This document shows positions 1 through 64,000 of a stretch of 64,000 bases of DNA, one piece after another. Under the pieces are notes generated by a model. It ran no database searches. It was not told where the DNA came from and saw nothing but the letters and a program-made list of their open reading frames with translations. The stretch spans positions 1 through 64,000 of the forward strand of contig JAISAO010000024.1 of the NCBI GenBank assembly GCA_031266665.1. Reading direction: 5' to 3'. Source of the stretch: Propionibacteriaceae bacterium (GTDB lineage Bacteria; Actinomycetota; Actinomycetes; Propionibacteriales; Propionibacteriaceae). The stretch's first letter is position 1. Every line of letters begins with the position of its first letter. Made by a program: the position numbers and the translations under genes.

Positions 1-3000
1 GCGTCCATTCGGCTCTGTCGTCCTCGGCCGTCCAGCCGGTGGGTGGGGCGTCTGCGGCGGCGGGTTGTGGCGGGGTCCAGGGCTCGGCCCAGTCCGATTC
101 TCCGGCGGCGGGTGTCCAACCGGCCTCCGGGGTCCAGTCGGCCGGGGCGGCGGCGTTGTCGATGGTGGCTGGGGCGGTCGCCCAGGGGTCGACGGTTTGG
201 CCGCTTTCGGGCGTCCACTCGGCCTCGGCCGGTTCTCCCGTCCAGTCGGCGGCGGTGCCTTCGGCCGGCGCCCATTCGGTTCCGCTGTCTTCGGGTGTCC
301 ATTCGGCGGCGGTGCCTTCGGCCGGCGCCCATTCGGTTCCGCTGTCTTCGGGTGTCCATTCGGCGGCGGTGCCTTCGGCTGGCGCCCATTCGGCGGTGGC
401 GCCTTCAGTCGTGGCGCCTTCTGTCGTCCATTCGTTCTCGGCCTGTTCCTCCGCCCACTCGCCCCCGACGGTTCCAGGCGCCCATTCGGCGGTGATGCCT
501 TCGGCCGTCCATTCGGTCGTGGTGCCTTCGGGCGCCCAATCGGTTTCGCCGCCTGGGGGCGCCCATTCGGCGGCGTCGGCGGGCGTCCAGTCGGCGGGTG
601 GGGCGGCGTCGGCGGGCTGCGGCGGCGTCCAGGTCTCGGCCCAGTCCGACGCTGCGGCGGCGGGTGTCCAGTCGCTGTCCGGGGTCCAGTCGGCCGGGGC
701 GGCGGCGACTTGGCCGGTGGTCGGCCAGTCCTCGGTCTCGGCTTCGCCCCAGGCGGCCGATTCGGCCTCCGGGACGGTGGAGCCGGTCGGCCAAGGGCCA
801 TCATCCTCGGGCTGTGACGCCCACTCGGTCGGCTGATCGGTTGAGACGCCTGCCGGCGGGGCCGCCCACCGGTCCGGGCCGGACGCCGACCAGACGTCCG
901 CGCCGGCCTCCGCCGCCCAGTCGGCGGTGGCGTCCGGTTGGCCGCGACTCGGCGCCGCCGCCACGCCCGTCGCCGGCCAGGCGGTCGAACCAGTTGGCGG
1001 GGCCGGTTCGACCGGACCGGTTTGCGGAGTCCAGTCCGTGGTGGCAGTGGTCGCGGGGGCAGTCGTATCGGCGGGCGCGGCTGGCGGGCGCCGACGGGCC
1101 GGGGCCGGTGGGACCGCCTCCGGGACCAGAGGAGCGCCGCATTGGAGGCAGAAACGGGCGCCCGGGACGATGGCGGTGCCGCAAACCGGGCACAGCCCGG
1201 CCTGAGGGTGGCCGCCGCTCTCATCCCAGGGTGCGGCGGCGGTCTGGCGGCGGTCGGCCGTGGCGCCGTACCGGGGAGTGGCCCGGTAAGCCGGTTGGGC
1301 CGCTCGGCCGTCCGGCGCTGGGGCGGACGGTGCTTCGGGGGTGTTGGGCCGGTGGTCGAACTCCAGCGTCGGCTGGGCCGGTTGCGGCCGGCCGGCGGCC
1401 GGCGTGGCGGCCTGCCAGTCGGACAACCAACTGGGGTGGGCCGGCGGGGTGGACTTCGGCTCGGCCTCGACCGGCGGGCCGTCCGGCGCCCAGCGCGACG
1501 ACAACTGCGGCGCCCAGCCGGGTGGCGTCGGCCGGTCTGGAGCCGACGGGCTCTCGGCCGTGATTGGATGTCGGTCTGGAGGTGGCGCGTCCGTGGTTGG
1601 GCGGCGGTCTGGGGCCGACACGCTCCCGTCGGTGACCGCTGAGTGTTCGACGTCGGCCTGGCGTCCGGCTGGTCGTGCCGGGGTCGGCTGGACCAGCGGC
1701 GCTGGCTGAGCGCCGGGCGCGCGACCAGGCGGGGCCGCGGAGGCTTGTGCGGTCGGTTGGGGGGTGGGCTCGGACTCGGCCCGTGGTTCGGCGGCGGGCC
1801 GTTGGGAGATGGGGGCGGTCGCGGCGGCGGCCGGGGCTGACTGGGCGAAGGCTGCTGGCCTGGCGGCGGTCGCAGGCGGGAGGGCGTCCGGTGTCTCGGG
1901 GGTCGGTCGCTCGGTCGGCGCCGCCTGGCCGGGCAGTGGGCTCTCGGTCGGTCGGCCACCGCGCCGGGCCGAACCGCGACGGGGCCGGGGAGGCGCGGCC
2001 TCGGCGTCGGACGGCTCTTCCGGGGTTGGGGTCGACGTGGTCCAAGGCGGCGTCAGTTCGCCGCCGGCCGGGGTGGGCCGATCCGAGTCGTCATCGCGCA
2101 AGGCGGCCAATTCCTCGAAGGCCGAGGGCAGCCGCAGCGGCCGGTCGAAATCGGCCGGACCCAGGTCCAGCGGCTCTTGCGCCTCGGCCGCCGAGGCCGT
2201 CCGGCGGCCACGGGCGCCGCTGGCCCCTCGGGCGGGCGCGGTGCTGTCACGGGCGGGCGGGCTGTCAGGCCCTGGTGCGGCGTCGGCTGGCGGGGCGGTC
2301 GGGGCGGGTGTGGTGTCGCGGGCAGGCACAACGGTCGCGGCGCCGCGACGGCGCCGCTGCGGGGCGCTGTCGGGCGTCGGCCGGTCGGCGGTCGGAGTGA
2401 TGACGGTCGGGGCGTTGTCGGCAAACGAAACTTCCCTTGAGGCGGCGGGCGAGGCCGCTGGGGTTTCTTCCAGGGCGGCGGGCGGCGGGGTCTCTCCCGG
2501 GGTGAGGCGCCTCTTCCGGGGCGGTCGCCGCGGCGGCTCCCGCTCGGGGACGGGCTCGGGCGGCGGGGCGGGTGTCGGCGGCGCGGGACGGGCGGGCCTG
2601 GCCGGACGGGAACTGGTGGCGGGCCGACGGCGTGGTGTCGGACCGGCGGCCAAGGTGGCGGCTTGGTCCGGTTGGTCCGGGGGGAACTCATCGGTCGGAG
2701 CGTTGGTCGGCGCGGGTCGACCAGTCGGCGGGGCGGTTCGACGCCGCTGGTCGGTGGTCGGTCGCCGCAGATCGTCGGCCGACTCGTTCCCCGGAACCGG
2801 TCCGTCGACAGCTGGCGGCCTTGGGCCGGAGTCGACCGCTCCCGGCCGACGGGGTGGGCGCTCGGCCGACCTGGGCCGGAGGGGTGAGCCCTCGCCGCCA
2901 ACTGGAGGGGCCGCCTCCGGGCGACCGGTTGATGGCCCGAATTCCCCGGCCGGCCGGGTCGAGGTTCGAGACCGGTCTGGCGTGGTCGGGGTCGGCCGCC

Positions 3001-4267
3001 GGGGCGCGGTGTCCGGAAGGTTCGGGACAGGACGGGACGGCGTCCGGCGCGCGTCCGGCTGAGTCGCGTCCGGCTGGGGTGCGGTGCCCGGAACGCTCGG
3101 GACAGGATGGGACGGCGTCCGGCGCGCGTCCGGTTGGGGCGCGGCGGCTGGGGCGAGACGTCGGGAGGGCGCCGGGGGAGAGCCCTCCGGGATTGGGTCG
3201 AAGGCCGACCGCGCAGCCGCTGCGGCTGGAGGGTCGGATGGTCTGGGGCGCGGCGCCCCGGGACTCTCGGCGTTGGGGCGGGTTGGGGTCAGGCGGCGGG
3301 GTCGTTGGCCGGGCTCGTCTGGGCGGGGCAAGGCGATGGTGGGTTCGGCGGCGTGGGGCGGCGGCAGAGCGATGGTGGGTTCAGCGGCGGAGGGCGGCGG
3401 CAGAGCGACGGTGGGCTCGAAGGCTCCGGCTTGGAGCCGTCGGCGGCCGGTCGGCACTTGGCCTTGGCGGGTCGGCACTTGGCTGGGGCGAGTTGGTGCG
3501 GCGTCATCGACCGGCAGACGCCGATAGGCCGTGGGGGGCGCCTCGGCCGGCCAGTCGCCACCTGGTTGGCCGGCCTGGACGCCCCGGGGCCGGTGTGGCG
3601 CGGTTGACCGGTCGGCGGCGGGCGGGCGCTGCCCGGAATCGGCGGCGGGGGAGCGTCGTCCGGGCTCGGGGGCGGCGCTGGCGGGCGGGCGCCGCCCGGA
3701 ATCGGGGATGCCTGGCGGGCGCTGCCCGTAATCGGCGGCGGCGGGCGGGCGTCGTCCGGGTTCGGCGGCGGGGCGGCGCTCGGCCGCCCCCGGGACTCGG
3801 CCGCCCGTTGGCGAGGGCTCGTGGTGGGGCTGTGGCCCCGTGCGGGAGGCTGATTCCGCCGGGGGCGGTGGCCCCGCGCGGCCCAATCGTGGGCCCGAGG
3901 TCTCGGCCGGGCCGGCGGGCGGTCGCAGACGGCGTGAGGCCTCCGGATCGGTCGGCCGATCAGTGGCGCCGGCGGCGGATCGGGGGGCCGCCGGGGCACC
4001 GGTCGGACGGCCGTCGGGCTCCGGGCGGGGCGGCCGAGATTGGTCGCCCGACGGCCGGCGGGTCAGGTCGGGCGCCGTCGGGGGCAGGGGAGGGCGGGGG
4101 ACGCGCGGCTGCCTCGGCTGGGAGGCGGCGGACTCGGGGCCGACTTGGCGCACACCGCCTGAGGCCGGGCCGGCGGCGGGAAGGGTCAGAGGGGTCTCGT
4201 CCGGGGTCCGGGGGGCGGTCGCGCCGTCCGGGCGGGGACGGCCCGGGCGCTTCCCGTCTGCGTCCAT
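1..4267 (-). CDS. Giant disordered zinc-ribbon protein, C-terminus beyond window
   Basis: On the minus strand one frame is open from an ATG at 4267 to the window edge, about 1,422 codons; I checked every tta/cta/tca on the plus strand and none falls in this frame. AGAGAGG precedes the start. Residues 1 to about 1,000 are rich in Pro, Ala, Arg, Ser and Thr and look disordered. Residues 1026-1043 form a zinc knuckle, CPVC-x10-CLQC. After it the chain becomes acidic and Trp-rich, with many EWTPE / EWAPAEG units, including a 19-residue unit repeated near the window edge. Long frames on the plus strand here are shadows of this repetitive GC-rich gene. The function is unknown; the zinc ribbon plus low-complexity arms would suit an envelope-associated or scaffold protein, but any catalytic domain would lie outside the window. 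Confidence 0.85.
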   Translation of the reverse strand, partial: MDADGKRPGRPRPDGATAPRTPDETPLTLPAAGPASGGVRQVGPESAASQPRQPRVPRPPLPPTAPDLTRRPSGDQSRPPRPEPDGRPTGAPAAPRSAAGATDRPTDPEASRRLRPPAGPAETSGPRLGRAGPPPPAESASRTGPQPHHEPSPTGGRVPGAAERRPAAEPGRRPPAAADYGQRPPGIPDSGRRPPASAAPEPGRRSPAADSGQRPPAADRSTAPHRPRGVQAGQPGGDWPAEAPPTAYRRLPVDDAAPTRPSQVPTRQGQVPTGRRRLQAGAFEPTVALPPPSAAEPTIALPPPHAAEPTIALPRPDEPGQRPRRLTPTRPNAESPGAPRPRPSDPPAAAAARSAFDPIPEGSPPAPSRRLAPAAAPQPDARRTPSHPVPSVPGTAPQPDATQPDARRTPSRPVPNLPDTAPRRPTPTTPDRSRTSTRPAGEFGPSTGRPEAAPPVGGEGSPLRPRSAERPPRRPGAVDSGPRPPAVDGPVPGNESADDLRRPTTDQRRRTAPPTGRPAPTNAPTDEFPPDQPDQAATLAAGPTPRRRPATSSRPARPARPAPPTPAPPPEPVPEREPPRRPPRKRRLTPGETPPPAALEETPAASPAASREVSFADNAPTVITPTADRPTPDSAPQRRRRGAATVVPARDTTPAPTAPPADAAPGPDSPPARDSTAPARGASGARGRRTASAAEAQEPLDLGPADFDRPLRLPSAFEELAALRDDDSDRPTPAGGELTPPWTTSTPTPEEPSDAEAAPPRPRRGSARRGGRPTESPLPGQAAPTERPTPETPDALPPATAARPAAFAQSAPAAAATAPISQRPAAEPRAESEPTPQPTAQASAAPPGRAPGAQPAPLVQPTPARPAGRQADVEHSAVTDGSVSAPDRRPTTDAPPPDRHPITAESPSAPDRPTPPGWAPQLSSRWAPDGPPVEAEPKSTPPAHPSWLSDWQAATPAAGRPQPAQPTLEFDHRPNTPEAPSAPAPDGRAAQPAYRATPRYGATADRRQTAAAPWDESGGHPQAGLCPVCGTAIVPGARFCLQCGAPLVPEAVPPAPARRRPPAAPADTTAPATTATTDWTPQTGPVEPAPPTGSTAWPATGVAAAPSRGQPDATADWAAEAGADVWSASGPDRWAAPPAGVSTDQPTEWASQPEDDGPWPTGSTVPEAESAAWGEAETEDWPTTGQVAAAPADWTPDSDWTPAAAASDWAETWTPPQPADAAPPADWTPADAAEWAPPGGETDWAPEGTTTEWTAEGITAEWAPGTVGGEWAEEQAENEWTTEGATTEGATAEWAPAEGTAAEWTPEDSGTEWAPAEGTAAEWTPEDSGTEWAPAEGTAADWTGEPAEAEWTPESGQTVDPWATAPATIDNAAAPADWTPEAGWTPAAGESDWAEPWTPPQPAAADAPPTGWTAEDDRAEWT
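241..400 (-). repeat. 57-bp in-frame tandem repeat in giant protein
   Basis: Two nearly identical 57-bp units (starts near 248 and 305, a third partial near 362) encode a 19-residue Trp/Glu/Pro unit. The period is a multiple of three, so copy-number change keeps the frame. Confidence 0.85.
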
Positions 4268-4367
4268 GGACACCTCTCTATGACACGACGATCCGGTGAT
4301 ATCAGAGTCATCGTAATCGGCCGAGCCCCCTCGCGGCGACAGCTAATGACTTTACAGGGTCGAGCGA

Positions 4368-4471
4368 CCGGGCAGAAGTCCCCTTGCGGCCGGACTGGGC
4401 CGCCGTCACGCCTCGTCATCCCGGACTCGATCCGGGCAGAAGTCCCCTTGCGGTCGGACTGGGCCGCCGTC
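4368..4471. repeat. 40-bp direct repeat pair flanking a REP-like palindrome
   Basis: 4368-4407 and 4432-4471 are the same 40 bp with one mismatch (core GGCAGAAGTCCCCTTGCGG). Between them, CCCGGA-ctcga-TCCGGG (4420-4436) is a REP-like palindrome preceded by GTCAT, the same type as at 27904-27920. The segment is noncoding and lies between the start of the giant gene and tRNA-Ser. Confidence 0.8.
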
Positions 4472-4518
4472 GACGGACTGTCACTAGATGTAAGTCGACG
4501 GGCTGTCACTAGATGTAA
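4469..4518. repeat. 25-bp tandem duplication containing CACTAGATGTAA
   Basis: 4469-4493 and 4494-4518 differ at one base. Each carries GACTGTC or GGCTGTC followed by ACTAGATGTAA. Downstream, GACAGTCC (near 4530) is the inverse of GGACTGTC in the first unit, so a hairpin is possible. ACTAGATGTA also occurs near 34299, before the nrdD riboswitch. No gene is visible between 4268 and 4605. Confidence 0.7.
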
Positions 4519-4605
4519 TGGGTAATGGCGACAGTCCACTAAGTGTCGGTTGGGGGTGGCACAGAGTCGCCCGACACGGCGGGCGGCGAAACTATGGTTC
4601 ACGAG

Positions 4606-4696
4606 CGGAGGCGGTGGGATTCGAACCCACGAGAGGGTACAAGCCCTCAACCCGCTTAGCAGGCGGGCGCCATAGACCTAACTAGGCGACGCCTCC
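4606..4696 (-). tRNA. tRNA-Ser (anticodon GCU)
   Basis: The minus strand folds as a class II tRNA of 91 nt. GGAGGCG pairs perfectly with CGCCTCC to make the acceptor stem. The anticodon arm CCCGC-CTGCTAA-GCGGG gives anticodon GCT, a long variable arm follows (GAGGG...CCCTC), and the T arm contains GGTTCGAATCC. G73 suits serine. CCA is not encoded. This tRNA reads AGC/AGU codons. Confidence 0.95.
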
Positions 4697-4872
4697 TCCG
4701 TCGGCCGGCCCAGTGTAGCCGTCCGGGGAAAGGCGATCAAAGCCCGAGGCCAGGGATACTCGCCAGGGGCGCCATGGCGGCTGACAGGGGCTGGCCCGAT
4801 CTAGTAGAGTCACGACGGGACGGTTTTGCGGTGGTCGGCCTTCGGCTAGTGCCGTTCGACCACCAACCACCG

Positions 4873-4886
4873 TTGGTGATCACCAA
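4873..4886. promoter_or_regulatory. Perfect 14-bp palindrome upstream of surface-protein gene
   Basis: TTGGTGATCACCAA is an uninterrupted palindrome ending 18 bp before the ATG at 4905. Its position suits an operator or a transcript-start element. The regulator is unknown. Confidence 0.45.
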
Positions 4887-4904
4887 TGCTTTTGAGGATG
4901 CGAC

Positions 4905-6092
4905 ATGCGGAGAATCTTTGCCTCGCTGGCCGTGGCCGCGACCATTGTGGCGCTGGCCTGGGCGGCCGCGCCGGCTCAGGCCGCCAGCGTGGCCGGCCGG
5001 GGCGACATCGCCGAGGTGGCGGTCTCGCCCGACCTCAACTGCGGTCTCAGTCTGAACGGCTTCGGCCAGGCCTTCGTCAACGGCAACGGCTGTGGCACCG
5101 TCGTGGCCTCCCACGGCAATATCTCCCGGCCGTCCAGTCTCCCGGTCGGCCAGCCGCCGGCCGCCAGCTCCTCTTGGGTCGTGTCCAGCCAGGTGACGGG
5201 CGGCTCCGGCAGCCGCTCCGACCCCTTCACCATCACCACTGTGGTCCGCGCCTGGGGCCTGGTGGCCACCCAGGTCGATGTCTTCGCCGCCGACGAGTCC
5301 TACTACCAGACCACGTTGACGGTGGCCAACACGGCCCAGCAGGCCACCAACTTGGTGGTCTACCACCTGGCCAGTTGCGCCGGCCAGAGCTACGGCGAGT
5401 GGGCCTCCGGCGTGACCGTCGGCTGCCGCGCCGCCACCGGTTCGGCCTACGACTCCCGGGCCCAGGGGATCCAGTTCTCCAGCGTCAACGCCTCCGGTCT
5501 CTACGGCTCCAGCGCCGATCTGTGGAGCGCCGTCGAGGCCCGTCGGCTATTCGCCAACTCGGCCGGTTCCGGCGCCGCTGGCGACGGCGCCATCGGGCTC
5601 TCCTGGTCGACCCAGCTCGACGCCTTGGACGCCCTCGGCAACTGCCCCAGAGGTGGTCGCTGCTCCGCCAGCTTCACCATGACCACGGCCTTCCAGCGTC
5701 CGGTGGTCGAGCCCCAGCCTCAGCCCGAGGTCGTCAACCCGTCGGCCAACGTCGGACAGCCGGCCCAGGCCAACCCGGTCGCCCCGGTCAACCAAGCCCC
5801 GGTCAACCAGGTCCCGACCAACCAGAACCCGGCGGACGACGACGCGGCCGACCCCCAAGAGGCCGACCCCAGCCCAACCCCCAGCCCCAGCCCGACGCTG
5901 GCCAAGCCCGGCCCGCTGGGGGCAGCCGCCTCCTCCGCCACGCCGACCCCGGTCAGCCCCCAGGGCGAGACCGGCCAGTCGGTCGGCCAGCGCCTGCTCG
6001 ACTCCCCCTGGTCCTACGCCGCTGTTGGCGTCCTCGGCCTGGGCGGATTCGCCAGCGCCTCGGTCCTACGCCGCCACGGACGGCCCGAGTGA
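4905..6092 (+). CDS. Secreted, C-terminally membrane-anchored surface protein
   Basis: The 395-residue product has a typical signal peptide (MRRIF, hydrophobic core, AQA|AS cleavage). An ectodomain of roughly 240 residues, rich in Ser, Thr, Gly and Asn and with several cysteines, follows. A Pro/Gln/Asn/Ala linker (about residues 265-350) repeats NQ-P-V units. The C-terminal helix near residues 366-386 ends in RRHGRPE, which looks like a tail anchor rather than an LPXTG sorting signal. GAGGA six bases before the ATG fixes the start. The gene stands alone, downstream of the divergent tRNA. I recognise no catalytic domain; it is probably a cell-envelope protein exposed outside the membrane. Confidence 0.75.
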   Translation: MRRIFASLAVAATIVALAWAAAPAQAASVAGRGDIAEVAVSPDLNCGLSLNGFGQAFVNGNGCGTVVASHGNISRPSSLPVGQPPAASSSWVVSSQVTGGSGSRSDPFTITTVVRAWGLVATQVDVFAADESYYQTTLTVANTAQQATNLVVYHLASCAGQSYGEWASGVTVGCRAATGSAYDSRAQGIQFSSVNASGLYGSSADLWSAVEARRLFANSAGSGAAGDGAIGLSWSTQLDALDALGNCPRGGRCSASFTMTTAFQRPVVEPQPQPEVVNPSANVGQPAQANPVAPVNQAPVNQVPTNQNPADDDAADPQEADPSPTPSPSPTLAKPGPLGAAASSATPTPVSPQGETGQSVGQRLLDSPWSYAAVGVLGLGGFASASVLRRHGRPE

Positions 6093-6146
6093 GTCCCGTC
6101 CGCGCCCGGGTCCGGCTCAAGCGCCCGTCCGCGGAGGGATCCCTGA

Positions 6147-7676
6147 ATGTCGCTTGAGCTGGTTCTGCTGATCGGCGCGCTGGTTCTGCTGGCCGCCGTG
6201 GTGGTGGCTAAATTGGGCGACCGCTTGGGATTGCCGGCGCTGCTGTTGTTCCTGGCCCTGGGTGTGGTGCTCCAGGTGGTGGGCGCCCGACTGGACCCGC
6301 CGTTCAACCTGACGGACGGCCAACTGGCCCACGACCTGGGCTTCGCCGCCCTCATCTTTATCCTGATCGAGGGCGGCCTGTCGACTCGCTGGGAAGACAT
6401 CAAATCGGCCATCATGCCGGCCGTCTTATTGGCCTCGGGCGGCGTCCTGCTCGGCATCGTGGTCCAGGCCAGCTTCGGCCGCCTGGTCCTGGGCCTGCCC
6501 ATCGCCGTGGCCGTGCTAGTGGCCGCCATCATGACTCCGACCGACTCGGCGGCCGTCTTCTCCGTCCTGCGCCACGTCCCCATCCCGGCCCGGCTGCGGT
6601 CCGTCCTGGAGGGCGAGTCCGGCCTCAACGACGCCCCCGCCGTCTTGTTGACCATCGCCGCCACCCACCTGGCCATGGGCACCGAGGAGATCGGCCTGGG
6701 TCTGTTGGTGACCGGGGCCGAGATCCTGGGCGAGCTGATCGGCGGCATCGCCTTGGGCGTGGCCTTCGGGGCCGTCGGCGTCTTCATCCTGCGCCAGGTG
6801 GCCCTGCCCTCGTCCGGGCTGTACCCGCTGGCCTCGATCGGCTGGGCCATCGTGGCCTACGGCTTGGGCTCGCTGGCCCACGTCTCCGGCTTCGCCGCCG
6901 TTTACACCTGCGCCGTCGTCCTGGGCAACGGCAAGCTGCCCCACCGCCACGCCACCCGCTCCTTCGCCGAGGGGGTCGGCTGGGTGGCCCAGATCGGCCT
7001 GTTCGTCATGTTGGGGCTGCTGTCCGACGTCACCCGGATCACCTGGCGCGACGTCGGCGTGGCCATCGCCGGCGGCCTGTTCTTGACCTTCGTCGTCCGG
7101 CCGCTGACGGTCCTGGTCTGCACGGCTGGCGTCGGACTGGGCCGACGAGAGAAACTATTCCTGTCTTGGGGCGGCCTGCGGGGGGCGGTCCCCATCATCT
7201 TGGCCACCATCCCGATGGCCATGGGCCTGTCCAACGCCAACTCGGTCTTTGACCTGACCTTCGTGGCCGTCATCGTCTTGACCATCTTGAACGGGCCGAC
7301 TCTGCCCTGGGTGGCCAACAAGCTCGGCCTGATGGGCGAGCCGGACGAGCTCGACATCGAGGTGGCGCCGCTGGAGCAGATCGAGGCCGTGATGGTCCAG
7401 ATCCGGGTGGCGGCCGACTCCCAGTTGCACGGCGTGGCCGTGCGCGAGCTGCGCCTGCCGACCAACACCTCGGTCAGCCTGATCATCCGGGGCGACCAGA
7501 TGTTCGCCCCCCACGGCCGTGACCTGATCAAGTCCGGCGACCAAATTCTGATTGTCACTCCGTCCGCCCAGCGGGCCCAGGTCGAGCATCGCCTCAAACT
7601 GGTCGGCCGGGCCGGCCGGCTGGCCAGTTGGGCCCAGGCCGGACGCCGCTGGCTGGAGGCGGAAGAGGTCTCGTGA
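6147..7676 (+). CDS. CPA1-type cation (K+/Na+)/proton antiporter with TrkA-C domain
   Basis: The 509-residue protein has about 12 hydrophobic segments through residue 400, with the family pattern (MTPTDSAAVFSVLR, LEGESGLNDAPAVLLT, SWGGLRGAVPIILA) of NhaP2/CvrA antiporters. A cytosolic TrkA_C/RCK-C domain (about 415-490, IRVAADSQLHGVAVRELRLP...) follows. Such proteins exchange K+ or Na+ for H+ across the plasma membrane, with the C-domain sensing ligand or redox state. GGAGGGA precedes the ATG. The ion cannot be decided from sequence alone. The last codons lie inside a short tandem repeat that continues past the stop. Confidence 0.85.
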   Translation: MSLELVLLIGALVLLAAVVVAKLGDRLGLPALLLFLALGVVLQVVGARLDPPFNLTDGQLAHDLGFAALIFILIEGGLSTRWEDIKSAIMPAVLLASGGVLLGIVVQASFGRLVLGLPIAVAVLVAAIMTPTDSAAVFSVLRHVPIPARLRSVLEGESGLNDAPAVLLTIAATHLAMGTEEIGLGLLVTGAEILGELIGGIALGVAFGAVGVFILRQVALPSSGLYPLASIGWAIVAYGLGSLAHVSGFAAVYTCAVVLGNGKLPHRHATRSFAEGVGWVAQIGLFVMLGLLSDVTRITWRDVGVAIAGGLFLTFVVRPLTVLVCTAGVGLGRREKLFLSWGGLRGAVPIILATIPMAMGLSNANSVFDLTFVAVIVLTILNGPTLPWVANKLGLMGEPDELDIEVAPLEQIEAVMVQIRVAADSQLHGVAVRELRLPTNTSVSLIIRGDQMFAPHGRDLIKSGDQILIVTPSAQRAQVEHRLKLVGRAGRLASWAQAGRRWLEAEEVS

Positions 7677-7760
7677 TCGGGTCAACGTGACTCAGGTCTC
7701 GTGATCGGAGTCACGTGGGTCTCGTGATCGGGGGTCTCGTGTTGGGTCCTCGTGATTCAG
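7667..7760. repeat. Degenerate tandem GGTCTCGTGATCGG repeats
   Basis: The 14-bp motif occurs at 7667, 7695 and 7718, with diverged copies at 7733 and 7746. The first copy contains the antiporter stop codon (TCG TGA), so the repeat probably grew out of the 3' end of that gene. It fills most of the spacer between the convergent antiporter and LytR_C genes. Confidence 0.75.
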
Positions 7761-7771
7761 ACCCCGTTGGC

Positions 7772-8356
7772 TCAGGCCGGGGCCTCGCCCTCGGTCTGAG
7801 CCTCGCTCCCGCCCTCGGCCGAGGCCTCGTCGGCCGGCGGGCTGGGCTGAGGGGAGCCCGACGGCGGCACACAGACCTGGCCCGACGGTATGGCCCAAGA
7901 GGCGGGCCGGTCGGCCGTCAGCAGGCCCCCGGCCTCGCCCACCAAGACGTCGACCGAGTGGTCGGCGCGGCCGTCCGCCCGGACCGTGGACTTGGCGAAC
8001 CAGCTCTGGACGAATAAGACCTCGGGGCTGTCTTCGGCCACGCCGACGATGACTGTGTCGTGGATCGGCTCGTCCGTGTTGGCGGTCGTGGTGACGATGA
8101 AGCCGGACTCTTTGAGATAGCTGGACACCTCCGTCGCCCGCCCCCGGATGGAGCCGCCGTTGTACACCCGGACGATGACGTTGGCCGGTTGTAGCTCGGT
8201 CAAGGCCACTGTCACACAGGGATCCGGCGGCGGCGTCCACCGCCCGGTGACGATCAGGCGGTAGCCCCCGTAGGCGCCGGCCCCGAGCAGGGCCAACAGG
8301 ACGATCAGGGCGAGGGGCGTCTTGAAACTGAGTCGTCGCCGCCGTCTCTCCGCCAC
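7772..8356 (-). CDS. Membrane protein with LytR_C domain
   Basis: The product is 194 residues: a short Arg-rich N-terminus (MAERRRRRLSF), one membrane helix (about 14-33), then a LytR_C-type domain (VRVYNGGSIRGRATEVSSYLKESGF..., about 62-150) and an acidic Ser/Glu tail. In actinobacteria this domain follows LytR-CpsA-Psr catalytic domains or stands alone in small envelope proteins; no LCP catalytic domain is present. It should face the outside. The start is GTG, with AAGGGGGA upstream. It is divergent from lysS across about 100 bp. Confidence 0.8.
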   Translation of the reverse strand: MAERRRRRLSFKTPLALIVLLALLGAGAYGGYRLIVTGRWTPPPDPCVTVALTELQPANVIVRVYNGGSIRGRATEVSSYLKESGFIVTTTANTDEPIHDTVIVGVAEDSPEVLFVQSWFAKSTVRADGRADHSVDVLVGEAGGLLTADRPASWAIPSGQVCVPPSGSPQPSPPADEASAEGGSEAQTEGEAPA

Positions 8357-8459
8357 GGAATCCCCCTTTCGCCGCCTATTCGCCGGATGCGCCGGTCAGC
8401 CTACCAACGCCCGCCCGCCCGGCCGGTTCCGTGCGGACGTCGGCCTATCCTTGGTCTTT

Positions 8460-10007
8460 GTGACTGAGAACTCCCGGCCCCGGGCCGCCGCCCCGTCCCC
8501 GGCGGCCGACCCACTGGCCCCGCCCGACCTGTCGGAGCAGATGACGGTGCGCCGGGGCAAGCGCGAGCGGCTGCTGGCCGAGGGGGTGCCGCCCTACCCC
8601 GTGGCCGTGCCCCGCACTCACTCCCTGGCCCAGGTGCGCGAACAGTGGGGGGGACTGGCCGCCGGGGAGGAGACCGAGGCGGTGGTGTCGGTGGCCGGCC
8701 GGGTCGTCTTCCTGCGCAACACCGGCAAGCTGTGTTTCGCAACCCTGCAAGACGGTTTCACGGCCCGGTCGAACGGCCAGCAGCTCCAGGTGATGTTGTC
8801 CGTGGCCGAGGTCGGGCAAGACCGGCTGCGGGATTGGAAGGAGGACGTCGACCTGGGCGACTTCGTCTCCGCCACCGGCCGGGTGATCGCCTCGCGCCGG
8901 GGCGAGCTGTCCGTCCTGGCCACCTCCTGGGCCATGGCCTCCAAGGCTCTGCGCCCCCTGCCGGTGCTGTTCAAGGAGTTGTCGGAGGAGAACCGGGTGC
9001 GTCAGCGCCACATCGACCTGGTGGTCCGCCCCCAGGCGCGGCGACTGCTGCGGCTGCGCTCGGCCGTGACCAAGTCCATCCGCGACCTGCTGGACGAGGA
9101 GGGCTTCCTCGAGGTCGAGACACCGGTGCTCCAACTGGTCCACGGCGGGGCCGCCGCCCGGCCCTTCCAGACCCGGCTCAACGCCTTCGACCAGGACATG
9201 ACCTTGCGCATCGCCTTGGAGTTGCACCTCAAACGGGTGATGGTGGGCGGGGCCGACCGGGTGTACGAGATCGGCCGCATCTTCCGCAACGAGGGCATCG
9301 ACTCCAGCCACTCGGCCGAGTTCTCGATGCTCGAGTTCTACGCCGCCTGGCAGGACATGACCAGCGTGGCCGACCTCACCCGGCGGCTGGTGCAGCGGGC
9401 GGCCGATGTCGCCTTGGGTCACAGCCAGCTGGTGGTCGACGGCCAGCCGGTCGACCTCGACGGACCCTGGCGCTGGGCCCCGTTCTACGACCTGGTGTCG
9501 CAGGCCGTGGGGGATGAGATCACACCGGAGACGCCGGCGGCCGCCCTCAGGGCCCACTGCCAGGCCCGGCAGATCGACCACGATCCCGGGTGGTCGGCCG
9601 GCAAACTGGCCCTCAAGCTGTACTCCGAGCTGGTCGAGAAGGACCTGATCCAGCCCACCTTCGTCCACCACTACCCGGCCGTGGCCCAGCCCCTGGCCCG
9701 CCTGGACCAGTCGGGGCGACTGGTCCAGGCCTGGGACCTGATCATCGCCGGGACGGAGCGCGGCACCGGCTTCTCCGAGCTGATCGACCCGGTGGTCCAA
9801 CGCCAGGTGCTGACGGAACAGTCGCTCCAGGCGGCGGCCGGCGACCCGGAGGCGATGCGGCTGGACGAGGACTTCCTGGCCGCCCTGGAGGTCGGGGCGC
9901 CGCCGATGGGCGGGGTCGGCCTGGGAATCGACCGGCTGCTGATGCTGCTGGGTGACGTCGGCATCCGGGAGACCATCCTGTTCCCGCTGCTGCGCCCGGC
10001 CGGCTGA
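8460..10007 (+). CDS. lysS: Lysyl-tRNA synthetase, class II
   Basis: The enzyme charges tRNA-Lys with lysine in the cytosol. A GTG at 8460 (VTENSRPR...) gives 515 residues, the normal size. The frame extends upstream to 8322, but that would overlap the divergent LytR_C gene and lacks family similarity. The N-terminal anticodon-binding OB fold spans about 60-165 (VAGRVVFLRNTGKLCFATLQDG). The class II core has motif 2 (YEIGRIFRNEGID, about 280) and motif 3 (GLGIDRLLMLLGD, about 485-497). Standing alone rather than beside panC or clpC, it looks like a housekeeping gene. Confidence 0.93.
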   Translation: MTENSRPRAAAPSPAADPLAPPDLSEQMTVRRGKRERLLAEGVPPYPVAVPRTHSLAQVREQWGGLAAGEETEAVVSVAGRVVFLRNTGKLCFATLQDGFTARSNGQQLQVMLSVAEVGQDRLRDWKEDVDLGDFVSATGRVIASRRGELSVLATSWAMASKALRPLPVLFKELSEENRVRQRHIDLVVRPQARRLLRLRSAVTKSIRDLLDEEGFLEVETPVLQLVHGGAAARPFQTRLNAFDQDMTLRIALELHLKRVMVGGADRVYEIGRIFRNEGIDSSHSAEFSMLEFYAAWQDMTSVADLTRRLVQRAADVALGHSQLVVDGQPVDLDGPWRWAPFYDLVSQAVGDEITPETPAAALRAHCQARQIDHDPGWSAGKLALKLYSELVEKDLIQPTFVHHYPAVAQPLARLDQSGRLVQAWDLIIAGTERGTGFSELIDPVVQRQVLTEQSLQAAAGDPEAMRLDEDFLAALEVGAPPMGGVGLGIDRLLMLLGDVGIRETILFPLLRPAG

Positions 10008-10064
10008 GCCCAGATCTACCGGCGGTCGGCCCCGCTCGTGGTCAAGAACCGGTGGATCTGGGCT
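10007..10064 (+). terminator. Long inverted repeat at lysS stop
   Basis: AGCCCAGATCTACCGG (10007-10022) and CCGGTGGATCTGGGCT (10049-10064) pair over 16 bp with one mismatch around a 26-nt loop. The left arm begins in the lysS stop codon. There is no T-run, so it may be a factor-dependent terminator or an RNA-stability hairpin. Confidence 0.55.
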
Positions 10065-10239
10065 GAGGCCTGCGGCCGTCCGGCGGTGCCGGACCGTCGA
10101 TGATCGGCGGGTCGGGGCCGAGGCCGCTCCGGGATGGGCTCTCGCCGTCGCCCGGCCGGCCCCGGTCCGAGCGGTCGGGGCGGCGGTTACGGCCCCACGG
10201 CGGCGGGGGCGGCCTCTCTCACCGGACAGGGGTGCCGAG

Positions 10240-10269
10240 TTGCATGAGTGATGACTCACTCACTATGAT
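10240..10269 (+). promoter_or_regulatory. tetR promoter with embedded operator
   Basis: TTGCAT (10240-10245) and TATGAT (10264-10269) lie 18 bp apart. Between them TGAGTGA-TGAC-TCACTCA (10245-10262) is a perfect 7-bp inverted repeat, a typical TetR-family operator. The -10 box ends eight bases before the ATG at 10278, so the transcript is probably leaderless and autorepressed. Confidence 0.7.
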
Positions 10270-10277
10270 TCCGGTCC

Positions 10278-11021
10278 ATGACCAGGGCTAGCGCCAAGGC
10301 GCCCGCGGACCGCCGCCGCTCCATCATCGAGGCGACCATACCGCTGGTCTTGGAGCATGGCTTCGGCGTCACCACCAAGCAGATCGCCGACGCCGCCGGC
10401 GTGGCCGAGGGCACCATCTTCCGCTATTTCGAGACCAAGCGGAGCCTATTGCACGATGTCTTGCTCGAGGTGACCGACCCCCGGGGGCTATTCGAGCGCT
10501 TCGCCCAGATCGACTTGGCCCGGCCGCTGGACGAGCGGCTGGCCCTGGTGGTCGACATCCTGCTCGACGCCGGCCAGCGGGTCCAATTCACCATGGCCAT
10601 GTTGGCCGCCCGCGAGGCCCGCCGGCCCGGTTTCGCCCGGACCCGCTTCGGCCCCGGGGACGAGGGCCGGGGCCGCTCCCGCTTCGACCCCGAGGCCGAG
10701 GGTTGTCCGGGACAGCCCGGCCTCGACTCCGGGGACCAGGACCACTACGACCGCTCCCACCTGCTCCCGGGGGCCGACGACCGCCGCGGCCAGGCCCGGG
10801 TGGCCGTCGAGGCCAACGCCCAGGCGCTGCTGGAGGCCATCGCCGAGGTCCTGCGGCCCGACCTCGGCCCCAGGGCCGAGACCGCCGCCGTGGTCGCCCG
10901 GGCGCTGGTCTTCGCCGGCCTGGCGCCGACCACGGCCCATCCCCTGCTGCGCCAGCCGGACCAACTGGTGGCCCTGATCAAAGGCGCCCTGGGCCTCGAC
11001 CGGCCGGTCGCGCCGGTTTGA
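10278..11021 (+). CDS. TetR/AcrR-family transcriptional regulator
   Basis: The 247-residue product has the N-terminal TetR helix-turn-helix (about 13-59; RRRSIIEATIPLVLEHGFGV, TTKQIADAAGVAEGTIFRYF). The C-terminal ligand-binding region is interrupted by a charged Gly/Asp/Arg-rich insert (about residues 120-170) not usual in the family. Lying 62 bp upstream of two ABC exporter genes, it probably represses them and itself through the palindrome in its promoter and responds to an exported compound. The inducer is unknown. Confidence 0.88.
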   Translation: MTRASAKAPADRRRSIIEATIPLVLEHGFGVTTKQIADAAGVAEGTIFRYFETKRSLLHDVLLEVTDPRGLFERFAQIDLARPLDERLALVVDILLDAGQRVQFTMAMLAAREARRPGFARTRFGPGDEGRGRSRFDPEAEGCPGQPGLDSGDQDHYDRSHLLPGADDRRGQARVAVEANAQALLEAIAEVLRPDLGPRAETAAVVARALVFAGLAPTTAHPLLRQPDQLVALIKGALGLDRPVAPV

Positions 11022-11083
11022 CAAAGCGCCGGGACACCTAGGTGTGCAAGACTTCCGTACCAAGATTCCACGAAAGATTCCCT

Positions 11084-12835
11084 ATGAAAAGCCCTTTAGG
11101 CCGACTCGTCTGGCGTTTCGGCAAACCTTATGGCGGCCAATTCTTGTTGGTCGTGCTCTCCCAGTTCGCCTCCACCTTGGCCAATCTTTACCTGCCCAGG
11201 ATGAACGCCGACATCATCGACTCCGGCCTGTCCCAGGGTGACACCCATTACATCTGGGTCCACGGCGGTTTCATGCTGGCGGTGTCGGCCGGCCAGATCG
11301 TCTGCCAGATCTGCGCCGTCTATTTCGGGGCCAAGCTGGCGATGCGGCTGGGGCGCGACGTCCGGGGGGCGCTGTTCGAGCGCGCCCTGGAGTTCTCGGC
11401 CCGTGAGATCGGCCACTTCGGCGCCCCCAGCCTGATCACCCGCAACACCAACGACGTCCAGCAAGTCCAGATGGTCGTGATGATGATCTGCACCATGATT
11501 CTGAGCGCCCCCATCACCATGATCGGCGGCGTCGTCATGGCCCTGCGCACCAATGTGGCGATGTCGTGGATCATCGCCGCCGCCGTCGGCCTGCTGGCCA
11601 TCGTGGCCGGCATCGCCCTGCGCCTTATGAGCCCCCTGTTCGCGGCCATGCAGAAACGCCTCGACCGGCTCAACCAGGTCTTGCGCGAGCATATCTCCGG
11701 CATCCGGGTGGTCCGGGCCTTCGTGCGCGAGCCGCACGAGGCCGCCCGCTTCGCCCGGGCCAACGCCGATGTCATGGAGATGGGGCTCAAAGCCGGCCGG
11801 ATCATGATGACGCTGTTCCCCCTGGTGATGATGATCCTCAACCTGTCCACCGTCGGCGTCATGTTCTACGGCGCCGGCCAAATCGACTCCGGCCATCTCC
11901 AGATCGGCCAGTTGACCGCTTTCCTGTCCTATCTCATGCAAATCCTGATGTCGGTCATGATGGCCGTCATGATGCTGGTGCTGCTGCCGCGGGCGGCGGT
12001 CTGCGCCCAGCGCATCATGGAGGTCTTGGACACCGCCTTGAGCATCCGCCCGCCGGCCAGCCCGATGATCCCGGCGACGGACACGACCGCCTCGGAGGCC
12101 AGTTTCAAGGCCGTCGACTTCCGCTACCCCGGAGCCGAGTCGGCCCTGCTGCACGACATCGACTTCGACCTGCTGGAGGGACAGACCACGGCCGTCATCG
12201 GCGCCACTGGCTCGGGCAAGACCACGCTGGTGAACCTGATCCCGCGACTATTCGACGTCAGCGCGGGCCAGGTCGAGGTCGGCGGAGTCGACGTGCGTCA
12301 GTTCGACCCCGAGGAGTTGTGGCGGCGCATCGGGCTGGTGCCGCAGAAGACCTACCTCTTCTCCGGCACGGTGGCCAGCAATCTCCGCTTCGGGCGACCC
12401 GAGGCCGACGATGACGAGTTGTGGCGGGCGCTGGCCGTGGCCCAGGCCGACGACTTCGTGCGCCAGATGGACGGCCAACTGGAGGCCGCCATCGCCCAGG
12501 GCGGGACCAACCTGTCCGGCGGCCAGCGGCAACGCCTGTCGATCGCCCGGGCCATCGTCAAGCGGCCCCAGCTATACGTCTTCGACGACTCCTTCTCGGC
12601 CCTCGACGTGGCCACCGACGCCCGCCTGCGCGAGGCCCTGGCGGCCGAGACCGAGCGGGCGGCGGTGCTGATCGTGGCCCAACGGGTCTCCACCATCCGC
12701 CAGGCCGACCAGATCATCGTGCTGGACGACGGCACCATCGTGGGCCGGGGCGGCCACGACGAACTCTTGCGAACCTGTCCGACCTACGCCGAGATCGTGG
12801 AATCCCAACTCTCGGCCGAGGAGGTGGCGGCATGA
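11084..12835 (+). CDS. ABC exporter half-transporter A (multidrug type)
   Basis: Starting at ATG 11084 (MKSPLGRLVWRFGKPY) the product is 583 residues; a GTG at 11042 is in frame but adds an unlike N-terminus. An ABC_membrane domain with six helices (about 15-300) precedes a nucleotide-binding domain with Walker A GATGSGKTT, signature LSGGQRQRLS and Walker B YVFDDSFSALD. Walker B ends in Asp where the catalytic Glu normally sits (FDDS), suggesting that this subunit forms the degenerate site of a heterodimer. Its stop overlaps the next start (ATGA), so the two halves are translated together. Confidence 0.88.
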   Translation: MKSPLGRLVWRFGKPYGGQFLLVVLSQFASTLANLYLPRMNADIIDSGLSQGDTHYIWVHGGFMLAVSAGQIVCQICAVYFGAKLAMRLGRDVRGALFERALEFSAREIGHFGAPSLITRNTNDVQQVQMVVMMICTMILSAPITMIGGVVMALRTNVAMSWIIAAAVGLLAIVAGIALRLMSPLFAAMQKRLDRLNQVLREHISGIRVVRAFVREPHEAARFARANADVMEMGLKAGRIMMTLFPLVMMILNLSTVGVMFYGAGQIDSGHLQIGQLTAFLSYLMQILMSVMMAVMMLVLLPRAAVCAQRIMEVLDTALSIRPPASPMIPATDTTASEASFKAVDFRYPGAESALLHDIDFDLLEGQTTAVIGATGSGKTTLVNLIPRLFDVSAGQVEVGGVDVRQFDPEELWRRIGLVPQKTYLFSGTVASNLRFGRPEADDDELWRALAVAQADDFVRQMDGQLEAAIAQGGTNLSGGQRQRLSIARAIVKRPQLYVFDDSFSALDVATDARLREALAAETERAAVLIVAQRVSTIRQADQIIVLDDGTIVGRGGHDELLRTCPTYAEIVESQLSAEEVAA

Positions 12836-14979
12836 GCCAACCGACCGGTCCCGAGACCACACCCGCCGACGGCTCCCAGGCCGCTGGGGCCTCGCCCGCC
12901 TCCCCGGCGGCGCCCGCCAAGGCCAACCAGCGGCCCAGCTTCGGCCCCCAGCGCGGCCCCGGCAGTCATGGCCCCGGCGGCCACGCGGCGGTGACGGAGA
13001 AGGCCCTCAACTTCGGCCCCTCGCTCAAGCGCCTGCTGGGCTACCTCCGTCCGGAGGCGGCCAAGGTGGTGCTGGCCCTGATCTGCGCCGCCGTCTCGGT
13101 GGCCGTCAGCACCTACATCCCCAAGCTCTTGGGCAAGGTGACCGACCAAATCTTCTCCGGCGTCATCGGCCGGATGGTGGGCGAGCAGTTGAGCCGTCTC
13201 GGCCTCGACCCCGCCAGCGTCTCCAAGGAGCAGGTCCTGGCCCTGGTGGCGCAAGGCGACTCCGGCGTGCCCGCCTCCCTGGTCGACATGCTGACCAAGA
13301 TGGATTTCACGCCGGGGGTCGGCATCGACTTCCACCGTCTGGGACTGATCGTCTTGGTGGCGGTCGGCCTGTCGCTGGTCTCCGCCCTGGGCATGGGCCT
13401 GACCGGCTGGACTATCAACGGCATCGTCCAGCGCACCGTCTACCGCATGCGCCAACAGGTGGCCGGCAAGCTCGACCGCCTGCCCCTGCGCTACTTCGAC
13501 CGCCTGCCGAGGGGCGAGCTGTTGTCCCGGGTGACCAACGACATCGACAACATCTCCCAGTCGCTCCAACAGACCCTCTCCCAGATGGTCCAGGCCCTCT
13601 TCACGGTGGTCGGCATCTTGATCATGATGTTGACCATCTCGCCCCTGCTGACCCTGGTGGCGCTGGCCTCGATACCGGTGATGGTGGTGGTGGCGGCCCT
13701 GGTCATGAAACGCTCCCAGAAACGCTTCATGGCCACCTGGAAGTCCACCGGCGAGCTCAACGGCCAGATCGAGGAGGCCTTCACCGGCCACACCGTGGTG
13801 ACCGTTTTCGGCCGCCGCCGTGAGATCGAGGAGCTCTTCTCGGCCAAGAACCAGGAGCTCTACGAGGCCGCCTTCTCGGCCCAGTTCGTCTCCGGCCTGA
13901 TCATGCCCATCGCCGGCTTCATCGGCAACCTGTCCTATGTCGTGGTGGCCGTCGTCGGCTGCCTGCGGGTGGCCTCGGGGCATATCTCCCTGGGCGACGT
14001 CCAGGCATTCATCCAGTACTCCCGCCAGTTCACCCAGCCGGTCAACCAACTGGCCTCGATGACCAACCTGCTGCAGTCCGGCGTGGCCTCGGCCGAGCGC
14101 GTCTTCGAGGTCTTGGACGAGCCCGAGGAGACGCCCGAGGCCGCCGACCACCTGCCCCGGCCGGTCCGGGGCCGGGTGGCCTTCGAGCACGTCGAGTTCG
14201 CCTACACGCCGGACCAGCCCCTGATCAAGGACCTGTCGCTGGTGGCCGAGCCGGGCCAGACCATCGCCATCGTCGGCCCCACCGGGGCCGGTAAGACCAC
14301 CCTGGTCAACCTGCTGATGCGCTTCTACGACGTCCAATCCGGCCGCATCACCTTGGACGGGGTCGACATCACCACCTTGCCCCGGGCCGAGCTGCGCGAC
14401 CAGTTGGGCATGGTGCTGCAGGACACCTGGCTGTTCCAGGGCACCATCGCCGAGAACATCGCCTACGGCGACCCCGAGGCCACCCAGGAGCGGATCAAGG
14501 CCGCCGCCAAGGCGACCTACGTCGACCGTTTCGTCCGCTCCCTGCCCCAGGGCTACGACACTGTTGTCGACGACGACGGAACCAGTGTGTCGGTGGGTGA
14601 GAAACAGTTGCTGACAATCGCCCGGGCCTTCGTCTCCGACCCCAGCCTGCTGATCCTGGACGAGGCCACCAGCTCGGTCGACACCCGCACCGAGGTCTTG
14701 ATCCAGAAGGCCATGGCGGCCCTGCGCCAAGGCCGCACCAGCTTCGTCATCGCCCACCGCCTGTCCACCATCCGGGAGGCCGACCTGATCCTGGTGATGG
14801 AGCACGGCGACATCGTCGAGCAGGGCAGCCACGCCCAACTGTTGGCCAGCAAGGGCCATTACTGGGATCTGTACCAAGCCCAGTTCGCGGCCGGGCGGGA
14901 GGACGAGCCGGCGGCGCCGGTGACGGCGGCCCGACCCGGGCCCGGGGGCCGGGGCGGTCCGGGCGGTCGGCGGGGCTGA
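12832..14979 (+). CDS. ABC exporter half-transporter B (multidrug type)
   Basis: The product has 715 residues. A disordered 50-residue Pro/Ala/Gly N-terminus precedes six membrane helices, which include an extra extracellular stretch of about 60 residues (near 105-160) between the first two. The nucleotide-binding domain has Walker A GPTGAGKTT, Walker B LLILDEATSSVD with the catalytic Glu, and the H-loop IAHRLST. The signature motif is VSVGEKQ rather than LSGGQ, so the composite sites of the heterodimer are asymmetric. This resembles the BmrCD/TM287-288 class of heterodimeric drug exporters. The tail is Gly/Arg/Pro-rich. It overlaps the upstream gene by ATGA. Confidence 0.88.
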   Translation: MSQPTGPETTPADGSQAAGASPASPAAPAKANQRPSFGPQRGPGSHGPGGHAAVTEKALNFGPSLKRLLGYLRPEAAKVVLALICAAVSVAVSTYIPKLLGKVTDQIFSGVIGRMVGEQLSRLGLDPASVSKEQVLALVAQGDSGVPASLVDMLTKMDFTPGVGIDFHRLGLIVLVAVGLSLVSALGMGLTGWTINGIVQRTVYRMRQQVAGKLDRLPLRYFDRLPRGELLSRVTNDIDNISQSLQQTLSQMVQALFTVVGILIMMLTISPLLTLVALASIPVMVVVAALVMKRSQKRFMATWKSTGELNGQIEEAFTGHTVVTVFGRRREIEELFSAKNQELYEAAFSAQFVSGLIMPIAGFIGNLSYVVVAVVGCLRVASGHISLGDVQAFIQYSRQFTQPVNQLASMTNLLQSGVASAERVFEVLDEPEETPEAADHLPRPVRGRVAFEHVEFAYTPDQPLIKDLSLVAEPGQTIAIVGPTGAGKTTLVNLLMRFYDVQSGRITLDGVDITTLPRAELRDQLGMVLQDTWLFQGTIAENIAYGDPEATQERIKAAAKATYVDRFVRSLPQGYDTVVDDDGTSVSVGEKQLLTIARAFVSDPSLLILDEATSSVDTRTEVLIQKAMAALRQGRTSFVIAHRLSTIREADLILVMEHGDIVEQGSHAQLLASKGHYWDLYQAQFAAGREDEPAAPVTAARPGPGGRGGPGGRRG

Positions 14980-15280
14980 CGGCCCAAACCCGTCGGCGCT
15001 TCCCGCCGGGCGCGTTCTGCCGGGTGTGTCCCGGGGCGCCGGCGGCCGGTCCCCGTGCTCCGGGGCGCCGCCGGCCGGTCTCCGTCTGGGGTTCGCTCCC
15101 GGGTCCGGCCGCCGTTCCAGCCCGGGACTCCTGCCGGGGCCTGTCGGCGGTCGCCCCCGGGGCCTTGCGAGCTTGCTCTCGGGCCCAGGCCGTCCCGAGG
15201 GGTGGCCGGCGCCGGTCCGACAGGCGGCGCCCGGCCCGGCGGTGTTGCGTAATTCGCCTCGAAGGAGGTAGTTTCGCGGC
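14980..15280. other. Noncoding spacer before cydA
   Basis: This 301-bp GC-rich spacer has no credible gene. CGGGGCGCCGGCGGCCGGT occurs twice in near-identical form about 27 bp apart (near 15032 and 15060). It ends with GAAGGAGG, the cydA ribosome-binding site. Short open frames here have no coding character. Confidence 0.6.
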
Positions 15281-16816
15281 ATGAGCCCGGAAACCGTAGC
15301 CCGGTGGCAGTTCGGCGTCACAACCGTCTACCACTATTTGTTCATTCCACTGACGATAGCGCTCAGCTTGCTGACCGCTGTCCTCCAAACCATTTGGACC
15401 AAGACAGGCAACGCCGCCTACCTTCGGTTGACCAAATTCTTTGGCAAACTTTTCTTGATCAATTTCGCAATGGGCGTTGTCACTGGCATCGTCCAAGAGT
15501 TCCAGTTCGGCATGAACTGGTCCGAGTACAGCCGCTTCGTGGGCGACATCTTCGGCGCCCCGCTGGCGCTGGAGGCGCTGATCGCCTTCTTCCTCGAGTC
15601 CACCTTCCTGGGCGTCTGGATCTTCGGCTGGGGCCGCCTGTCCAAGGGCAAGCACCTGCTGGCGATCTGGCTGGGGTCGGTCGGCACCCTCATCTCATCC
15701 ATCTTCATCATCGCCGCCAACTCTTGGATGCAGAACCCGGTGGGCGGCAAGATCGTCGGTGGCCACGCCGAGTTGGACGGCTTCAAAGGCTTCCTCGAAG
15801 TCCTGACCAACCCGGTCTTCTTGACCCAGTGGCCCCACACCATCGCCACCAGCTTCGTCACGGCGGGGGCCTTCATGGCCGCCATCGCGCTGCACAAGCT
15901 GATCCAATCCAACAAGGCCAAGGCCCCGGCGGCTGATCTCAAGGCCTACCGCATCGGCGTCAAGCTTGGCGCCTGGGTGCTGATCGTGGCCGGCCTGCTG
16001 ACCGTCGTGACGGGCGATCTGCTGGGCAAGCAAATGGTTCAGACTCAGCCCTCCAAGATGGCCGCCGCCGAGGGCCTGACCGAGACTCCGCCCGAGGGTC
16101 AGGCCGGGTTCCAGATCCTGCCCGGGGTGGAACTGTTCCCCGGCTTCCTCAACTGGCTCTACGGCACGGACCAGATCCAGGGCACGGAGGCTATCCAGGA
16201 GTCGTTCTCCCAAGACGGCTACCAGCAGCAGGGCTTCTATGAGAACGGCCAGGCCACCCAGCTCAAGCTGCAAGAAGAGTTCGCCGCCGGACTGGCCCAG
16301 ATGACCGAGACCTACAAGAATGACGCGGCGGTCAACCCGGACGGGGAGGACTTCAACGCCATCCCGCCGGTGGCGGTGTCGTTCTGGAGCTTCCGGCTGA
16401 TGATCGGGATCGGCTGCCTGGCCATGTTGGCCGGGCTGGTGTCCTTGATCGTCATCCGTAAGGGCAAGATCCCCAACGCCGGGCCGTTGTGGACGGCGGT
16501 GGCGGTGGTGACGCCGCTGCTGCCGCTGCTGGCCAACTCCTTCGGCTGGATCTTCACCGAGATCGGCCGCCAGCCCTGGATCGTCAACGGCGTCCTGCCG
16601 ACGGTCTACGCCGTCTCGCCCGACGGCACGCTGGCCCACTCGACCCCGATCCTGTTGCTGACACTGGTGCTCTACACCGTCATCTACGCCGCTCTGGCCG
16701 TGGTCGAGGTCAAGTTGCTGCTGAAGTACATCAAGATCGGCCTGCCGGCCGAGGAGGATGTCCCGACCGTCGATTTGGACGCCGACGCCGACGCGCCGTT
16801 GTCCTTCGCCTACTGA
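15281..16816 (+). CDS. cydA: Cytochrome bd ubiquinol/menaquinol oxidase subunit I
   Basis: CydA carries the three hemes and the quinol site of cytochrome bd, which reduces O2 to water at high affinity in the membrane. The 511-residue product begins ARWQFGVTTVYHYLFIPLT (heme b595 ligand His), with LINFAMGVVTGIVQEFQFGMNWSEY, the GRQPW motif (EIGRQPWIVNGVLPT) and about nine helices. The Q-loop region between helices 6 and 7 is enriched in Gln/Glu. GAAGGAGG precedes the ATG. cydB follows 16 bp downstream; cydDC lies 4 kb further on. Confidence 0.95.
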   Translation: MSPETVARWQFGVTTVYHYLFIPLTIALSLLTAVLQTIWTKTGNAAYLRLTKFFGKLFLINFAMGVVTGIVQEFQFGMNWSEYSRFVGDIFGAPLALEALIAFFLESTFLGVWIFGWGRLSKGKHLLAIWLGSVGTLISSIFIIAANSWMQNPVGGKIVGGHAELDGFKGFLEVLTNPVFLTQWPHTIATSFVTAGAFMAAIALHKLIQSNKAKAPAADLKAYRIGVKLGAWVLIVAGLLTVVTGDLLGKQMVQTQPSKMAAAEGLTETPPEGQAGFQILPGVELFPGFLNWLYGTDQIQGTEAIQESFSQDGYQQQGFYENGQATQLKLQEEFAAGLAQMTETYKNDAAVNPDGEDFNAIPPVAVSFWSFRLMIGIGCLAMLAGLVSLIVIRKGKIPNAGPLWTAVAVVTPLLPLLANSFGWIFTEIGRQPWIVNGVLPTVYAVSPDGTLAHSTPILLLTLVLYTVIYAALAVVEVKLLLKYIKIGLPAEEDVPTVDLDADADAPLSFAY

Positions 16817-16832
16817 GACAGGTGGAACGGAA

Positions 16833-18005
16833 ATGAATGCTCTGACACTCATCGCCCTCGAGGGAACCGCCTGGGGCGACAACAAACTGGCCGTGCTGTG
16901 GTTCGTCTTGATCGGCGTCCTGTGGATCGGCTTCTTCTTCCTGGAGGGCTTCGACTATGGCGTGGCCATGTTGTTGCCCTTCCTGGGACGCGACGACAAA
17001 GAGAAGCGGGTCATGGTCAACACCATCGGCCCCCACTGGGACGGCAACGAAGTCTGGTTGCTGACGGCCGGCGGCGCCACTTTCGCCGCCTTCGCCGGCT
17101 GGTACGCTTCCTTGTTCTCCAGCCTCTACCTGCCCTTGTTCTTGGTCCTGGTCGGCCTCATCCTGCGTGGCGTGGCCTTCGAGTACCGGGGCAAGCAAGA
17201 CTCGCCCACCTGGCGCAAGACCTGGGACTGGCTGGCCGCCATCGGCTCCTTCCTGCCCAGCCTGGTGCTGGGGGTCGGCTTCGCCAACTTCCTCAAGGGC
17301 GTCGTCATCACGGCGGCCACAGTGCCCGAGCCGATCGGCATGTTCCAGGCCGGCGGCGTCGGCCTAGTGCCGATCTACGACGGCTTCTGGGGCCTGTTCC
17401 ATCCCTTCTGCCTAGTCGGCGGGCTGCTCTTCGTGGTCCTCTTCGCCACCCACGGCGCCCTCTTCCTGTCGCTCAAGACGACCGGATCGGTCAAGCAGCA
17501 GGCCCAGGCCACCGTCTCCAAGCTGGGCCTGGTGGCCCTGGCGCTGCTGGCCGTCTTCGTGGTCTGGGGCAACCTGGTCTACGGCGCCGGCCGGGGCACC
17601 AACCTGGGTTCGCTGTCGATGATCCTGGCCTGGGTGACGGGCCTGCTGGCCATCGTCACGCTGGCCGGCGCCTGGTACTTCAACCGGGCCGGCCGCGACG
17701 GCCTGGCCTTCCTCTGTGGCGGCCTGGCGGTGGTGACGATGATCGTCACCGTCTTGATCCACATGTTCCCCAACCTGGGCTTCGACTCCACCGTCATCGG
17801 CCAGGCTCTGGGACTGGAGGCCTCGCCCGATCTGCTGCCGCTGCTGCAGAACTCTGAGACGACCCTCACCCTGATGACCTGGGTGGCGGCCATCATGGTC
17901 CCGGTGGTGCTGCTGTACCAGATCTGGACCTGGTTCGTCTTCAAGCGCCGCATCAGCACGGCCAACATCGTCGACGACACCAGGCACGCCGCCCGCGCCG
18001 CCTGA
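16833..18005 (+). CDS. cydB: Cytochrome bd oxidase subunit II
   Basis: The 390-residue integral membrane partner of CydA is recognisable from FLEGFDYGVAMLLPFLGRDDKEKRVMVNTIGPHWDGNEVW near its N-terminus and about eight further helices. ATG 16833 follows AGGTGGAACGGAA and starts the family N-terminus. It is co-transcribed with cydA and followed by a strong hairpin, so the operon appears to end here, without the assembly transporter cydDC. Confidence 0.95.
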   Translation: MNALTLIALEGTAWGDNKLAVLWFVLIGVLWIGFFFLEGFDYGVAMLLPFLGRDDKEKRVMVNTIGPHWDGNEVWLLTAGGATFAAFAGWYASLFSSLYLPLFLVLVGLILRGVAFEYRGKQDSPTWRKTWDWLAAIGSFLPSLVLGVGFANFLKGVVITAATVPEPIGMFQAGGVGLVPIYDGFWGLFHPFCLVGGLLFVVLFATHGALFLSLKTTGSVKQQAQATVSKLGLVALALLAVFVVWGNLVYGAGRGTNLGSLSMILAWVTGLLAIVTLAGAWYFNRAGRDGLAFLCGGLAVVTMIVTVLIHMFPNLGFDSTVIGQALGLEASPDLLPLLQNSETTLTLMTWVAAIMVPVVLLYQIWTWFVFKRRISTANIVDDTRHAARAA

Positions 18006-18021
18006 TCTTCTCGGCCTAAGC

Positions 18022-18060
18022 CGAAAGGGGCCGCCCTCCCGTGGGGGGCGGCCCCTTTCG
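18022..18060. terminator. Bidirectional hairpin terminator, cydB/ppk2
   Basis: CGAAAGGGGCCGCCC (18022-18036) pairs perfectly with GGGCGGCCCCTTTCG (18046-18060) around a 9-nt loop. The A- and T-rich ends allow it to serve both convergent genes. A tandem GGCTCAGGCGTCGGTCA repeat lies next to it (18064-18112). Confidence 0.8.
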
Positions 18061-18105
18061 TCGGTCAGGGCTCAGGCGTCGGTCAGGCTCAGGCGTCGGT
18101 CAGGC

Positions 18106-18954
18106 TCAGGCCAGGGGCAGTTTGGCCGCGTGGTCGGGCACGTACTGGTTCTCCTCCCGGGGCGGGCGGATGTAGCCCCGGCGCTTGGGCCGAGGCGGAA
18201 TGACCACATCGGGCGGCGGCTGGCGGACATAGGGCACGGATTCGAGCAGGTGGTCCATGACGTTGAGGCGGGCCCGCTTCTTGTCCTCGGACTCGACCGT
18301 GAACCAGGGCGCCTCGGGGATGTCGGTGTGGACGAACATCTCGTCCTTGGCCCGGGAGTAGTCCTCCCAGCGGGTGATCGACTCCAGGTCCATGGGCGAC
18401 AGCTTCCAGCGCCGCATCGGGTCGTTCAGCCGGGAGCGGAAGCGTTTCTCCTGCTCGACGTCGGAGACCGAGAACCAGTATTTGCGCAGCATGATGCCGT
18501 CCTCGACCAGCAGGCGCTCGAAGATCGGGGCCTGGTGCAGGAAGCGGCGGTACTCCTCGCGCGAGCAGAAGCCCATGACCTTCTCCACCCCGGCCCGGTT
18601 GTACCAGGAGCGGTCGAAGACCACGATCTCGCCGGCCGTCGGCAGGTGGGTGATGTAGCGCTGGAAATACCACTGCCCTTGTTCCCTGGGCGAGGGCGCG
18701 GGCAGGGCGACGACGCGGCAATAACGCGGGTTGAGGTATTCGGTCAGCCGCTTGATGGCCCCGCCTTTGCCGGCCGCGTCCCGGCCCTCGAAGATCACCA
18801 CCAGGCGTTGCCCGGACTCCTTGATCCACTGCTGCATGTCGACCAGACTGGCTTGCAGCCGGGCCAGTTCGGCCTCATAGACCGCCAGCGGCAACTTGGC
18901 CTTCCCGCCGTTCGCCGCCTTGGCCGGTTGGGAACTCTTCTTCTCCTTGGGCAT
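18106..18954 (-). CDS. ppk2: Polyphosphate kinase 2 (class I type)
   Basis: PPK2 transfers phosphate between polyphosphate and nucleoside diphosphates in the cytosol. The 282-residue product begins MPKEKKSSQPAKAANG, preceded by AGGAG eight bases upstream; longer in-frame starts would add only low-complexity sequence. Motifs: Walker A GRDAAGKGGAIKR, the lid region PSPREQGQWYFQRY, Walker B VVFDRSWYNRAGVE and the C-terminal YVRQPPPDVVIPPRPKRRGY. It stands alone, convergent with cydAB, and interrupts the usual cydABDC arrangement. Confidence 0.92.
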   Translation of the reverse strand: MPKEKKSSQPAKAANGGKAKLPLAVYEAELARLQASLVDMQQWIKESGQRLVVIFEGRDAAGKGGAIKRLTEYLNPRYCRVVALPAPSPREQGQWYFQRYITHLPTAGEIVVFDRSWYNRAGVEKVMGFCSREEYRRFLHQAPIFERLLVEDGIMLRKYWFSVSDVEQEKRFRSRLNDPMRRWKLSPMDLESITRWEDYSRAKDEMFVHTDIPEAPWFTVESEDKKRARLNVMDHLLESVPYVRQPPPDVVIPPRPKRRGYIRPPREENQYVPDHAAKLPLA

Positions 18955-19276
18955 GGGCACTCCTGTGTGCGTCGAGGCCCCGAGGGCCGCTTCCAGGCTG
19001 GACAATACCGCTCCGGGGGTTGGTTTCACACCCCCGGTCGGCGCCTCTATCGGAGCCTTCACGACCGGTCCTCCGCCCACCCGTTCGGCCGCCGCCCGGC
19101 GACCGCCCAGGAGCGACCTGGCCGGACCCCGCCCACGCCCCTCGGGCGGTGGCGGTGGCGGTGTCGGTGGCACCAGGCCAGAGCCCGCCCGGCCCGGCCC
19201 ACCACCAACTGGGCGCGACCCTCGGACGAGGGCCGCCCGGCCACCGCTTGGAGGCTGCGAAGCAACGGAGTGGGGC
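18955..19276. other. Noncoding spacer upstream of ppk2
   Basis: This 320-bp stretch contains low-complexity GGCGGTGGCGGTG and CCCGCCCGG runs and no frame with coding character. It probably holds the ppk2 promoter and the flank of the following repeat array. Confidence 0.5.
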
Positions 19277-19386
19277 TTGCGAATCAACCAGATAAGGTTT
19301 GCGTATCAACGAGGTATGGCTTGCGAATCAACGAGGTTAAGATTGCGCATCAACGAGATAAGGCTTGCGAATCAGCGACTTGAGGC
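19277..19386 (+). repeat. Five-unit 22-bp tandem array upstream of ATPase gene
   Basis: Five units start at 19277, 19299, 19321, 19343 and 19365, exactly 22 bp apart. Each begins TTGCG(A/T/C)ATCA(A/G)C and most continue with (C/G)AG(A/G)T. There are no unique spacers, so this is not a CRISPR array. Twenty-two bp is close to two helical turns, which suits cooperative protein binding. The last unit supplies a TTGCGA -35-like box for the gene at 19399. Confidence 0.9.
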
Positions 19387-19392
19387 TATGAT
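19365..19392 (+). promoter_or_regulatory. Leaderless promoter at the end of the 22-bp array
   Basis: TTGCGA (19365-19370) and TATGAT (19387-19392) are 16 bp apart. The -10 box ends six bases before the GTG at 19399, so transcription should start at or next to the start codon. The -35 box is part of the fifth repeat unit. Confidence 0.6.
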
Positions 19393-19398
19393 GGCGGT

Positions 19399-20688
19399 GT
19401 GGAAGACGGTCTGGCCAGGCACTCCGAGGCAGAGGCGCGAGAGATCCTGGACTTCATGCCCGGTCTGGTCATCGAGGGCGCCCGCCAAGTGGGGAAGAGC
19501 ACGCTGGCCCGCCGCTTGGCGGCGACCGGCGAGGCCGTGATCGTCAACCTGGACGAGCCCCAGACCCGGGCGGCGGCGGCCGAGGATCTAGTCGGCTTCG
19601 TGGCCCAGGCCGGTCCTCGGCTGATGGTCATCGACGAGGCCCAACAGCTGCCCGAGATCACCGTGGCGGTCAAAACAGCCATCGACCGGGACCGCCGGCC
19701 GGGCCGCTTCGTCTTGACCGGCTCGTCCTCGCTGCTGCGGGTGCGCGGACTGGCCGACAGCCTGGCCGGGAGGGTCGGGCGGCTGCAGCTGTACGGCTTC
19801 AGCCAGGGCGAGCTGGCCGGCTCCCGGGACGATTTCGCGACCGCCGTGACGGCCGCCCCAAGCGACCGGTTGATCGCCCAGACCAGTGACCTCGACCGTC
19901 GCGATTACGCCCGGCTGGTGGCCCAGGGGGCCTATCCGCCCGTGCGGGAGGTCTCGGAGCGGCGTCGCCAGCGCTGGTTGGACGACTACCTCCAAGGGCT
20001 GCTGCGGCGCGACCTGCCCGAGCTGCGTCGTTTCTTCAGCTCGGACCGGGCCGGGTCGCTGCTACGCCTATTGGCCGCCAACCAGGCCGGGGAGGTGGTC
20101 AAAGCCCGACTGGCGCAGGAGTCGGAGGTCCCGGCCGCCACCATCTCGGCCTATCTCGACCTGCTGGCCGACGTCTGGCTCTTCGCCGCCGTCCCCACCT
20201 GGACGCCCAACCTGTCCCAGCGGGAGGTGGCCCGCCCCAAGGGCCTCATCTTGGACTCGGGGCTGGCCACCCGCTTGTGCCGGCTGACGGCCTCCCACCT
20301 GGCCAGCCTGGATCACGGCGCGGCCTTCGGCGCCCTGCTAGAGGGCTTCGTGGCCGCCGAACTCCTGCGCCAGCGCACCTGGTCCGCGACCAGTTTCGAC
20401 CTCTTCCACTACCGGGACCGGGCCGGGGCGGAGGTCGACTTGATCCTGGAGCTGGATGGCGGACAGGTCATCGCCGTGGAAGTCAAGGCCGCCACTTCTT
20501 TCCAAGCGGCCCACTTTAAGTCGCTCAAGGTCTTGCGCGACAAGCTGGGCCGCCGCCTGACGGCCGGCATCGTCTTGAACACCGGCGCGGCCGGCTACCG
20601 CTTCTCAGACCGCCTCTACGGGCTTCCCATCAGTGCCCTGTGGCGACTGGGCGCCGACCCGACGGGGCGCGATCCGGCCGCCGATTGA
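19399..20688 (+). CDS. AAA_14/DUF4143 ATPase with 22-bp repeat arrays
   Basis: The 429-residue product has an N-terminal AAA+ domain: Walker A EGARQVGKST (about 22-30), Walker B LMVIDEAQQLPE (about 75-86) and a sensor strand RFVLTGSSS. The C-terminal DUF4143 half includes a winged-helix-like stretch and a PD-(D/E)xK-type core, AEVDLILELDGG with IAVEVKAA (about 347-365). Members are common and mostly uncharacterised; proposed roles include DNA binding or processing. The start is GTG without a Shine-Dalgarno sequence, matching a leaderless transcript. Arrays of 22-bp repeats lie directly upstream and just downstream in the same orientation. The gene sits between cydAB and cydDC. Confidence 0.85.
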   Translation: MEDGLARHSEAEAREILDFMPGLVIEGARQVGKSTLARRLAATGEAVIVNLDEPQTRAAAAEDLVGFVAQAGPRLMVIDEAQQLPEITVAVKTAIDRDRRPGRFVLTGSSSLLRVRGLADSLAGRVGRLQLYGFSQGELAGSRDDFATAVTAAPSDRLIAQTSDLDRRDYARLVAQGAYPPVREVSERRRQRWLDDYLQGLLRRDLPELRRFFSSDRAGSLLRLLAANQAGEVVKARLAQESEVPAATISAYLDLLADVWLFAAVPTWTPNLSQREVARPKGLILDSGLATRLCRLTASHLASLDHGAAFGALLEGFVAAELLRQRTWSATSFDLFHYRDRAGAEVDLILELDGGQVIAVEVKAATSFQAAHFKSLKVLRDKLGRRLTAGIVLNTGAAGYRFSDRLYGLPISALWRLGADPTGRDPAAD

Positions 20689-20734
20689 GCCGGCCCGGCC
20701 CGATCCCGCCGTCGGACGGCCGCTTACCCCCGCC

Positions 20735-20822
20735 CGGCGGATCAACCAGCTAGGCGCTGCGCATCAACCAGCTAGGCGCTGCGCGTCAACCAGATGGAGG
20801 TTGCGAATCAACCAGATGGCGT
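20735..20822 (+). repeat. Second 22-bp array, downstream of ATPase gene
   Basis: Four units with ATCAACCAG or GTCAACCAG at 20741, 20763, 20785 and 20807 keep the 22-bp period and the orientation of the upstream array (unit 4: TTGCGAATCAACCAGATGG). The array ends about 100 bp before cydDC, so it could also act on that gene. Confidence 0.88.
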
Positions 20823-20926
20823 CGGCGGCGCCAGTCGGACGACCGCTTCTAAGAGGCGGCTGAATCGGCCTGGACTCGGATGGTGGTCCGAACTGGTTGA
20901 ATGAGCCGGTGGGCGAAGGAGGGTGG

Positions 20927-23900
20927 ATGCGCGGAGGTGGAGCCTCTCGGACACGGCCGGGACGTGCGGCGCGGACGGCGCGGCCGGGGCGAGGGCGGGG
21001 TAGCGGGGCGATGCGGGCGCCGATCGATCCCCGGCTGGTGCGGCGGGCCGACGCCACCAAGGTCTATCTGCTGACCGGGGTGGCCGCCGGCACGGCCACG
21101 GCCGTCTTGGTGCTGCTCCAGGCCCAACTGCTGTCCCGCTCCATCGCCACCGTCTTCTCGCGCCACAGCCTGGACGGGCTGACCGCCCCCCTGATCGGAC
21201 TGGCGGCCGTCCTGGCGGGCCGGGGGCTGCTCAGCTGGCTCAACGCCTGGTCGGCCCAGCGCACCGCCGCCGCTGTCAAATCCCAGTTGCGCCAAGACAT
21301 CATGGCCTCCCGGCTGAACCGGCCGATCCGCTCGACCACCACCTCTTCGACCCTGGTGACTCTGGTGACCCAGGGGTTGGACGCCTTGGACGGCTACTTC
21401 TCGAAGTATCTGCCCCAACTGTTGCTGGCCGTGACCGTGCCCTTGATCCTGGGGGTGGCCATCTTGGCGCGGGATCTCGGCTCGGCGGTGATCATCGCCG
21501 CCACCATCCCCTTCATCCCCCTGCTGATGGCGCTGGTCGGGATCAAGACCCAGGAGTCGGTCGAGAAGCGGTGGCGCTTCCAAACCCGGCTGGCCAACCA
21601 CTTCGCCGACCTGGTGGCCGGGCTGCCCACCCTCCAGGTGTTCTCCCGCGCCCGCGCCCAGGCCGCTGGGCTGCGCCGGACGGAGGCCGCCAACCGCCGG
21701 GCCACCATGGGCATTCTGAGAATATCTTTCCTGTCGGCCCTGGTGCTGGAGTTGTTCTCCACCTTGGCCGTGGCGGTGGTGGCGGTCACCATCGGCACCC
21801 GGCTGTGCACCGGGGGGATGGACTTCCAGACCGCCCTGTTCGTCCTCATCCTGGCCCCCGAGGTCTACCTGCCGATCCGCCAGGTGGGGGTCCATTACCA
21901 CGACTCGGCCGACGGCCTGGCCGCCGCCGAGGCCGCTTTCGCCGAGATCGACGGTCTGGCTGAGGCGGTGCCGGGCCAGCCGTCCTCCGGTCAGTCGGCT
22001 TCTGGTCGGCCGGCCCCTGACCGGTCATCCTCTGTCCAGCCGGCCGGGGCCGGCACGCCGCCGACCGGGTCTGGCGCCGGGTCTGATGGGGCGGGCACGC
22101 CGCCTGCTGGAGTTGACGCCCAAGCGGCCGGGGCCGATGCGTCAGCGGTCGGTGTTGGCGCGTCGCCGCCGACGGCCGACGCCCGGACGGGTGAAACCGG
22201 CCCGCGCCCAGTCAGGACTGACACGTCGCCGGCCGAGTCCGGCGGCCGGCCGGCCGAGCCTGGGGCCGTACCCGCCCGGCCGACCGGGGGTGACGCCCTG
22301 GCGCCGCCCCGCTGTGACACCATCCGCGCCCGCGGCCTGGGCTACAGCTATCCCGGCGCCGCCGGCCCGGCCCTGGCCCCGGTCGACCTGGACCTCGGGC
22401 CGGGCCAGGTGGTGGCCCTGGCCGGGCGTAGCGGCGGCGGCAAGACCACGCTGCTCAACCTGGTCCTGGGCTTCCTGGCGCCCACGGTCGGCGACCTCGA
22501 CCTGGGCGGCGTGGCGGCCTCCCGGGTCGATCTGGCGGCCTGGCGGCGGCGCTTGGCCTATGTCCCCCAGACGCCGGGGCTGGTGGAGGGCAGCATCGCC
22601 GACAATGTCCGCTTCGGCTTGGCCGAGGCCGCGCCGGCCCAGATCCGAGCCGCCCTGGAGCGGGCCGGGGCCGCCCGGCTGGACCCGGAGCGGCTGATCG
22701 GCGACGACGGCCAGGGGCTGTCGGCGGGCGAGCGCCGCCGGGTCGGCCTGGCCCGGGCGCTGTTGCGGATCGAGGCCGGCGACGCTCGGGTGCTGCTGCT
22801 GGACGAGCCCACGGCCGGCCTGGACGCCGACGCCGAGGCCTGGGTCTTGTCCAGCTTGCGCGCCTCGGGCGCCGCCGCCCTGGTGGTGTCGCACCGCCCG
22901 GCGGTCTTGGCCGCCGCCGACCGGGTGGTCCAGATCGACCCTCCGCCGCCCACCTCAACGGCCGGCACCGCCGTCGAGGCCGACCCCGGGGCGGCCGTCT
23001 CGGGGCGCCTCCTTGCCGACTCGGCCGCCGCTGAAAACACCGCGCCACCCGCCGTCTCGGGTCGCGCCGTCGAGGTCTCGTCGCCCGCCGTCGAGGTCTC
23101 GCCGTCCGCCGCTCCGGGCACCCCCGGCCCGGGCCGGGCCGCCGCCGACTTGGCCCCGCCGCCGGCCGTCTCTGGAAGCGCTCCGGGTCGTGCCGCCGAC
23201 TCGGCCTCGTCGCCCGCCCCTCGCCCCCAAGGCTTCTTCATCGACTTCGCCAACCCCCTGGCCCAACCCAAACAGGACTTGTTAGACCAGCCGGAGGACG
23301 AGGCCGAGGCCATCCTGTCCCGGGGGCGGTCGCCCCTGTGGCGGCTGGTCCGATCCCTGCTGCGGGCTGTGCCCCGGGGCCGCTCCCGGCTGCTGGCGGC
23401 CGTCCTGCTGGCCTTCGTCGCCGCCGGGTCGTCGGTCGCCCTGATGGGTATCTCGGCCTGGCTGATCTCGCGCGCCGCCGAACGGCCCGACTTCTTACAG
23501 TTGACCGTGGCGGCGGCCGGGGTGCGGGCCTGCGCCATCGCCCGGGCCGTCGGTCGCTACGTCGAACGCCTGGTGGGCCACGACCTGGCCCTGCGGCTGC
23601 AATCGGCCCTGCGTCTGCGGACCTACGCCCGATTGGCCCGCACCACCTTGCTGGGCCGCTCCCGAGGCGACCTGCTGGTCCGGGTGGTGGCCGACGTGGC
23701 CGCCATCGAGGAAGTCGTCGTCCGGGTGGTGTTGCCCTTCGCGGCCGCCGCCATGGTGGTGTTGGCGACCTGTGGTCTGATCGCCTGGTGGAGTTGGCCG
23801 GTGGCCTTGGTCTACCTGGTCAGCGCCGTTCTGGGCGGGGTGGTGGTGCCCTGGCTGACCCAGCGGGTGTCGCTGCGGGCCGACCGCCAGGCCGCCCCCC

Positions 23901-24916
23901 TGCGCGGCCAACTCGGCGCCATCGTCCACTCCCTCTCCCGCACCGCCCCCGACCTGGCCGCCTACGGCTTGGCCGCCCCAGCCCTGGAGCGGTTGCGCGC
24001 CACCGACGCCCGGCTGCGCGCCGTCGAGGCCAAGGCGGCTTGGGCCCAGGGCCTGGGCGCCGGCCTGCAGCAGGTGGCGGCCGGTCTGGCCGTCCTGGGG
24101 GGGCTGTGGCTGGGCAGCCAGGCCGTGGCCGGCGGCGGGCTGAGGCCGACCATGGTGGCGGTCTTCGTCCTCACCCCCCTGGCGCTGCACGAGGTCTTCG
24201 CCAACTTCGCCCAGGCCGCCCAGAGCCTGACCCGGGCCGGCGCCGCCCTCGGCCGGGTGACGGCCATCCTGGAGGCCCCGCCGGTGGGCCAGGGCGACGC
24301 GCCGCTGACCCCGCTCCAGGGCTCCCCCGGGGTCAAGCTGACGGATGTGGCCGTGGGTTGGCCGGGGAACGCCAGTGTGGTGGCCGGCGTCGAGCTGGAG
24401 TTGGGGCCGGGCCAGTCGCTGGCCGTCATCGGCCCCTCCGGCATCGGCAAGACCACTTTGGCCGCCACCATCATGGGCCTGATCCCGGCCCAGCGGGGCA
24501 CGGTCGAGGTCTCCGGGCGGATCGGCTACCTGGCCCAGGACGCCCACATCTTCGCCACCACGGTGGCCGAGAACGTCCGCATCGGCGACAAGGACGCCTC
24601 CGACCAGGCCGTCCGCGCCGCCTTGGCCCGGGCCGGCCTGCCCGGCTTCGACCCCGATCGGGTGGTGGGCGAGTTCGGGGCCACCTTGTCCGGCGGCGAG
24701 GCCCGTCGGCTGGCCCTGGCCCGGTTGGACGTCGGCGTCTTCGACTGGCTGATCCTGGACGAGCCGACCGAACACCTCGACCGGGAGACGGCCGACGCCC
24801 TGATGGACGACATCTGGGCCCGCCTGGACCGCCGCCCGGTGCTGGTGGTCTCCCACGACGAGTCGCTGGCCGCCCGCTGCGACGCCGTGCTCGACCTGAC
24901 CGCCCTGGCCCCGTAG
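20927..24916 (+). CDS. cydDC: Fused CydD-CydC glutathione/cysteine ABC exporter
   Basis: CydDC exports thiols and is needed to assemble cytochrome bd. The 1,329-residue fusion holds TMD1 (about 30-330), NBD1 (Walker A GRSGGGKTT near 500; LSAGERRRVGLARALL), TMD2 (about 800-1080) and NBD2 (Walker A GPSGIGKTT near 1170; LSGGEARRLALARL; LILDEPTEHLD). Two long disordered segments rich in Pro/Ala/Gly/Thr separate TMD1 from NBD1 (about 346-460) and NBD1 from TMD2 (about 673-785), far longer than usual. AAGGAGG five bases upstream supports ATG 20927 over a TTG at 20897; ATG 21011 is also possible. The order CydD then CydC is the actinobacterial fusion type. Confidence 0.92.
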   Translation: MRGGGASRTRPGRAARTARPGRGRGSGAMRAPIDPRLVRRADATKVYLLTGVAAGTATAVLVLLQAQLLSRSIATVFSRHSLDGLTAPLIGLAAVLAGRGLLSWLNAWSAQRTAAAVKSQLRQDIMASRLNRPIRSTTTSSTLVTLVTQGLDALDGYFSKYLPQLLLAVTVPLILGVAILARDLGSAVIIAATIPFIPLLMALVGIKTQESVEKRWRFQTRLANHFADLVAGLPTLQVFSRARAQAAGLRRTEAANRRATMGILRISFLSALVLELFSTLAVAVVAVTIGTRLCTGGMDFQTALFVLILAPEVYLPIRQVGVHYHDSADGLAAAEAAFAEIDGLAEAVPGQPSSGQSASGRPAPDRSSSVQPAGAGTPPTGSGAGSDGAGTPPAGVDAQAAGADASAVGVGASPPTADARTGETGPRPVRTDTSPAESGGRPAEPGAVPARPTGGDALAPPRCDTIRARGLGYSYPGAAGPALAPVDLDLGPGQVVALAGRSGGGKTTLLNLVLGFLAPTVGDLDLGGVAASRVDLAAWRRRLAYVPQTPGLVEGSIADNVRFGLAEAAPAQIRAALERAGAARLDPERLIGDDGQGLSAGERRRVGLARALLRIEAGDARVLLLDEPTAGLDADAEAWVLSSLRASGAAALVVSHRPAVLAAADRVVQIDPPPPTSTAGTAVEADPGAAVSGRLLADSAAAENTAPPAVSGRAVEVSSPAVEVSPSAAPGTPGPGRAAADLAPPPAVSGSAPGRAADSASSPAPRPQGFFIDFANPLAQPKQDLLDQPEDEAEAILSRGRSPLWRLVRSLLRAVPRGRSRLLAAVLLAFVAAGSSVALMGISAWLISRAAERPDFLQLTVAAAGVRACAIARAVGRYVERLVGHDLALRLQSALRLRTYARLARTTLLGRSRGDLLVRVVADVAAIEEVVVRVVLPFAAAAMVVLATCGLIAWWSWPVALVYLVSAVLGGVVVPWLTQRVSLRADRQAAPLRGQLGAIVHSLSRTAPDLAAYGLAAPALERLRATDARLRAVEAKAAWAQGLGAGLQQVAAGLAVLGGLWLGSQAVAGGGLRPTMVAVFVLTPLALHEVFANFAQAAQSLTRAGAALGRVTAILEAPPVGQGDAPLTPLQGSPGVKLTDVAVGWPGNASVVAGVELELGPGQSLAVIGPSGIGKTTLAATIMGLIPAQRGTVEVSGRIGYLAQDAHIFATTVAENVRIGDKDASDQAVRAALARAGLPGFDPDRVVGEFGATLSGGEARRLALARLDVGVFDWLILDEPTEHLDRETADALMDDIWARLDRRPVLVVSHDESLAARCDAVLDLTALAP

Positions 24917-24925
24917 CCCCACGCG

Positions 24926-24956
24926 GCGCTCGCCCCGACGCCTGAGGGGCGGGCGC
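24926..24956 (+). terminator. Hairpin terminator after cydDC
   Basis: GCGCTCGCCCC (24926-24936) pairs with GGGGCGGGCGC (24946-24956), with one T-G wobble and a 9-nt loop, ten bases after the stop. There is no T tract. Confidence 0.65.
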
Positions 24957-25010
24957 TGGTATCCTCGAAGCCGCTTTATTCAGATTTATTCACACTGGTG
25001 CTAGGTGGTC

Positions 25011-27038
25011 ATGGACCTGATCAAGAAACTGCTCAAAGGGCCATTCGTCTGGGTTCTGCTGGGTGTTGTCGCCCTGGCCTGGGTGGTGTCGCTGTTCGCC
25101 TCGGCCAACGGTTACACCGAGGTTTCGACCGGCGAGGCGGTGGCGTTGATCGAGGGCCAGACCAGGCTGAAGGAAGTCGTCTTGACCGACAACGATCAGA
25201 CGATTGAGATCGAGACCGCCGACGGCCGCAAGGTCAAGGCCACCTGGGTGGGCGACCAGGTGGACTCCCTGGTCGAAAGACTGAACCAGCGGCTGGCGGA
25301 CAAGACCGTGGACAAGTGGGACGGCGTCAACGCCACCACCGGTTTCTGGGGCTCGCTGTTGGCGACCGTCGTCCCCTTCGTCATCATCGTGGCCGTCTTC
25401 TTCTTCCTCATGAACAGCATGCAGGGCGGCGGCCGGGTGATGCAGTTCGGCCGCTCCCGGGCCAAGACCATGAACAAGGACACCCCCAAGACGACCTTCG
25501 ACGATGTGGCCGGGGTGGACGAGGCCGTCGAAGAGTTGCAAGAGATCAAAGATTTCTTGGCCGAGCCGTCCAAGTTCAAGGCCTTGGGGGCCAAAATCCC
25601 CAAAGGGGTCTTGCTCTACGGCCCGCCCGGGACCGGCAAGACGCTGTTGGCCCGGGCCGTGGCCGGGGAGGCCGGGGCGCCGTTCTACTCCATCTCCGGA
25701 TCCGATTTCGTGGAGATGTTCGTCGGCGTCGGCGCCTCCCGGGTGCGCGACCTGTTCGAGCAGGCCAAACAACACGCCCCGGCCATCGTCTTCATCGATG
25801 AGATCGACGCCGTCGGCCGCCACCGCGGGGCCGGCCTGGGCGGCGGCCACGACGAGCGCGAGCAGACCCTGAACCAGTTATTGGTGGAGATGGACGGCTT
25901 CGACGCCCACGGCGGCGTCATTCTGATCGCCGCCACCAACCGGCCCGACGTGCTCGACCCGGCGTTGCTGCGCCCGGGCCGCTTCGACCGCCAGATCGCC
26001 GTCGACGCCCCCGACCTGCGCGGGCGCTACCAAATTCTGGGGGTTCACGCCGCCGGCAAGCCGCTGGACGAGACGGTCGATCTGCGGGCCGTGGCCCGCC
26101 GCACGCCCGGTTTCACCGGCGCCGATCTGGCCAATGTCTTGAACGAGGCCGCTCTGCTGGCCGCCCGGCGCGACCGCTCGACCATTGACGACGACATCTT
26201 GGACGAGGCCATCGACCGGGTGATCGCCGGGCCGCAGCGTCGCACCCGGCTGATGAGTTCCCAGGAATTGCTCATCACGGCCTACCACGAGGGCGGCCAC
26301 GCCCTGGTGGCCGCCGCCATGCCGGGCAACGACCCGGTGCAGAAGATCACCATCCTGCCGAGGGGCCGGGCGCTCGGCTACACCATGGTCCTGCCCGATC
26401 AGGACAAGTACTCCCAGACCCGGGGCGAATTGTTGGGCCAGCTGGCCTATATGTTGGGCGGCCGGGCGGCCGAGGAATTGATCTTCCACGACCCCACCAC
26501 CGGGGCCTCCAACGACATTGAGAAGGCCACCAAGCTGAGCCGGGCGATGGTCACCCAGTTCGGCATGACCGAGGCCCTGGGGGCGGTCCATTACAGCGCC
26601 GACGACCATGAGCCCTTCGTCGGTATGAGCGTCGGCCGCTCCCAGGCCTACTCCGACCAGACCGCCTCGATCATCGACGCCGAGATCTCGGCCCTGATCA
26701 ACGTCGCCCACCAGGAGGCCTTCGACTGCCTGGTGGACAATCGGCCTGTCCTCGACCAGTTGGTGCGCCAACTGCTGGAGCACGAGACCTTGGACAAGGA
26801 GCAGGTGCAAGAGATCTTCGCCGACCTGAAGCGCCGCCCGGAGCGGCCGCCCTGGACCGGCTCGCCCGACCGCCAGCCCTCGGCCATCCCGCCCGTGCCC
26901 GCCCCGGACGAGCCGGCCGGCGTCGATCTGGACGATCTGGCCAAGGTGCCGGTGCGCCGCCGCTCGGAGGCCGATCCGACGGACGGCTGGATCGACCAGA
27001 CGCCGGTCGGCGACTGGGCCCCGCCGACCCGGCAGTGA
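25011..27038 (+). CDS. ftsH: ATP-dependent zinc metalloprotease FtsH
   Basis: FtsH is a membrane-anchored hexameric AAA protease that degrades misfolded membrane proteins. The 675-residue product has two N-terminal helices (about 10-28 and 112-132), a FtsH_ext domain between them, and an AAA module with Walker A GPPGTGKT (about 204-211), Walker B FIDEID and the second region of homology. The zinc site HEGGH (about 426-430) has Gly where most members have Ala (HEAGH). The tail after residue 605 is Pro/Asp-rich. GTG 25005 is an alternative start. As in many actinobacteria it leads the folate cluster, but tilS and hpt are absent upstream. Confidence 0.95.
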
Positions 27039-27042
27039 GCGG

Positions 27043-27267
27043 GTGCCGAAGGTGAGGACGATCAAGGCCAGTCAGCTAGGCATGGGCGACTTGGGGCATG
27101 TGGTGAAATTTCAACACCTTTCCAAGCAGGTCATCACAGTGCTGTCGGCAGTCATACACGAAGACAACGGTAAAGTTTCCTTGATCACGCCTAGCGCCGG
27201 GACCTGGGTTGTGAGCTGGGACCAGCCCGTTTCCGTCGTTCCATCATCTCCATCCCATGCCGGTTGA
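27043..27267 (+). CDS. Small hypothetical protein between ftsH and folE
   Basis: A 74-residue GTG-initiated frame starts five bases after ftsH and overlaps folE by 11 bp. Its sequence ([40 protein letters not shown]) has the alternating pattern of a small beta-rich domain. The codons are less GC-biased at third positions than those of its neighbours, hinting at foreign origin. I do not recognise a family. The dense spacing and protein-like composition favour a real gene over a chance frame. Confidence 0.6.
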
Positions 27268-27829
27268 CCAGCCCCGGGCCGCCGCCGCCGTCCGCGAACT
27301 GCTCTGGGCCATCGGCGAGGACCCCGACCGCGAGGGGCTGCGGGAGACCCCGGCCCGGGTCGCCCGCGCCTACGCCGAGGCCTTCGCCGGGCTCGACCAG
27401 GACCCGGCCGACGCCCTCGGCACCCGCTTCGACATCGACCACCAGGAGCTCATCCTGGTGAAGGACATCGAGCTGTGGAGCTACTGCGAGCACCACCTCC
27501 TGCCCTTCACCGGCCTGGCCCACGTCGGCTACATCCCTGGCCAGTTGAAGCAGATCGTCGGCCTGTCCAAGCTGGCCCGCCTGGTCGACGTCTACGCCAA
27601 GCGCCCCCAGGTCCAGGAACGTCTGACCACTCAGATCGCCGACGCCCTGGTGGCCGGCCTGCGGCCGGGCGGCGTCATCGTGGTGATCGAGGCCGAACAC
27701 CTCTGCATGTCGATGCGCGGCGTCCGCCGCCCCGGCGCCAAGACGGTGACCTCGGCCGTGCGCGGCCAACTGGCCCGCCCGGCCACCCGGGCCGAGGCCA
27801 TGAGCTTGATCTTGGCGGGCCGCCCGTGA
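27257..27829 (+). CDS. folE: GTP cyclohydrolase I
   Basis: The enzyme converts GTP to 7,8-dihydroneopterin triphosphate, the first step of folate synthesis. The 190-residue product carries the zinc and active-site signatures ([52 protein letters not shown]). The length is typical. It lies between ftsH and the folP-folB-folK fusion; its 3' end is part of a 46-bp direct duplication whose second copy covers the folP start. Confidence 0.95.
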
Positions 27830-28027
27830 CCGCCAACGACCGATTGGCCCGTCCGTCCGTCCGGGCCGCGGTTGCTGGAGGCTTATCCACGCGCTGGACC
27901 AGATCCCGGATCAAGTCCGGGATGACAAGGGGTGGCGTCATTGCGGGCTTGACCCGCAATCTCGTCGTGGACTCTCCTGGGTTGACCTTGGCGGGCCGGC
28001 CGTGACCGCCCGTGACCGGTTGGCCCG
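27806..28027. repeat. Duplicated folE/folP junction enclosing REP palindromes
   Basis: 27806-27851 and 27982-28027 align over 46 bp with six mismatches (core CTTGGCGGGCCG...CGTGACCGCC). The first copy holds the folE stop, the second the folP GTG start. Between them are two palindromes: CCCGGA-tcaag-TCCGGG (27904-27920) and ATTGCGGG-cttga-CCCGCAAT (27939-27960), each with GTCAT at one side. The original genes probably overlapped as GTGA, and a 176-bp segment was added. Confidence 0.75.
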
Positions 28028-30182
28028 GCTGGACGAATGGCTGGCCCCGGGCCGGGAGACCTTGGTGATGGGCGTGGTCAACGTCACGCCGGACTCCTTC
28101 TCCGACCCGGGCCGCTGGCTCTCCCCGGCGGCGGCCGTGGCCCACAGTCTGGAGTTGGTCCGTCAGGGCGCCGCCGTCATCGATGTCGGCGGGGAGTCGA
28201 CCCGCCCGGGGTCGGTCCCGGTGGCCGCCGCCGAGCAACTGGCCCGGATCATCCCGGTGATCGAGGCCTTGGCCGCCCAGGACGTGATAGTCAGCGTCGA
28301 CACCATGGACGCGGCGGTGGCGGTGGCGGCGGTGGCGGCCGGGGCCGTCATCGTCAACGACGTCTCCGGCGGTCTGGCCGACCCGGGGATGCTGCCCGCC
28401 GTGGCCGGCTGCCAGGCGGCCTACATCGCCTCCCACTGGCTCGGCTGGCTCGGGCCCGACGGTTCGCCCACCCTGTACCAAGATGTGGTGGCGGAGGTCC
28501 GGCAGGCCTTGGCCGACCGGATTGAGGCCTGCCGGGCGGCCGGGGTGGCGCCCGGTCGGCTGATCCTCGACCCGGGGATCGGCTTCTCCAAGAGCGCCGC
28601 CGACAACTGGCGCCTGGTGGCCGGGGCCGCCCGCCTGCACGACCTGGGCCAGCCGGTCTTGTGGGGGGTCTCGCGCAAACGCTTCACCGGCCCGGACCAG
28701 ACCGTCGCCCAGCGCGACGCCGCCGCCGTCGCCCTGAGCGTCTGGCTGGCCGGCCAGGGCGCCTGGGGCGTCCGCGTCCACCAAGTGGCCGAACACCGGA
28801 CGGCCCTGGCCGTGGGCCACCAGTTGGCGACCCACGCCGCTGGCTGTCCCGATTCCCCGACCGGGCGCCCCGATTCCCCGACCGGGCGCCCCGACTCCGC
28901 GCCGACCCGAGCCATGGCTCCGGCCTCCTTTCCCAGCCCGCCCGGCGCCTCCCGGGCGGCTGCGGCGGGTGGAGCCGACGGGGCGGGCGGGGGTGACCGC
29001 CTAGATGGCGAGGCCAGGGGCGAGTGGGGCGAGGGAGCGGCCCTGTCCGGCGGCTGGCCTCAGGGGTCGGACTGCCGGATTGAGTTGCGCGGTCTCAAGG
29101 CTTGGGGGCGCCACGGTGTGCTGGCCCAAGAGAAGGTCGAGGCCCAGCCCTTCCAGGTCGATCTGACGGCCTGGCCGCCGGTCGCACCTAGGCCGGACGA
29201 CCTGGCCGCCACGGTCGACTACGGCCGCTTGGCGGGTGAGGCCGTGGCCGTGGTGGAGGGGCCGTCCTGCGACTTGATCGAGACCGTGGCCGACCGCATC
29301 GCCCGCCGCAGTCTGGACCTGGGCGGGCTGGCCGACGTCGCGGTGACGGTCCACAAACCGGCCGCCCCCCTGCCCCAGGCCTTCCAAGACGTGGCCGTGA
29401 CCGTGCGCCGCCGGGCCGGGGGGCGCCGCCGCCGGGCGGTCTGCAGCCTGGGCTCCAACTTGGACGACCGCCTGGGCTGGCTGCAATTCGGGCTGACCGG
29501 CCTGGCCACCACCGAGGGCCTGGAGTTGCTGGCCGTCTCCGGGGTCTACCAGAGCGCCCCGGTCGGTCTTTCGGGCCAGGACGACTATCTCAATGTCATC
29601 GCCCTGGTGGTGACCGACTGGCCGGCCGGCGCCATGTTGGAACGGGGCCTGGAGCTGGAGCGACTGGCCGGCCGCCGCCGGCCGCCCGTCTGGCCGATGC
29701 CTCCGGGGGAGTCCGACTGGCGGCCCCAGGACCATCCCGCCCGCCGCCTGGACATCGACCTGATCAGCTGGGGGCCCGTCGCTCCGGCGTCCGGCCCGGC
29801 CGCCGCCCGCGAAGTCCTGACGGAGGCGATCTGGGAGGCCCCGGCGGAGGAGCGGATCGACTCCCTGCGCCTGCGCCTGCCCCACCCCCGGGCCGCGCAG
29901 CGGGCCTTCGTGCTGCGGCCCTGGCTGGAGGTCGAGCCCCAGGCCCGGCTGGACGGCCGGCCGCTGGCCGACTGGCTGGCCCGGATCGAGGGGCAGCCGA
30001 TCCACCGCCGCGACGACTTGTCACTACTGGTCCCGGAGTCCAACGCCCCCGCCTCACCCGCCCGTCGTGACGATCCCACGGCCGGCGACCGGACCCGGCT
30101 GGACTTCTCGGCCGGTGGCGGGACTCGTCTTGAGCCTTCGCCCGACGGCTGGACGGCGGGGCTCCGGCCGGGTACGGGCTGA
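28002..30182 (+). CDS. Trifunctional folate enzyme: DHPS + DHNA aldolase + HPPK fusion
   Basis: The 726-residue product joins three folate steps. Dihydropteroate synthase (about 18-280; VMGVVNVTPDSFSDPGRW, DVGGESTRPGS, DPGIGFSK, WGVSRKRF) comes first. A disordered linker (about 285-352) with a DSPTGRP repeat leads to dihydroneopterin aldolase (about 355-470; GLKAWGRHGVLAQEK, TVDYGRL, CDLIETVADRI). 6-Hydroxymethyl-dihydropterin pyrophosphokinase (about 478-680; SLGSNLDDRLGWLQ, DIDLISWG, LPHPRAAQRAFVLRPW) follows. These genes are separate or pairwise fused in most actinobacteria; fungal FOL1 fuses the same activities in another order. The start is GTG, and DUF3180 follows four bases later. Confidence 0.92.
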   Translation: MTARDRLARLDEWLAPGRETLVMGVVNVTPDSFSDPGRWLSPAAAVAHSLELVRQGAAVIDVGGESTRPGSVPVAAAEQLARIIPVIEALAAQDVIVSVDTMDAAVAVAAVAAGAVIVNDVSGGLADPGMLPAVAGCQAAYIASHWLGWLGPDGSPTLYQDVVAEVRQALADRIEACRAAGVAPGRLILDPGIGFSKSAADNWRLVAGAARLHDLGQPVLWGVSRKRFTGPDQTVAQRDAAAVALSVWLAGQGAWGVRVHQVAEHRTALAVGHQLATHAAGCPDSPTGRPDSPTGRPDSAPTRAMAPASFPSPPGASRAAAAGGADGAGGGDRLDGEARGEWGEGAALSGGWPQGSDCRIELRGLKAWGRHGVLAQEKVEAQPFQVDLTAWPPVAPRPDDLAATVDYGRLAGEAVAVVEGPSCDLIETVADRIARRSLDLGGLADVAVTVHKPAAPLPQAFQDVAVTVRRRAGGRRRRAVCSLGSNLDDRLGWLQFGLTGLATTEGLELLAVSGVYQSAPVGLSGQDDYLNVIALVVTDWPAGAMLERGLELERLAGRRRPPVWPMPPGESDWRPQDHPARRLDIDLISWGPVAPASGPAAAREVLTEAIWEAPAEERIDSLRLRLPHPRAAQRAFVLRPWLEVEPQARLDGRPLADWLARIEGQPIHRRDDLSLLVPESNAPASPARRDDPTAGDRTRLDFSAGGGTRLEPSPDGWTAGLRPGTG

Positions 30183-30185
30183 GCC

Positions 30186-30695
30186 GTGCCGATCCCCAAG
30201 CTGAGCCTGATCCACTGGACCGCCCTGGTGGGCGCGGCCCTGCTCGGAGCCGCCCTGGGCGGGCTCGGCTTGGCCCTGATCGACGCCTTGGGCGGCCACC
30301 GGCCGACGCCCGGCTGGCTGGTCGTGGCCGGGCTCGGCCTGGGCGGGCTGGCCGCCGGGCTCGGCGCCTGGTTCGCCCACCAGCGCTTCCACCGACGGCG
30401 GCGTTACCCCGATCCGGCCCGGGGCCTGGCCCTGGTGGCCCTGGCTCGGGCCTGCGCCTTGGCCGGGGCGGGTCTGGCCGGCCTCTACCTGGCCCTGGCC
30501 GGGGCCGATCTGCCCCACTGGGCAGTGGAGGCCGCCCGTCAGCAGGCGGGGCGCAGTTTCGCCGTCGTCGTCGCCGCCCTCGTCCTGATGGCCGGCGGCA
30601 AGCTGTTGGAACGGGAATGCCGCATCGACCACGGCGACCGCCGGCCGTCGCCGGACGACGACTTCGAGCCCGGGAAAGAGGGCCGTCGCCGTTAA
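30186..30695 (+). CDS. DUF3180 family membrane protein
   Basis: The 169-residue product has four predicted helices (about 13-35, 44-64, 78-102, 119-140), with Arg-rich cytosolic loops (FHRRRRYPDPAR) and a charged C-terminus. DUF3180 proteins regularly follow folK in actinobacteria; their function is unknown. The GTG start lies four bases after the fusion gene's stop, so it is probably co-translated. Confidence 0.85.
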   Translation: MPIPKLSLIHWTALVGAALLGAALGGLGLALIDALGGHRPTPGWLVVAGLGLGGLAAGLGAWFAHQRFHRRRRYPDPARGLALVALARACALAGAGLAGLYLALAGADLPHWAVEAARQQAGRSFAVVVAALVLMAGGKLLERECRIDHGDRRPSPDDDFEPGKEGRRR

Positions 30696-30913
30696 GAGTT
30701 ATTTCCTAAAGTGGCGTCGGCGGAGATTTCCGAGAGACGGGGAGGATGAGACCCCCATCTGGTCGCGCCGCCGGGCGGGTGGCGTCGTCGTCGCCTCGGA
30801 CCGGTCGGGAACCGCTCTAACCCGAAAGTCAAGGCGGCCGGAGGCTGCCCGTCGGACTTTCCCCGGGCGGCGGCCGGGAACCGGGCTGAGGCTAACACGA
30901 CACCGCGACAAGA

Positions 30914-30938
30914 CGGCGTGTCGGCGTGTCGGCGTGTT
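30914..30938. repeat. Triple GGCGTGTC tandem upstream of lsr2
   Basis: GGCGTGTC is repeated three times in a row, then TTATG, about 15 bp before the lsr2 -35 box. The 345-bp spacer 30697-31041 otherwise holds the promoter and no gene that I can support. Confidence 0.6.
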
Positions 30939-30952
30939 ATGTCAAAGGTGTT

Positions 30953-30980
30953 TTGACTTCGAGCCCGGGAGGCGTAGTAT
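30953..30980 (+). promoter_or_regulatory. lsr2 promoter
   Basis: TTGACT (30953-30958), a 16-bp spacer and TAGTAT (30975-30980) form a good housekeeping-sigma promoter. It predicts a leader of about 55 nt before the lsr2 GTG. Confidence 0.65.
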
Positions 30981-31041
30981 CTTCCTAAACGAGCCGACCT
31001 CGCTCCTGGAAGGTTAGCCGTGACCAATGAAAGGTTTGACT

Positions 31042-31362
31042 GTGGCCAAGCGCACTGAAGTCGTGTTGATCGATGATATTGACGGCTCCCTGGCGGAGAG
31101 CAGCATCGAGTTCTCCCTGGAGGGGGTTACCTACGGGATCGATTTGTCGGCCCAGAACGCTGCCGAGTTGCGCGGCGATTTCGCCAAGTGGATCGAGAAG
31201 TCGCGCCGAGTCAGCGGCCGCCGCCGGGCCGCCCGTCGGGCCAGCGCCGGAAACTCCGACATCGCCGCCATCCGGGCCTGGGCCCAAGACAACGGCTACG
31301 AGGTCTCGGCCCGGGGCCGTATCTCGGCCAAGGTCCGCGAGGCTTACCTGGCCGCCAACTAG
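31042..31362 (+). CDS. lsr2: Lsr2 nucleoid-associated protein
   Basis: Lsr2 is the actinobacterial H-NS analogue, which bridges AT-rich DNA and silences acquired genes. The 106-residue product has the N-terminal oligomerisation domain (VAKRTEVVLIDDIDGS, FSLEGVTYGIDLSAQNAAELR) and the C-terminal DNA-binding domain with the AT-hook-like minor-groove RGR loop (IRAWAQDNGYEVSARGRIS). GTG 31042, preceded by AAAGG, gives the standard N-terminus; ATG 31027 would add five residues. Its usual place beside clpC is kept. The AT-rich genes at 38-39 and 42 kb are plausible targets. Confidence 0.94.
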   Translation: MAKRTEVVLIDDIDGSLAESSIEFSLEGVTYGIDLSAQNAAELRGDFAKWIEKSRRVSGRRRAARRASAGNSDIAAIRAWAQDNGYEVSARGRISAKVREAYLAAN

Positions 31363-31561
31363 CGGTCGCTTCCCGCGAGACGACGCCGACCAGGGACGGC
31401 GGCCGGGCCCAGCCCGGCCGTGTCCCCTGGCCGGCGTCCGGCCGTTCCCGCCCCCCGGCGGGCGGTGAGCGGGAAGAAAACCCGTCTCGACGTGGTTTGA
31501 GTACACTGGGGCGCGTGCGTGGAGGCACTGTTGAGGGCCCCATGCGATCAGAGGAGAGATG

Positions 31562-34069
<2,508 letters not shown>

Positions 34070-34118
34070 TCCGGACCGACCGGTCCGCGCGCACGAGCGG
34101 CCGATCTGCTAACACCAA

Positions 34119-34141
34119 CGCCCCCGCCCCGCGCGGGGGCG
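34119..34141 (+). terminator. Hairpin terminator after clpC
   Basis: CGCCCCCGC (34119-34127) and GCGGGGGCG (34133-34141) pair perfectly with a 5-nt loop, extended by CCA/TGG after one mismatch. It lies 50 bp past the clpC stop. Confidence 0.75.
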
Positions 34142-34321
34142 CTGGCGTCTGTCCGAGGGCGCCGGGCGGAATCAGGCGGCAGCGGCACCCGATGGGGCGG
34201 CCTCCCGGGGCCTGGTGGCGGCGCCCGCCCCGGCTTGACCCGGTCCGGCGAGATCCGGCTCCATCCCAATTTGTGGTGTGTCGGACCCCGGGTCTCAACT
34301 AGATGTAGTAGTGTCCAGCCC

Positions 34322-34536
34322 ATGCCGGTCGCTCGGGAGAGCGGCGCCCAACGGCCCCAAGGCGCAATCGGCGCCGGTCGGGCCGGCCTGGGCACATGGG
34401 AACCCGGTGGGAATCCGGGACTGCCCCGCAGCGGTAAGTGGGAACGACGGTCGCCTAAGGCACTGGGCTTGAAGCCTGGGAAGCGGCGGCCAGGTAGGAA
34501 CGCACAAGGCCCACCAGTCCGAAGACCTGCCGGCAT
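34322..34536 (+). ncRNA. Cobalamin riboswitch upstream of nrdDG
   Basis: The element has the conserved cobalamin aptamer core: GGTGGGAATCCGGGACTGCC, CCGCAGCGGTAAG, GCCTGGGAAG, and the B12 box AGTCCGAAGACCTGCCGGC (34516-34534). ATGCCGG (34322-34328) pairs with CCGGCAT (34530-34536) as P1. A perfect hairpin, CCGCGGGC-gagt-GCCCGCGG (34537-34556), follows at once and may be part of the expression platform. nrdD starts 139 bp downstream. Cobalamin binding normally turns such genes off. Confidence 0.92.
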
Positions 34537-34674
34537 CCGCGGGCGAGTGCCCGCGGGGAGGCCGATGGCTCGCGGGAGCCGCGCCCCGACGACGGACCGG
34601 TCGCCGGCCCGCCGTGTCGGCGCGTATCCCCTTGAGTTGAACCCCCAGCGACATCAGGCGAGGAGAAACCTGCT

Positions 34675-37257
34675 ATGACCGATATCTTGACCGAGGCCGA
34701 CCCGGCTGTGACCACCGCTTTGGCGGGCCGGGACGGCGTCCAGCCGAAGCGCCGGCGAGGCCGTGACGGCGCCCACCTGGGCCGTGACAGCGCCCCATCG
34801 GACGGCGGCGGCGCTCCGGGTCGTGACAGCGCCCCGGACGGCTCCGGCCGTTCCGCCGCCCGGCCGGGGCCGGTGGCCCAGGTGGTCAAGCGCGACGGCA
34901 CGGTGGTGGCCTTCGACCTGGCCCGGATCGCCTCGGCCATGGCGCGGGCCGGACAGGCTTCGGGCGAGTTCGACCCGGCGGAGGCCGAATTGCTGGCCCG
35001 TTTCGCGGTCCGCAAGCTGGACCGCCCCCGCCCGGCGGTGGAGCAGATCCAGGACTCGGTCGAGGCCACCTTGATCAACGCCGGCTACCACGCCACCGCC
35101 CGGGCCTACATCGTCTACCGCGAGAACCACTCCCGGCTGCGGGCCGACGCCAAGGTGGTGGTGGACGTCGAGTCCTCGATCAACGAGTACCTCGACCGCT
35201 CCGACTGGCGGGTCAACGCCAACGCCAACCAGGGTTACTCCCTGGGCGGGCTGATCTTGAACACCTCGGGCAAGATCATCGCCAACTATTGGTTGTCCCA
35301 CGTCTACTCGCCCCAGATCGGCCAGGCCCACCGCCAGGGCGACCTTCACATCCACGATTTGGACATGTTGTCCGGCTACTGCGCCGGCTGGTCGCTGCGC
35401 ACCTTGCTGACCGAGGGTCTGAACGGCGTCCCGGGCAAGATCGACGCCGCTCCGCCGAAGCATTTCTCGTCCGCCATCGGCCAGATCGTCAACTTCTTGG
35501 GCACGCTGCAGAACGAGTGGGCCGGAGCCCAGGCCTTCAGCTCCTTCGACACCTACATGGCCCCCTTCGTGCGGATCGACCAGATGACCTACGAACAAGT
35601 CCTGCAAGGCGTCCAAGAGTTGGTCTACAACCTCAACGTGCCCTCGCGCTGGGGCACCCAGACGCCTTTCACCAACTTGACTTTTGACTGGACCTGCCCC
35701 GAGGACCTGCGTGATCAGCGCCCGGTCATCGGCGGCGTCGAGCAGGACTTCGCCTACGGCGACCTGGTGGAGGAGATGGCGCTGATCAACCGGGCCTACA
35801 TCGAGGTCATGACCACCGGCGATGCCACCGGGCGGGTCTTCACCTTCCCCATCCCTACCTACAACATCACGGCCGACTTCCCCTGGGAGTCGCCCAACGC
35901 CGAGCGGCTGTTCGCCATGACGGCCAAGTACGGTTTGCCCTACTTCCAGAACTTCATCAACTCGGAGCTCAAGCCCAACCAGATCCGCTCGATGTGCTGC
36001 CGGCTGCAGCTCGACCTGCGCGAGCTGTTGAAGCGGGGCAACGGCTTGTTCGGCTCGGCCGAGCAGACCGGCTCGGTCGGCGTGGTGACGATCAACTGCG
36101 CCCGGCTGGGATACCGCCACGCCGGGGACGAGGCCGGGCTGACCGCCGCTTTGGACCGGCTGCTGGAGCTGGCCCGCGATTCCTTGGAGGTCAAGCGCAA
36201 GGTCATCCAGCGCCTGATCGACCAAGGTTTGTTCCCCTACACCAAGCGTTACCTGGGCACCTTGCGCAACCACTTCTCCACCATCGGCGTCAACGGCCTG
36301 CACGAGCTGGCGCGCAACTTCTTCGCCGCCAGCGACCCGGCCGCCCGCGACGGCGGGCTGACCACCCAGGCCGGCCACGCCCTGGTGGTTCGGCTGCTGG
36401 ACCGGGTGCGACAGCTCATGGTCGAGTTCCAAGAGGCCACCGGCCACCTCTACAACCTGGAGGCGACGCCGGCCGAGGGCACGACCTACCGCTTCGCCAA
36501 GGAGGACCGCCGCCGCTTCCCGGACATCATCCAGGCCGGCACGGCTGACAATCCCTATTACACCAACTCGTCCCAGTTGCCGGTCGGCTTCACCGACGAC
36601 CCCTTCGAGGCCCTCAGCCGCCAAGACGAGTTGCAGCGCAAGTACACCGGCGGGACGGTCTTGCATCTCTACATGTCGGAGCGCCTGTCCGACGCCACGG
36701 CCTGCCGGGAGCTGGTGCGCCGCTCCTTGTCACGCTTCTCCCTGCCCTACATCACGGTCACGCCGACCTTCTCCATCTGCCCGGCCCACGGCTACTTGGC
36801 GGGCGAGCAGCCGACCTGCCCGCGCTGCGCCGCCGAGGACCCGACGGCTGAGCCGACCGTCTGCGAGGTCTGGACCCGGGTGATGGGCTACCACCGGCCG
36901 GTGTCCTCCTTTAACATCGGCAAGCGGGGCGAGCACGCCGAGCGGCGCCATTTCCGCCAGTCCCGCTCCGGCCTGGACCAGCCCTGGGAGCCGGCGGCGG
37001 TGGCCGACCCGTCTGGGAGCGCCGTAGTGGCTCTGGTGGAGGGGGATTCGGCCGCCTCGCCCGAGAAGATGCCGGTCACCTCGTCCGCGACGCCGATCAG
37101 GTCGGCCGATGGGACGCCGGCTACGACGCTCCCGGCTGTCGTGCCCGGTGGGATGCTGCCCGCCCCGGCCGCCGCCAGCCCCGTGGTCGTCCTGGCCGAA
37201 CGGCCCGAGGCGGCTCAGTCGGCCGCCGCCGAGGCCGACCGGGCTGTGGCGGCGTGA
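34675..37257 (+). CDS. nrdD: Anaerobic ribonucleoside-triphosphate reductase (class III)
   Basis: NrdD makes dNTPs without oxygen using a glycyl radical. The 860-residue product has a disordered N-terminus, an ATP-cone (about 62-150; VKRDGTVVAFDLARIASAM), the catalytic barrel (GDLHIHDLDMLSGYCAGWSL, PTYNITADFPW), a zinc site (CPAHGY...CPRC, about 702-718) and the glycyl-radical loop RVMGYHRP (Gly near 737). About 100 residues of Pro/Ala/Ser-rich sequence extend past the usual C-terminus. GAGGAGAAACCTGCT precedes the ATG. It is controlled by the upstream cobalamin riboswitch and overlaps nrdG by GTGA. Confidence 0.94.
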   Translation: MTDILTEADPAVTTALAGRDGVQPKRRRGRDGAHLGRDSAPSDGGGAPGRDSAPDGSGRSAARPGPVAQVVKRDGTVVAFDLARIASAMARAGQASGEFDPAEAELLARFAVRKLDRPRPAVEQIQDSVEATLINAGYHATARAYIVYRENHSRLRADAKVVVDVESSINEYLDRSDWRVNANANQGYSLGGLILNTSGKIIANYWLSHVYSPQIGQAHRQGDLHIHDLDMLSGYCAGWSLRTLLTEGLNGVPGKIDAAPPKHFSSAIGQIVNFLGTLQNEWAGAQAFSSFDTYMAPFVRIDQMTYEQVLQGVQELVYNLNVPSRWGTQTPFTNLTFDWTCPEDLRDQRPVIGGVEQDFAYGDLVEEMALINRAYIEVMTTGDATGRVFTFPIPTYNITADFPWESPNAERLFAMTAKYGLPYFQNFINSELKPNQIRSMCCRLQLDLRELLKRGNGLFGSAEQTGSVGVVTINCARLGYRHAGDEAGLTAALDRLLELARDSLEVKRKVIQRLIDQGLFPYTKRYLGTLRNHFSTIGVNGLHELARNFFAASDPAARDGGLTTQAGHALVVRLLDRVRQLMVEFQEATGHLYNLEATPAEGTTYRFAKEDRRRFPDIIQAGTADNPYYTNSSQLPVGFTDDPFEALSRQDELQRKYTGGTVLHLYMSERLSDATACRELVRRSLSRFSLPYITVTPTFSICPAHGYLAGEQPTCPRCAAEDPTAEPTVCEVWTRVMGYHRPVSSFNIGKRGEHAERRHFRQSRSGLDQPWEPAAVADPSGSAVVALVEGDSAASPEKMPVTSSATPIRSADGTPATTLPAVVPGGMLPAPAAASPVVVLAERPEAAQSAAAEADRAVAA

Positions 37258-38192
37258 GCCCAGCCGTGCCGCCAGCCGGGGGAGGGGTGATGACCACCGT
37301 GCCGCCAGCCGGAGGGGCGGCGGCCGTCGCCTCGTCCCCCTCCCGGGACTCCCAGGACCGCCCCCCTCCCTCCCCCGAGGAGGGGGGCCGGCCCCGATCT
37401 GTGGGGTCGTCTCGGCCTGTGGGGTCGTCTCGGTCTCCGAAACCGTCCCGTTTATCGGAGTCGTCTCGGTCTCCGGAGTCGCCCTTGTTCCCGGAGTCAC
37501 TCCGATCGTTGGAGCCGTCCCGACCCTCACGGTCGCCCACCCCCCCGCCGCCGGTGGTGGCCGGTTTGACGCCGCTTAGCACCTGTGACTGGCCGGGGCG
37601 ACTAGTGGCCACGGTCTTCCTCCAGGGCTGTCCCTGGGACTGTCTCTACTGCCACAACCCCGATCTGATCGATCCCCGCCGTCCCGGGTCCGTGCCTTGG
37701 GGGGAGGTGCTGGCCCTGCTGGAGCGTCGCCGGGGCCTGTTGGACGGTCTGGTTTTGTCCGGCGGCGAGCCCACCCGCCAGGACTTGACAGCTGCCGTCG
37801 GCCAGGTCAAGGCCCTGGGCTTCGCCGTCGGCCTCCACACCATGGGCGCCTACCCCCAGCGCCTGTCCAAGCTGTTACCACTACTGGACTGGGTCGGCTT
37901 CGACGTCAAGGCCGCCCCCGGCCAGGTCGAGGCCATCACCCGCCGGCCTGGATCCAGCGCCCTGATGGCCCGCTCCTTGGGCTTAGTGCTGGCCTCGGGC
38001 GTGGACTGCCAGGTGCGGACCACCTGGGGTCCCGGTGCCCTGTCCCGGTCCGAAGCCGAGGCCGCCCAAGACTGGGCTCGCGGTCGCGGGGCCTCGAACC
38101 TGGTGCTGCAAGCGGTGCGTCTGGAGGGGACTCGGCCGGAGTTCGCCCAAGCCTGGGCGGCGGGCCAGGAAGGTCGGGTTGGAGGGCACTGA
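37254..38192 (+). CDS. nrdG: Anaerobic RNR-activating radical-SAM protein with long N-terminal extension
   Basis: NrdG uses an iron-sulfur cluster and SAM to install the glycyl radical on NrdD. The cluster motif is GCPWDCLYCHNPDL (CxxxCxxC near residue 125), followed by VLSGGEPTRQ. The first 100 residues are an unusual low-complexity extension (SSRPVGSSRSPKPSR-like, from a degenerate repeat encoding SRS/PES units), absent from typical NrdG of about 200-230 residues. The GTG overlaps the nrdD stop; a later start within the extension cannot be excluded. Confidence 0.88.
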   Translation: MSPAVPPAGGGVMTTVPPAGGAAAVASSPSRDSQDRPPPSPEEGGRPRSVGSSRPVGSSRSPKPSRLSESSRSPESPLFPESLRSLEPSRPSRSPTPPPPVVAGLTPLSTCDWPGRLVATVFLQGCPWDCLYCHNPDLIDPRRPGSVPWGEVLALLERRRGLLDGLVLSGGEPTRQDLTAAVGQVKALGFAVGLHTMGAYPQRLSKLLPLLDWVGFDVKAAPGQVEAITRRPGSSALMARSLGLVLASGVDCQVRTTWGPGALSRSEAEAAQDWARGRGASNLVLQAVRLEGTRPEFAQAWAAGQEGRVGGH

Positions 38193-38336
38193 CGCCGTGC
38201 GTCGTACTGATCGCGCAACAACGCAACATGTATTTTTACCAGTTTCTGCTACCAAGGGTGTGCCGGCCGGGGCGATTTGACCAGTAAAGTGTCCTCCGTT
38301 ACTTCGGTTGGCGACGACGCCACCGTCGATTGATGA

Positions 38337-39305
38337 TTAAAAAACGGCGATTACCCGAAGGGTCAAGTAACCTGAGACACTTGTTCCCCCAATAACATCA
38401 CCGGTCGGTTCTACATCTCCCAATGTCGCTCCCGCATTAACCACGGTATCAGGCAGATCAAATGATTCACCATTTGTTGTATACACCGCAGAGCCGGGTA
38501 TCAGGCGAAGCGAAAACGGACTTTCGCTCCAGAAACGGACCTCATCGATGAATTGGCAGAGACCACCGACATTACCGTTGGGGGACATGCCGCAGTTGTC
38601 GGCTTTCACCGAGCCGCGTACTTTGACTTCGCTGGATTCCTGTTCATCAAAGAATATGCCTCCAGCTACTCCTCTTGCCGCAAGGTCAAGATTTGGTGCA
38701 GCGTTGTTGTGGACTAACATGGTCAACAAGTAGGAATGTCCGTCTTTGGCTTCGATTTCGTTGGCGAGAGGAGCTTCGTTGCCCCAACTTTCGTCCGCCG
38801 CCCGGATGAAGTCACGCTCGTCCCCCCACATGGGGTCATCAGTAATCGCGTTGAAATAGACATAAGGGGCTGGTATCTTCCAAGTAAATGTGGGCGCTCG
38901 GTCGCTGTTAATCTGTCCCTCGCTAGCAGTAGGTAAGTGCGTTGGGATGATTGATATTGGATATGGAGGGTCCCCGGCTGTCTCAATGATGACTGGCTGG
39001 TTTGACTGGAATAGGGAAATGCCACCGACTATCAGGCTAGCGGTTGTTGCGAAAATAGTAATAAACACTACGACCGGATGTTTATTGACTCGCGATAAGT
39101 TTGGCCATCGTTTCGATTGCTGATCAGTTTGTTCGTCTGTCTCGGTAGAGTCTAAAATTTCAGCAGGAGCACCACGTCTGTTGGTTCTCTCGGCTAGCAG
39201 CTCGTGGTGGCTAAGCAGCGGCGCTCGGTTCGTCACGCTCCGGAGACAACTTTCATCGCTTCCTTGTTGCCGCTTTACGGTAGGGTCCCCATAATAGTCT
39301 TCCAT
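38337..39305 (-). CDS. Membrane-anchored extracellular protein, unknown function
   Basis: The 322-residue product has a charged N-terminal cytosolic arm (1-75), one helix (about 77-98, VVVFITIFATTASLIVGGISLF) and an extracellular domain with the recurring pattern HNNAAPNLDLAARGVAGGIF and a late LRLIPGSAVYTTNG. Similar secreted domains occur in actinobacteria, with no known role. The DNA is clearly less GC-rich than its neighbours, suggesting transfer. Upstream, CATAAT ends seven bases before the ATG, so the mRNA is probably leaderless. It lies at the left edge of the accessory region. Confidence 0.7.
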   Translation of the reverse strand: MEDYYGDPTVKRQQGSDESCLRSVTNRAPLLSHHELLAERTNRRGAPAEILDSTETDEQTDQQSKRWPNLSRVNKHPVVVFITIFATTASLIVGGISLFQSNQPVIIETAGDPPYPISIIPTHLPTASEGQINSDRAPTFTWKIPAPYVYFNAITDDPMWGDERDFIRAADESWGNEAPLANEIEAKDGHSYLLTMLVHNNAAPNLDLAARGVAGGIFFDEQESSEVKVRGSVKADNCGMSPNGNVGGLCQFIDEVRFWSESPFSLRLIPGSAVYTTNGESFDLPDTVVNAGATLGDVEPTGDVIGGTSVSGYLTLRVIAVF

Positions 39306-39361
39306 GAAAACTATTATGCTAAAAATGGACTGCGGTGTCTACCCAGGGTCCCGGTAAAGTC

Positions 39362-39391
39362 GTGGGTGCGGGGTGCGGGGTGCGGGGTGCG
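39362..39391. repeat. GGGGTGC heptamer tandem
   Basis: Four heptamers of (G)GGGTGC follow one another between the 38.3-kb gene and the first propeller gene. The 246-bp spacer holds nothing else that I recognise. Confidence 0.7.
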
Positions 39392-39551
39392 TTTAACCTC
39401 GGTCTTTCGTCGGTTGGGCGTCCTGGCCTCTGAAACTCGGGATATGTGAATTAACGTTGTCATCTGTCGTTCGTGGGCGTGGCCGGATGGCCCGTGTCGC
39501 CTGAGTGGTGCCGGTTCTGGCCGGTCGGGGTTCTTTCTGGTGGTGGGCGGT

Positions 39552-41081
39552 CTAGCCGAGTTCGCCGTCCGGCGTCAGTTTGACCGCTAGGAGGTCGAAT
39601 TGGCCGTCACTGGGCGGGAGGTCGCCGTCGGTGGAGTTGGTGCTGCCGGCAGCCAGAAGGCCGCCGTCGGCGGCGATGGCCAAGGCGTGGAATGAGTCCC
39701 AGCCGGTGCCTCCGTGGTTCTGGGCCCAGACGGCTGTGCCGTCCGGGGTGATCTCGGCCACCAGGGCGTTGGGCAGGCTGCGGCCGTCGGCCTGGCCGGT
39801 GTAGCCGGCGGTGAAGATGCGGCCGTTGTCGGTGACGGCCACGGCCGCGAACCAATCATTGTCTGTGCTGCCGTAAGACTGGGCCCACCTAAGGGTGCCG
39901 TCCGGGGCGATCTTGGCCAACAGGGCGTCGCCCCCGCCGTGGTTGATGGCGATGTCGCCGTCGGCGGAATCGGTGCTGCCAGCGGCCAGGATGTCGCCGT
40001 CGGCGGCCATGGCCAAGGCGGTGAAGGCGTCGTCACCGCTGCCGCCGTAGGCCTGGGCCCACCTCAGGGAGCCGTCCGGGGCCACCTTCAACAACAGGGC
40101 GTCCGACTGGCCTGGGTCGGCGGTGCCGTCGCCGTCGGCTGAGCGGGTGGCGCCGGCGGCGTAGATGTCACCGTCGGCGGCCATGGCCAAAGCGGTGAAC
40201 GAATCGCCTCCGTCGCCGCTGTGGGTCTGGGACCACAGGAAGGCGCCGTCCGGGGCGAACTTGGCCAGTAGGCCGTAGTGGTGGTCCGGGTCGACGGTGG
40301 TGTAGCCGTCGGCGGAGTTGGTGTCCCCGGCTACCCAGACGCTGCCGTCGGCGGCCACTGCCACGGCCTCGAACGAACTCCGGCCGGCGCTGCCGTAGGC
40401 CTGGATCCACGAGAAGACGCCGTCCGGGGCGAGCTTGGCCACTAGGGCAGAGGTGGTGTCGCCGTCGGCCAGGTAGCCGGCGACCACGATGTCGCCGTCG
40501 GCGGTGACGGCCAGGGCCTCGAACGAGTCCCAGCCCTCCCCGCCGTAGACCTGGGTCCACAGCAGCCTGCCGTCCGGGGCCAGCTTGGTCAGCAGGGCGT
40601 CCCGGCCGCCCTGATTGTCGGTGATGTCGCCGTCGGCGGAGTCGGTGTCGCCGGCGGCTAGGACGCCGCCATCGGCGGCCACGGCCACGGCGTAGAAGCG
40701 GTCCTCGCCGGCGCCGCCATAGGTCCTGGCCCAGCTCGACGGGGCCAGCGGGGGAGTAGCGGTGTTTTGGCCGGGGAGCGGTGTCGGCGGCAGAACAGCC
40801 GTGGGCACCGAGCCGGTCGGGTCGTCGGCGGGCCTGTTCTGGGACTTCAGCCACCACCAGGCCAGCGTCGAGACCAGGGCCAGAGCCACGACGACGCTCA
40901 GAGCGATGACGACCGGTCGGGTCACGCGGCTGGCGGGTGGGGCGGGGACGGCTGGCCTGTCAGCGGCGGGCGTGGCTGTGGGCTGGGCGGCTGGCCAGTT
41001 CTGGTACTGGGAGATGGCCGGGTCGAGGTTCGGACTGGCTTCGGGGCGGCCGTGGTCCGGGGGGCCGTCGTGATCGGTCAT
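39552..41081 (-). CDS. Membrane-anchored SBBP-repeat beta-propeller protein (copy 1)
   Basis: The product is 509 residues: a disordered N-terminus (1-55), one helix (about 57-76, VIALSVVVALALVSTLAWWW), then about eight repeats of 48-55 residues with the consensus SF-ALA-AADG-(I/L)-AAG-T-SADGDIT-GG-DALL-K-APDG-L-W-Q-YGG. This is the SBBP/beta-propeller repeat, which should fold as an extracellular propeller with a binding role. The end is LTPDGELG followed by TAG. The leader (GGCGGAATGACATG) matches that of the paralogue at 43513-45027. Confidence 0.82.
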   Translation of the reverse strand: MTDHDGPPDHGRPEASPNLDPAISQYQNWPAAQPTATPAADRPAVPAPPASRVTRPVVIALSVVVALALVSTLAWWWLKSQNRPADDPTGSVPTAVLPPTPLPGQNTATPPLAPSSWARTYGGAGEDRFYAVAVAADGGVLAAGDTDSADGDITDNQGGRDALLTKLAPDGRLLWTQVYGGEGWDSFEALAVTADGDIVVAGYLADGDTTSALVAKLAPDGVFSWIQAYGSAGRSSFEAVAVAADGSVWVAGDTNSADGYTTVDPDHHYGLLAKFAPDGAFLWSQTHSGDGGDSFTALAMAADGDIYAAGATRSADGDGTADPGQSDALLLKVAPDGSLRWAQAYGGSGDDAFTALAMAADGDILAAGSTDSADGDIAINHGGGDALLAKIAPDGTLRWAQSYGSTDNDWFAAVAVTDNGRIFTAGYTGQADGRSLPNALVAEITPDGTAVWAQNHGGTGWDSFHALAIAADGGLLAAGSTNSTDGDLPPSDGQFDLLAVKLTPDGELG

Positions 41082-41249
41082 GTCATTCCGCCTGTCGGGT
41101 TCTTTCGAGACACCTGGTCATTATGGTTGGGGGTGTCGCGCCGTTCCGGACGGGTCGCGGCGCCATTCGGCCGCTTCTCCCGCTTGGCCGCTTCCGCCCG
41201 ACCCCTAAACAAACTTAACAGGTACTTACCAGGTTACTGCTAAGCTCAC

Positions 41250-41290
41250 CGGCTGAGTTACCTGTTGAGTTACCTGTTGAGTTAGGAGTT
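41250..41290 (+). repeat. 12-bp tandem repeats before AlbA_2 remnant
   Basis: GAGTTACCTGTT is repeated (near 41255, 41267 and, partly, 41279), ending in GAGTTAGGAG, the ribosome-binding site of the frame at 41295. An inverse-like TTACCAGGTTAC lies just upstream (41226-41237). This may be an operator array for the regulator that follows. Confidence 0.55.
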
Positions 41291-41294
41291 CGAG

Positions 41295-41600
41295 ATGGCG
41301 CGGCGCGCCAGCGTGATCGAGGCGATCCGACGCGCCCGGGCGACGGGCGCCGACTCCCACGCCGTTGAGATCAAGTCGGGGGCCGGCGGGGCGCCCAAGA
41401 CCCTTCCTGAGACGATCTCGGCCTTCGCCAACGGTGACGGCGGCCTGATCGTCTTGGGGGTGGACGAGAGGCGGGGCTTCGCCGTTGTTCCGGTCAACGC
41501 CGCCGGGTTGGCCGACGCGCTGGCCACGGCCTGCGCGACCTTGGTGGAGCCACCGGTCAGGGCCGAGATCTAATCGCACTTCGCGGCCACGATCCGCCTC
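41295..41600 (+). pseudogene. 5' part of an AlbA_2-type regulator gene, truncated
   Basis: The 92-codon frame encodes an AlbA_2-like start (DSHAVEIKSGAGGAPKTLPE, ISAFANGDGGLIVLGV), then stops at TAA just after VEPPVRAEI. The sequence continues with CACTTCGCGGCCACGATCC before homology ends. Both flanks of the stop recur at 42952-42979 and 43041-43062, where 61 bp lie between them instead of 6. It is therefore the 5' half of a gene whose 3' half survives elsewhere. Full-length relatives carry a C-terminal helix-turn-helix. Confidence 0.7.
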
Positions 41601-41631
41601 ATAGACATCATGTACAGCCAGATATACAATT

Positions 41632-41865
41632 TTGTGTATGTCATGGTCAGCCGGGGAAATAGCCGCGCTCTTGCAGAACCTCCGCCGCAGGGGTGGCGAT
41701 TCGACGCTGGTGGAGGTCAAGACGGCCGCCGGCGGCCCGCCCCGACTGGCTGAGAGCCTGTGCGCCTTCGGCAATGCCGGCCGCGTCACGGTCGAGGGCG
41801 GTCGGGGCAACCGTTTAACGGTCTACCGTCTGGCCCCTTCGCCCACCCCGCAGGCCCTCGTTTAG
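41632..41865 (+). pseudogene. AlbA_2-like fragment
   Basis: A 77-codon TTG frame resembles the start of the preceding gene (DSTLVEVKTAAGGPPRLAESLCAFGN) but then departs into unrelated sequence (VTVEGGRGNRLTVYRLAPSP). It looks like a second decayed copy. Confidence 0.5.
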
Positions 41866-41879
41866 CCTCAGTATCGGGC

Positions 41880-42030
41880 GGTCTAGCCGAGTTCGCCGTC
41901 TGCGTGAGCTTTGACCACCAAGAGGTCTGGATCCGCCATCCGGGGCGGTCTTGGCCAGTAGGGCGTCCCAGCCGCCGCGGTTGGTGGTGATATCGCCGTT
42001 ATCGGACTCGGTGTGTCCGGCGGCTCGTCC
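41880..42030 (-). pseudogene. Fragment of SBBP-propeller gene
   Basis: The minus strand encodes DITTNRGGWDALLAKTAPDGG and, in a shifted frame, DLLVVKAHADGELG followed by TAG, the C-terminus of the propeller family. An internal blade and the terminal blade are thus joined out of frame. Confidence 0.7.
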
Positions 42031-42070
42031 CTTGGCGGTCTGGATAGGCGTAACGGATGGAAAGTATCCA

Positions 42071-42099
42071 TTGTTTTGGGCGGTTGAATGTAGTACAAT
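42071..42099 (+). promoter_or_regulatory. Consensus-like promoter of the isochorismatase remnant
   Basis: TTGTTT (42071-42076) and TACAAT (42094-42099) are separated by 17 bp, ahead of AGGCGG and the ATG at 42131. This AT-rich promoter matches the foreign composition of its gene. Confidence 0.6.
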
Positions 42100-42130
42100 C
42101 TAATTCAGCCTAGAGATAGAAGGCGGATTG

Positions 42131-42640
42131 ATGGAAGGCAAATTACTACTTGTGTTGGATATGCAAAAGGCTATCCTGCAAAAGCCAATATATGAAAAAG
42201 AGCGGCTGATAAAAAACATCAACACCCTCATAGATGCTTTTTCCTCGCACAGTTTGCCTGTTGTGCTTTCGCGCCATACAAATAATTCTTCGCTGAAATC
42301 GCAGTCTGACGGCTGGTAAATAGATGGTTCAATACAAGTGCCACCAAATGCAATTTGGTTTGATAAAAAGCGCAGTAACATTTTATTAGAAGCCGGATTC
42401 TATCAGATATTACTTAACACGGGTATAAAGCAGCTTTTCATCTGTGGTTTGGTGTCTAACGGTTGCGTGCAGGCCGCTTGCATTGAAGGCGTTAAGCGGG
42501 GTTTTGCGGTAATGCTACTTGGCGATGCCCATAGCACTTATGTGAAGGATGCCGGCGCAGTTATTGATAAGTGGAATGTAAAATTATTGGAATATGGCGC
42601 GCAGATTATCTCGACCAATGAGGCCGTTCGTTGGTTTTAG
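42131..42640 (+). pseudogene. Isochorismatase-family hydrolase with one in-frame stop
   Basis: One frame runs 170 codons and encodes an isochorismatase fold: the catalytic Asp in KLLLVLDMQ, SLPVVLSRHTNN, IKQLFICGLVSNGCVQAAC with the catalytic Cys, and FAVMLLGDAHSTYV. The only break is TAA at 42317-42319, after LKSQSDGW; downstream (IDGSIQVPPNAIWFDKK) the frame and family pattern continue. The DNA is AT-rich, unlike the rest of the window, which suggests recent transfer from a low-GC donor followed by a nonsense mutation. A re-initiated shorter protein is unlikely to be active, because Asp and Cys are separated by the stop. Confidence 0.8.
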
Positions 42641-42705
42641 CATCATAAGCCAAACGAAACATAATGGCGAGATAAGCTGAAAACTTACCCCGCCGCCTAT
42701 GCTTT

Positions 42706-42958
42706 TTACAGTATGATCGCGCCGTCCGGGGCGATCTTGATCACCAGGCCGTTCCCGGCGACCTCGATGCCATCGGCGCTGGGGCGGATTTCTCCGGCGA
42801 TGTAGACGTTGCCGTCGTTAATGACGGCCAGGGCGGATAACCAGTCACTGTCGGCGCCGCCGTGGGTTTGGGTCCACAGGAGGTCGCCGTCTGGAGTGAT
42901 TTTGGCCAGTAGGGCGTCGTAGTAGCTGTGGTTGGTGGTGATGTCGCCGTCGGTGGAG
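42706..42958 (-). pseudogene. C-terminal propeller fragment
   Basis: The minus strand reads an unbroken stretch of about 84 codons (GSTDGDITTNHSYYDALLAK, APDGAIIL) ending in TAA, equal to about 1.5 SBBP blades with no start or membrane anchor. It joins the AlbA_2 3' fragment exactly at GTGGAGCC. Confidence 0.7.
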
Positions 42959-43316
42959 CCACCGGTCAGGGCCGAGATCGAGGTGATGGAGTTCGAGGGC
43001 CTGATGATCGTCGCCGCTGGAGATCAAGACTGACCAACTGCACTTCGCGGCCACGATCCGCCGGGCGGACACACCGCCGAATGGCGTCGCCCCGCCCCCG
43101 GCCCGGTCCGAGCCGCCCGAACTGCGTCCCCGGCAACAACAGATTGTCGACCTACTGGCGTCCGGTCCGCAGGCGACGACGGAACTGGCGGCGGCCATGG
43201 GCCTCAGCCGGACGGCGGTCATGACGCATTTGAGGGCGCTCGAGTCGCTCGGGGCCGTCGCGCCCACCACCGAGTCTAGGACCGCCCCCGGCGCCAAGTG
43301 GCGGATCGCAGGGTGA
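42952..43316 (+). pseudogene. 3' part of AlbA_2-type regulator with HTH, frameshifted
   Basis: After the shared VEPPVRAEI segment the frame reads EVMEFEGLMIVAAGDQD and stops. In another frame HFAATIRRADTPPN continues to a C-terminal winged-helix (QQQIVDLLASGPQATTELAA, MGLSRTAVMTHLRALESLGA). Together with 41295-41600 it reconstructs one regulator gene. No start codon or promoter remains. Confidence 0.65.
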
Positions 43317-43353
43317 GCGCGGTTGTCGCGCTGGAGTTGGCGTCGTGGGCGGT

Positions 43354-43516
43354 CTAGATGGTTAATTCCAAGCCATGGGCTCGTCCTCACGCCCAGACGA
43401 CACGCCGGCGGCGTCATCGTCGGTCGGCGATGCCGCACATCGCCTCTCACCACTTCCTGGCCGGCCCGCCGTCTGAGCGCGAATCCATCGCCCAGCCCTT
43501 GGAATTAACCATCTAG
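43354..43516. mobile_element. 163-bp MITE-like element, copy 1
   Basis: CTAGATGGTTAATTCCAAG (43354-43372) and its exact inverse (43498-43516) bound a 163-bp noncoding element. An inverted copy of the same length, about 95% identical, lies at 50187-50349. The left flank is gggcggtCTAG and the right flank CTAGccgagttcgcc; the uninterrupted site gggcggtctagccgagttcgcc survives at 39546 and 41876. So it inserted with CTAG duplicated. It supplies the stop codon of the propeller gene next to it. No transposase is present. Confidence 0.9.
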
Positions 43517-45027
43517 CCGAGTTCGCCATTTGGTGTCAGTTTGACCACTGAGAGGTCGGCCAGGCTGCGGACGAGCGGAGGGTCGCTGTTGGCGGAGTTG
43601 GTGTATCCGGCGGCCAAGAGGCCGCCGTCGGCGGCGATGGCCAAGGCGCTGAACGAATCGCCGTCGGCGCCGCCGTGGGTTCGGGCCCAGACAAGGGTGC
43701 CGTCGGGGGCGGTCTTGGCCAGTAGGGCGTCGTCGTCGCCGTGGCTGGGCGGGAGGTCGCCGTCGGTGGACCCGGTGTATCCGGCGGCCAGGATGTCGCC
43801 GTCGGCGGCGATGACCAAGGTGTTGAAGCTGTCCCAGTCCGTGCCTCCGTGGGTTTGGGCCCACAGGAGGGTGCCGTCGGGGGCGGTCTTGACCAGTAGG
43901 GCGTCCCAGCCGCCGCGGTTGGTGGTGATATCGCCGTCATCGGACTCGGTGTATCCGGCGGCCAGGATGTCCCCGTCGTCGGCGACGGCCAGGTCGTTGA
44001 AGGTGTCTCGGCTCGTGCCGCCGTAGGTTCGAGTCCACCTGAGGGCGCCGTCCGGGGCGATCTTGGCCAGCAGTGCGTCCTCGTCACCTCGGTTGGTGGT
44101 GATGTCGCCGTCATCGGACTCGGTGTATCCGGCGGCCAGGATGTCGCCGTCGTCGGCGACGGCCAGGGCGTTGAACTTGTCGTCGTTGGTGCCGCCGTAA
44201 GTTCGGGTCCAGATGATGTCGCCGTCGGGGGCGATTTTGGCCAGTAGGGCGTCGGACCAGCCGCCGTGGCTGGTGGTGATGTCACCGGCGATGGAGTTGG
44301 TGTCTCCAGCGGCGAGGACGCTGCCATCGTCGGCCAAAGCCACGGCGCTGAACGTTTCGCCGCTGGCACCGCCGTAGGCCCGGGCCCAGACAAGGGTGCC
44401 GTCGGGAGCGATTTTGGCCAGTAAGGCATCGCCCCACCAGATGCCGTTTTTACTGGTGATGATGTCGCCGTCGGTGGAGAGGGTGTATCCGGCGGCGAAG
44501 AGGCTGCCGTCGGCGGCGATGGCCAGGGCGTTGAACGTGTCGTAGTTGGTGCCGCCGTAGGCCCGGGCCCAGATGAGGGTGCCGTCGGGGGCGATTTTGG
44601 CCAGGAGGGCGTCTCGGTCGCCTCGGTTGGTGGTGATGTCGCCGTCGGTGGACCCGGTGTATCCGGCGGCGAAGATACTGCCGTCGGCGGCGACTGTCAG
44701 GTCGAAGAATTTGTCATCGTCTTGGCCGCCGTAGGCTTTGGCCCAGGTCGATGTGGGGAGGACGGTCGTGGGCGCTGCGGCGGTCGAGGGGGTCGGGTCG
44801 TTGGTGGGTTCGTCCCGGGATTTGAGCAATAGCCACATGAGAGTCACGGCCAGGACCGGGATGATTAGAGAGGGGACGTTTGACAGAAGCACGCCCTTGG
44901 CGGGTCTGGCGGGCGGGGGCGTGGGGGGCTGGGCGGTTGGCCAGCTTTGATTCTGAGGGTGGGCCGTGCCGGAGTGCTGGTGGGGTTCGGGGCGGTCGTG
45001 GTTCGTGGGACTGTAGTGATCAGTCAT
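43513..45027 (-). CDS. Membrane-anchored SBBP-repeat beta-propeller protein (copy 2)
   Basis: The 504-residue paralogue of the 39.5-kb gene has the same plan: disordered N-terminus, one helix (about 45-65, VPSLIIPVLAVTLMWLLL) and about eight SBBP repeats (ADDGDILAAGYTESDDGDIT..., APDGTLVWARAYGG). The repeats are more alike here than in copy 1, indicating recent internal homogenisation. The leader (AAAGGCGGGATGATATG) matches copy 1. The TAG stop lies in the terminal CTAG of the adjacent 163-bp element. Probably an extracellular binding or scaffolding protein. Confidence 0.82.
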   Translation of the reverse strand: MTDHYSPTNHDRPEPHQHSGTAHPQNQSWPTAQPPTPPPARPAKGVLLSNVPSLIIPVLAVTLMWLLLKSRDEPTNDPTPSTAAAPTTVLPTSTWAKAYGGQDDDKFFDLTVAADGSIFAAGYTGSTDGDITTNRGDRDALLAKIAPDGTLIWARAYGGTNYDTFNALAIAADGSLFAAGYTLSTDGDIITSKNGIWWGDALLAKIAPDGTLVWARAYGGASGETFSAVALADDGSVLAAGDTNSIAGDITTSHGGWSDALLAKIAPDGDIIWTRTYGGTNDDKFNALAVADDGDILAAGYTESDDGDITTNRGDEDALLAKIAPDGALRWTRTYGGTSRDTFNDLAVADDGDILAAGYTESDDGDITTNRGGWDALLVKTAPDGTLLWAQTHGGTDWDSFNTLVIAADGDILAAGYTGSTDGDLPPSHGDDDALLAKTAPDGTLVWARTHGGADGDSFSALAIAADGGLLAAGYTNSANSDPPLVRSLADLSVVKLTPNGELG

Positions 45028-45078
45028 ATCATCCCGCCTTTCTGATCTCTTCGGGACATCTGGTGATCCTAGGCTTGG

Positions 45079-45248
45079 CTGTGGGCTCCGGGCCGTCTCG
45101 GACTGGTCGCGGCGTCCGGTCAGGCGGCGGACAGGTGGCCGAGGGCGATGACGTTGATCCGGTCGGGCCGGGTGTAACTTTCATTGCCGGCGGTCAGGAC
45201 GTTCAACGAGCAGAGCTGGTCGGCCCGGTGGACGGAGACTTTGCCGGC
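45079..45248. repeat. 170-bp direct repeat, left copy
   Basis: This segment matches 48610-48779 without gaps (offset 3,531 bp). It contains the last 43 codons of a DUF4143 ATPase gene and its 3' flank. The two copies bracket the catabolic cassette. Confidence 0.85.
45120..45248 (-). pseudogene. 3' remnant of DUF4143 ATPase gene
   Basis: The minus strand encodes only the C-terminal 43 residues of the intact ATPase at 48651-49928 (RADQLCSLNVLTAGNESYTR, INVIALGHLSAA), including the stop. Sequence upstream of 45248 is unrelated. No start remains. Confidence 0.85.
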
Positions 45249-45399
45249 TCATCACAGTTGAGAGTGGGTTGACTGTTTGATTGTGTGGGTCTGAGCGGGG
45301 GGTCGGGCTTGTCCCGGGGTGTGGGGATGGCGGTCTTTTGGTGTCTGTTGGTCTTGGGGCGTGTCGTTGTCCGGGGTGGGGACGGGGTATAGCCAGCCA

Positions 45400-45421
45400 G
45401 ACATCTTTATGATAGGATGTC
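45400..45421 (+). promoter_or_regulatory. Inverted repeat over -10 box of catabolic cassette
   Basis: GACATC-N10-GATGTC (45400-45421) encloses TATGAT (45408-45413). The arrangement suits repressor control of the operon starting at 45422/45461. Confidence 0.55.
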
Positions 45422-45460
45422 ATGGCGTCTGAACGACAGTGTCGCGCTAAGGAGCCGACC

Positions 45461-46966
45461 ATGTACACCGTGTCCCACTACATCAACGGCCGGGTCGTCA
45501 CCGGCCATCGCGCCCTCTCACCCATCTTCAACCCGGCCACAGGGGAGCAGATCGGCCAAGCCGAGAACGCCACCGCAGACCTGGTCGCCGAAGCGATCAC
45601 CGCCGCGAAGGATGCGTTCGCCGTCTGGTCCCAGGTCTCCTTGGGGCGGCGCACCGCGATCCTGTTCAAGTTCAGGGAGCTCCTCGCGGCTCACACCGAC
45701 GAACTGGCCGCGATCGTCACCCGGGAACAGGGCAAAGTCCTCGCGGACGCCGCCGGCGAAGTGGGCCGTGGCCTAGACGTGGTCGAATACGTCTGCGGCA
45801 TCCCGGAACTCTTGAAGGGCGAGTTCTCCATGCAGGCCTCGACCGGTCTGGACATCTATTCCTTCCGGGAGCCGATCGGCGTGTGCGCCGGAGTGACCCC
45901 CTTCAACTTCCCCGTGATGTGCCCAATGTGGATGGTGCCGGTGGCGATCGCGTGCGGCAACACGTTCGTGTTGAAGCCGGCCAAAGCCGACCCGTCGGCC
46001 TCGCTGCTGATCGCCAAGCTATTTTCCGAGGCCGGCCTGCCCGATGGGGTCTTGAACGTGGTGCAAGGCGACCGGCACGCGGTCAAGGTGTTGGAAACCC
46101 ATCCGGACGTGCGGTCGTTGTCGTTCGTCGGCTCGACCGCGGTGGGCAAGGAGTTGTTCGAGATCGGAACTGCCCACGGCAAGAGGGTCCAGGCGCTCTC
46201 CGGCGCCAAGAACCACGGTGTGGTGCTGGCCGACGCCGATTTGGAGTTCGCCGCGGCCAACGCGGTCGCGGCCGCGTTCGGCGCCGCGGGGGAGCGGTGC
46301 ATGGCGCTACCGGTGATCGCGGTCCAACAGGCGGTGGCGGACCAGTTCCTGGACCTGGTTGTGGAGAAGGCGAAAGCGATCAAAGTGGCGGACGGCTCGG
46401 CTCCGGGCGCCGACATGGGCGCGATCATCACTGCCGCCGAGCGCGACCGAATCGAGCAGATCGTCACCGAGGCCGAACGGGACGGCGCCCTGGTGGTCCT
46501 GGACGGCCGGGGATTCAGGCCGTCTGGCTTGGAGAGCGGGTTCTTCACCGGCCCCACAATCTTGGACAACGTCCGACTGGACCAGCGGGCCTACACGGAA
46601 GAGATCTTCGGGCCGGTGCTGGTGGTGATTCGGGTCCCGGATCTCCAGGCCGCCATCGACCTCATCAGAGGGAACCCTTACGGGAACGGGGCGGCGATCT
46701 TCACCGCGTCGGGGGCGGCGGCCCGCGAGTTCGCGCGCGCTATTCCAGTGGGGATGATCGGGGTCAATGTGCCCATCCCGGTGCCAGTCGCCTACCACTC
46801 CTTCGGCGGGTGGCGGGATTCGTTTTTCGGCGAGACCCACATCTACGGCCCGGAAGGGGTGGCGTTCTTCACCGAGGCGAAAGTCGTCACCCAGCGCTGG
46901 CCCAAGGCGCGCGGCCAACAGCAGCCCACCTTCCATTTCGCCGGCGCCAGCTCCGCCGCCGCGTAG
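45461..46966 (+). CDS. mmsA: CoA-acylating (methyl)malonate-semialdehyde dehydrogenase
   Basis: The enzyme oxidises malonate or methylmalonate semialdehyde to acetyl- or propionyl-CoA, in inositol, valine or beta-alanine breakdown. The 501-residue product keeps the family motifs: GVTPFNFPVMCPMWM, LKPAKADPSASL, SFVGSTAVGKE, GAKNHGVVLADAD and the catalytic Cys in GERCMALPV (near 280). AAGGAG supports ATG 45461; an in-frame ATG at 45422, eight bases after a -10 box, could serve a leaderless form with 13 more residues. It is followed by a UPF0303 gene and a TIM-barrel isomerase, so an inositol- or sugar-acid route is likely. Confidence 0.9.
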   Translation: MYTVSHYINGRVVTGHRALSPIFNPATGEQIGQAENATADLVAEAITAAKDAFAVWSQVSLGRRTAILFKFRELLAAHTDELAAIVTREQGKVLADAAGEVGRGLDVVEYVCGIPELLKGEFSMQASTGLDIYSFREPIGVCAGVTPFNFPVMCPMWMVPVAIACGNTFVLKPAKADPSASLLIAKLFSEAGLPDGVLNVVQGDRHAVKVLETHPDVRSLSFVGSTAVGKELFEIGTAHGKRVQALSGAKNHGVVLADADLEFAAANAVAAAFGAAGERCMALPVIAVQQAVADQFLDLVVEKAKAIKVADGSAPGADMGAIITAAERDRIEQIVTEAERDGALVVLDGRGFRPSGLESGFFTGPTILDNVRLDQRAYTEEIFGPVLVVIRVPDLQAAIDLIRGNPYGNGAAIFTASGAAAREFARAIPVGMIGVNVPIPVPVAYHSFGGWRDSFFGETHIYGPEGVAFFTEAKVVTQRWPKARGQQQPTFHFAGASSAAA

Positions 46967-47041
46967 CCTCCGTCATCCCGGGGCCGGGTCGCCGGCTCCC
47001 GCCAAGAACAGTCCACCAGCCGAAGAGAAACGAGCCACAAC

Positions 47042-47587
47042 GTGTCAACCACCACCCAAACATTCCGCTCGCTGGCCGCCGAACTCGACACCCTGGCCAG
47101 CCACCCCGACCAGTTGCTCGCCGCCCTCGACCAGCAGGCGCGCGAACTGCGCTTCCCCGCCCTTGGCCTCGACACCGCCTGGCAGATCGGCTGTCTGATT
47201 CGCCGGGTCGGGGCCGCCGAGGCGCTGCCCATCGCCATCGACATACATATCGGAACCCAGCAAGTCTTCCACGCCGCGCTTCCAGGAGCGGTCGCGGACA
47301 ACGACGGCTGGGCCGCGCGCAAAGCCGCTGTCGCCATTCGCTACGGCGAGTCCTCGCTCGCGGTCCAGGTCCGCTTCGACCGCGACCAGGGAGGCTTCGA
47401 CCAGGCAAGCCGACTGCCTGCGGGCGATTACGCCGCCGCCGGCGGAGCCATCCCCCTCCTGCTGCCTAGCGGGATCGCGGTGGGCGTCGTGGCGGTGTCA
47501 GGGCTGCCGTCGATCCACGACCACGCGCTCGCGGCCACCGTGATCGCCGAGGCGATCCACGCCACAGAGCAGGGGGACTGGGCATGA
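47042..47587 (+). CDS. UPF0303 family protein
   Basis: The 181-residue product matches the UPF0303 (YBR137W-like) pattern: LGLDTAWQIGCLIRRVGAAE, LPIAIDIHIGTQQVFHAALP, VADNDGWAARKAAVAIRYGE, LPAGDYAAAGGAIPLLLPS, VVAVSGLPSIHDHALA. The fold is GlcG/HbpS-like; in bacteria these genes often accompany sugar-catabolic operons, and the function is not settled. GTG start; ATGA overlap with the next gene shows translational coupling. Confidence 0.82.
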   Translation: MSTTTQTFRSLAAELDTLASHPDQLLAALDQQARELRFPALGLDTAWQIGCLIRRVGAAEALPIAIDIHIGTQQVFHAALPGAVADNDGWAARKAAVAIRYGESSLAVQVRFDRDQGGFDQASRLPAGDYAAAGGAIPLLLPSGIAVGVVAVSGLPSIHDHALAATVIAEAIHATEQGDWA

Positions 47588-48459
47588 GCGCGCCGAAGCT
47601 GTCCATGAACGCGACGGTCACCTGGAACGCCAACGTGGTCGATTCGATCCGCATCGCCAAAGCCGCGGGCTTCGCCGGGATTGAACTGCAAACCCCGTGG
47701 CTGGACCCTTACCTGGACGCCGGGTTCGCGCCCGAGGAACTGGTCGCCCACCTTGACGGGCTGTCCGTCAGCGGCGTCGGAGCCCTCCACGAGGCAGAAC
47801 CGGAGGCCTTCGCGGCGCAGGCCGGGCGGCTGGCCGCCCTGACCGCCGCGCTGGGCGGAAAACAGATGCAGATGTGCACCGGCCCCGTGGACGTCTCGGT
47901 GGTGAAGGACCACTGGGAGGGGTGCCTGGCCGACGGAGACCCGCGCTATCGCGGCGCGGTGGGCTGGCCTGACCGGGAGGCCCTCGAACTGACGGCCGCC
48001 AACCTCGCCACGGCCGCAGATATAGCCGCCGGCCACGGCCTGGACGTCTACCTGGAACCGCTGGGCTGGGCGCCGGTCAACTCCACGCGCCAGGCCGCGT
48101 GGATCCTCGAGACCATCAACCGGCCGAACGCCGGCCTGACCGTCGACTTGTGGCACTGCTACGTCGCGGGCGAAACGCCCGAGGATGTCGCCTCCCTGGA
48201 TCCGGCCCTGATAAAAGCGGTCCACGTCTGCGACGGCCTGCCGCTTCCCGCTCCAGACACCATCCCCGACCAAGCCGTCTACCGCAACGTCTGGACCGGC
48301 GGGGGGATCATCCCCCTCCAGGAATACGTCGACGCCGTCAAGTCCACCGGCTACAACGGCTGGTACTGCGCGGAGATCTTCTGCCCCAAGACCGCCCAAA
48401 TCGACTCGCTCCTCGTGGCCACCGCGCTGCGCGCCAACCTAGAGGTGCTGGTCTCCTGA
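47584..48459 (+). CDS. Sugar phosphate isomerase/epimerase (TIM barrel)
   Basis: The 291-residue product belongs to the AP_endonuc_2/xylose-isomerase-like family (IolE, hydroxypyruvate isomerase, epimerases). It shows RIAKAAGFAGIELQTPW near the start, VYLEPLGWAPVN with the metal-binding Glu, LTVDLWHCYVAG, IKAVHVCDGLPLP and WYCAEIF near the end, all expected metal-site strands. The substrate is unknown; next to mmsA, an inososose or keto-sugar acid is plausible. It overlaps the UPF0303 gene by ATGA. Confidence 0.82.
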   Translation: MSAPKLSMNATVTWNANVVDSIRIAKAAGFAGIELQTPWLDPYLDAGFAPEELVAHLDGLSVSGVGALHEAEPEAFAAQAGRLAALTAALGGKQMQMCTGPVDVSVVKDHWEGCLADGDPRYRGAVGWPDREALELTAANLATAADIAAGHGLDVYLEPLGWAPVNSTRQAAWILETINRPNAGLTVDLWHCYVAGETPEDVASLDPALIKAVHVCDGLPLPAPDTIPDQAVYRNVWTGGGIIPLQEYVDAVKSTGYNGWYCAEIFCPKTAQIDSLLVATALRANLEVLVS

Positions 48460-48495
48460 CCGGTCCCCGACCCAGGACAAGGAGGTCTTATCACC

Positions 48496-48603
48496 ATGAA
48501 TCGCACCCTCCGCACACTCGCACCAGGCAGAGGCCTGGCGGATCCCCGACCCGCTGCTGAATCATGGCAAGGTTGGTTTTCTTATGATTGGAGCCGCCGA
48601 TAA
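48496..48603 (+). pseudogene. Truncated start of a fourth cassette gene
   Basis: AAGGAGGT precedes an ATG at 48496, but the frame ends after 35 codons (MNRTLRTLAPGRGLADPRPA...), a few bases before the right 170-bp repeat begins at 48610. A strong ribosome-binding site on a fragment this short suggests that the operon was cut here. Confidence 0.55.
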
Positions 48604-48609
48604 CCCCGG

Positions 48610-48779
48610 TTGTGGGCGCCGCGTCGTCTCGGACTGGCCGTGGCGCCCGGTCAGGCGGCGGACAGGTGGCCGAGGGCGATGACGTTGATCTGGTCGGGCC
48701 GGGTGTAGCTCTCGTTGCCGGCGGTGAGGACGTTCAACGAGCAGAGCTGGTCGGCCCGTTGGGCGGAGACTTTGCCGGC
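48610..48779. repeat. 170-bp direct repeat, right copy
   Basis: This copy lies in the 3' end of the intact DUF4143 ATPase gene and its flank, and matches 45079-45248 in the same orientation. Confidence 0.85.
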
Positions 48780-49928
48780 CAGTCGGCGCAGGTTGGCGGC
48801 GGCGGCCTCCAGGTTGGCGGCGCCGCCGAGTTTCACCTCGAAGGCGGCCCAGCGACCGTCGCCCAGTTCCACCACGGCGTCGACCTCGAGCCCCGAGTCG
48901 TCACGATAGTGGTAGACAGCGCCGGCCAGAGCTTGGGCGTAGATCCGCAGGTCGCGGACGGCCAGGGACTCGAACAGCAGTCCGAAGGTGTTCAAGTCCT
49001 CCAGTAGCGCCTGCGGGCGGGCGCGCAGGGCCGCCGCCGCCAGCGACGGGTCGACGAAGTGCCATTTGGGGCGCACCCGCAGCCGGACCTTCGACCGGAG
49101 GTGTGGCGCCCAGGCGGGCTGCTCCTCCAGCACGAACACCCTGGTGAGGGCGTCGAGGTATTTCCGGACCGTCTGGGCCGAGACCGCCACCGCAGTCGTT
49201 CCAGTAAGCGGGATGTCGGCCTCCAAGGCGAGCCGGTTGGCGCTGGCCTCGGTGGCGGTGTGGCGGGCCAGCGCCCGCTGCAGCGCCCCCACCCGGACCG
49301 GATCGGCGCTCAGCCCGGCCCAGCGCAGATCCGCCCGGGCGATGTCGTCCAGATAGGCCGCCAGATACTCCGTCGGCGAGCGCGAGGGCTGCGCCACCAG
49401 GGCGGGCCAGCCGCCCCGCACGACCAGTTCGGCGTAGTCCTCCACGGTCGGCCCGCCCAGGCCGGCGACGACGGACCGGGCGCCCGGGCCGTCCAGCAGG
49501 GCGACGAAGCTGACTTGGCGGTTACTGTCGCCGCTCTCGTGCAAAGACATGGGACGCAGCGTCACCCGGCGGAAGCGCCCCGCCCCGCTGTGACGGGTGA
49601 TGTCGTCCGTCGGCGTGGCCGAACCGGTGAGAATGAACTGCCCGGCCAGGCCCCGGGCGTCCACCTCGTGGCGCACGGCGTTCCACAAGGTGGGGGCGAG
49701 TTGCCACTCGTCTATCAGCCGGGGGGCGGGGCCGTCCAAGAGCCGGGCGGGCGACAGCTCCGCCAGGGTCGCCAGGTTGGGTGAGGCGTCCAAACGCACC
49801 GCGCTGGCGGCCAGCTGTAGTCCGGAGGTCGTCTTGCCGACGGCGCGAGGGCCTTGGACGATGACCGCGCCGAAGGTGCCCAAGGCGTTGCGGACGAGAT
49901 CGTCCGCCAGGCGGGGTCGGTAAGACAC
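48651..49928 (-). CDS. AAA_14/DUF4143 ATPase with 23-bp repeat array
   Basis: The 425-residue product has Walker A QGPRAVGKTT (about 24-33), a Walker B variant APRLIDEWQLAP, sensor QFILTGSATP and a DUF4143 C-half with a PD-(D/E)xK-like core (SGLEVDAVVELGDG, WAAFEVKLGG, about 345-368). It is a distant paralogue of the ATPase at 19399-20688. It starts with GTG and no Shine-Dalgarno; TACTAT ends six bases before it (49940-49935), predicting a leaderless mRNA. Three 23-bp repeats lie directly upstream. Mobile or selfish behaviour is suggested by the 3' remnant copy at 45120. Confidence 0.85.
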   Translation of the reverse strand: MSYRPRLADDLVRNALGTFGAVIVQGPRAVGKTTSGLQLAASAVRLDASPNLATLAELSPARLLDGPAPRLIDEWQLAPTLWNAVRHEVDARGLAGQFILTGSATPTDDITRHSGAGRFRRVTLRPMSLHESGDSNRQVSFVALLDGPGARSVVAGLGGPTVEDYAELVVRGGWPALVAQPSRSPTEYLAAYLDDIARADLRWAGLSADPVRVGALQRALARHTATEASANRLALEADIPLTGTTAVAVSAQTVRKYLDALTRVFVLEEQPAWAPHLRSKVRLRVRPKWHFVDPSLAAAALRARPQALLEDLNTFGLLFESLAVRDLRIYAQALAGAVYHYRDDSGLEVDAVVELGDGRWAAFEVKLGGAANLEAAAANLRRLAGKVSAQRADQLCSLNVLTAGNESYTRPDQINVIALGHLSAA

Positions 49929-49929
49929 G

Positions 49930-49998
49930 AGGCTATAGTATCACGTTTGCGTCATGGGGACTATCACGTTTGCGCTCGGATAAGTATTGCGTTTGCGC
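49930..49998 (-). repeat. Three-unit 23-bp tandem array upstream of second ATPase
   Basis: Read with the gene, units at 49998-49976, 49975-49953 and 49952-49930 are exactly 23 bp and start (G/A)CGCAAACG(T/C)(G/A)ATA. The third contains the TACTAT -10 box. The core AACGtGATA resembles AACGaGATA in units of the 22-bp array at 19.3 kb. 49999-50186 shows no gene. Confidence 0.88.
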
Positions 49999-50186
49999 TA
50001 GAGGTTGACCGGGCAGGGCACGGCCTCGGGCGAGCTGTTCAGGGAAGGAAATTCCCGCCAATCCCGAAGGGGACGGCGGGGCGGAATGCGCCACTGTGTA
50101 GCGCGCCGGCAGCGCCACACGGCTTCCAGTGGCGGCGGAGAAGATCAGACGGAAGCGGCGGCGTGGTCGCCAGGGGGTGGAGGCGT

Positions 50187-50349
50187 CTAGATGGTTAATT
50201 CCAAGGGCTGGGCGATGGATTCGCGCTCAGACGGCGGGCCGGCCAGGAAGAGGAGGGAGGCGATGTGTCGCATCGCCGACCGACGACGACGCCGCCGGCG
50301 CGTCGTCTGGGCGTGAGGACGAGTCCATGGCTTGGAATTAACCATCTAG
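50187..50349. mobile_element. 163-bp MITE-like element, copy 2
   Basis: Ends CTAGATGGTTAATTCCAAG and its inverse, same length as the element at 43354-43516 but in opposite orientation, about 8 mismatches and no indels. Flanking CTAG at both ends fits a four-base target duplication. Noncoding; presumably moved by a transposase encoded elsewhere. Confidence 0.9.
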
Positions 50350-50502
50350 GGCGGCGGCCCGTGCCACGAGCGTTCTACGGCACACCGTCGCGACGCCGGA
50401 CCACGACGAGACTTGACCCGCCGGAGTCGTCCACGGCCGCGCGCGGCCTCGGCCTAGGGCTGCCGGAGAAGTGGGGCCAGGCGGCCGGGGCGGTCCAGGG
50501 CG

Positions 50503-50508
50503 TATACT
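50503..50508 (+). promoter_or_regulatory. Probable -10 box of corrinoid operon
   Basis: TATACT precedes the riboswitch by about 25 bp, giving a start near 50515. I see no convincing -35 box. Confidence 0.5.
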
Positions 50509-50529
50509 GCCCAGGCAAACCTTCATAGG

Positions 50530-50692
50530 CGAGCCTAGACAGACGGGCCTGGAAGCGGGTGGGAGTCCCGCACAAGGCCGTTGCTGTGATTCGTTGGTCC
50601 ATCGCTGGAAGCCACTGGGAGCGATCCTGGGAAGGTGGCGGTGGGGACGCCCTGGGGGCGTCGGCGATCAGTCAGAATACGGGCCCGGCTGG
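50530..50692 (+). ncRNA. Cobalamin riboswitch upstream of cbiK operon
   Basis: The aptamer shows GAAGCGGGTGGGAGTCCCGC, CAAGGCCGTTGCTGTGATTCG, GAAGCCACTGGGAGCGATCC, TGGGAAGG and the variant B12-box sequence GTCAGAATACGGGCCC. The outer stem can form from ACGGGCC (near 50543) and GGGCCC (near 50681). It lies 140 bp before cbiK and should shut off corrinoid uptake and synthesis when cobalamin is plentiful. It differs from the nrdD element, which has the AGTCCGAAGACCTGCC box. Confidence 0.88.
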
Positions 50693-50834
50693 ATATCGAC
50701 TATGAAGCTTGTTCGGCTCCGCGGACCCCGGGGGTGTGGACGAGGGTGTGCCCTGGGGGCATGCGCGGTTCATCCCCCCAGTCTTGGAGCCGATCATCGT
50801 CATTGACACGCACCGCGAGAGGACCGGCACCGTC

Positions 50835-52154
50835 ATGAAACCTCGTCTTATCCGTTTGGCCACACCCGTTGTGGCCCTGGCCCTGGCTGCGTTGGGAGGT
50901 TTGGCCGCCTGCTCGTCCGACGACGGCGACCAGACCGCCACCGAGTCGCCCACCGTCTCGGCCCCGGCCGCTGACAAAGTCTTGTTGACCGTCAGTTTCG
51001 GCACCAGCTACGACAACAACCGCGAGCTCAGCATCGGCGGCATCGAGCAAGCCTTGGCCAGCGCCTATCCCGACTATCAGGTGCGTCGCGCCTTCACCGC
51101 CCAGACCATTATCGACATCCTGGACGAGCGGGGGATCGAGGTCGACAATGTCACCGAAGCGATGGACCGCCTGGTGGCGGACGGCGTCAAGGACGTCGTC
51201 ATCCAGCCCACCATGATCATGCAGGGCTACGAGTACGACGACCTGGTGACCGAGGCCAGCGCCTACCAGGACAAGTTCGACTCCTTCGTCATCTCCTTGC
51301 CGCTGCTGAGCAGCCCGGACGACTTCCAGGCTGTGGCCAAGGCCATCACCGACCAGACGGCCGACAAGGCCTCGGCCGACACGGCCGTGGTCTTTATGGG
51401 CCACGGCACCAGCGCCGAGTCCAACGTCGACTACGCCCAGTTGCAGCAGGTCCTGACCGCCGCCGGTCACAAGGATTATTTCGTCGGCACGGTCGAGGCC
51501 ACGCCGACGGTTGAGGATGTCATCGCCGCCGCCAAGGACTCCGGCCACACCAAGGCGGTGCTGCTGCCGCTGATGGTGGTGGCGGGAGACCACGCCAACA
51601 ATGACATGGCCGGCGACGAGCCCGACTCTTGGAAGTCCCTGTTCGAGGCCGCCGGCTTCGAGGTCGAGTGTGTCCTGGAGGGCCTGGGCCAGTACCCGGC
51701 CGTCCAACAGCTCTACGTCGCCCACGCCCAGGCCGCCATCGACCAGGCCGCCGGCAAAGCCCCGGCCGGGTCGGTCACGGCCATGGCCATCACCGCCCAA
51801 CAGCTCAAGGCCGGTGTCTACCCGGTCACGGTGACGACCGACAGCTCCATGTTCAAGGTGGTCGAGGCCCAGCTGACCGTGGCCGACTCCGGCCTGACGG
51901 CTGTCATCACGCTGAGCGGCGACGGCTTCAACCGCCTCTTCCCAGGCACGGCCGACGCCGCCGCCCAGGCCGGCGACGGCTTCATCGACTTCAGCGCCGA
52001 CGACCAGGACCGTCACGTCTACACCGTCCCGGTGATGGCGCTGGACCAGCCCTTGGCGGTGGCGGCCGAGTCCGGCAAGACGGCCGACAAGTGGTACGAC
52101 CACACCTTGACCGTCGAGTCCGCCAGCCTGCCGGCCGACGCCCTGGCCGCCTGA
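50835..52154 (+). CDS. cbiK: Lipoprotein CbiK-like cobalt chelatase with C-terminal Ig-like domain
   Basis: The first 26 residues are a lipoprotein signal (LGGLAAC, Cys26). Residues about 45-310 match CbiK, the anaerobic sirohydrochlorin cobaltochelatase: VLLTVSFGTSYDNNRELSI, IQPTMIMQGYEYDDL, VVFMGHGTSAESN (His near 190) and LPLMVVAGDHANNDMAGDEP (His near 252). Residues about 315-439 add a beta-sandwich-like domain (LKAGVYPVTVTTDSSMFKV, YTVPVMALDQPLAVAAES, KWYDHTLTVES). Cobalt insertion normally occurs in the cytosol, so export is odd; exported CbiK of Desulfovibrio is a precedent and may handle heme or metal. Longer in-frame starts would run into the riboswitch. Confidence 0.88.
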   Translation: MKPRLIRLATPVVALALAALGGLAACSSDDGDQTATESPTVSAPAADKVLLTVSFGTSYDNNRELSIGGIEQALASAYPDYQVRRAFTAQTIIDILDERGIEVDNVTEAMDRLVADGVKDVVIQPTMIMQGYEYDDLVTEASAYQDKFDSFVISLPLLSSPDDFQAVAKAITDQTADKASADTAVVFMGHGTSAESNVDYAQLQQVLTAAGHKDYFVGTVEATPTVEDVIAAAKDSGHTKAVLLPLMVVAGDHANNDMAGDEPDSWKSLFEAAGFEVECVLEGLGQYPAVQQLYVAHAQAAIDQAAGKAPAGSVTAMAITAQQLKAGVYPVTVTTDSSMFKVVEAQLTVADSGLTAVITLSGDGFNRLFPGTADAAAQAGDGFIDFSADDQDRHVYTVPVMALDQPLAVAAESGKTADKWYDHTLTVESASLPADALAA

Positions 52155-52162
52155 GGGACGCC

Positions 52163-52810
52163 GTGCTCCAGACAGCGCTGCCGGCCGGCCCGTCAGGGGT
52201 CGGCCGGCGGCGGCCTGGACGGCTGGCTGCGACGGCCCGTCGGCTATCGGGACGGCCGGCCCCGGCCCGACGGCGGTCGGCCGTCCGGGGGCTGCTGCTG
52301 GCCGGGGCGGTCGGTCTGGTCGGTCTGTGGGGACTGGCCGGCTGCGCCGCGGGGCCGGCGGCGACCACGGCCGGGCAGTCGGCCACGGCTACGGGGCCGT
52401 CCCCGGCGGGGCCAGCCGCCAGCGGGCAGCCCACAGCGGCGGGCGCCGCTAGCGGCGATCAGACGACAGGCGTCGTCGGTGAGCGCCCGGCCCCCGGCCT
52501 CTACAACGTGGCGGTCAGCCTGACCGGCGGCTCGGGCCGGGCCTCGGTCCAGTCCCCGGCCCGCCTGACGGTCACGGCCGAGGCCATGACGGCCGAGATC
52601 GTCTGGAGCAGCCCCTATTACACCTACATGGAAGTGGATGGCGTCACCTACCAGCCCACCAACCAGTTGGGGGAGAACGCCAGTTTCACCATCCCGGTGG
52701 CCCTGGACCAAGACCTGGCGGTGTCGGCCGAGACCACCGCCATGAGCCAGCCCCACGTCATCGACTACCAGTTGCGCCTCGACTCGACCACCCTGGTGGC
52801 GGCCCCGTGA
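52163..52810 (+). CDS. Lipoprotein with Ig-like domain related to CbiK C-terminus
   Basis: A GTG-initiated product of 215 residues has a long Arg-rich leader, a lipobox LAGC near residue 60 and a Thr/Ala/Gly linker. A beta-rich domain follows (ERPAPGLYNVAVSLTGGSGR, SPARLTVTAEAMTAEIVWSS, TTAMSQPHVIDYQLRLD). This domain type accompanies metal or corrinoid importers in anaerobes and resembles the extra domain of the upstream CbiK-like protein. A role in presenting heme, metal or corrinoid to the transporter is inferred. It overlaps the next gene by GTGA. Confidence 0.75.
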   Translation: MLQTALPAGPSGVGRRRPGRLAATARRLSGRPAPARRRSAVRGLLLAGAVGLVGLWGLAGCAAGPAATTAGQSATATGPSPAGPAASGQPTAAGAASGDQTTGVVGERPAPGLYNVAVSLTGGSGRASVQSPARLTVTAEAMTAEIVWSSPYYTYMEVDGVTYQPTNQLGENASFTIPVALDQDLAVSAETTAMSQPHVIDYQLRLDSTTLVAAP

Positions 52811-54204
52811 GGGCGGGTTGGCGCGGTCATCCGGGCGGTGACGCCCGGACCGGTGACATGTGTGGCGGCGCCGTGAGGACGCCTCGCCCCGGCCACTTGG
52901 GCGTCGGCCTCGTGGGAACGAGACGGCCCGGACACCCGGGTGACGGTCCCGGGGGGGCGAGTCGGCCTGGCCGTCCGGGCGCCACCCTCGTGGGGGCGAG
53001 CCGACACGGCCGTCCGGGCATCGCCTCCGTGAGGGCCGGGGCGGCCCGTCGGCTGGCCCAGGTCGTGGTCCTGCTCCAGGTCTTGGTCCTGGCGGTGGTC
53101 GGCTGCGCCCCGGCCGCGCCCGCCGACCCGGGGGGCCTGGGCAACGGCTGGGCGCCAGAATCCTCCCTGGAGCTGCGCTACGCCCAGAACTTCAGCGTCG
53201 ACTATTACGCCGGCGGCCTGGCCCTGATCACCACCTCGGACCAGGACCGCTTCCTGGTGGTGCCGCCGGACCAGGAGGCGCCGACGGGACTGGCCGACGG
53301 CATCGTGGTCCTGCGCCAGCCGATCGAGCGGATCTACCTGGCCGCCACCGCCGTCATGAGCCTGTTCATCGCCCTCGACGCCCTCGACGCCATCGGCTTC
53401 TCCGCCGTCCAGGCCGACGGCTGGTACCTGCCCCAGGCCAAGGCGGCCATGGAGGCCGGCCGGATCGCCTACGGCGGCAAGTACTCCGCCCCCGACTACG
53501 AGCTGATCCTGAGCCAGACCCCGGGACTGGCCATCGAGTCGATGATGATCAGCCACTCCCCCCAGGTGAAGGAGAAGCTGGAGTCGGTCGGCATCCCGGT
53601 GTTGGTCGACCGCTCCAGCTACGAGCCCCACCCGCTGGGCCGGACGGAGTGGATCAAGCTCTACGGCGTGTTGACCGGCCAGTCCGAGCGGGCCGCCCAG
53701 GTCTTCGACCAGCAGGCGGCCTACCTCGATTCATTGGCCGGCCAGCCGGCCAGCGGCCAGACCGTGGCCTTCTTCCACATCAGCTCGGCCGGCTACGTCG
53801 TCACCCGGCGGTCGGGCGACTACGTGCCCAAGATCATCGAACTGGCCGGCGGGCGCTACATTTTCTCCAACCTGGGCGACTCGGACCAGGCCACCAGCAG
53901 CGTCAACCTGGAGATGGAGCAGTTCTACTCCCAGGCCAATCAGGCGGATCACATCATCTACAACGCCACCATCGCCGGGCAACTGTCCAGCCTGGAAGAC
54001 TTGGTGGCGCTCAACCCCCTGCTGGCCGACTTCAAGGCCGTCCAGACCGGCCAGGTCTGGGTGACCGACCAGGACTTCTACCAGGACATGACCGGCCTGG
54101 GCCAACTGATCGACGACGTCCACCAGATGCTGACCGCGGACGATCCGGCCCCGGACCAACTCCACTACCTGCATCGGCTGCGCTGGGCCGACGCCGGGCC
54201 ATGA
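52807..54204 (+). CDS. ABC transporter substrate-binding lipoprotein (BtuF/FecB type)
   Basis: The frame encodes 465 residues from a GTG that overlaps the upstream stop. About 75 low-complexity residues built from 13-residue repeats come first; then RRLAQVVVLLQVLVLAVVGC, a lipoprotein signal whose natural start would be GTG 53029. The mature part has two TroA-type lobes (IVVLRQPIERIYLAATAVMS, PDYELILSQTPGLAIESMM, ESVGIPVLVDRSSYEPHPLG, VTDQDFYQDMTGLGQLIDD). It binds a chelate such as a corrinoid or siderophore outside the membrane for the permease encoded next. Riboswitch control and cbi neighbours favour a corrinoid. Confidence 0.85.
   Translation: MRAGWRGHPGGDARTGDMCGGAVRTPRPGHLGVGLVGTRRPGHPGDGPGGASRPGRPGATLVGASRHGRPGIASVRAGAARRLAQVVVLLQVLVLAVVGCAPAAPADPGGLGNGWAPESSLELRYAQNFSVDYYAGGLALITTSDQDRFLVVPPDQEAPTGLADGIVVLRQPIERIYLAATAVMSLFIALDALDAIGFSAVQADGWYLPQAKAAMEAGRIAYGGKYSAPDYELILSQTPGLAIESMMISHSPQVKEKLESVGIPVLVDRSSYEPHPLGRTEWIKLYGVLTGQSERAAQVFDQQAAYLDSLAGQPASGQTVAFFHISSAGYVVTRRSGDYVPKIIELAGGRYIFSNLGDSDQATSSVNLEMEQFYSQANQADHIIYNATIAGQLSSLEDLVALNPLLADFKAVQTGQVWVTDQDFYQDMTGLGQLIDDVHQMLTADDPAPDQLHYLHRLRWADAGP
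52873..53028 (+). repeat. 39-bp tandem repeat, GTG-phased
   Basis: Four units begin at 52873, 52912, 52951 and 52990; GTG heads three of them (GGG in the third), and the next GTG at 53029 is the likely ancestral start. Each encodes about VGxxRPGRPGxxx. The repeat seems to have copied the start region upstream in frame. Confidence 0.8.
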
Positions 54205-55451
54205 GTGGACAGGCCGCCGGCGGCACGGGCGAGATCCCGGCCGAGGCCGTGTTCCAGGATCCCCACGTCCCGGCTGGCGGGGCGGCGGGTCGTCCGCTCG
54301 GAGCCAAGGCCGACCCCCACACCCCGGGCGGTCGTCCGGCCGAGGCTGTGTCTCATGACCCCCACGGCCCGGGCGGTCGTCCGGCCGAGGCCGTGTCCAC
54401 CAGTTCCCACGACCCCCACGGCCTGAGCCCAGTCGAGGCCGACCCCAGGCGGCGGCGTTATGTCTTCAGCTTCGTCGCGTTGGGCCTGGCCCTGCTGGTC
54501 CTGGCCGGGCTCAACATCGCCATCGGCAGCGTCACCGTGCCGCCCGAGGAGATCGTCGACTGCCTGATCCACGGCCCCACGGGCGCCGTCAACAGCCAGA
54601 TCGTCTGGCAGATCAGATTGCCCCGACTGGTGGCCGCCCTGGTCCTGGGAGGCGCCTTGGCCCTGTCCGGCTTCCTGCTGCAGACTTTCTTCAACAACCC
54701 CATCGCCGGGCCCTTCGTCTTGGGCATCTCGTCCGGGGCCAAGCTGACCGTCGCCCTGCTGATGGTCTTCGCCCTGGGGCAGGGGCGGTCGGTCGGCTCG
54801 GCCTCGATGATCACGGCCGCCTTCGTCGGCGCCCTGCTGACGATGGGGATCGTCATGGCCCTGGCCGGGCGGGTGTCGTCGCGCTCCATGTTGATCGTCG
54901 CCGGGGTCATGATCGGCTATATCTGTTCGGCGGTGACGGATTTCGTCATCACCTTCGCCGACGACGCCAGCATCGTCAACCTGCACAACTGGTCCCAGGG
55001 CAGCTTCTCCGGCACCGCCTGGTCCGACGTCAAGGTCATGACCGTGGTCGTGGTGGTGGCCTCCGGGCTGGTCTTCGCCCTGGCCAAGCCGATCGGGGCC
55101 TACCAGCTGGGCGAGTCCTACGCCCACAACATGGGTGTCAATATCCGGGCCTTCCGGCTGGCCCTGGTGCTGTTGTCGAGTTTGCTGGCGGCCTGTGTGA
55201 CGGCCTTCGCCGGCCCCATCTCCTTCGTCGGCATCGCCGTGCCCCATCTGGTCCGCTCCCTGCTGCGCAGCGCCAAGCCGCTGATCGTCATCCCGGCCTG
55301 CTTCCTGGGCGGGGCGGTCTTCTGCCTGGGCTGCGACCTGATCGCCCGCACCGCCTTCGCCCCCTCCGAGGTCAACATCAGCTCGGTGACGGCGGCCCTG
55401 GGGGCGCCCATCGTCATCTTCATCATGCTGCGCCGCCGGTCGGAGGGCTGA
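54201..55451 (+). CDS. FecCD/BtuC-type ABC permease
   Basis: The 416-residue product has a disordered N-terminal arm (1-90) with a duplicated GGRPAEAVS...HDPHG motif, then about nine or ten helices. FecCD landmarks are IRLPRLVAALVLGGALALSG, LQTFFNNPIAGPFVLGISSG, LGESYAHNMGVNIR and GPISFVGIAVPHLVR. It forms the membrane channel of the importer with the upstream binding protein and downstream ATPase. ATGA overlap with the binding-protein gene. Confidence 0.9.
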   Translation: MSGQAAGGTGEIPAEAVFQDPHVPAGGAAGRPLGAKADPHTPGGRPAEAVSHDPHGPGGRPAEAVSTSSHDPHGLSPVEADPRRRRYVFSFVALGLALLVLAGLNIAIGSVTVPPEEIVDCLIHGPTGAVNSQIVWQIRLPRLVAALVLGGALALSGFLLQTFFNNPIAGPFVLGISSGAKLTVALLMVFALGQGRSVGSASMITAAFVGALLTMGIVMALAGRVSSRSMLIVAGVMIGYICSAVTDFVITFADDASIVNLHNWSQGSFSGTAWSDVKVMTVVVVVASGLVFALAKPIGAYQLGESYAHNMGVNIRAFRLALVLLSSLLAACVTAFAGPISFVGIAVPHLVRSLLRSAKPLIVIPACFLGGAVFCLGCDLIARTAFAPSEVNISSVTAALGAPIVIFIMLRRRSEG

Positions 55452-55452
55452 G

Positions 55453-57132
55453 ATGGCCGCCGCGCGGGAGACAGAGGCCGGGATGGCCGCCGGTCGGAGG
55501 GATGGGACGGCCGCCGGCGGTCGGGCGACGAGGACTGGGATGGCTGCCGCCCGGGAGACGAAAGCCGGGGTGGCCGACGACCGGGCGGCGGAGGCTGGGA
55601 CGGCCGCCGGACGAGCGGCGGGGACTGGGACGGCCGTAGCCGGTCGGCCGGCGGAGGGGGCCAGGCCCGAGACCATCCGGTTGCGGGTCGACCGGCTGAC
55701 GGTCGGCTACCGGGGCCGGTCGCTGATCTCCGACATCGACCTGGAACTGGCCCCCGGGGTCGTCTTGACCCTGATCGGCCCCAACGGCTCCGGCAAGTCG
55801 ACCATCCTCAAGACCATCGCCAAGTACCTCGCCCCGCTGGGCGGCGCCGTCTACATCGGCCGACATCCGACCGACCAGTTGCGGGGCCGCGACCTGGCCC
55901 GGCGGCTGGCCGTGGTCTTGACGGAGCGCCCCCGCACCCAGTTGATGACCTGCCAGGACGTGGTCGCCAGCGGCCGCTACCCCCACACCGGGCGTTTCGG
56001 CCGGCTGACCCCGGAGGACCACCGCCAAGTCCGCCAAGCCATGGAACTATTGCACGCCTGGGAGTTGCGCGAACAATATTTCCAAGAGGTCAGCGACGGT
56101 CAGAAACAGCGTATTATGATCGCACGGGCCTTGTGCCAACAACCCCGGGTGATTGTTTTGGACGAGCCCACGGCCTACCTCGACGTCCGCTACAAACTAG
56201 AGTTATTGTCGGTTTTGCGCACTCTGGCCCAGGACCGCGGCATCACGGTGGTGATGTCGCTGCACGAGTTGGACCTGGCCCAGAAGGTCTCCGACCTGGT
56301 GCTGTGCCTGGACGGCCAGGGCATCGCCGGCTACGGTCCCCCGGCCGAGATCTTCACTGGCCGGCGGATCGACCAGCTCTTCGGCCTCGACCACGGTAGC
56401 TTCGACCCTCTTTTCGGCAGCCTGGAGTTCGCCCCCCCGGCCGGGACGGCCGACGTCTTCGTGGTGGCCGGCGGCGGTTGTGGCGTGCCGGCCTACCGCG
56501 GCCTGCAGCGCCGCCAGCGGGCCTTCGTCACCGGCGTCCTGCACCACGGCGACATTGACCATCAGGTGGGCCTGAAGCTGGCCTCCGAGGTCTTCGCCAC
56601 TGCCGCCTTCGAGCCCATCGACCCAGCCGTCCTGGATCAGGCCCTGGCCCGGCTCAAGACCTGCCGGGCGCTGGTCGACTGCTTGACCGGCTACGGCGCC
56701 ATCAACATCGGCAACCGCCGCCTGGTGGAGGCGGCGGCCGGCTGGGGCATCCCCGTCCTCACCCGGGTCGAGGATCTGGACCAGTTGGACGGGGGCGGCC
56801 CCGGGGCGGTCGGCCATAGCGGGGACGGGGGCGCGGCGGGAGTCGGCCCGGGCCGGGACGGTGACGGCGTCGCTGGGGGCGTTGGGTTTGGGGTTGGCGT
56901 CGCTTGGGGCGGTGATGCTGTGGCCGGCGGCGGTGTGGCCGACGGGGTTGGTTCGGGGATTGTCGGCGGCGGCGCGGAGACCGATGGCGGTGTGGCCGAC
57001 GGGGTTGGTTCGGGGATTGCCGGCAGCGGCCTTGTGACTGACGGCACGGCGGTCGCCGGCGTTGGCCCGGGCGACGGCGATGACAGAATTGATTTTGACG
57101 CCAGTGGTGGCGTTCCGGCGGGGGACAGATGA
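55453..57132 (+). CDS. BtuD/FecE-type ABC ATPase with extra C-terminal domain
   Basis: The 559-residue product has a repetitive N-terminal arm (1-70; MAAARETEAG-type units) and an ABC domain (about 72-325: Walker A LIGPNGSGKST, signature VSDGQKQR, Walker B VIVLDEPTAYLD). An additional domain (about 335-438; ADVFVVAGGGCGVPAYRGLQ, GVLHHGDIDHQVGLKLASEV) is shared by some anaerobe corrinoid/iron ATPases. A Gly/Val/Asp-rich tail carries a 19-residue repeat (GGVADGVGSGI). The signature has Asp in place of the second residue (VSDGQ). It powers the importer and overlaps cbiD by ATGA. Confidence 0.88.
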   Translation: MAAARETEAGMAAGRRDGTAAGGRATRTGMAAARETKAGVADDRAAEAGTAAGRAAGTGTAVAGRPAEGARPETIRLRVDRLTVGYRGRSLISDIDLELAPGVVLTLIGPNGSGKSTILKTIAKYLAPLGGAVYIGRHPTDQLRGRDLARRLAVVLTERPRTQLMTCQDVVASGRYPHTGRFGRLTPEDHRQVRQAMELLHAWELREQYFQEVSDGQKQRIMIARALCQQPRVIVLDEPTAYLDVRYKLELLSVLRTLAQDRGITVVMSLHELDLAQKVSDLVLCLDGQGIAGYGPPAEIFTGRRIDQLFGLDHGSFDPLFGSLEFAPPAGTADVFVVAGGGCGVPAYRGLQRRQRAFVTGVLHHGDIDHQVGLKLASEVFATAAFEPIDPAVLDQALARLKTCRALVDCLTGYGAINIGNRRLVEAAAGWGIPVLTRVEDLDQLDGGGPGAVGHSGDGGAAGVGPGRDGDGVAGGVGFGVGVAWGGDAVAGGGVADGVGSGIVGGGAETDGGVADGVGSGIAGSGLVTDGTAVAGVGPGDGDDRIDFDASGGVPAGDR

Positions 57133-58628
57133 TGGTGAACGACAACGACTCGACCTCCAGGGGCGGCCCGTCGCCGGTCGGGCGTCGGCTGGTGGGGGGC
57201 CAGTGGCTGCGCCGCGGCTACACCACCGGGGTCTGCGCGGCGGCGGCGGCCAAGGGAGCGGCCCTGATGTTGTTCACCGGAGTGGCGCCGAGACAAGTCG
57301 AGTTGACAATACCGGCCGGGCTCAGCCTGGTCCTCGACCTGATCGACCCCCGTCTTGAGTCTGGGAGCGCCACCTGCGCCGTGCGCAAGGACGCCGGCGA
57401 CGACCCGGACGTGACCGACGGCGCCCTGATCTACGCCACCGTCTCCCGGAGCCAGGCCGCCGGCTGCGTCATCGAGGGCGGCCAGGGGGTCGGCCGGGTG
57501 ACCCGCCCCGGGCTGGACCAGCCGGTCGGGGCCGCCGCCATCAACTCCGGTCCGCGCCGTCTGATCGAACAAGCCGTCCTCCAAGCCGCCCAAGCGGCCG
57601 ATGCTGAGCTGACGGGCGGCTGGCGGGTGGTGATCGCCTGCCCCAGCGGCCGGGAACTGGCCGGGCGGACCTTCAACCCCCGGCTGGGCGTGGTCGGCGG
57701 CATCTCCATCCTCGGCACCACCGGCCTGGTCGAGCCGATGAGCCACGCCGCCCTGGTCGAGACCACGGCCCGGGAGATCGCCCAGGCGGCCGCCCTGGGC
57801 CAGCGGGATCTGCTGGTGGTGGTGGGCAACTACGGCCAACGCTTCGCCCACGACCAACTCGGCTTGCTTTACGTCCTGGACTTGGGCGGACCTCCGCCAA
57901 CCCCGGCCGACCCGTCGTCGTCCCCGGTCGGACCCGTGGCCGCCACGTTGTCCGACGTGAACTCGGCCGCTCCGCCGTCCGACACGGACTCAGCCGCTCC
58001 GTCGCCTGACGTGGACCAGCCCGGAACGCCGACTGACAATGACCCGGTCGCTCCGTCGCCCGACGTGGACCCGGTCGGACCCGTGACCGCCCCGTCTTCA
58101 GACGCGGCTGCAGCCGCCCCGCCGTCCGGCCTGGACCCGGTAACCCCGCCGCCCGCCGTGGCCGGCTACGCCGTGGTCAAATCGAGCAACTTCATCGGCG
58201 ACGCCATCGCCGCCGCCGCCGCCCACGGCTTCCAACGGCTGTTGCTGGTGGGCCACATCGGCAAGCTGGTCAAACTGGCCATCGGCGTCCTCAACACCCA
58301 CTCCAGTCTGGGCGACGGCCGGCTGGAGGCGTTGGCGGCCTGCGCCCTGGAGGCCGGGGCCGACGCCGACCTGGCCCGGGAGGTGCTGGGCTGCGCCACC
58401 ACCGAGGCCGCCTTGGCGGCGTTGGGCCGCAGTCCCTGGCGCCAAGGCGCTCTGGAGGCGCTGACCGGCCGCGTCCAAGCCACCCTCGACCGCCACCTCC
58501 CGGCTGGCTTGGACCTGGAGTGGATTTGTTTCAGCCAGGCCGGCGGCCCGGCTATCGTCGCCCACAGCCGGGGCGCCCTGGACCGGGCCGAACAATGGAG
58601 CCAACTAGAACAATGGAGCCAACTATGA
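57129..58628 (+). CDS. cbiD: Cobalt-precorrin-5B C1-methyltransferase
   Basis: CbiD methylates C1 of the corrin ring in the anaerobic pathway. The 499-residue product shows RRGYTTGVCAAAAAKGA, VRKDAGDDPDVTDGALI, GEGVG-like EGGQGVGRVTRPGL, GRTFNPRLGVVGGISILGTTG and, after an insertion, FIGDAIAAAAAHGFQRLLLV and GHIGKLVKLAIGVLNTHSSL. A disordered Pro/Asp/Ser/Ala insertion of about 90 residues (about 258-345) splits the domain and has no counterpart in usual CbiD (about 360-380 residues). ATGA overlap at both ends; the tail carries a duplicated EQWSQL. Confidence 0.92.
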   Translation: MMVNDNDSTSRGGPSPVGRRLVGGQWLRRGYTTGVCAAAAAKGAALMLFTGVAPRQVELTIPAGLSLVLDLIDPRLESGSATCAVRKDAGDDPDVTDGALIYATVSRSQAAGCVIEGGQGVGRVTRPGLDQPVGAAAINSGPRRLIEQAVLQAAQAADAELTGGWRVVIACPSGRELAGRTFNPRLGVVGGISILGTTGLVEPMSHAALVETTAREIAQAAALGQRDLLVVVGNYGQRFAHDQLGLLYVLDLGGPPPTPADPSSSPVGPVAATLSDVNSAAPPSDTDSAAPSPDVDQPGTPTDNDPVAPSPDVDPVGPVTAPSSDAAAAAPPSGLDPVTPPPAVAGYAVVKSSNFIGDAIAAAAAHGFQRLLLVGHIGKLVKLAIGVLNTHSSLGDGRLEALAACALEAGADADLAREVLGCATTEAALAALGRSPWRQGALEALTGRVQATLDRHLPAGLDLEWICFSQAGGPAIVAHSRGALDRAEQWSQLEQWSQL

Positions 58629-58777
58629 TTATTGCTATCCGTCGTTCGGGAGTGGTGGCGCGGACCGTGGGGTTTACCGTGATCGTTGCTGAGGGCAACG
58701 TTCCGGCCGTCATTAATATCGTTTCACCCGTCGGGCGACACGCTGGTGCGGTGGCGAGACTATGGAGGCAACTATGA
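58625..58777 (+). CDS. 50-residue coupled small ORF between cbiD and cbiF
   Basis: The frame begins in ATGA at the cbiD stop and ends in ATGA at the cbiF start, so all three are joined by four-base overlaps. The product (MIIAIRRSGVVARTVGFTVI, GRHAGAVARLWRQL) has no family that I know and less GC-biased codons than its neighbours. ATGGAG(C/G)CAACTA recurs at both boundaries, suggesting that the gap arose by junction duplication. It may serve only to carry ribosomes to cbiF. Confidence 0.4.
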   Translation: MIIAIRRSGVVARTVGFTVIVAEGNVPAVINIVSPVGRHAGAVARLWRQL

Positions 58778-59535
58778 CTGTTCATTTCGTCGGGGCCGGC
58801 CCGGGGGCCGTGGACCTCATCACCATCCGGGGACGCGACCTGATCGCCGCCGCCGATGTCATCATCCAGGCCGGCTCCCTGGTCAACCCCCAACTGCTGG
58901 AGCTGGCCCGCCCGGACTGCCGGCTGCACGACTCGGCCACCATGACGCTGGACCAGATTGTGGCCGTGATGGCCGCCGGTCAGGCCCAAGGTGAGAGCGT
59001 CGTCCGGCTGCACAGCGGCGACCCCAGCCTGTACGGGGCCATCCACGAGCAGATGCGCCGGCTGGACCGGCTGGGCATCGCCTACGACATCTGCCCCGGC
59101 GTCTCCAGCCTGGCCGGCGCCGCCGCCGCCTTGAAGATCGAGTACACCGTGCCCGAGGCCACCCAATCGGTTGTCATCACCCGCCTGCCCGGGCGCACGC
59201 CGACGCCGCCGGGCGAGACGGTGGCCGGCTTCGCCCGCCACGGCTCCAGCCTGGTGTTGTTCTTGAGCACGGGCCGTCTGGCCGAGCTGTCGGCCCAACT
59301 GATGGCCGGCGGCCGGGCGCCGGACGACCCGGCCGCCATCGTCCACAAAGCCACCTGGCCGGGTCAGGAGCGGGTCATCGCCTGCACCGTGGCCGACCTG
59401 GCCCCGGCCGCCGCCGCCGCCGGCGTCAGCGCCACCGCCCTGGTGGTGGTCGGCCCTTGTCTGACCCGCTCCGAGGCCGAGTCCCGGCTCTACGCGGCCG
59501 ACTTCGCCACCGGCCTGAGACCGGCCCAACCATGA
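58774..59535 (+). CDS. cbiF: Cobalt-precorrin-4 C11-methyltransferase
   Basis: CbiF methylates C11 of cobalt-precorrin-4 with SAM. The 253-residue product has the SUMT-family loops VHFVGAGPGAVDLITIRGRD, VVRLHSGDPSLYGAIHEQM, GIAYDICPGVSSLAGAAAAL and the TPTPPGE region. GGAGGCAACT before ATG 58774 fixes the start; four codons upstream would be a non-family extension. Confidence 0.93.
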   Translation: MTVHFVGAGPGAVDLITIRGRDLIAAADVIIQAGSLVNPQLLELARPDCRLHDSATMTLDQIVAVMAAGQAQGESVVRLHSGDPSLYGAIHEQMRRLDRLGIAYDICPGVSSLAGAAAALKIEYTVPEATQSVVITRLPGRTPTPPGETVAGFARHGSSLVLFLSTGRLAELSAQLMAGGRAPDDPAAIVHKATWPGQERVIACTVADLAPAAAAAGVSATALVVVGPCLTRSEAESRLYAADFATGLRPAQP

Positions 59536-59603
59536 CCGCCGCTGTGGCCGCCCGACCGGCCGGGCAGCCCGCTCCGGCCCCCGCACGACGGGGGGCATTG
59601 TGA
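59532..59603 (+). CDS. 23-residue coupled mini-ORF between cbiF and cbiG
   Basis: ATG 59532 overlaps the cbiF stop and the frame ends in TGA overlapping the GTG of cbiG, bridging an otherwise 64-bp gap (MTAAVAARPAGQPAPAPARR...). It is Ala/Pro/Arg-rich and unlikely to fold. A coupling role is inferred only from the overlaps; it could also be chance in such GC-rich DNA. Confidence 0.3.
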   Translation: MTAAVAARPAGQPAPAPARRGAL

Positions 59604-60766
59604 CCAGCGCCGACCCGCCTCAGTCCCCGGCCCCCGGTCCCGTCCCGGCGACCATCGCCGCCATCGCCTTCTCCCCGACCGGCTTGGAGCTGGGCCAACG
59701 TCTGGCCCGCGACTGGCCCCAGCTGGAGCTGACCCGCTGCCCGGCGGGCGGCCTGGCCGCCTGGACGCGGCAGGTCTTCGCCACTCATCGGGCGCTGTTG
59801 TTCATCGGCAGCGTCGGCTTGGCGGTGCGGGCCTGCGCCCCGCTGCTGGTGTCCAAGACCAGCGACCCGGCCGTGCTGGTGGTCAATGAGACCGGCGACT
59901 ACGTGGTGGCGGTGTTGTCGGGCCACATCGGCCAGGCCAACCAGTTGGCCCGCGCCCTGGCCCAGACCCTGGGGGCGATCCCGGTCATCACCACGGCGAC
60001 CGACAGCCACGGTTTGTTCGCGGTCGACGACTGGGCCACCCGCCAGGGCCTGCGCGTCCTCAACCCGGAGCGGATCAAGACCGTCTCGGCCCGCCTGCTG
60101 GCCGGTCAGACCATCCGTCTGACCAGCGACTTCCCCCTGGAAGGACCCTGGCCGGCCGGCGTCGTGCCGACGGACGCGCCACCCGGGGCCGAGGCCATCT
60201 CGACCGCCCCCACCCCGGCCACCCTCGTCGCCCAGGTCGCCGATTCTCCGGCCACCTCCGCCGAGGCCGGTTGCGATGTCGTCATCAGCTGTCGCCGCCT
60301 GGCGGTGGGGGAGGGGGACGAGCCGCTCCAACTGGCGCCGCCGGCCCTGACCGCCGGGATCGGCTGCAAACGGGGCACGGCGGCGGCGGCTGTCGAACGG
60401 GCCTTCCAACGGGCGCTGGCGGCCGGCGGCTACCGGGCGGAGGCCGTCGGCCAACTCGCCAGCCTGGACCTGAAGGCCGACGAGCCGGGGCTGTTGGAGT
60501 TCGCCCGCCGCCGAGGACTGCCCCTGCGGACCTTCGACGCCGCCCAGTTGGCGGACCAGCCGGGACATTTCACGGCCTCGGCCTTCGTGGCCGCCACCAC
60601 CGGGGTGGACAACGTTTGTGAGCGGGCGGCGTTGGCGGCCGGCGGCGGCGCCATCGTGGTCCCCAAGCTGGCCGGCGACGGTGTGACGGTGGCCTTGGCC
60701 CTGTGCCCGCCGCGACTGGCCTTCGACCAGTTTAATATCGACAATATTGAAGGGGAGGCCGAATGA
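59600..60766 (+). CDS. cbiG: Cobalt-precorrin-5A hydrolase
   Basis: CbiG opens the ring-contracted lactone of cobalt-precorrin-5A, releasing acetaldehyde. The 388-residue product has the N-terminal domain (LLFIGSVGLAVRACAPLLVS, SDPAVLVVNETGDYVVAVLS, GHIGQANQLARALAQTLGA) and the C-terminal CbiG_C/CobE-like domain (LTAGIGCKRGTAAAAVERAF, LASLDLKADEPGLLEFARRR, TGVDNVCERAALAAGGG). The start is GTG; it overlaps cbiH by ATGA. Confidence 0.92.
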   Translation: MTSADPPQSPAPGPVPATIAAIAFSPTGLELGQRLARDWPQLELTRCPAGGLAAWTRQVFATHRALLFIGSVGLAVRACAPLLVSKTSDPAVLVVNETGDYVVAVLSGHIGQANQLARALAQTLGAIPVITTATDSHGLFAVDDWATRQGLRVLNPERIKTVSARLLAGQTIRLTSDFPLEGPWPAGVVPTDAPPGAEAISTAPTPATLVAQVADSPATSAEAGCDVVISCRRLAVGEGDEPLQLAPPALTAGIGCKRGTAAAAVERAFQRALAAGGYRAEAVGQLASLDLKADEPGLLEFARRRGLPLRTFDAAQLADQPGHFTASAFVAATTGVDNVCERAALAAGGGAIVVPKLAGDGVTVALALCPPRLAFDQFNIDNIEGEAE

Positions 60767-61494
60767 ACCGTTTGACCTTGGTCGGTTTGGGCCCGGGGGA
60801 CCGGGACCTGATGACCGCCGCCGCCCAACGGGAGTTGGAACAAGCCGACATCATCGTGGGCTACAAGCGTTATATCCAATTGTTGCGCCCGCTCTATCCC
60901 GATAAGGAATATTTCGCCACCGGTATGACCCACGAGGTGGAACGTTGCCAAGAGGCCCTGTCACGGGCCGCCGCCGGGTTGGACGTCGCCCTGGTGGCCA
61001 GCGGCGACCCCGGGGTCTACGCCTTGGCCGGGCTGGTGTTCGAGTTGGCGCCCGACTATCCCGGGGTCACGATCACGGTCGTCCCCGGGGTGACGGCGGC
61101 CACCAGCGGGGCCGCCCTGCTGGGGGCGCCGCTGGGCCACGACTTCGCCGTCGTCTCCTTGTCCGACCGGCTGACCGACTGGCCGACCATCGAGCGCCGT
61201 CTGGAGTTGGCCGCCCAGGCCGACTTCTGCCTCTGCCTCTACAACCCCTCCAGCCGCACCCGGGCCGGCCATCTGGCCCGGGCCTGCGAGATCGTGCTGC
61301 GCCACCAATCCCCGGACACGGTCTGCGGCCTGGCCCACCGCATCGGCCGGGCGGGCGAGAGCGCCCAGTTGACCACGCTGGGCCAGCTGGGCCAGACCAC
61401 GGCCGACATGTTCACCACCGTCTTCATCGGTAACAGCAGCACCAAAGTGGTGGACGGCCGGATGGTGACGCCCCGGGGCTACCGCCGTGGCTGA
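60763..61494 (+). CDS. cbiH: Precorrin-3B C17-methyltransferase (ring contraction)
   Basis: CbiH methylates C17 and contracts the corrin ring. The 243-residue product has LTLVGLGPGDRDLMTAAAQR, IIVGYKRYIQLL, LVASGDPGVYALAGLVFELA, VVPGVTAATSGAALLGAPLG, the characteristic HDFAVVSLSD, and CLYNPSSRTRAGHL. Overlaps at both ends (ATGA before, 8 bp with cbiJ). Confidence 0.94.
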   Translation: MNRLTLVGLGPGDRDLMTAAAQRELEQADIIVGYKRYIQLLRPLYPDKEYFATGMTHEVERCQEALSRAAAGLDVALVASGDPGVYALAGLVFELAPDYPGVTITVVPGVTAATSGAALLGAPLGHDFAVVSLSDRLTDWPTIERRLELAAQADFCLCLYNPSSRTRAGHLARACEIVLRHQSPDTVCGLAHRIGRAGESAQLTTLGQLGQTTADMFTTVFIGNSSTKVVDGRMVTPRGYRRG

Positions 61495-62458
61495 GCCGGT
61501 CGGGCCGGGGGACGGGTGGGCCGCTTTGCCGGGGGAGCAGTGGGAGGCGCCGGCCGTCACCCCGGCGGTGGTGCTGTTCGGCGGCACCACCGAGGGCCGC
61601 CAGTTGGCCGAATTTTTGGCCCAGGCCGGGATTCCGGCGCTGGTCTGCGTGGCCACCGCTTTGGGCCAGGAGCAGGCGCCGGTCGCCCCTGGCCTCAGCT
61701 GCCACGTCGGCCGGCTCGACCGGACGCAGATGGTCGACCTGTTGCGCCGGACGGCCCCCCAGTTGGTGGTCGACGCCACCCACCCCTACGCCGCCGTCGT
61801 CACCGCCAACCTGCGGGCGGCCTGCGCCGAATCGGGGCTGGCCTATCTGCGAGTGCGCCGGCCGGCCGGCGTCAGCCCGGACGAGGACCAGGCCGACCAG
61901 CGGACCGCCGCCGATCCAGCCCCCGCCGCCCAAACCTTCATTCCCGGATCGACCGTCGTTCCGGCGCCGTCCCTTCCCGCCCCGTCGTCGCCCGACCCGG
62001 CATCGGTCGACGCGGCTCCGCCCGCCGTCGTCCGACGTTTCGCCGGTTGGGACCAGTTGATTCCCTGGCTCAACGCCAACGACCAAGTTATCTTTGCCAC
62101 CACGGGGGCCAAGGAGGCCCGCGCCCTGACCCGGGTCGAGGGCTATCAACAACGAGTCGTGTTGAGACTGTTGCCGCAGCCCGATGGTATTAAGGCTTGT
62201 TTGGAGCTGGGCTACTCCGGCCGCAACCTGGTGGCTCTACAAGGACCTTTCGGCCATGACCTGAACGTGGCTTTGTTCCAACACTTCCAGGCCGGCGTCT
62301 TGGTGACCAAGGACTCGGGCGACCCGGGCGGCCTGGCCGACAAGTTGACGGCCGCCCGCCAGTGCCGGGTGGCGACCGGGCTGATCGCCCGCCCGGCCGA
62401 CGTGGACGGCGTCACCTTGGACGAGGCCCGCCAATTGATCTGGGAGGCACTGCGATGA
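61487..62458 (+). CDS. cbiJ: Precorrin-6A reductase
   Basis: CbiJ reduces precorrin-6A to 6B with NAD(P)H. The 323-residue product has a dinucleotide site AVVLFGGTTEGRQLAEFLAQ, VVDATHPYAAVVTANLRAAC and GPFGHDLNVALFQHFQAGVL, VTKDSGDPGGLADK. A low-complexity insertion (about residues 133-182, Ala/Pro/Ser/Asp) separates the two halves, making it longer than the usual 240-260 residues. GTG start inside the cbiH end; overlaps cbiET by ATGA. Confidence 0.9.
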   Translation: MAEPVGPGDGWAALPGEQWEAPAVTPAVVLFGGTTEGRQLAEFLAQAGIPALVCVATALGQEQAPVAPGLSCHVGRLDRTQMVDLLRRTAPQLVVDATHPYAAVVTANLRAACAESGLAYLRVRRPAGVSPDEDQADQRTAADPAPAAQTFIPGSTVVPAPSLPAPSSPDPASVDAAPPAVVRRFAGWDQLIPWLNANDQVIFATTGAKEARALTRVEGYQQRVVLRLLPQPDGIKACLELGYSGRNLVALQGPFGHDLNVALFQHFQAGVLVTKDSGDPGGLADKLTAARQCRVATGLIARPADVDGVTLDEARQLIWEALR

Positions 62459-63654
62459 GACCGGTCGACATCATTGGCGCCGGTCTCGGTCCGGACACCT
62501 TGACCCGTCAGGCCGACCAGTTGATGGCCCGGGCCGAGGTCCTGATCGGCTCACACCGGCTGCTGGCCGAGCAGGCCCGGCCGGGGCAGGCGACGCTGGC
62601 GGCCGACCGGCCGGACCAGGTGACGGCGGCCGTGCTGGCCCAGGGCGACCGGCGGGTGGTCGTGCTGATGTCGGGCGACGTCGGTTTCCACAGCGGCGCC
62701 ACCAAGGTGGCGGCGGCGCTGCGGGCCGCCGGGGTCGAAGTCCGGCTGACGCCGGGGATCGCCACGCCGTTGCTGCTGGCGGCCCGGGTGGGGGTGCCGT
62801 GGCAGGACGCCTGCCTGGTCAGCTGCCACGGCCAAACCGTCGACCTGGTGGCCCGGGTGCGACGCCACCGCCACACCATCGCCTTGACCGGCGGCAACAT
62901 TCCCCAGTTGGCGGCGGCGCTGACGGCGGTCGGCTACGGCGGCCTGACGGTCTGGGCCGGCCAGAACCTGGGGCTGGCCGACGAGCTGGTGGCCCAGACC
63001 ACGGTCGAACAACTGGCCCAGCGGGAATGGTCGCCCCTGACCAGCCTGCTGATCGACAATCCTGATTGGGATGATCGGGTGTTGTGCGGGTTGCCGGACG
63101 ACCGTTTCGAGCGCGGCGAGGCGCCGATGACGAAGTCGGCCGTGCGCGCCCTCGTCTCGGCCCGGCTGGCCCTGCGGCCGGACGCCGTCGCCTACGACAT
63201 CGGCTGTGGCACCGGCTCGGTGACCGTCGAGATGGCTTTGGCGGCCCACCGCGGCCAGATTTACGCCGTCGACCGCGACCCGGCGGCCGTGGCCCTGACC
63301 AAGCAAAACTGCCGCGCCTTCCACCTGGCCAACGTCACCGTGGTCCAGGGCCTGGCCCCGGCCGCGCTGGCCGACTGGCCGGACCCGGAGGCGGTCTTCA
63401 TCGGCGGCGCCGCCGGCCGCCTGGACGAGATCGTGGCCGCCGTCGTGGCCCGCCGGCCGGGGGTCCAAGTCGTGGTCACGGCCATCGCCGTCGAGACCGT
63501 GGCCGCCGCCGTCCAATCCATGACGGCCGCCGGGTTGTATCCCCAGTTCAGCCAACTATCGGTCGCCCAGGGGCGGCCCGCCGGCCTCCTGCACCTATTG
63601 ATGGCCCAGAACCCCATCACCGTCATCAGCGGGGGCGGTCGTGTCTGGGATTAG
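62455..63654 (+). CDS. cbiET: Fused CbiE-CbiT precorrin-6B/7 C5,15-methyltransferase/decarboxylase
   Basis: The 399-residue fusion (equivalent to CobL) joins CbiE, a SUMT-like C5-methyltransferase ([60 protein letters not shown]), to CbiT, a Rossmann C15-methyltransferase/decarboxylase ([53 protein letters not shown]). The join is near residue 200-215. ATGA overlap with cbiJ. Confidence 0.93.
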
Positions 63655-63685
63655 ATTCACCGAGTCCGGTCAGGGGGCCGAGACG

Positions 63686-64000
63686 ATGACCGTTCCCGGG
63701 TCTGGGTTGGGCTTGGTGGCGCCGGCCGGATCAGTTCCGGAGGCCGCCGCCGGGGGCCGTGGCGTCGTCGTGTCCGGGTCGGCCGGCGGTGGCGGGGGCC
63801 GTGGCGGCGGCCGGACGGTGATCGCCGGCGTCCGCTCCGGCGACGGCAAGACGACGGTGACGGTGGCCCTGATGGCCGCCCTGCGGGCCCGCGGCCTGGC
63901 GCTGGCGGGGTTCAAATGCGGGCCGGACTACATCGACCCGATGTTCCACCGCCGGGCGCTGGGCCGCCCGAGCCACAACCTCGATCCCTTCTTCAGCCCG
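63686..64000 (+). CDS. cbiA: Cobyrinate a,c-diamide synthase, 5' part
   Basis: From ATG 63686 the frame is open to the window end (105 codons). After a Gly/Ala/Arg-rich leader of about 45 residues it shows [20 protein letters not shown] (P-loop), [20 protein letters not shown] and PSHNLDPFF, the CbiA start. CbiA amidates the a and c side chains using glutamine and ATP. It lies 31 bp after cbiET in the same operon; the rest lies outside the window. cbiL, cbiC and cobA-like genes are not seen here and may follow. Confidence 0.92.

Follow-up and report, generated by a model that had tools for sequence, protein, structure and literature searches.

Private direct-repeat arrays at leaderless promoters of DUF4143 ATPase-nuclease genes, and their probable recognition by the encoded proteins

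Do the 22-bp repeats that lie on both sides of a DUF4143 ATPase gene belong to that gene, and does the encoded protein recognize them? This question is raised by a locus in the draft genome of a Propionibacteriaceae bacterium (GCA_031266665.1). The locus lies in a stretch of 64,000 nucleotides, which we call the window (contig JAISAO010000024.1, positions 1 to 64,000; coordinates are those of the window, and + or - gives the strand). The gene (19399..20688, +) begins with GTG and encodes 429 amino acids. A sequence-only reading had described five 22-bp units before the gene, a TATGAT six bases before the GTG, and, after the gene, four further units that point the same way. We found all of these at the places claimed.

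The upstream array (19275..19384, +) consists of five 22-bp units whose core, TTGCGNATCAACGA, has exact copies at this locus only. The TTGCG of these units is at 19277, 19299, 19321, 19343, and 19365, and the unit list of our self-lag scan also includes a degenerate outermost unit (19253..19274, +). The downstream array (about 20735..20822, +) has four 22-bp units. Tandem Repeats Finder reports a period of 22 for both arrays, with scores of 133 and 102. In the self-lag scan, the upstream array scores 57, and none of 100 shuffles scores above 10. The upstream units had been called exact in period. This holds for their spacing but not for their sequences, as the last unit has CAGCGA in place of CAACGA. 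The units run head to tail with a period of 22 and with no spacers between them, as had been claimed, which rules out a CRISPR array. We also rejected an iteron replication origin, as the product matches AAA_14 and DUF4143 and does not match any Rep family in Pfam.

The TATGAT (19387..19392, +) would be the -10 box, 6 nt before the start codon at 19399. The TTGCGA of the last unit (19365..19370, +) falls where a -35 element would be, with 16 bp between it and the -10 box. From this layout, we predict that transcription starts at 19399, so that the transcript would be leaderless. By eye, the downstream array is not followed by a TANNNT at promoter distance. It may be a duplicate or a decoy.

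The protein has clear matches to two Pfam profiles, PF13635 (119.8 bits, with a cut-off of 28.1) and PF13173 (90 bits, with a cut-off of 27). It also matches PADLOC's model for PDC-S01 (PDLC04790) at 475.8 bits, with residues 1-416 covered. An alignment of family proteins identifies what we take to be a Walker A motif (GARQVGKST, residues 27-35; 19477..19503, +) and, in the C-terminal half, what we take to be a PD-(D/E)xK nuclease motif (residues 339-363, including R339, E345, D347, E361, and K363; 20413..20487, +). Across 16 aligned proteins, K33, D79, E345, D347, and K363 are invariant and E361 is nearly so. More broadly, G27, G32, and K33 are each present in all 335 full-length genes, as are the ATPase residues K33 and D79 (335/335), and the nuclease residues D347, [EDQ]361, and K363 are kept in 327 of the 335. 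Between these regions, the predicted secondary structure has a putative winged-helix domain (residues 215-284; 20041..20250, +). Its predicted recognition helix comprises residues 246-258 (20134..20172, +), and the predicted structure also places the start of this helix at residue 246. The window protein has an AAA+ plus winged-helix fold of the STAND or archaeal AAA+ ATPase type. The alignment to the archaeal AAA+ ATPases PABY2304 (2qen) and SSO1545 (2fna) ends near residue 295, so the C-terminal nuclease domain is outside the aligned range.

If the array belongs to the gene, then it should recur with homologs. We collected homologs from relatives, from the order, the class, the phylum, and two further orders, from viral contigs, and from 12 plasmid loci. 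We also used a collection of 84,980 species genomes, from which the best 80 of at least 286 relatives were kept. After dropping 24 loci that were fetched for other questions or fetched twice, 387 loci gave 383 distinct genes. Another 17 of these lacked the N-terminus or enough upstream sequence, which left 366 genes. We called an array if the best self-lag was 22 or 23 with a score of at least 12, with all lags from 12 to 40 free to win. By this rule, 260 of the 366 homologs have a head-to-tail array just before the start codon (22 bp in 77 genes and 23 bp in 183), in a sample that is skewed towards proteins that resemble the window protein. A stricter score of at least 15 retains 231 of 366. 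Across the family, the arrays have about 2 to 7 asymmetric units. Arrays are rare in controls: we found one at 1 of 174 neighboring genes and in 3 of 585 random segments of the window, and among 359 segments of the sampled loci, none had a lag of 22 or 23 at a score of at least 15 (9 did at any lag). The sequence-only reading would have been undermined by homologs that regularly lack an array, which is not what this sample contains.

Among genes drawn from the phylum by PF13635, 7 of the 21 that could be analyzed have a 22- or 23-bp array at a score of at least 12 (ten more were skipped because of their N-terminus). Outside of the Actinomycetota, 17 of 32 genes have an array. Five of the 12 plasmid loci have a 22- or 23-bp lag at a score of at least 14, namely those from Phyllobacterium, Sulfitobacter, Lentilactobacillus, Ruminococcus albus, and Bacteroides uniformis; among the other seven, the period is 32 bp in the locus from Treponema, the signal is weak in two, and four show no array. 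Family matches occur in 379 of 72,556 plasmid records and in 8 of 50,697 phage records. We discarded a viral role: four loci were in the viral contigs, and none of the three that were analyzed has an array at the threshold.

The 106 genes without a 22- or 23-bp array at the threshold include 19 with a long inverted repeat, 9 with a period of 32 or 33, and 39 with a weak lag of 22 or 23, and these sets may overlap. For instance, seven loci (L009, L019, L027, L065, L095, L100, and L103) have no direct-repeat array and instead have one long inverted repeat, with 16-19 matched pairs, within about 140 bp of the start. These homologs indicate that operators in the family come in two or more geometries. 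Eight loci, including Treponema (L110-L113, L120, L123, L232, and L411), have a period of 32-33 bp, or three helical turns, and some of these have an inverted repeat too. With all types taken together, the operator tracks the protein tree (82 changes, compared with a mean of 154.9 after shuffling). The idea that the inverted-repeat operators form one clade was rejected, as they are not clustered on the tree (13 changes, with 78 of 500 shuffles as low).

The promoter at the end of the array is also a trait of the family rather than of the window gene alone. For 147 genes whose units are of the window's class, TANNNT is most frequent 21-25 nt downstream of the base that opens the last unit (13, 9, 14, 11, and 6 genes at the successive positions, with about 1.2 expected at each), with a lower rise at 32-35 nt. 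Overall, 181 of 274 arrays have a TANNNT near their end, compared with 108 for shuffled sequences. In 135 of these 181 genes, an in-frame start codon follows the -10 at a distance of exactly 6 nt (94 genes) or 7 nt (41 genes). With the distance relaxed to 5-12 nt, there are 164 starts in frame and 10 in each of the other frames. The 6-7 nt rule is obeyed by 212 of the 366 genes, and 159 of these 212 have an array. In an earlier set of 280 genes, 179 obeyed the rule, compared with 13 and 7 for the other two frames, and the rule also held in 44 of the 88 genes of that set that lacked an array. In a somewhat different scan of neighboring genes, it held in 12 of 174. Shine-Dalgarno-like words are present in just 12 of 159 genes. 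Judging by this layout, a gene of this family is leaderless, with the last unit in place of the -35 region, and the array thus overlaps the gene's own promoter.

It had also been proposed that the final unit provides the -35 box. The spacing of TTGCGA in the window fits this, but the family as a whole does not have a clear TTGACA: the mean best match is 2.62 at spacers of 16-18, versus 2.22 and 2.39 at control spacers. Instead, these promoters have an extended -10: at the TGn position, two bases upstream of the -10, 65% of 159 genes have G.

Although the layout is shared, the sequence of the unit is private to each gene. In the draft genome (3.28 Mb in 106 contigs), the window core TGCGNATCAACNAG has 6 exact matches, and all of them are at this locus, 4 before the gene and 2 after it. 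If one mismatch is allowed, there are 9 more matches, of which 2 are at the locus and 7 are scattered; a reversed control pattern has 13 matches. Units at two other contigs of the same genome behave similarly. The unit at contig C41 has 4 exact matches, all at its own locus, and one two-mismatch match elsewhere. The unit at contig C42 has 7 exact matches, all at its own locus, and 10 one-mismatch matches, of which 6 are elsewhere. With a unit that is peculiar to each gene, looking elsewhere for the repeat of this locus would miss the system.

The same genome contains 21 matches to the window protein and 26 to PF13635, and the matches to the window protein are dispersed across many contigs. At 17 of the 21 loci, the best self-lag before the gene is 22 or 23 with a score of at least 13, and every unit is different; by our usual rule, 16 of the 19 copies that were analyzed have a 22- or 23-bp array. 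A second one of these modules lies in the window. Its gene (48651..49928, -; we derived the end by hand from the open frame) has a GTG that is 6 nt after a TACTAT. Its array (49931..49999, -) consists of three 23-bp units with the core AGCGCAAACGTGATA and overlaps this -10 (49935-49940). The unit differs from that of the first module, and the layout of the leaderless promoter is identical. The genome also contains partial DUF4143 matches at G000:C88:87094-87366 (L021), G000:C33:4945-5313 (L010), and G000:C48:8513-8905 (L017, at a contig end), and the sequence ahead of the L021 fragment still shows 23-bp copies that look like units. This suggests that the partial matches are decayed or truncated modules.

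Private units do share some features. Of 205 units, 92 fall in the class gCgGCaAATC.gCgA, which includes the window unit, and most units share a common register. The fit of a single motif to 149 genes drops from 619 to 362 when unit positions are shuffled. Also, among 74 genes from the genus and its near relatives, those with higher protein identity have more similar units when the units are read along the gene strand (Spearman 0.31), and there is no such trend for the reverse complement (-0.06).

If each protein reads its own unit, then residues that contact DNA should vary together with bases in the unit. In the predicted recognition helix, residue 246 covaries with position 10 of the unit, residue 247 with position 12, and residue 251 with position 13. 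For instance, G at position 10 accompanies arginine or lysine at residue 246 in 51 of 63 genes and other residues in 25 of 107. We ran independent contrasts on a tree that was built without residues 236-260. In phylogenetically independent pairs, the predicted combination outnumbers the opposite by 8.7 to 0.6 for residue 246 and base 10 (median p = 0.012), by 8.7 to 0.0 for residue 247 and base 12 (median p = 0.004), and by 6.0 to 0.1 for residue 251 and base 13 (median p = 0.031). These three residues each rank first, out of 145, 64, and 136 residues, and the three unit positions each rank first out of 61 choices of position and base. Of the 192 genes in the contrasts, 85 belong to the training set from which the pairs first emerged. 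The contrasts are therefore not independent of that discovery, and they test for relatedness rather than for discovery bias. A further pairing, of an acidic or amide residue at 246 with C or T at position 10, gave 6.6 to 0.9 (p = 0.07), and acidic residues alone gave 2.8 to 1.0 (p = 0.63).

In a strict hold-out of 13 genes, one of four predictions, R251 with C13, was significant (p = 0.027) and the other three were not. When unit classes 0 and 1 are taken separately, the helix pairs are present and the top pairs are outside the helix; in class 1 alone, the best helix pairs are at different unit positions. In a scan of all 7,443 pairs by stratified mutual information, residue 247 with position 11 was marginal: its z of 7.9 lies between the 95% point (7.1) and the highest (10.6) of the maxima obtained by permutation. 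Two unrelated pairs (354 with 3 and 126 with 3) also exceed the 95% point, and 246 with 10 does not. Disjoint sister pairs within the training set were not decisive (247 with 11 ranked 17 of 4,524 tests). A partial Mantel comparison of segments of the protein with unit similarity reached a best r of 0.126, which is below the 95% point of the permutation null (0.20).

Taken with the presence of the array in 260 of 366 homologs, the covariation of helix residues with unit bases argues strongly, if indirectly, that the array before each gene is read by the ATPase which that gene encodes. The gene and the array do belong together, and the proposal that the protein recognizes its own repeats is very probable on these comparative data. 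The arrays are at promoters, where any regulator could act, so we also considered that another, host-encoded regulator reads the array and that the ATPase is merely its target gene. Since the units of paralogs within one genome differ, a single regulator could hardly read them all, and it is the helix of the encoded protein that covaries with the unit. We view a host regulator as highly improbable.

We propose that every gene of this kind makes up a self-contained module. It encodes an AAA+ ATPase that also has a winged helix and a PD-(D/E)xK domain, and ahead of it lies an array of asymmetric sites that belongs to it alone. The sites are about two helical turns apart, and several protomers may load cooperatively on them, all in one orientation. 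The recognition helix of the winged-helix domain would read the array, and the protein would thereby control its own leaderless, extended -10 promoter. As the last site occupies the -35 region, binding would probably repress transcription. The private operators would let many paralogs share a genome without cross-control, and they would suit modules, whether defensive or selfish, that repress themselves and are mobile as a single gene. Overall, we think it probable that these modules are single-gene, leaderless, autoregulated ATPase-nucleases with diversified private operators.

The sign of the regulation might be the reverse, with the ATPase on the last unit recruiting RNA polymerase. This positive autoregulation is compatible with the binding that we propose, and it could account for the weak match to TTGACA (2.62 versus 2.22 and 2.39) and for the placement of the last unit over the -35 region. 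However, an extended -10, such as these promoters have, can work without a -35, and the last site would then block the polymerase, so repression is likelier than activation. Also, a nuclease under positive feedback would be hard to keep silent. We give activation some weight and consider it doubtful.

The controller proteins of restriction-modification systems and antitoxin repressors are familiar examples of small, mobile modules that regulate themselves through private operators at their promoters. The modules described here would be alike in having such operators. They differ in that the presumed regulator is the ATPase-nuclease itself, encoded by one gene, and in that the operator is a direct-repeat array of asymmetric units. 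Plasmid iterons are direct repeats with a period of about two helical turns, and the protein that they bind is encoded next to them. The window's array resembles them in the spacing of the repeats and in its position beside the gene. In contrast to iterons, the product does not match Rep in Pfam, and copies of the module are scattered across many contigs of the draft genome.

The conservation of the ATPase and nuclease residues in nearly all genes goes beyond what a plain repressor needs. This raises the possibility that the ATPase loads at the array and then acts on DNA that carries it, either to mark its own DNA or to exclude similar incoming copies. The presence of several paralogs with different units in one genome fits this, and the idea is compatible with autoregulation. 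On the other hand, the nuclease would also attack the array of its own gene, unless it is restrained when bound there. Also, similar units are not significantly avoided within a genome: 0 of 256 same-genome pairs match at 12 or more of 15 positions, as do 15 of 2,594 pairs between genomes (p = 0.25). We consider self-recognition by the nuclease to be unlikely. A broader version is that these self-recognizing ATPase-nucleases form a pan-bacterial family that behaves as immunity groups do, in which the private array silences each copy and marks its own DNA as self, and incoming DNA with the same array is acted on. If so, then only copies with a new specificity could settle beside the residents, and the helix and the array would diversify together. 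This seems quite unlikely to us.

The protein family is already known. PDC-S01 is described as an ATPase domain fused to a PD-(D/E)xK superfamily domain, and it was ranked as the fourth most common prokaryotic defense system, with 9,986 detections in archaea and 29,494 in bacteria (PMC12988326). Validation is pending for most such PDC candidates (PMC12988326). Defense is a candidate role of the family, assigned by a catalog. The window protein matches the PDC-S01 model, and the accessible portion of that paper does not offer a mechanism or mention an operator array, a leaderless promoter, or DNA specificity (PMC12988326). In the accessible portion of another study, the DUF4143 gene TT_P0211 has a fold change of 6.6 in cells with plasmid (PMC4406477). 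We found no report of the arrays or the promoter of DUF4143 or PDC-S01 genes in the literature that we searched, which excludes preprints and most subscription journals, so these features appear to be undescribed there. A private array with a leaderless promoter and a recognition code would be the first concrete handle on this family: on the DNA that is bound, on its probable control, and on how many copies coexist. The putative code (residue 246 with base 10, 247 with base 12, and 251 with base 13) makes the specificity directly testable, and it would offer a natural set of orthogonal regulators.

Finally, we asked if the module is a fixed part of its neighborhood. The neighbors are, by eye, what we take to be cydA, cydB, cydDC, and ppk2. 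The window-type gene is absent from all 19 other cydD stretches of the genus (cydB is also visible in 13 of these 19 and not in the other six). The homologs with 65% and 52% identity sit elsewhere. The stretches around them, of 12 kb and 10 kb, lack matches to these neighbors, and each homolog has a 22-bp array. Together, these observations imply that the gene and its array behave as a separate accessory unit. They would also fit arrays that are the ends of a mobile element or substrates for recombination, with array, gene, and array inserted or excised as a unit, especially as direct-orientation arrays frame the gene both in the window and at contig C42. Framing by two arrays is not characteristic of the family, contrary to the emphasis of the sequence-only reading: a second full array of the gene's own unit is found for only 2 of 248 genes, which are these two from the same genome, and any copy of the gene's own unit is found in the flanks of 8 of 248. 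Moreover, a fixed spacing ties the upstream array to the promoter, which the ends of an element would not need. We consider element ends to be very unlikely.

The ppk2-like gene (18106-18954, -) lies with the ATPase between cydB and cydDC. The other 19 cydD stretches from the genus, none of which extends more than 1.5 kb upstream, gave no match to it. The window also contains other repeats. There are two tandem arrays with a 174-bp period (39897-40446 and 43582-44746), which are perhaps coding repeats, and at 41213-41284, short tandem repeats of ACTTAACAGGT and TGAGTTACCTGT are close together.
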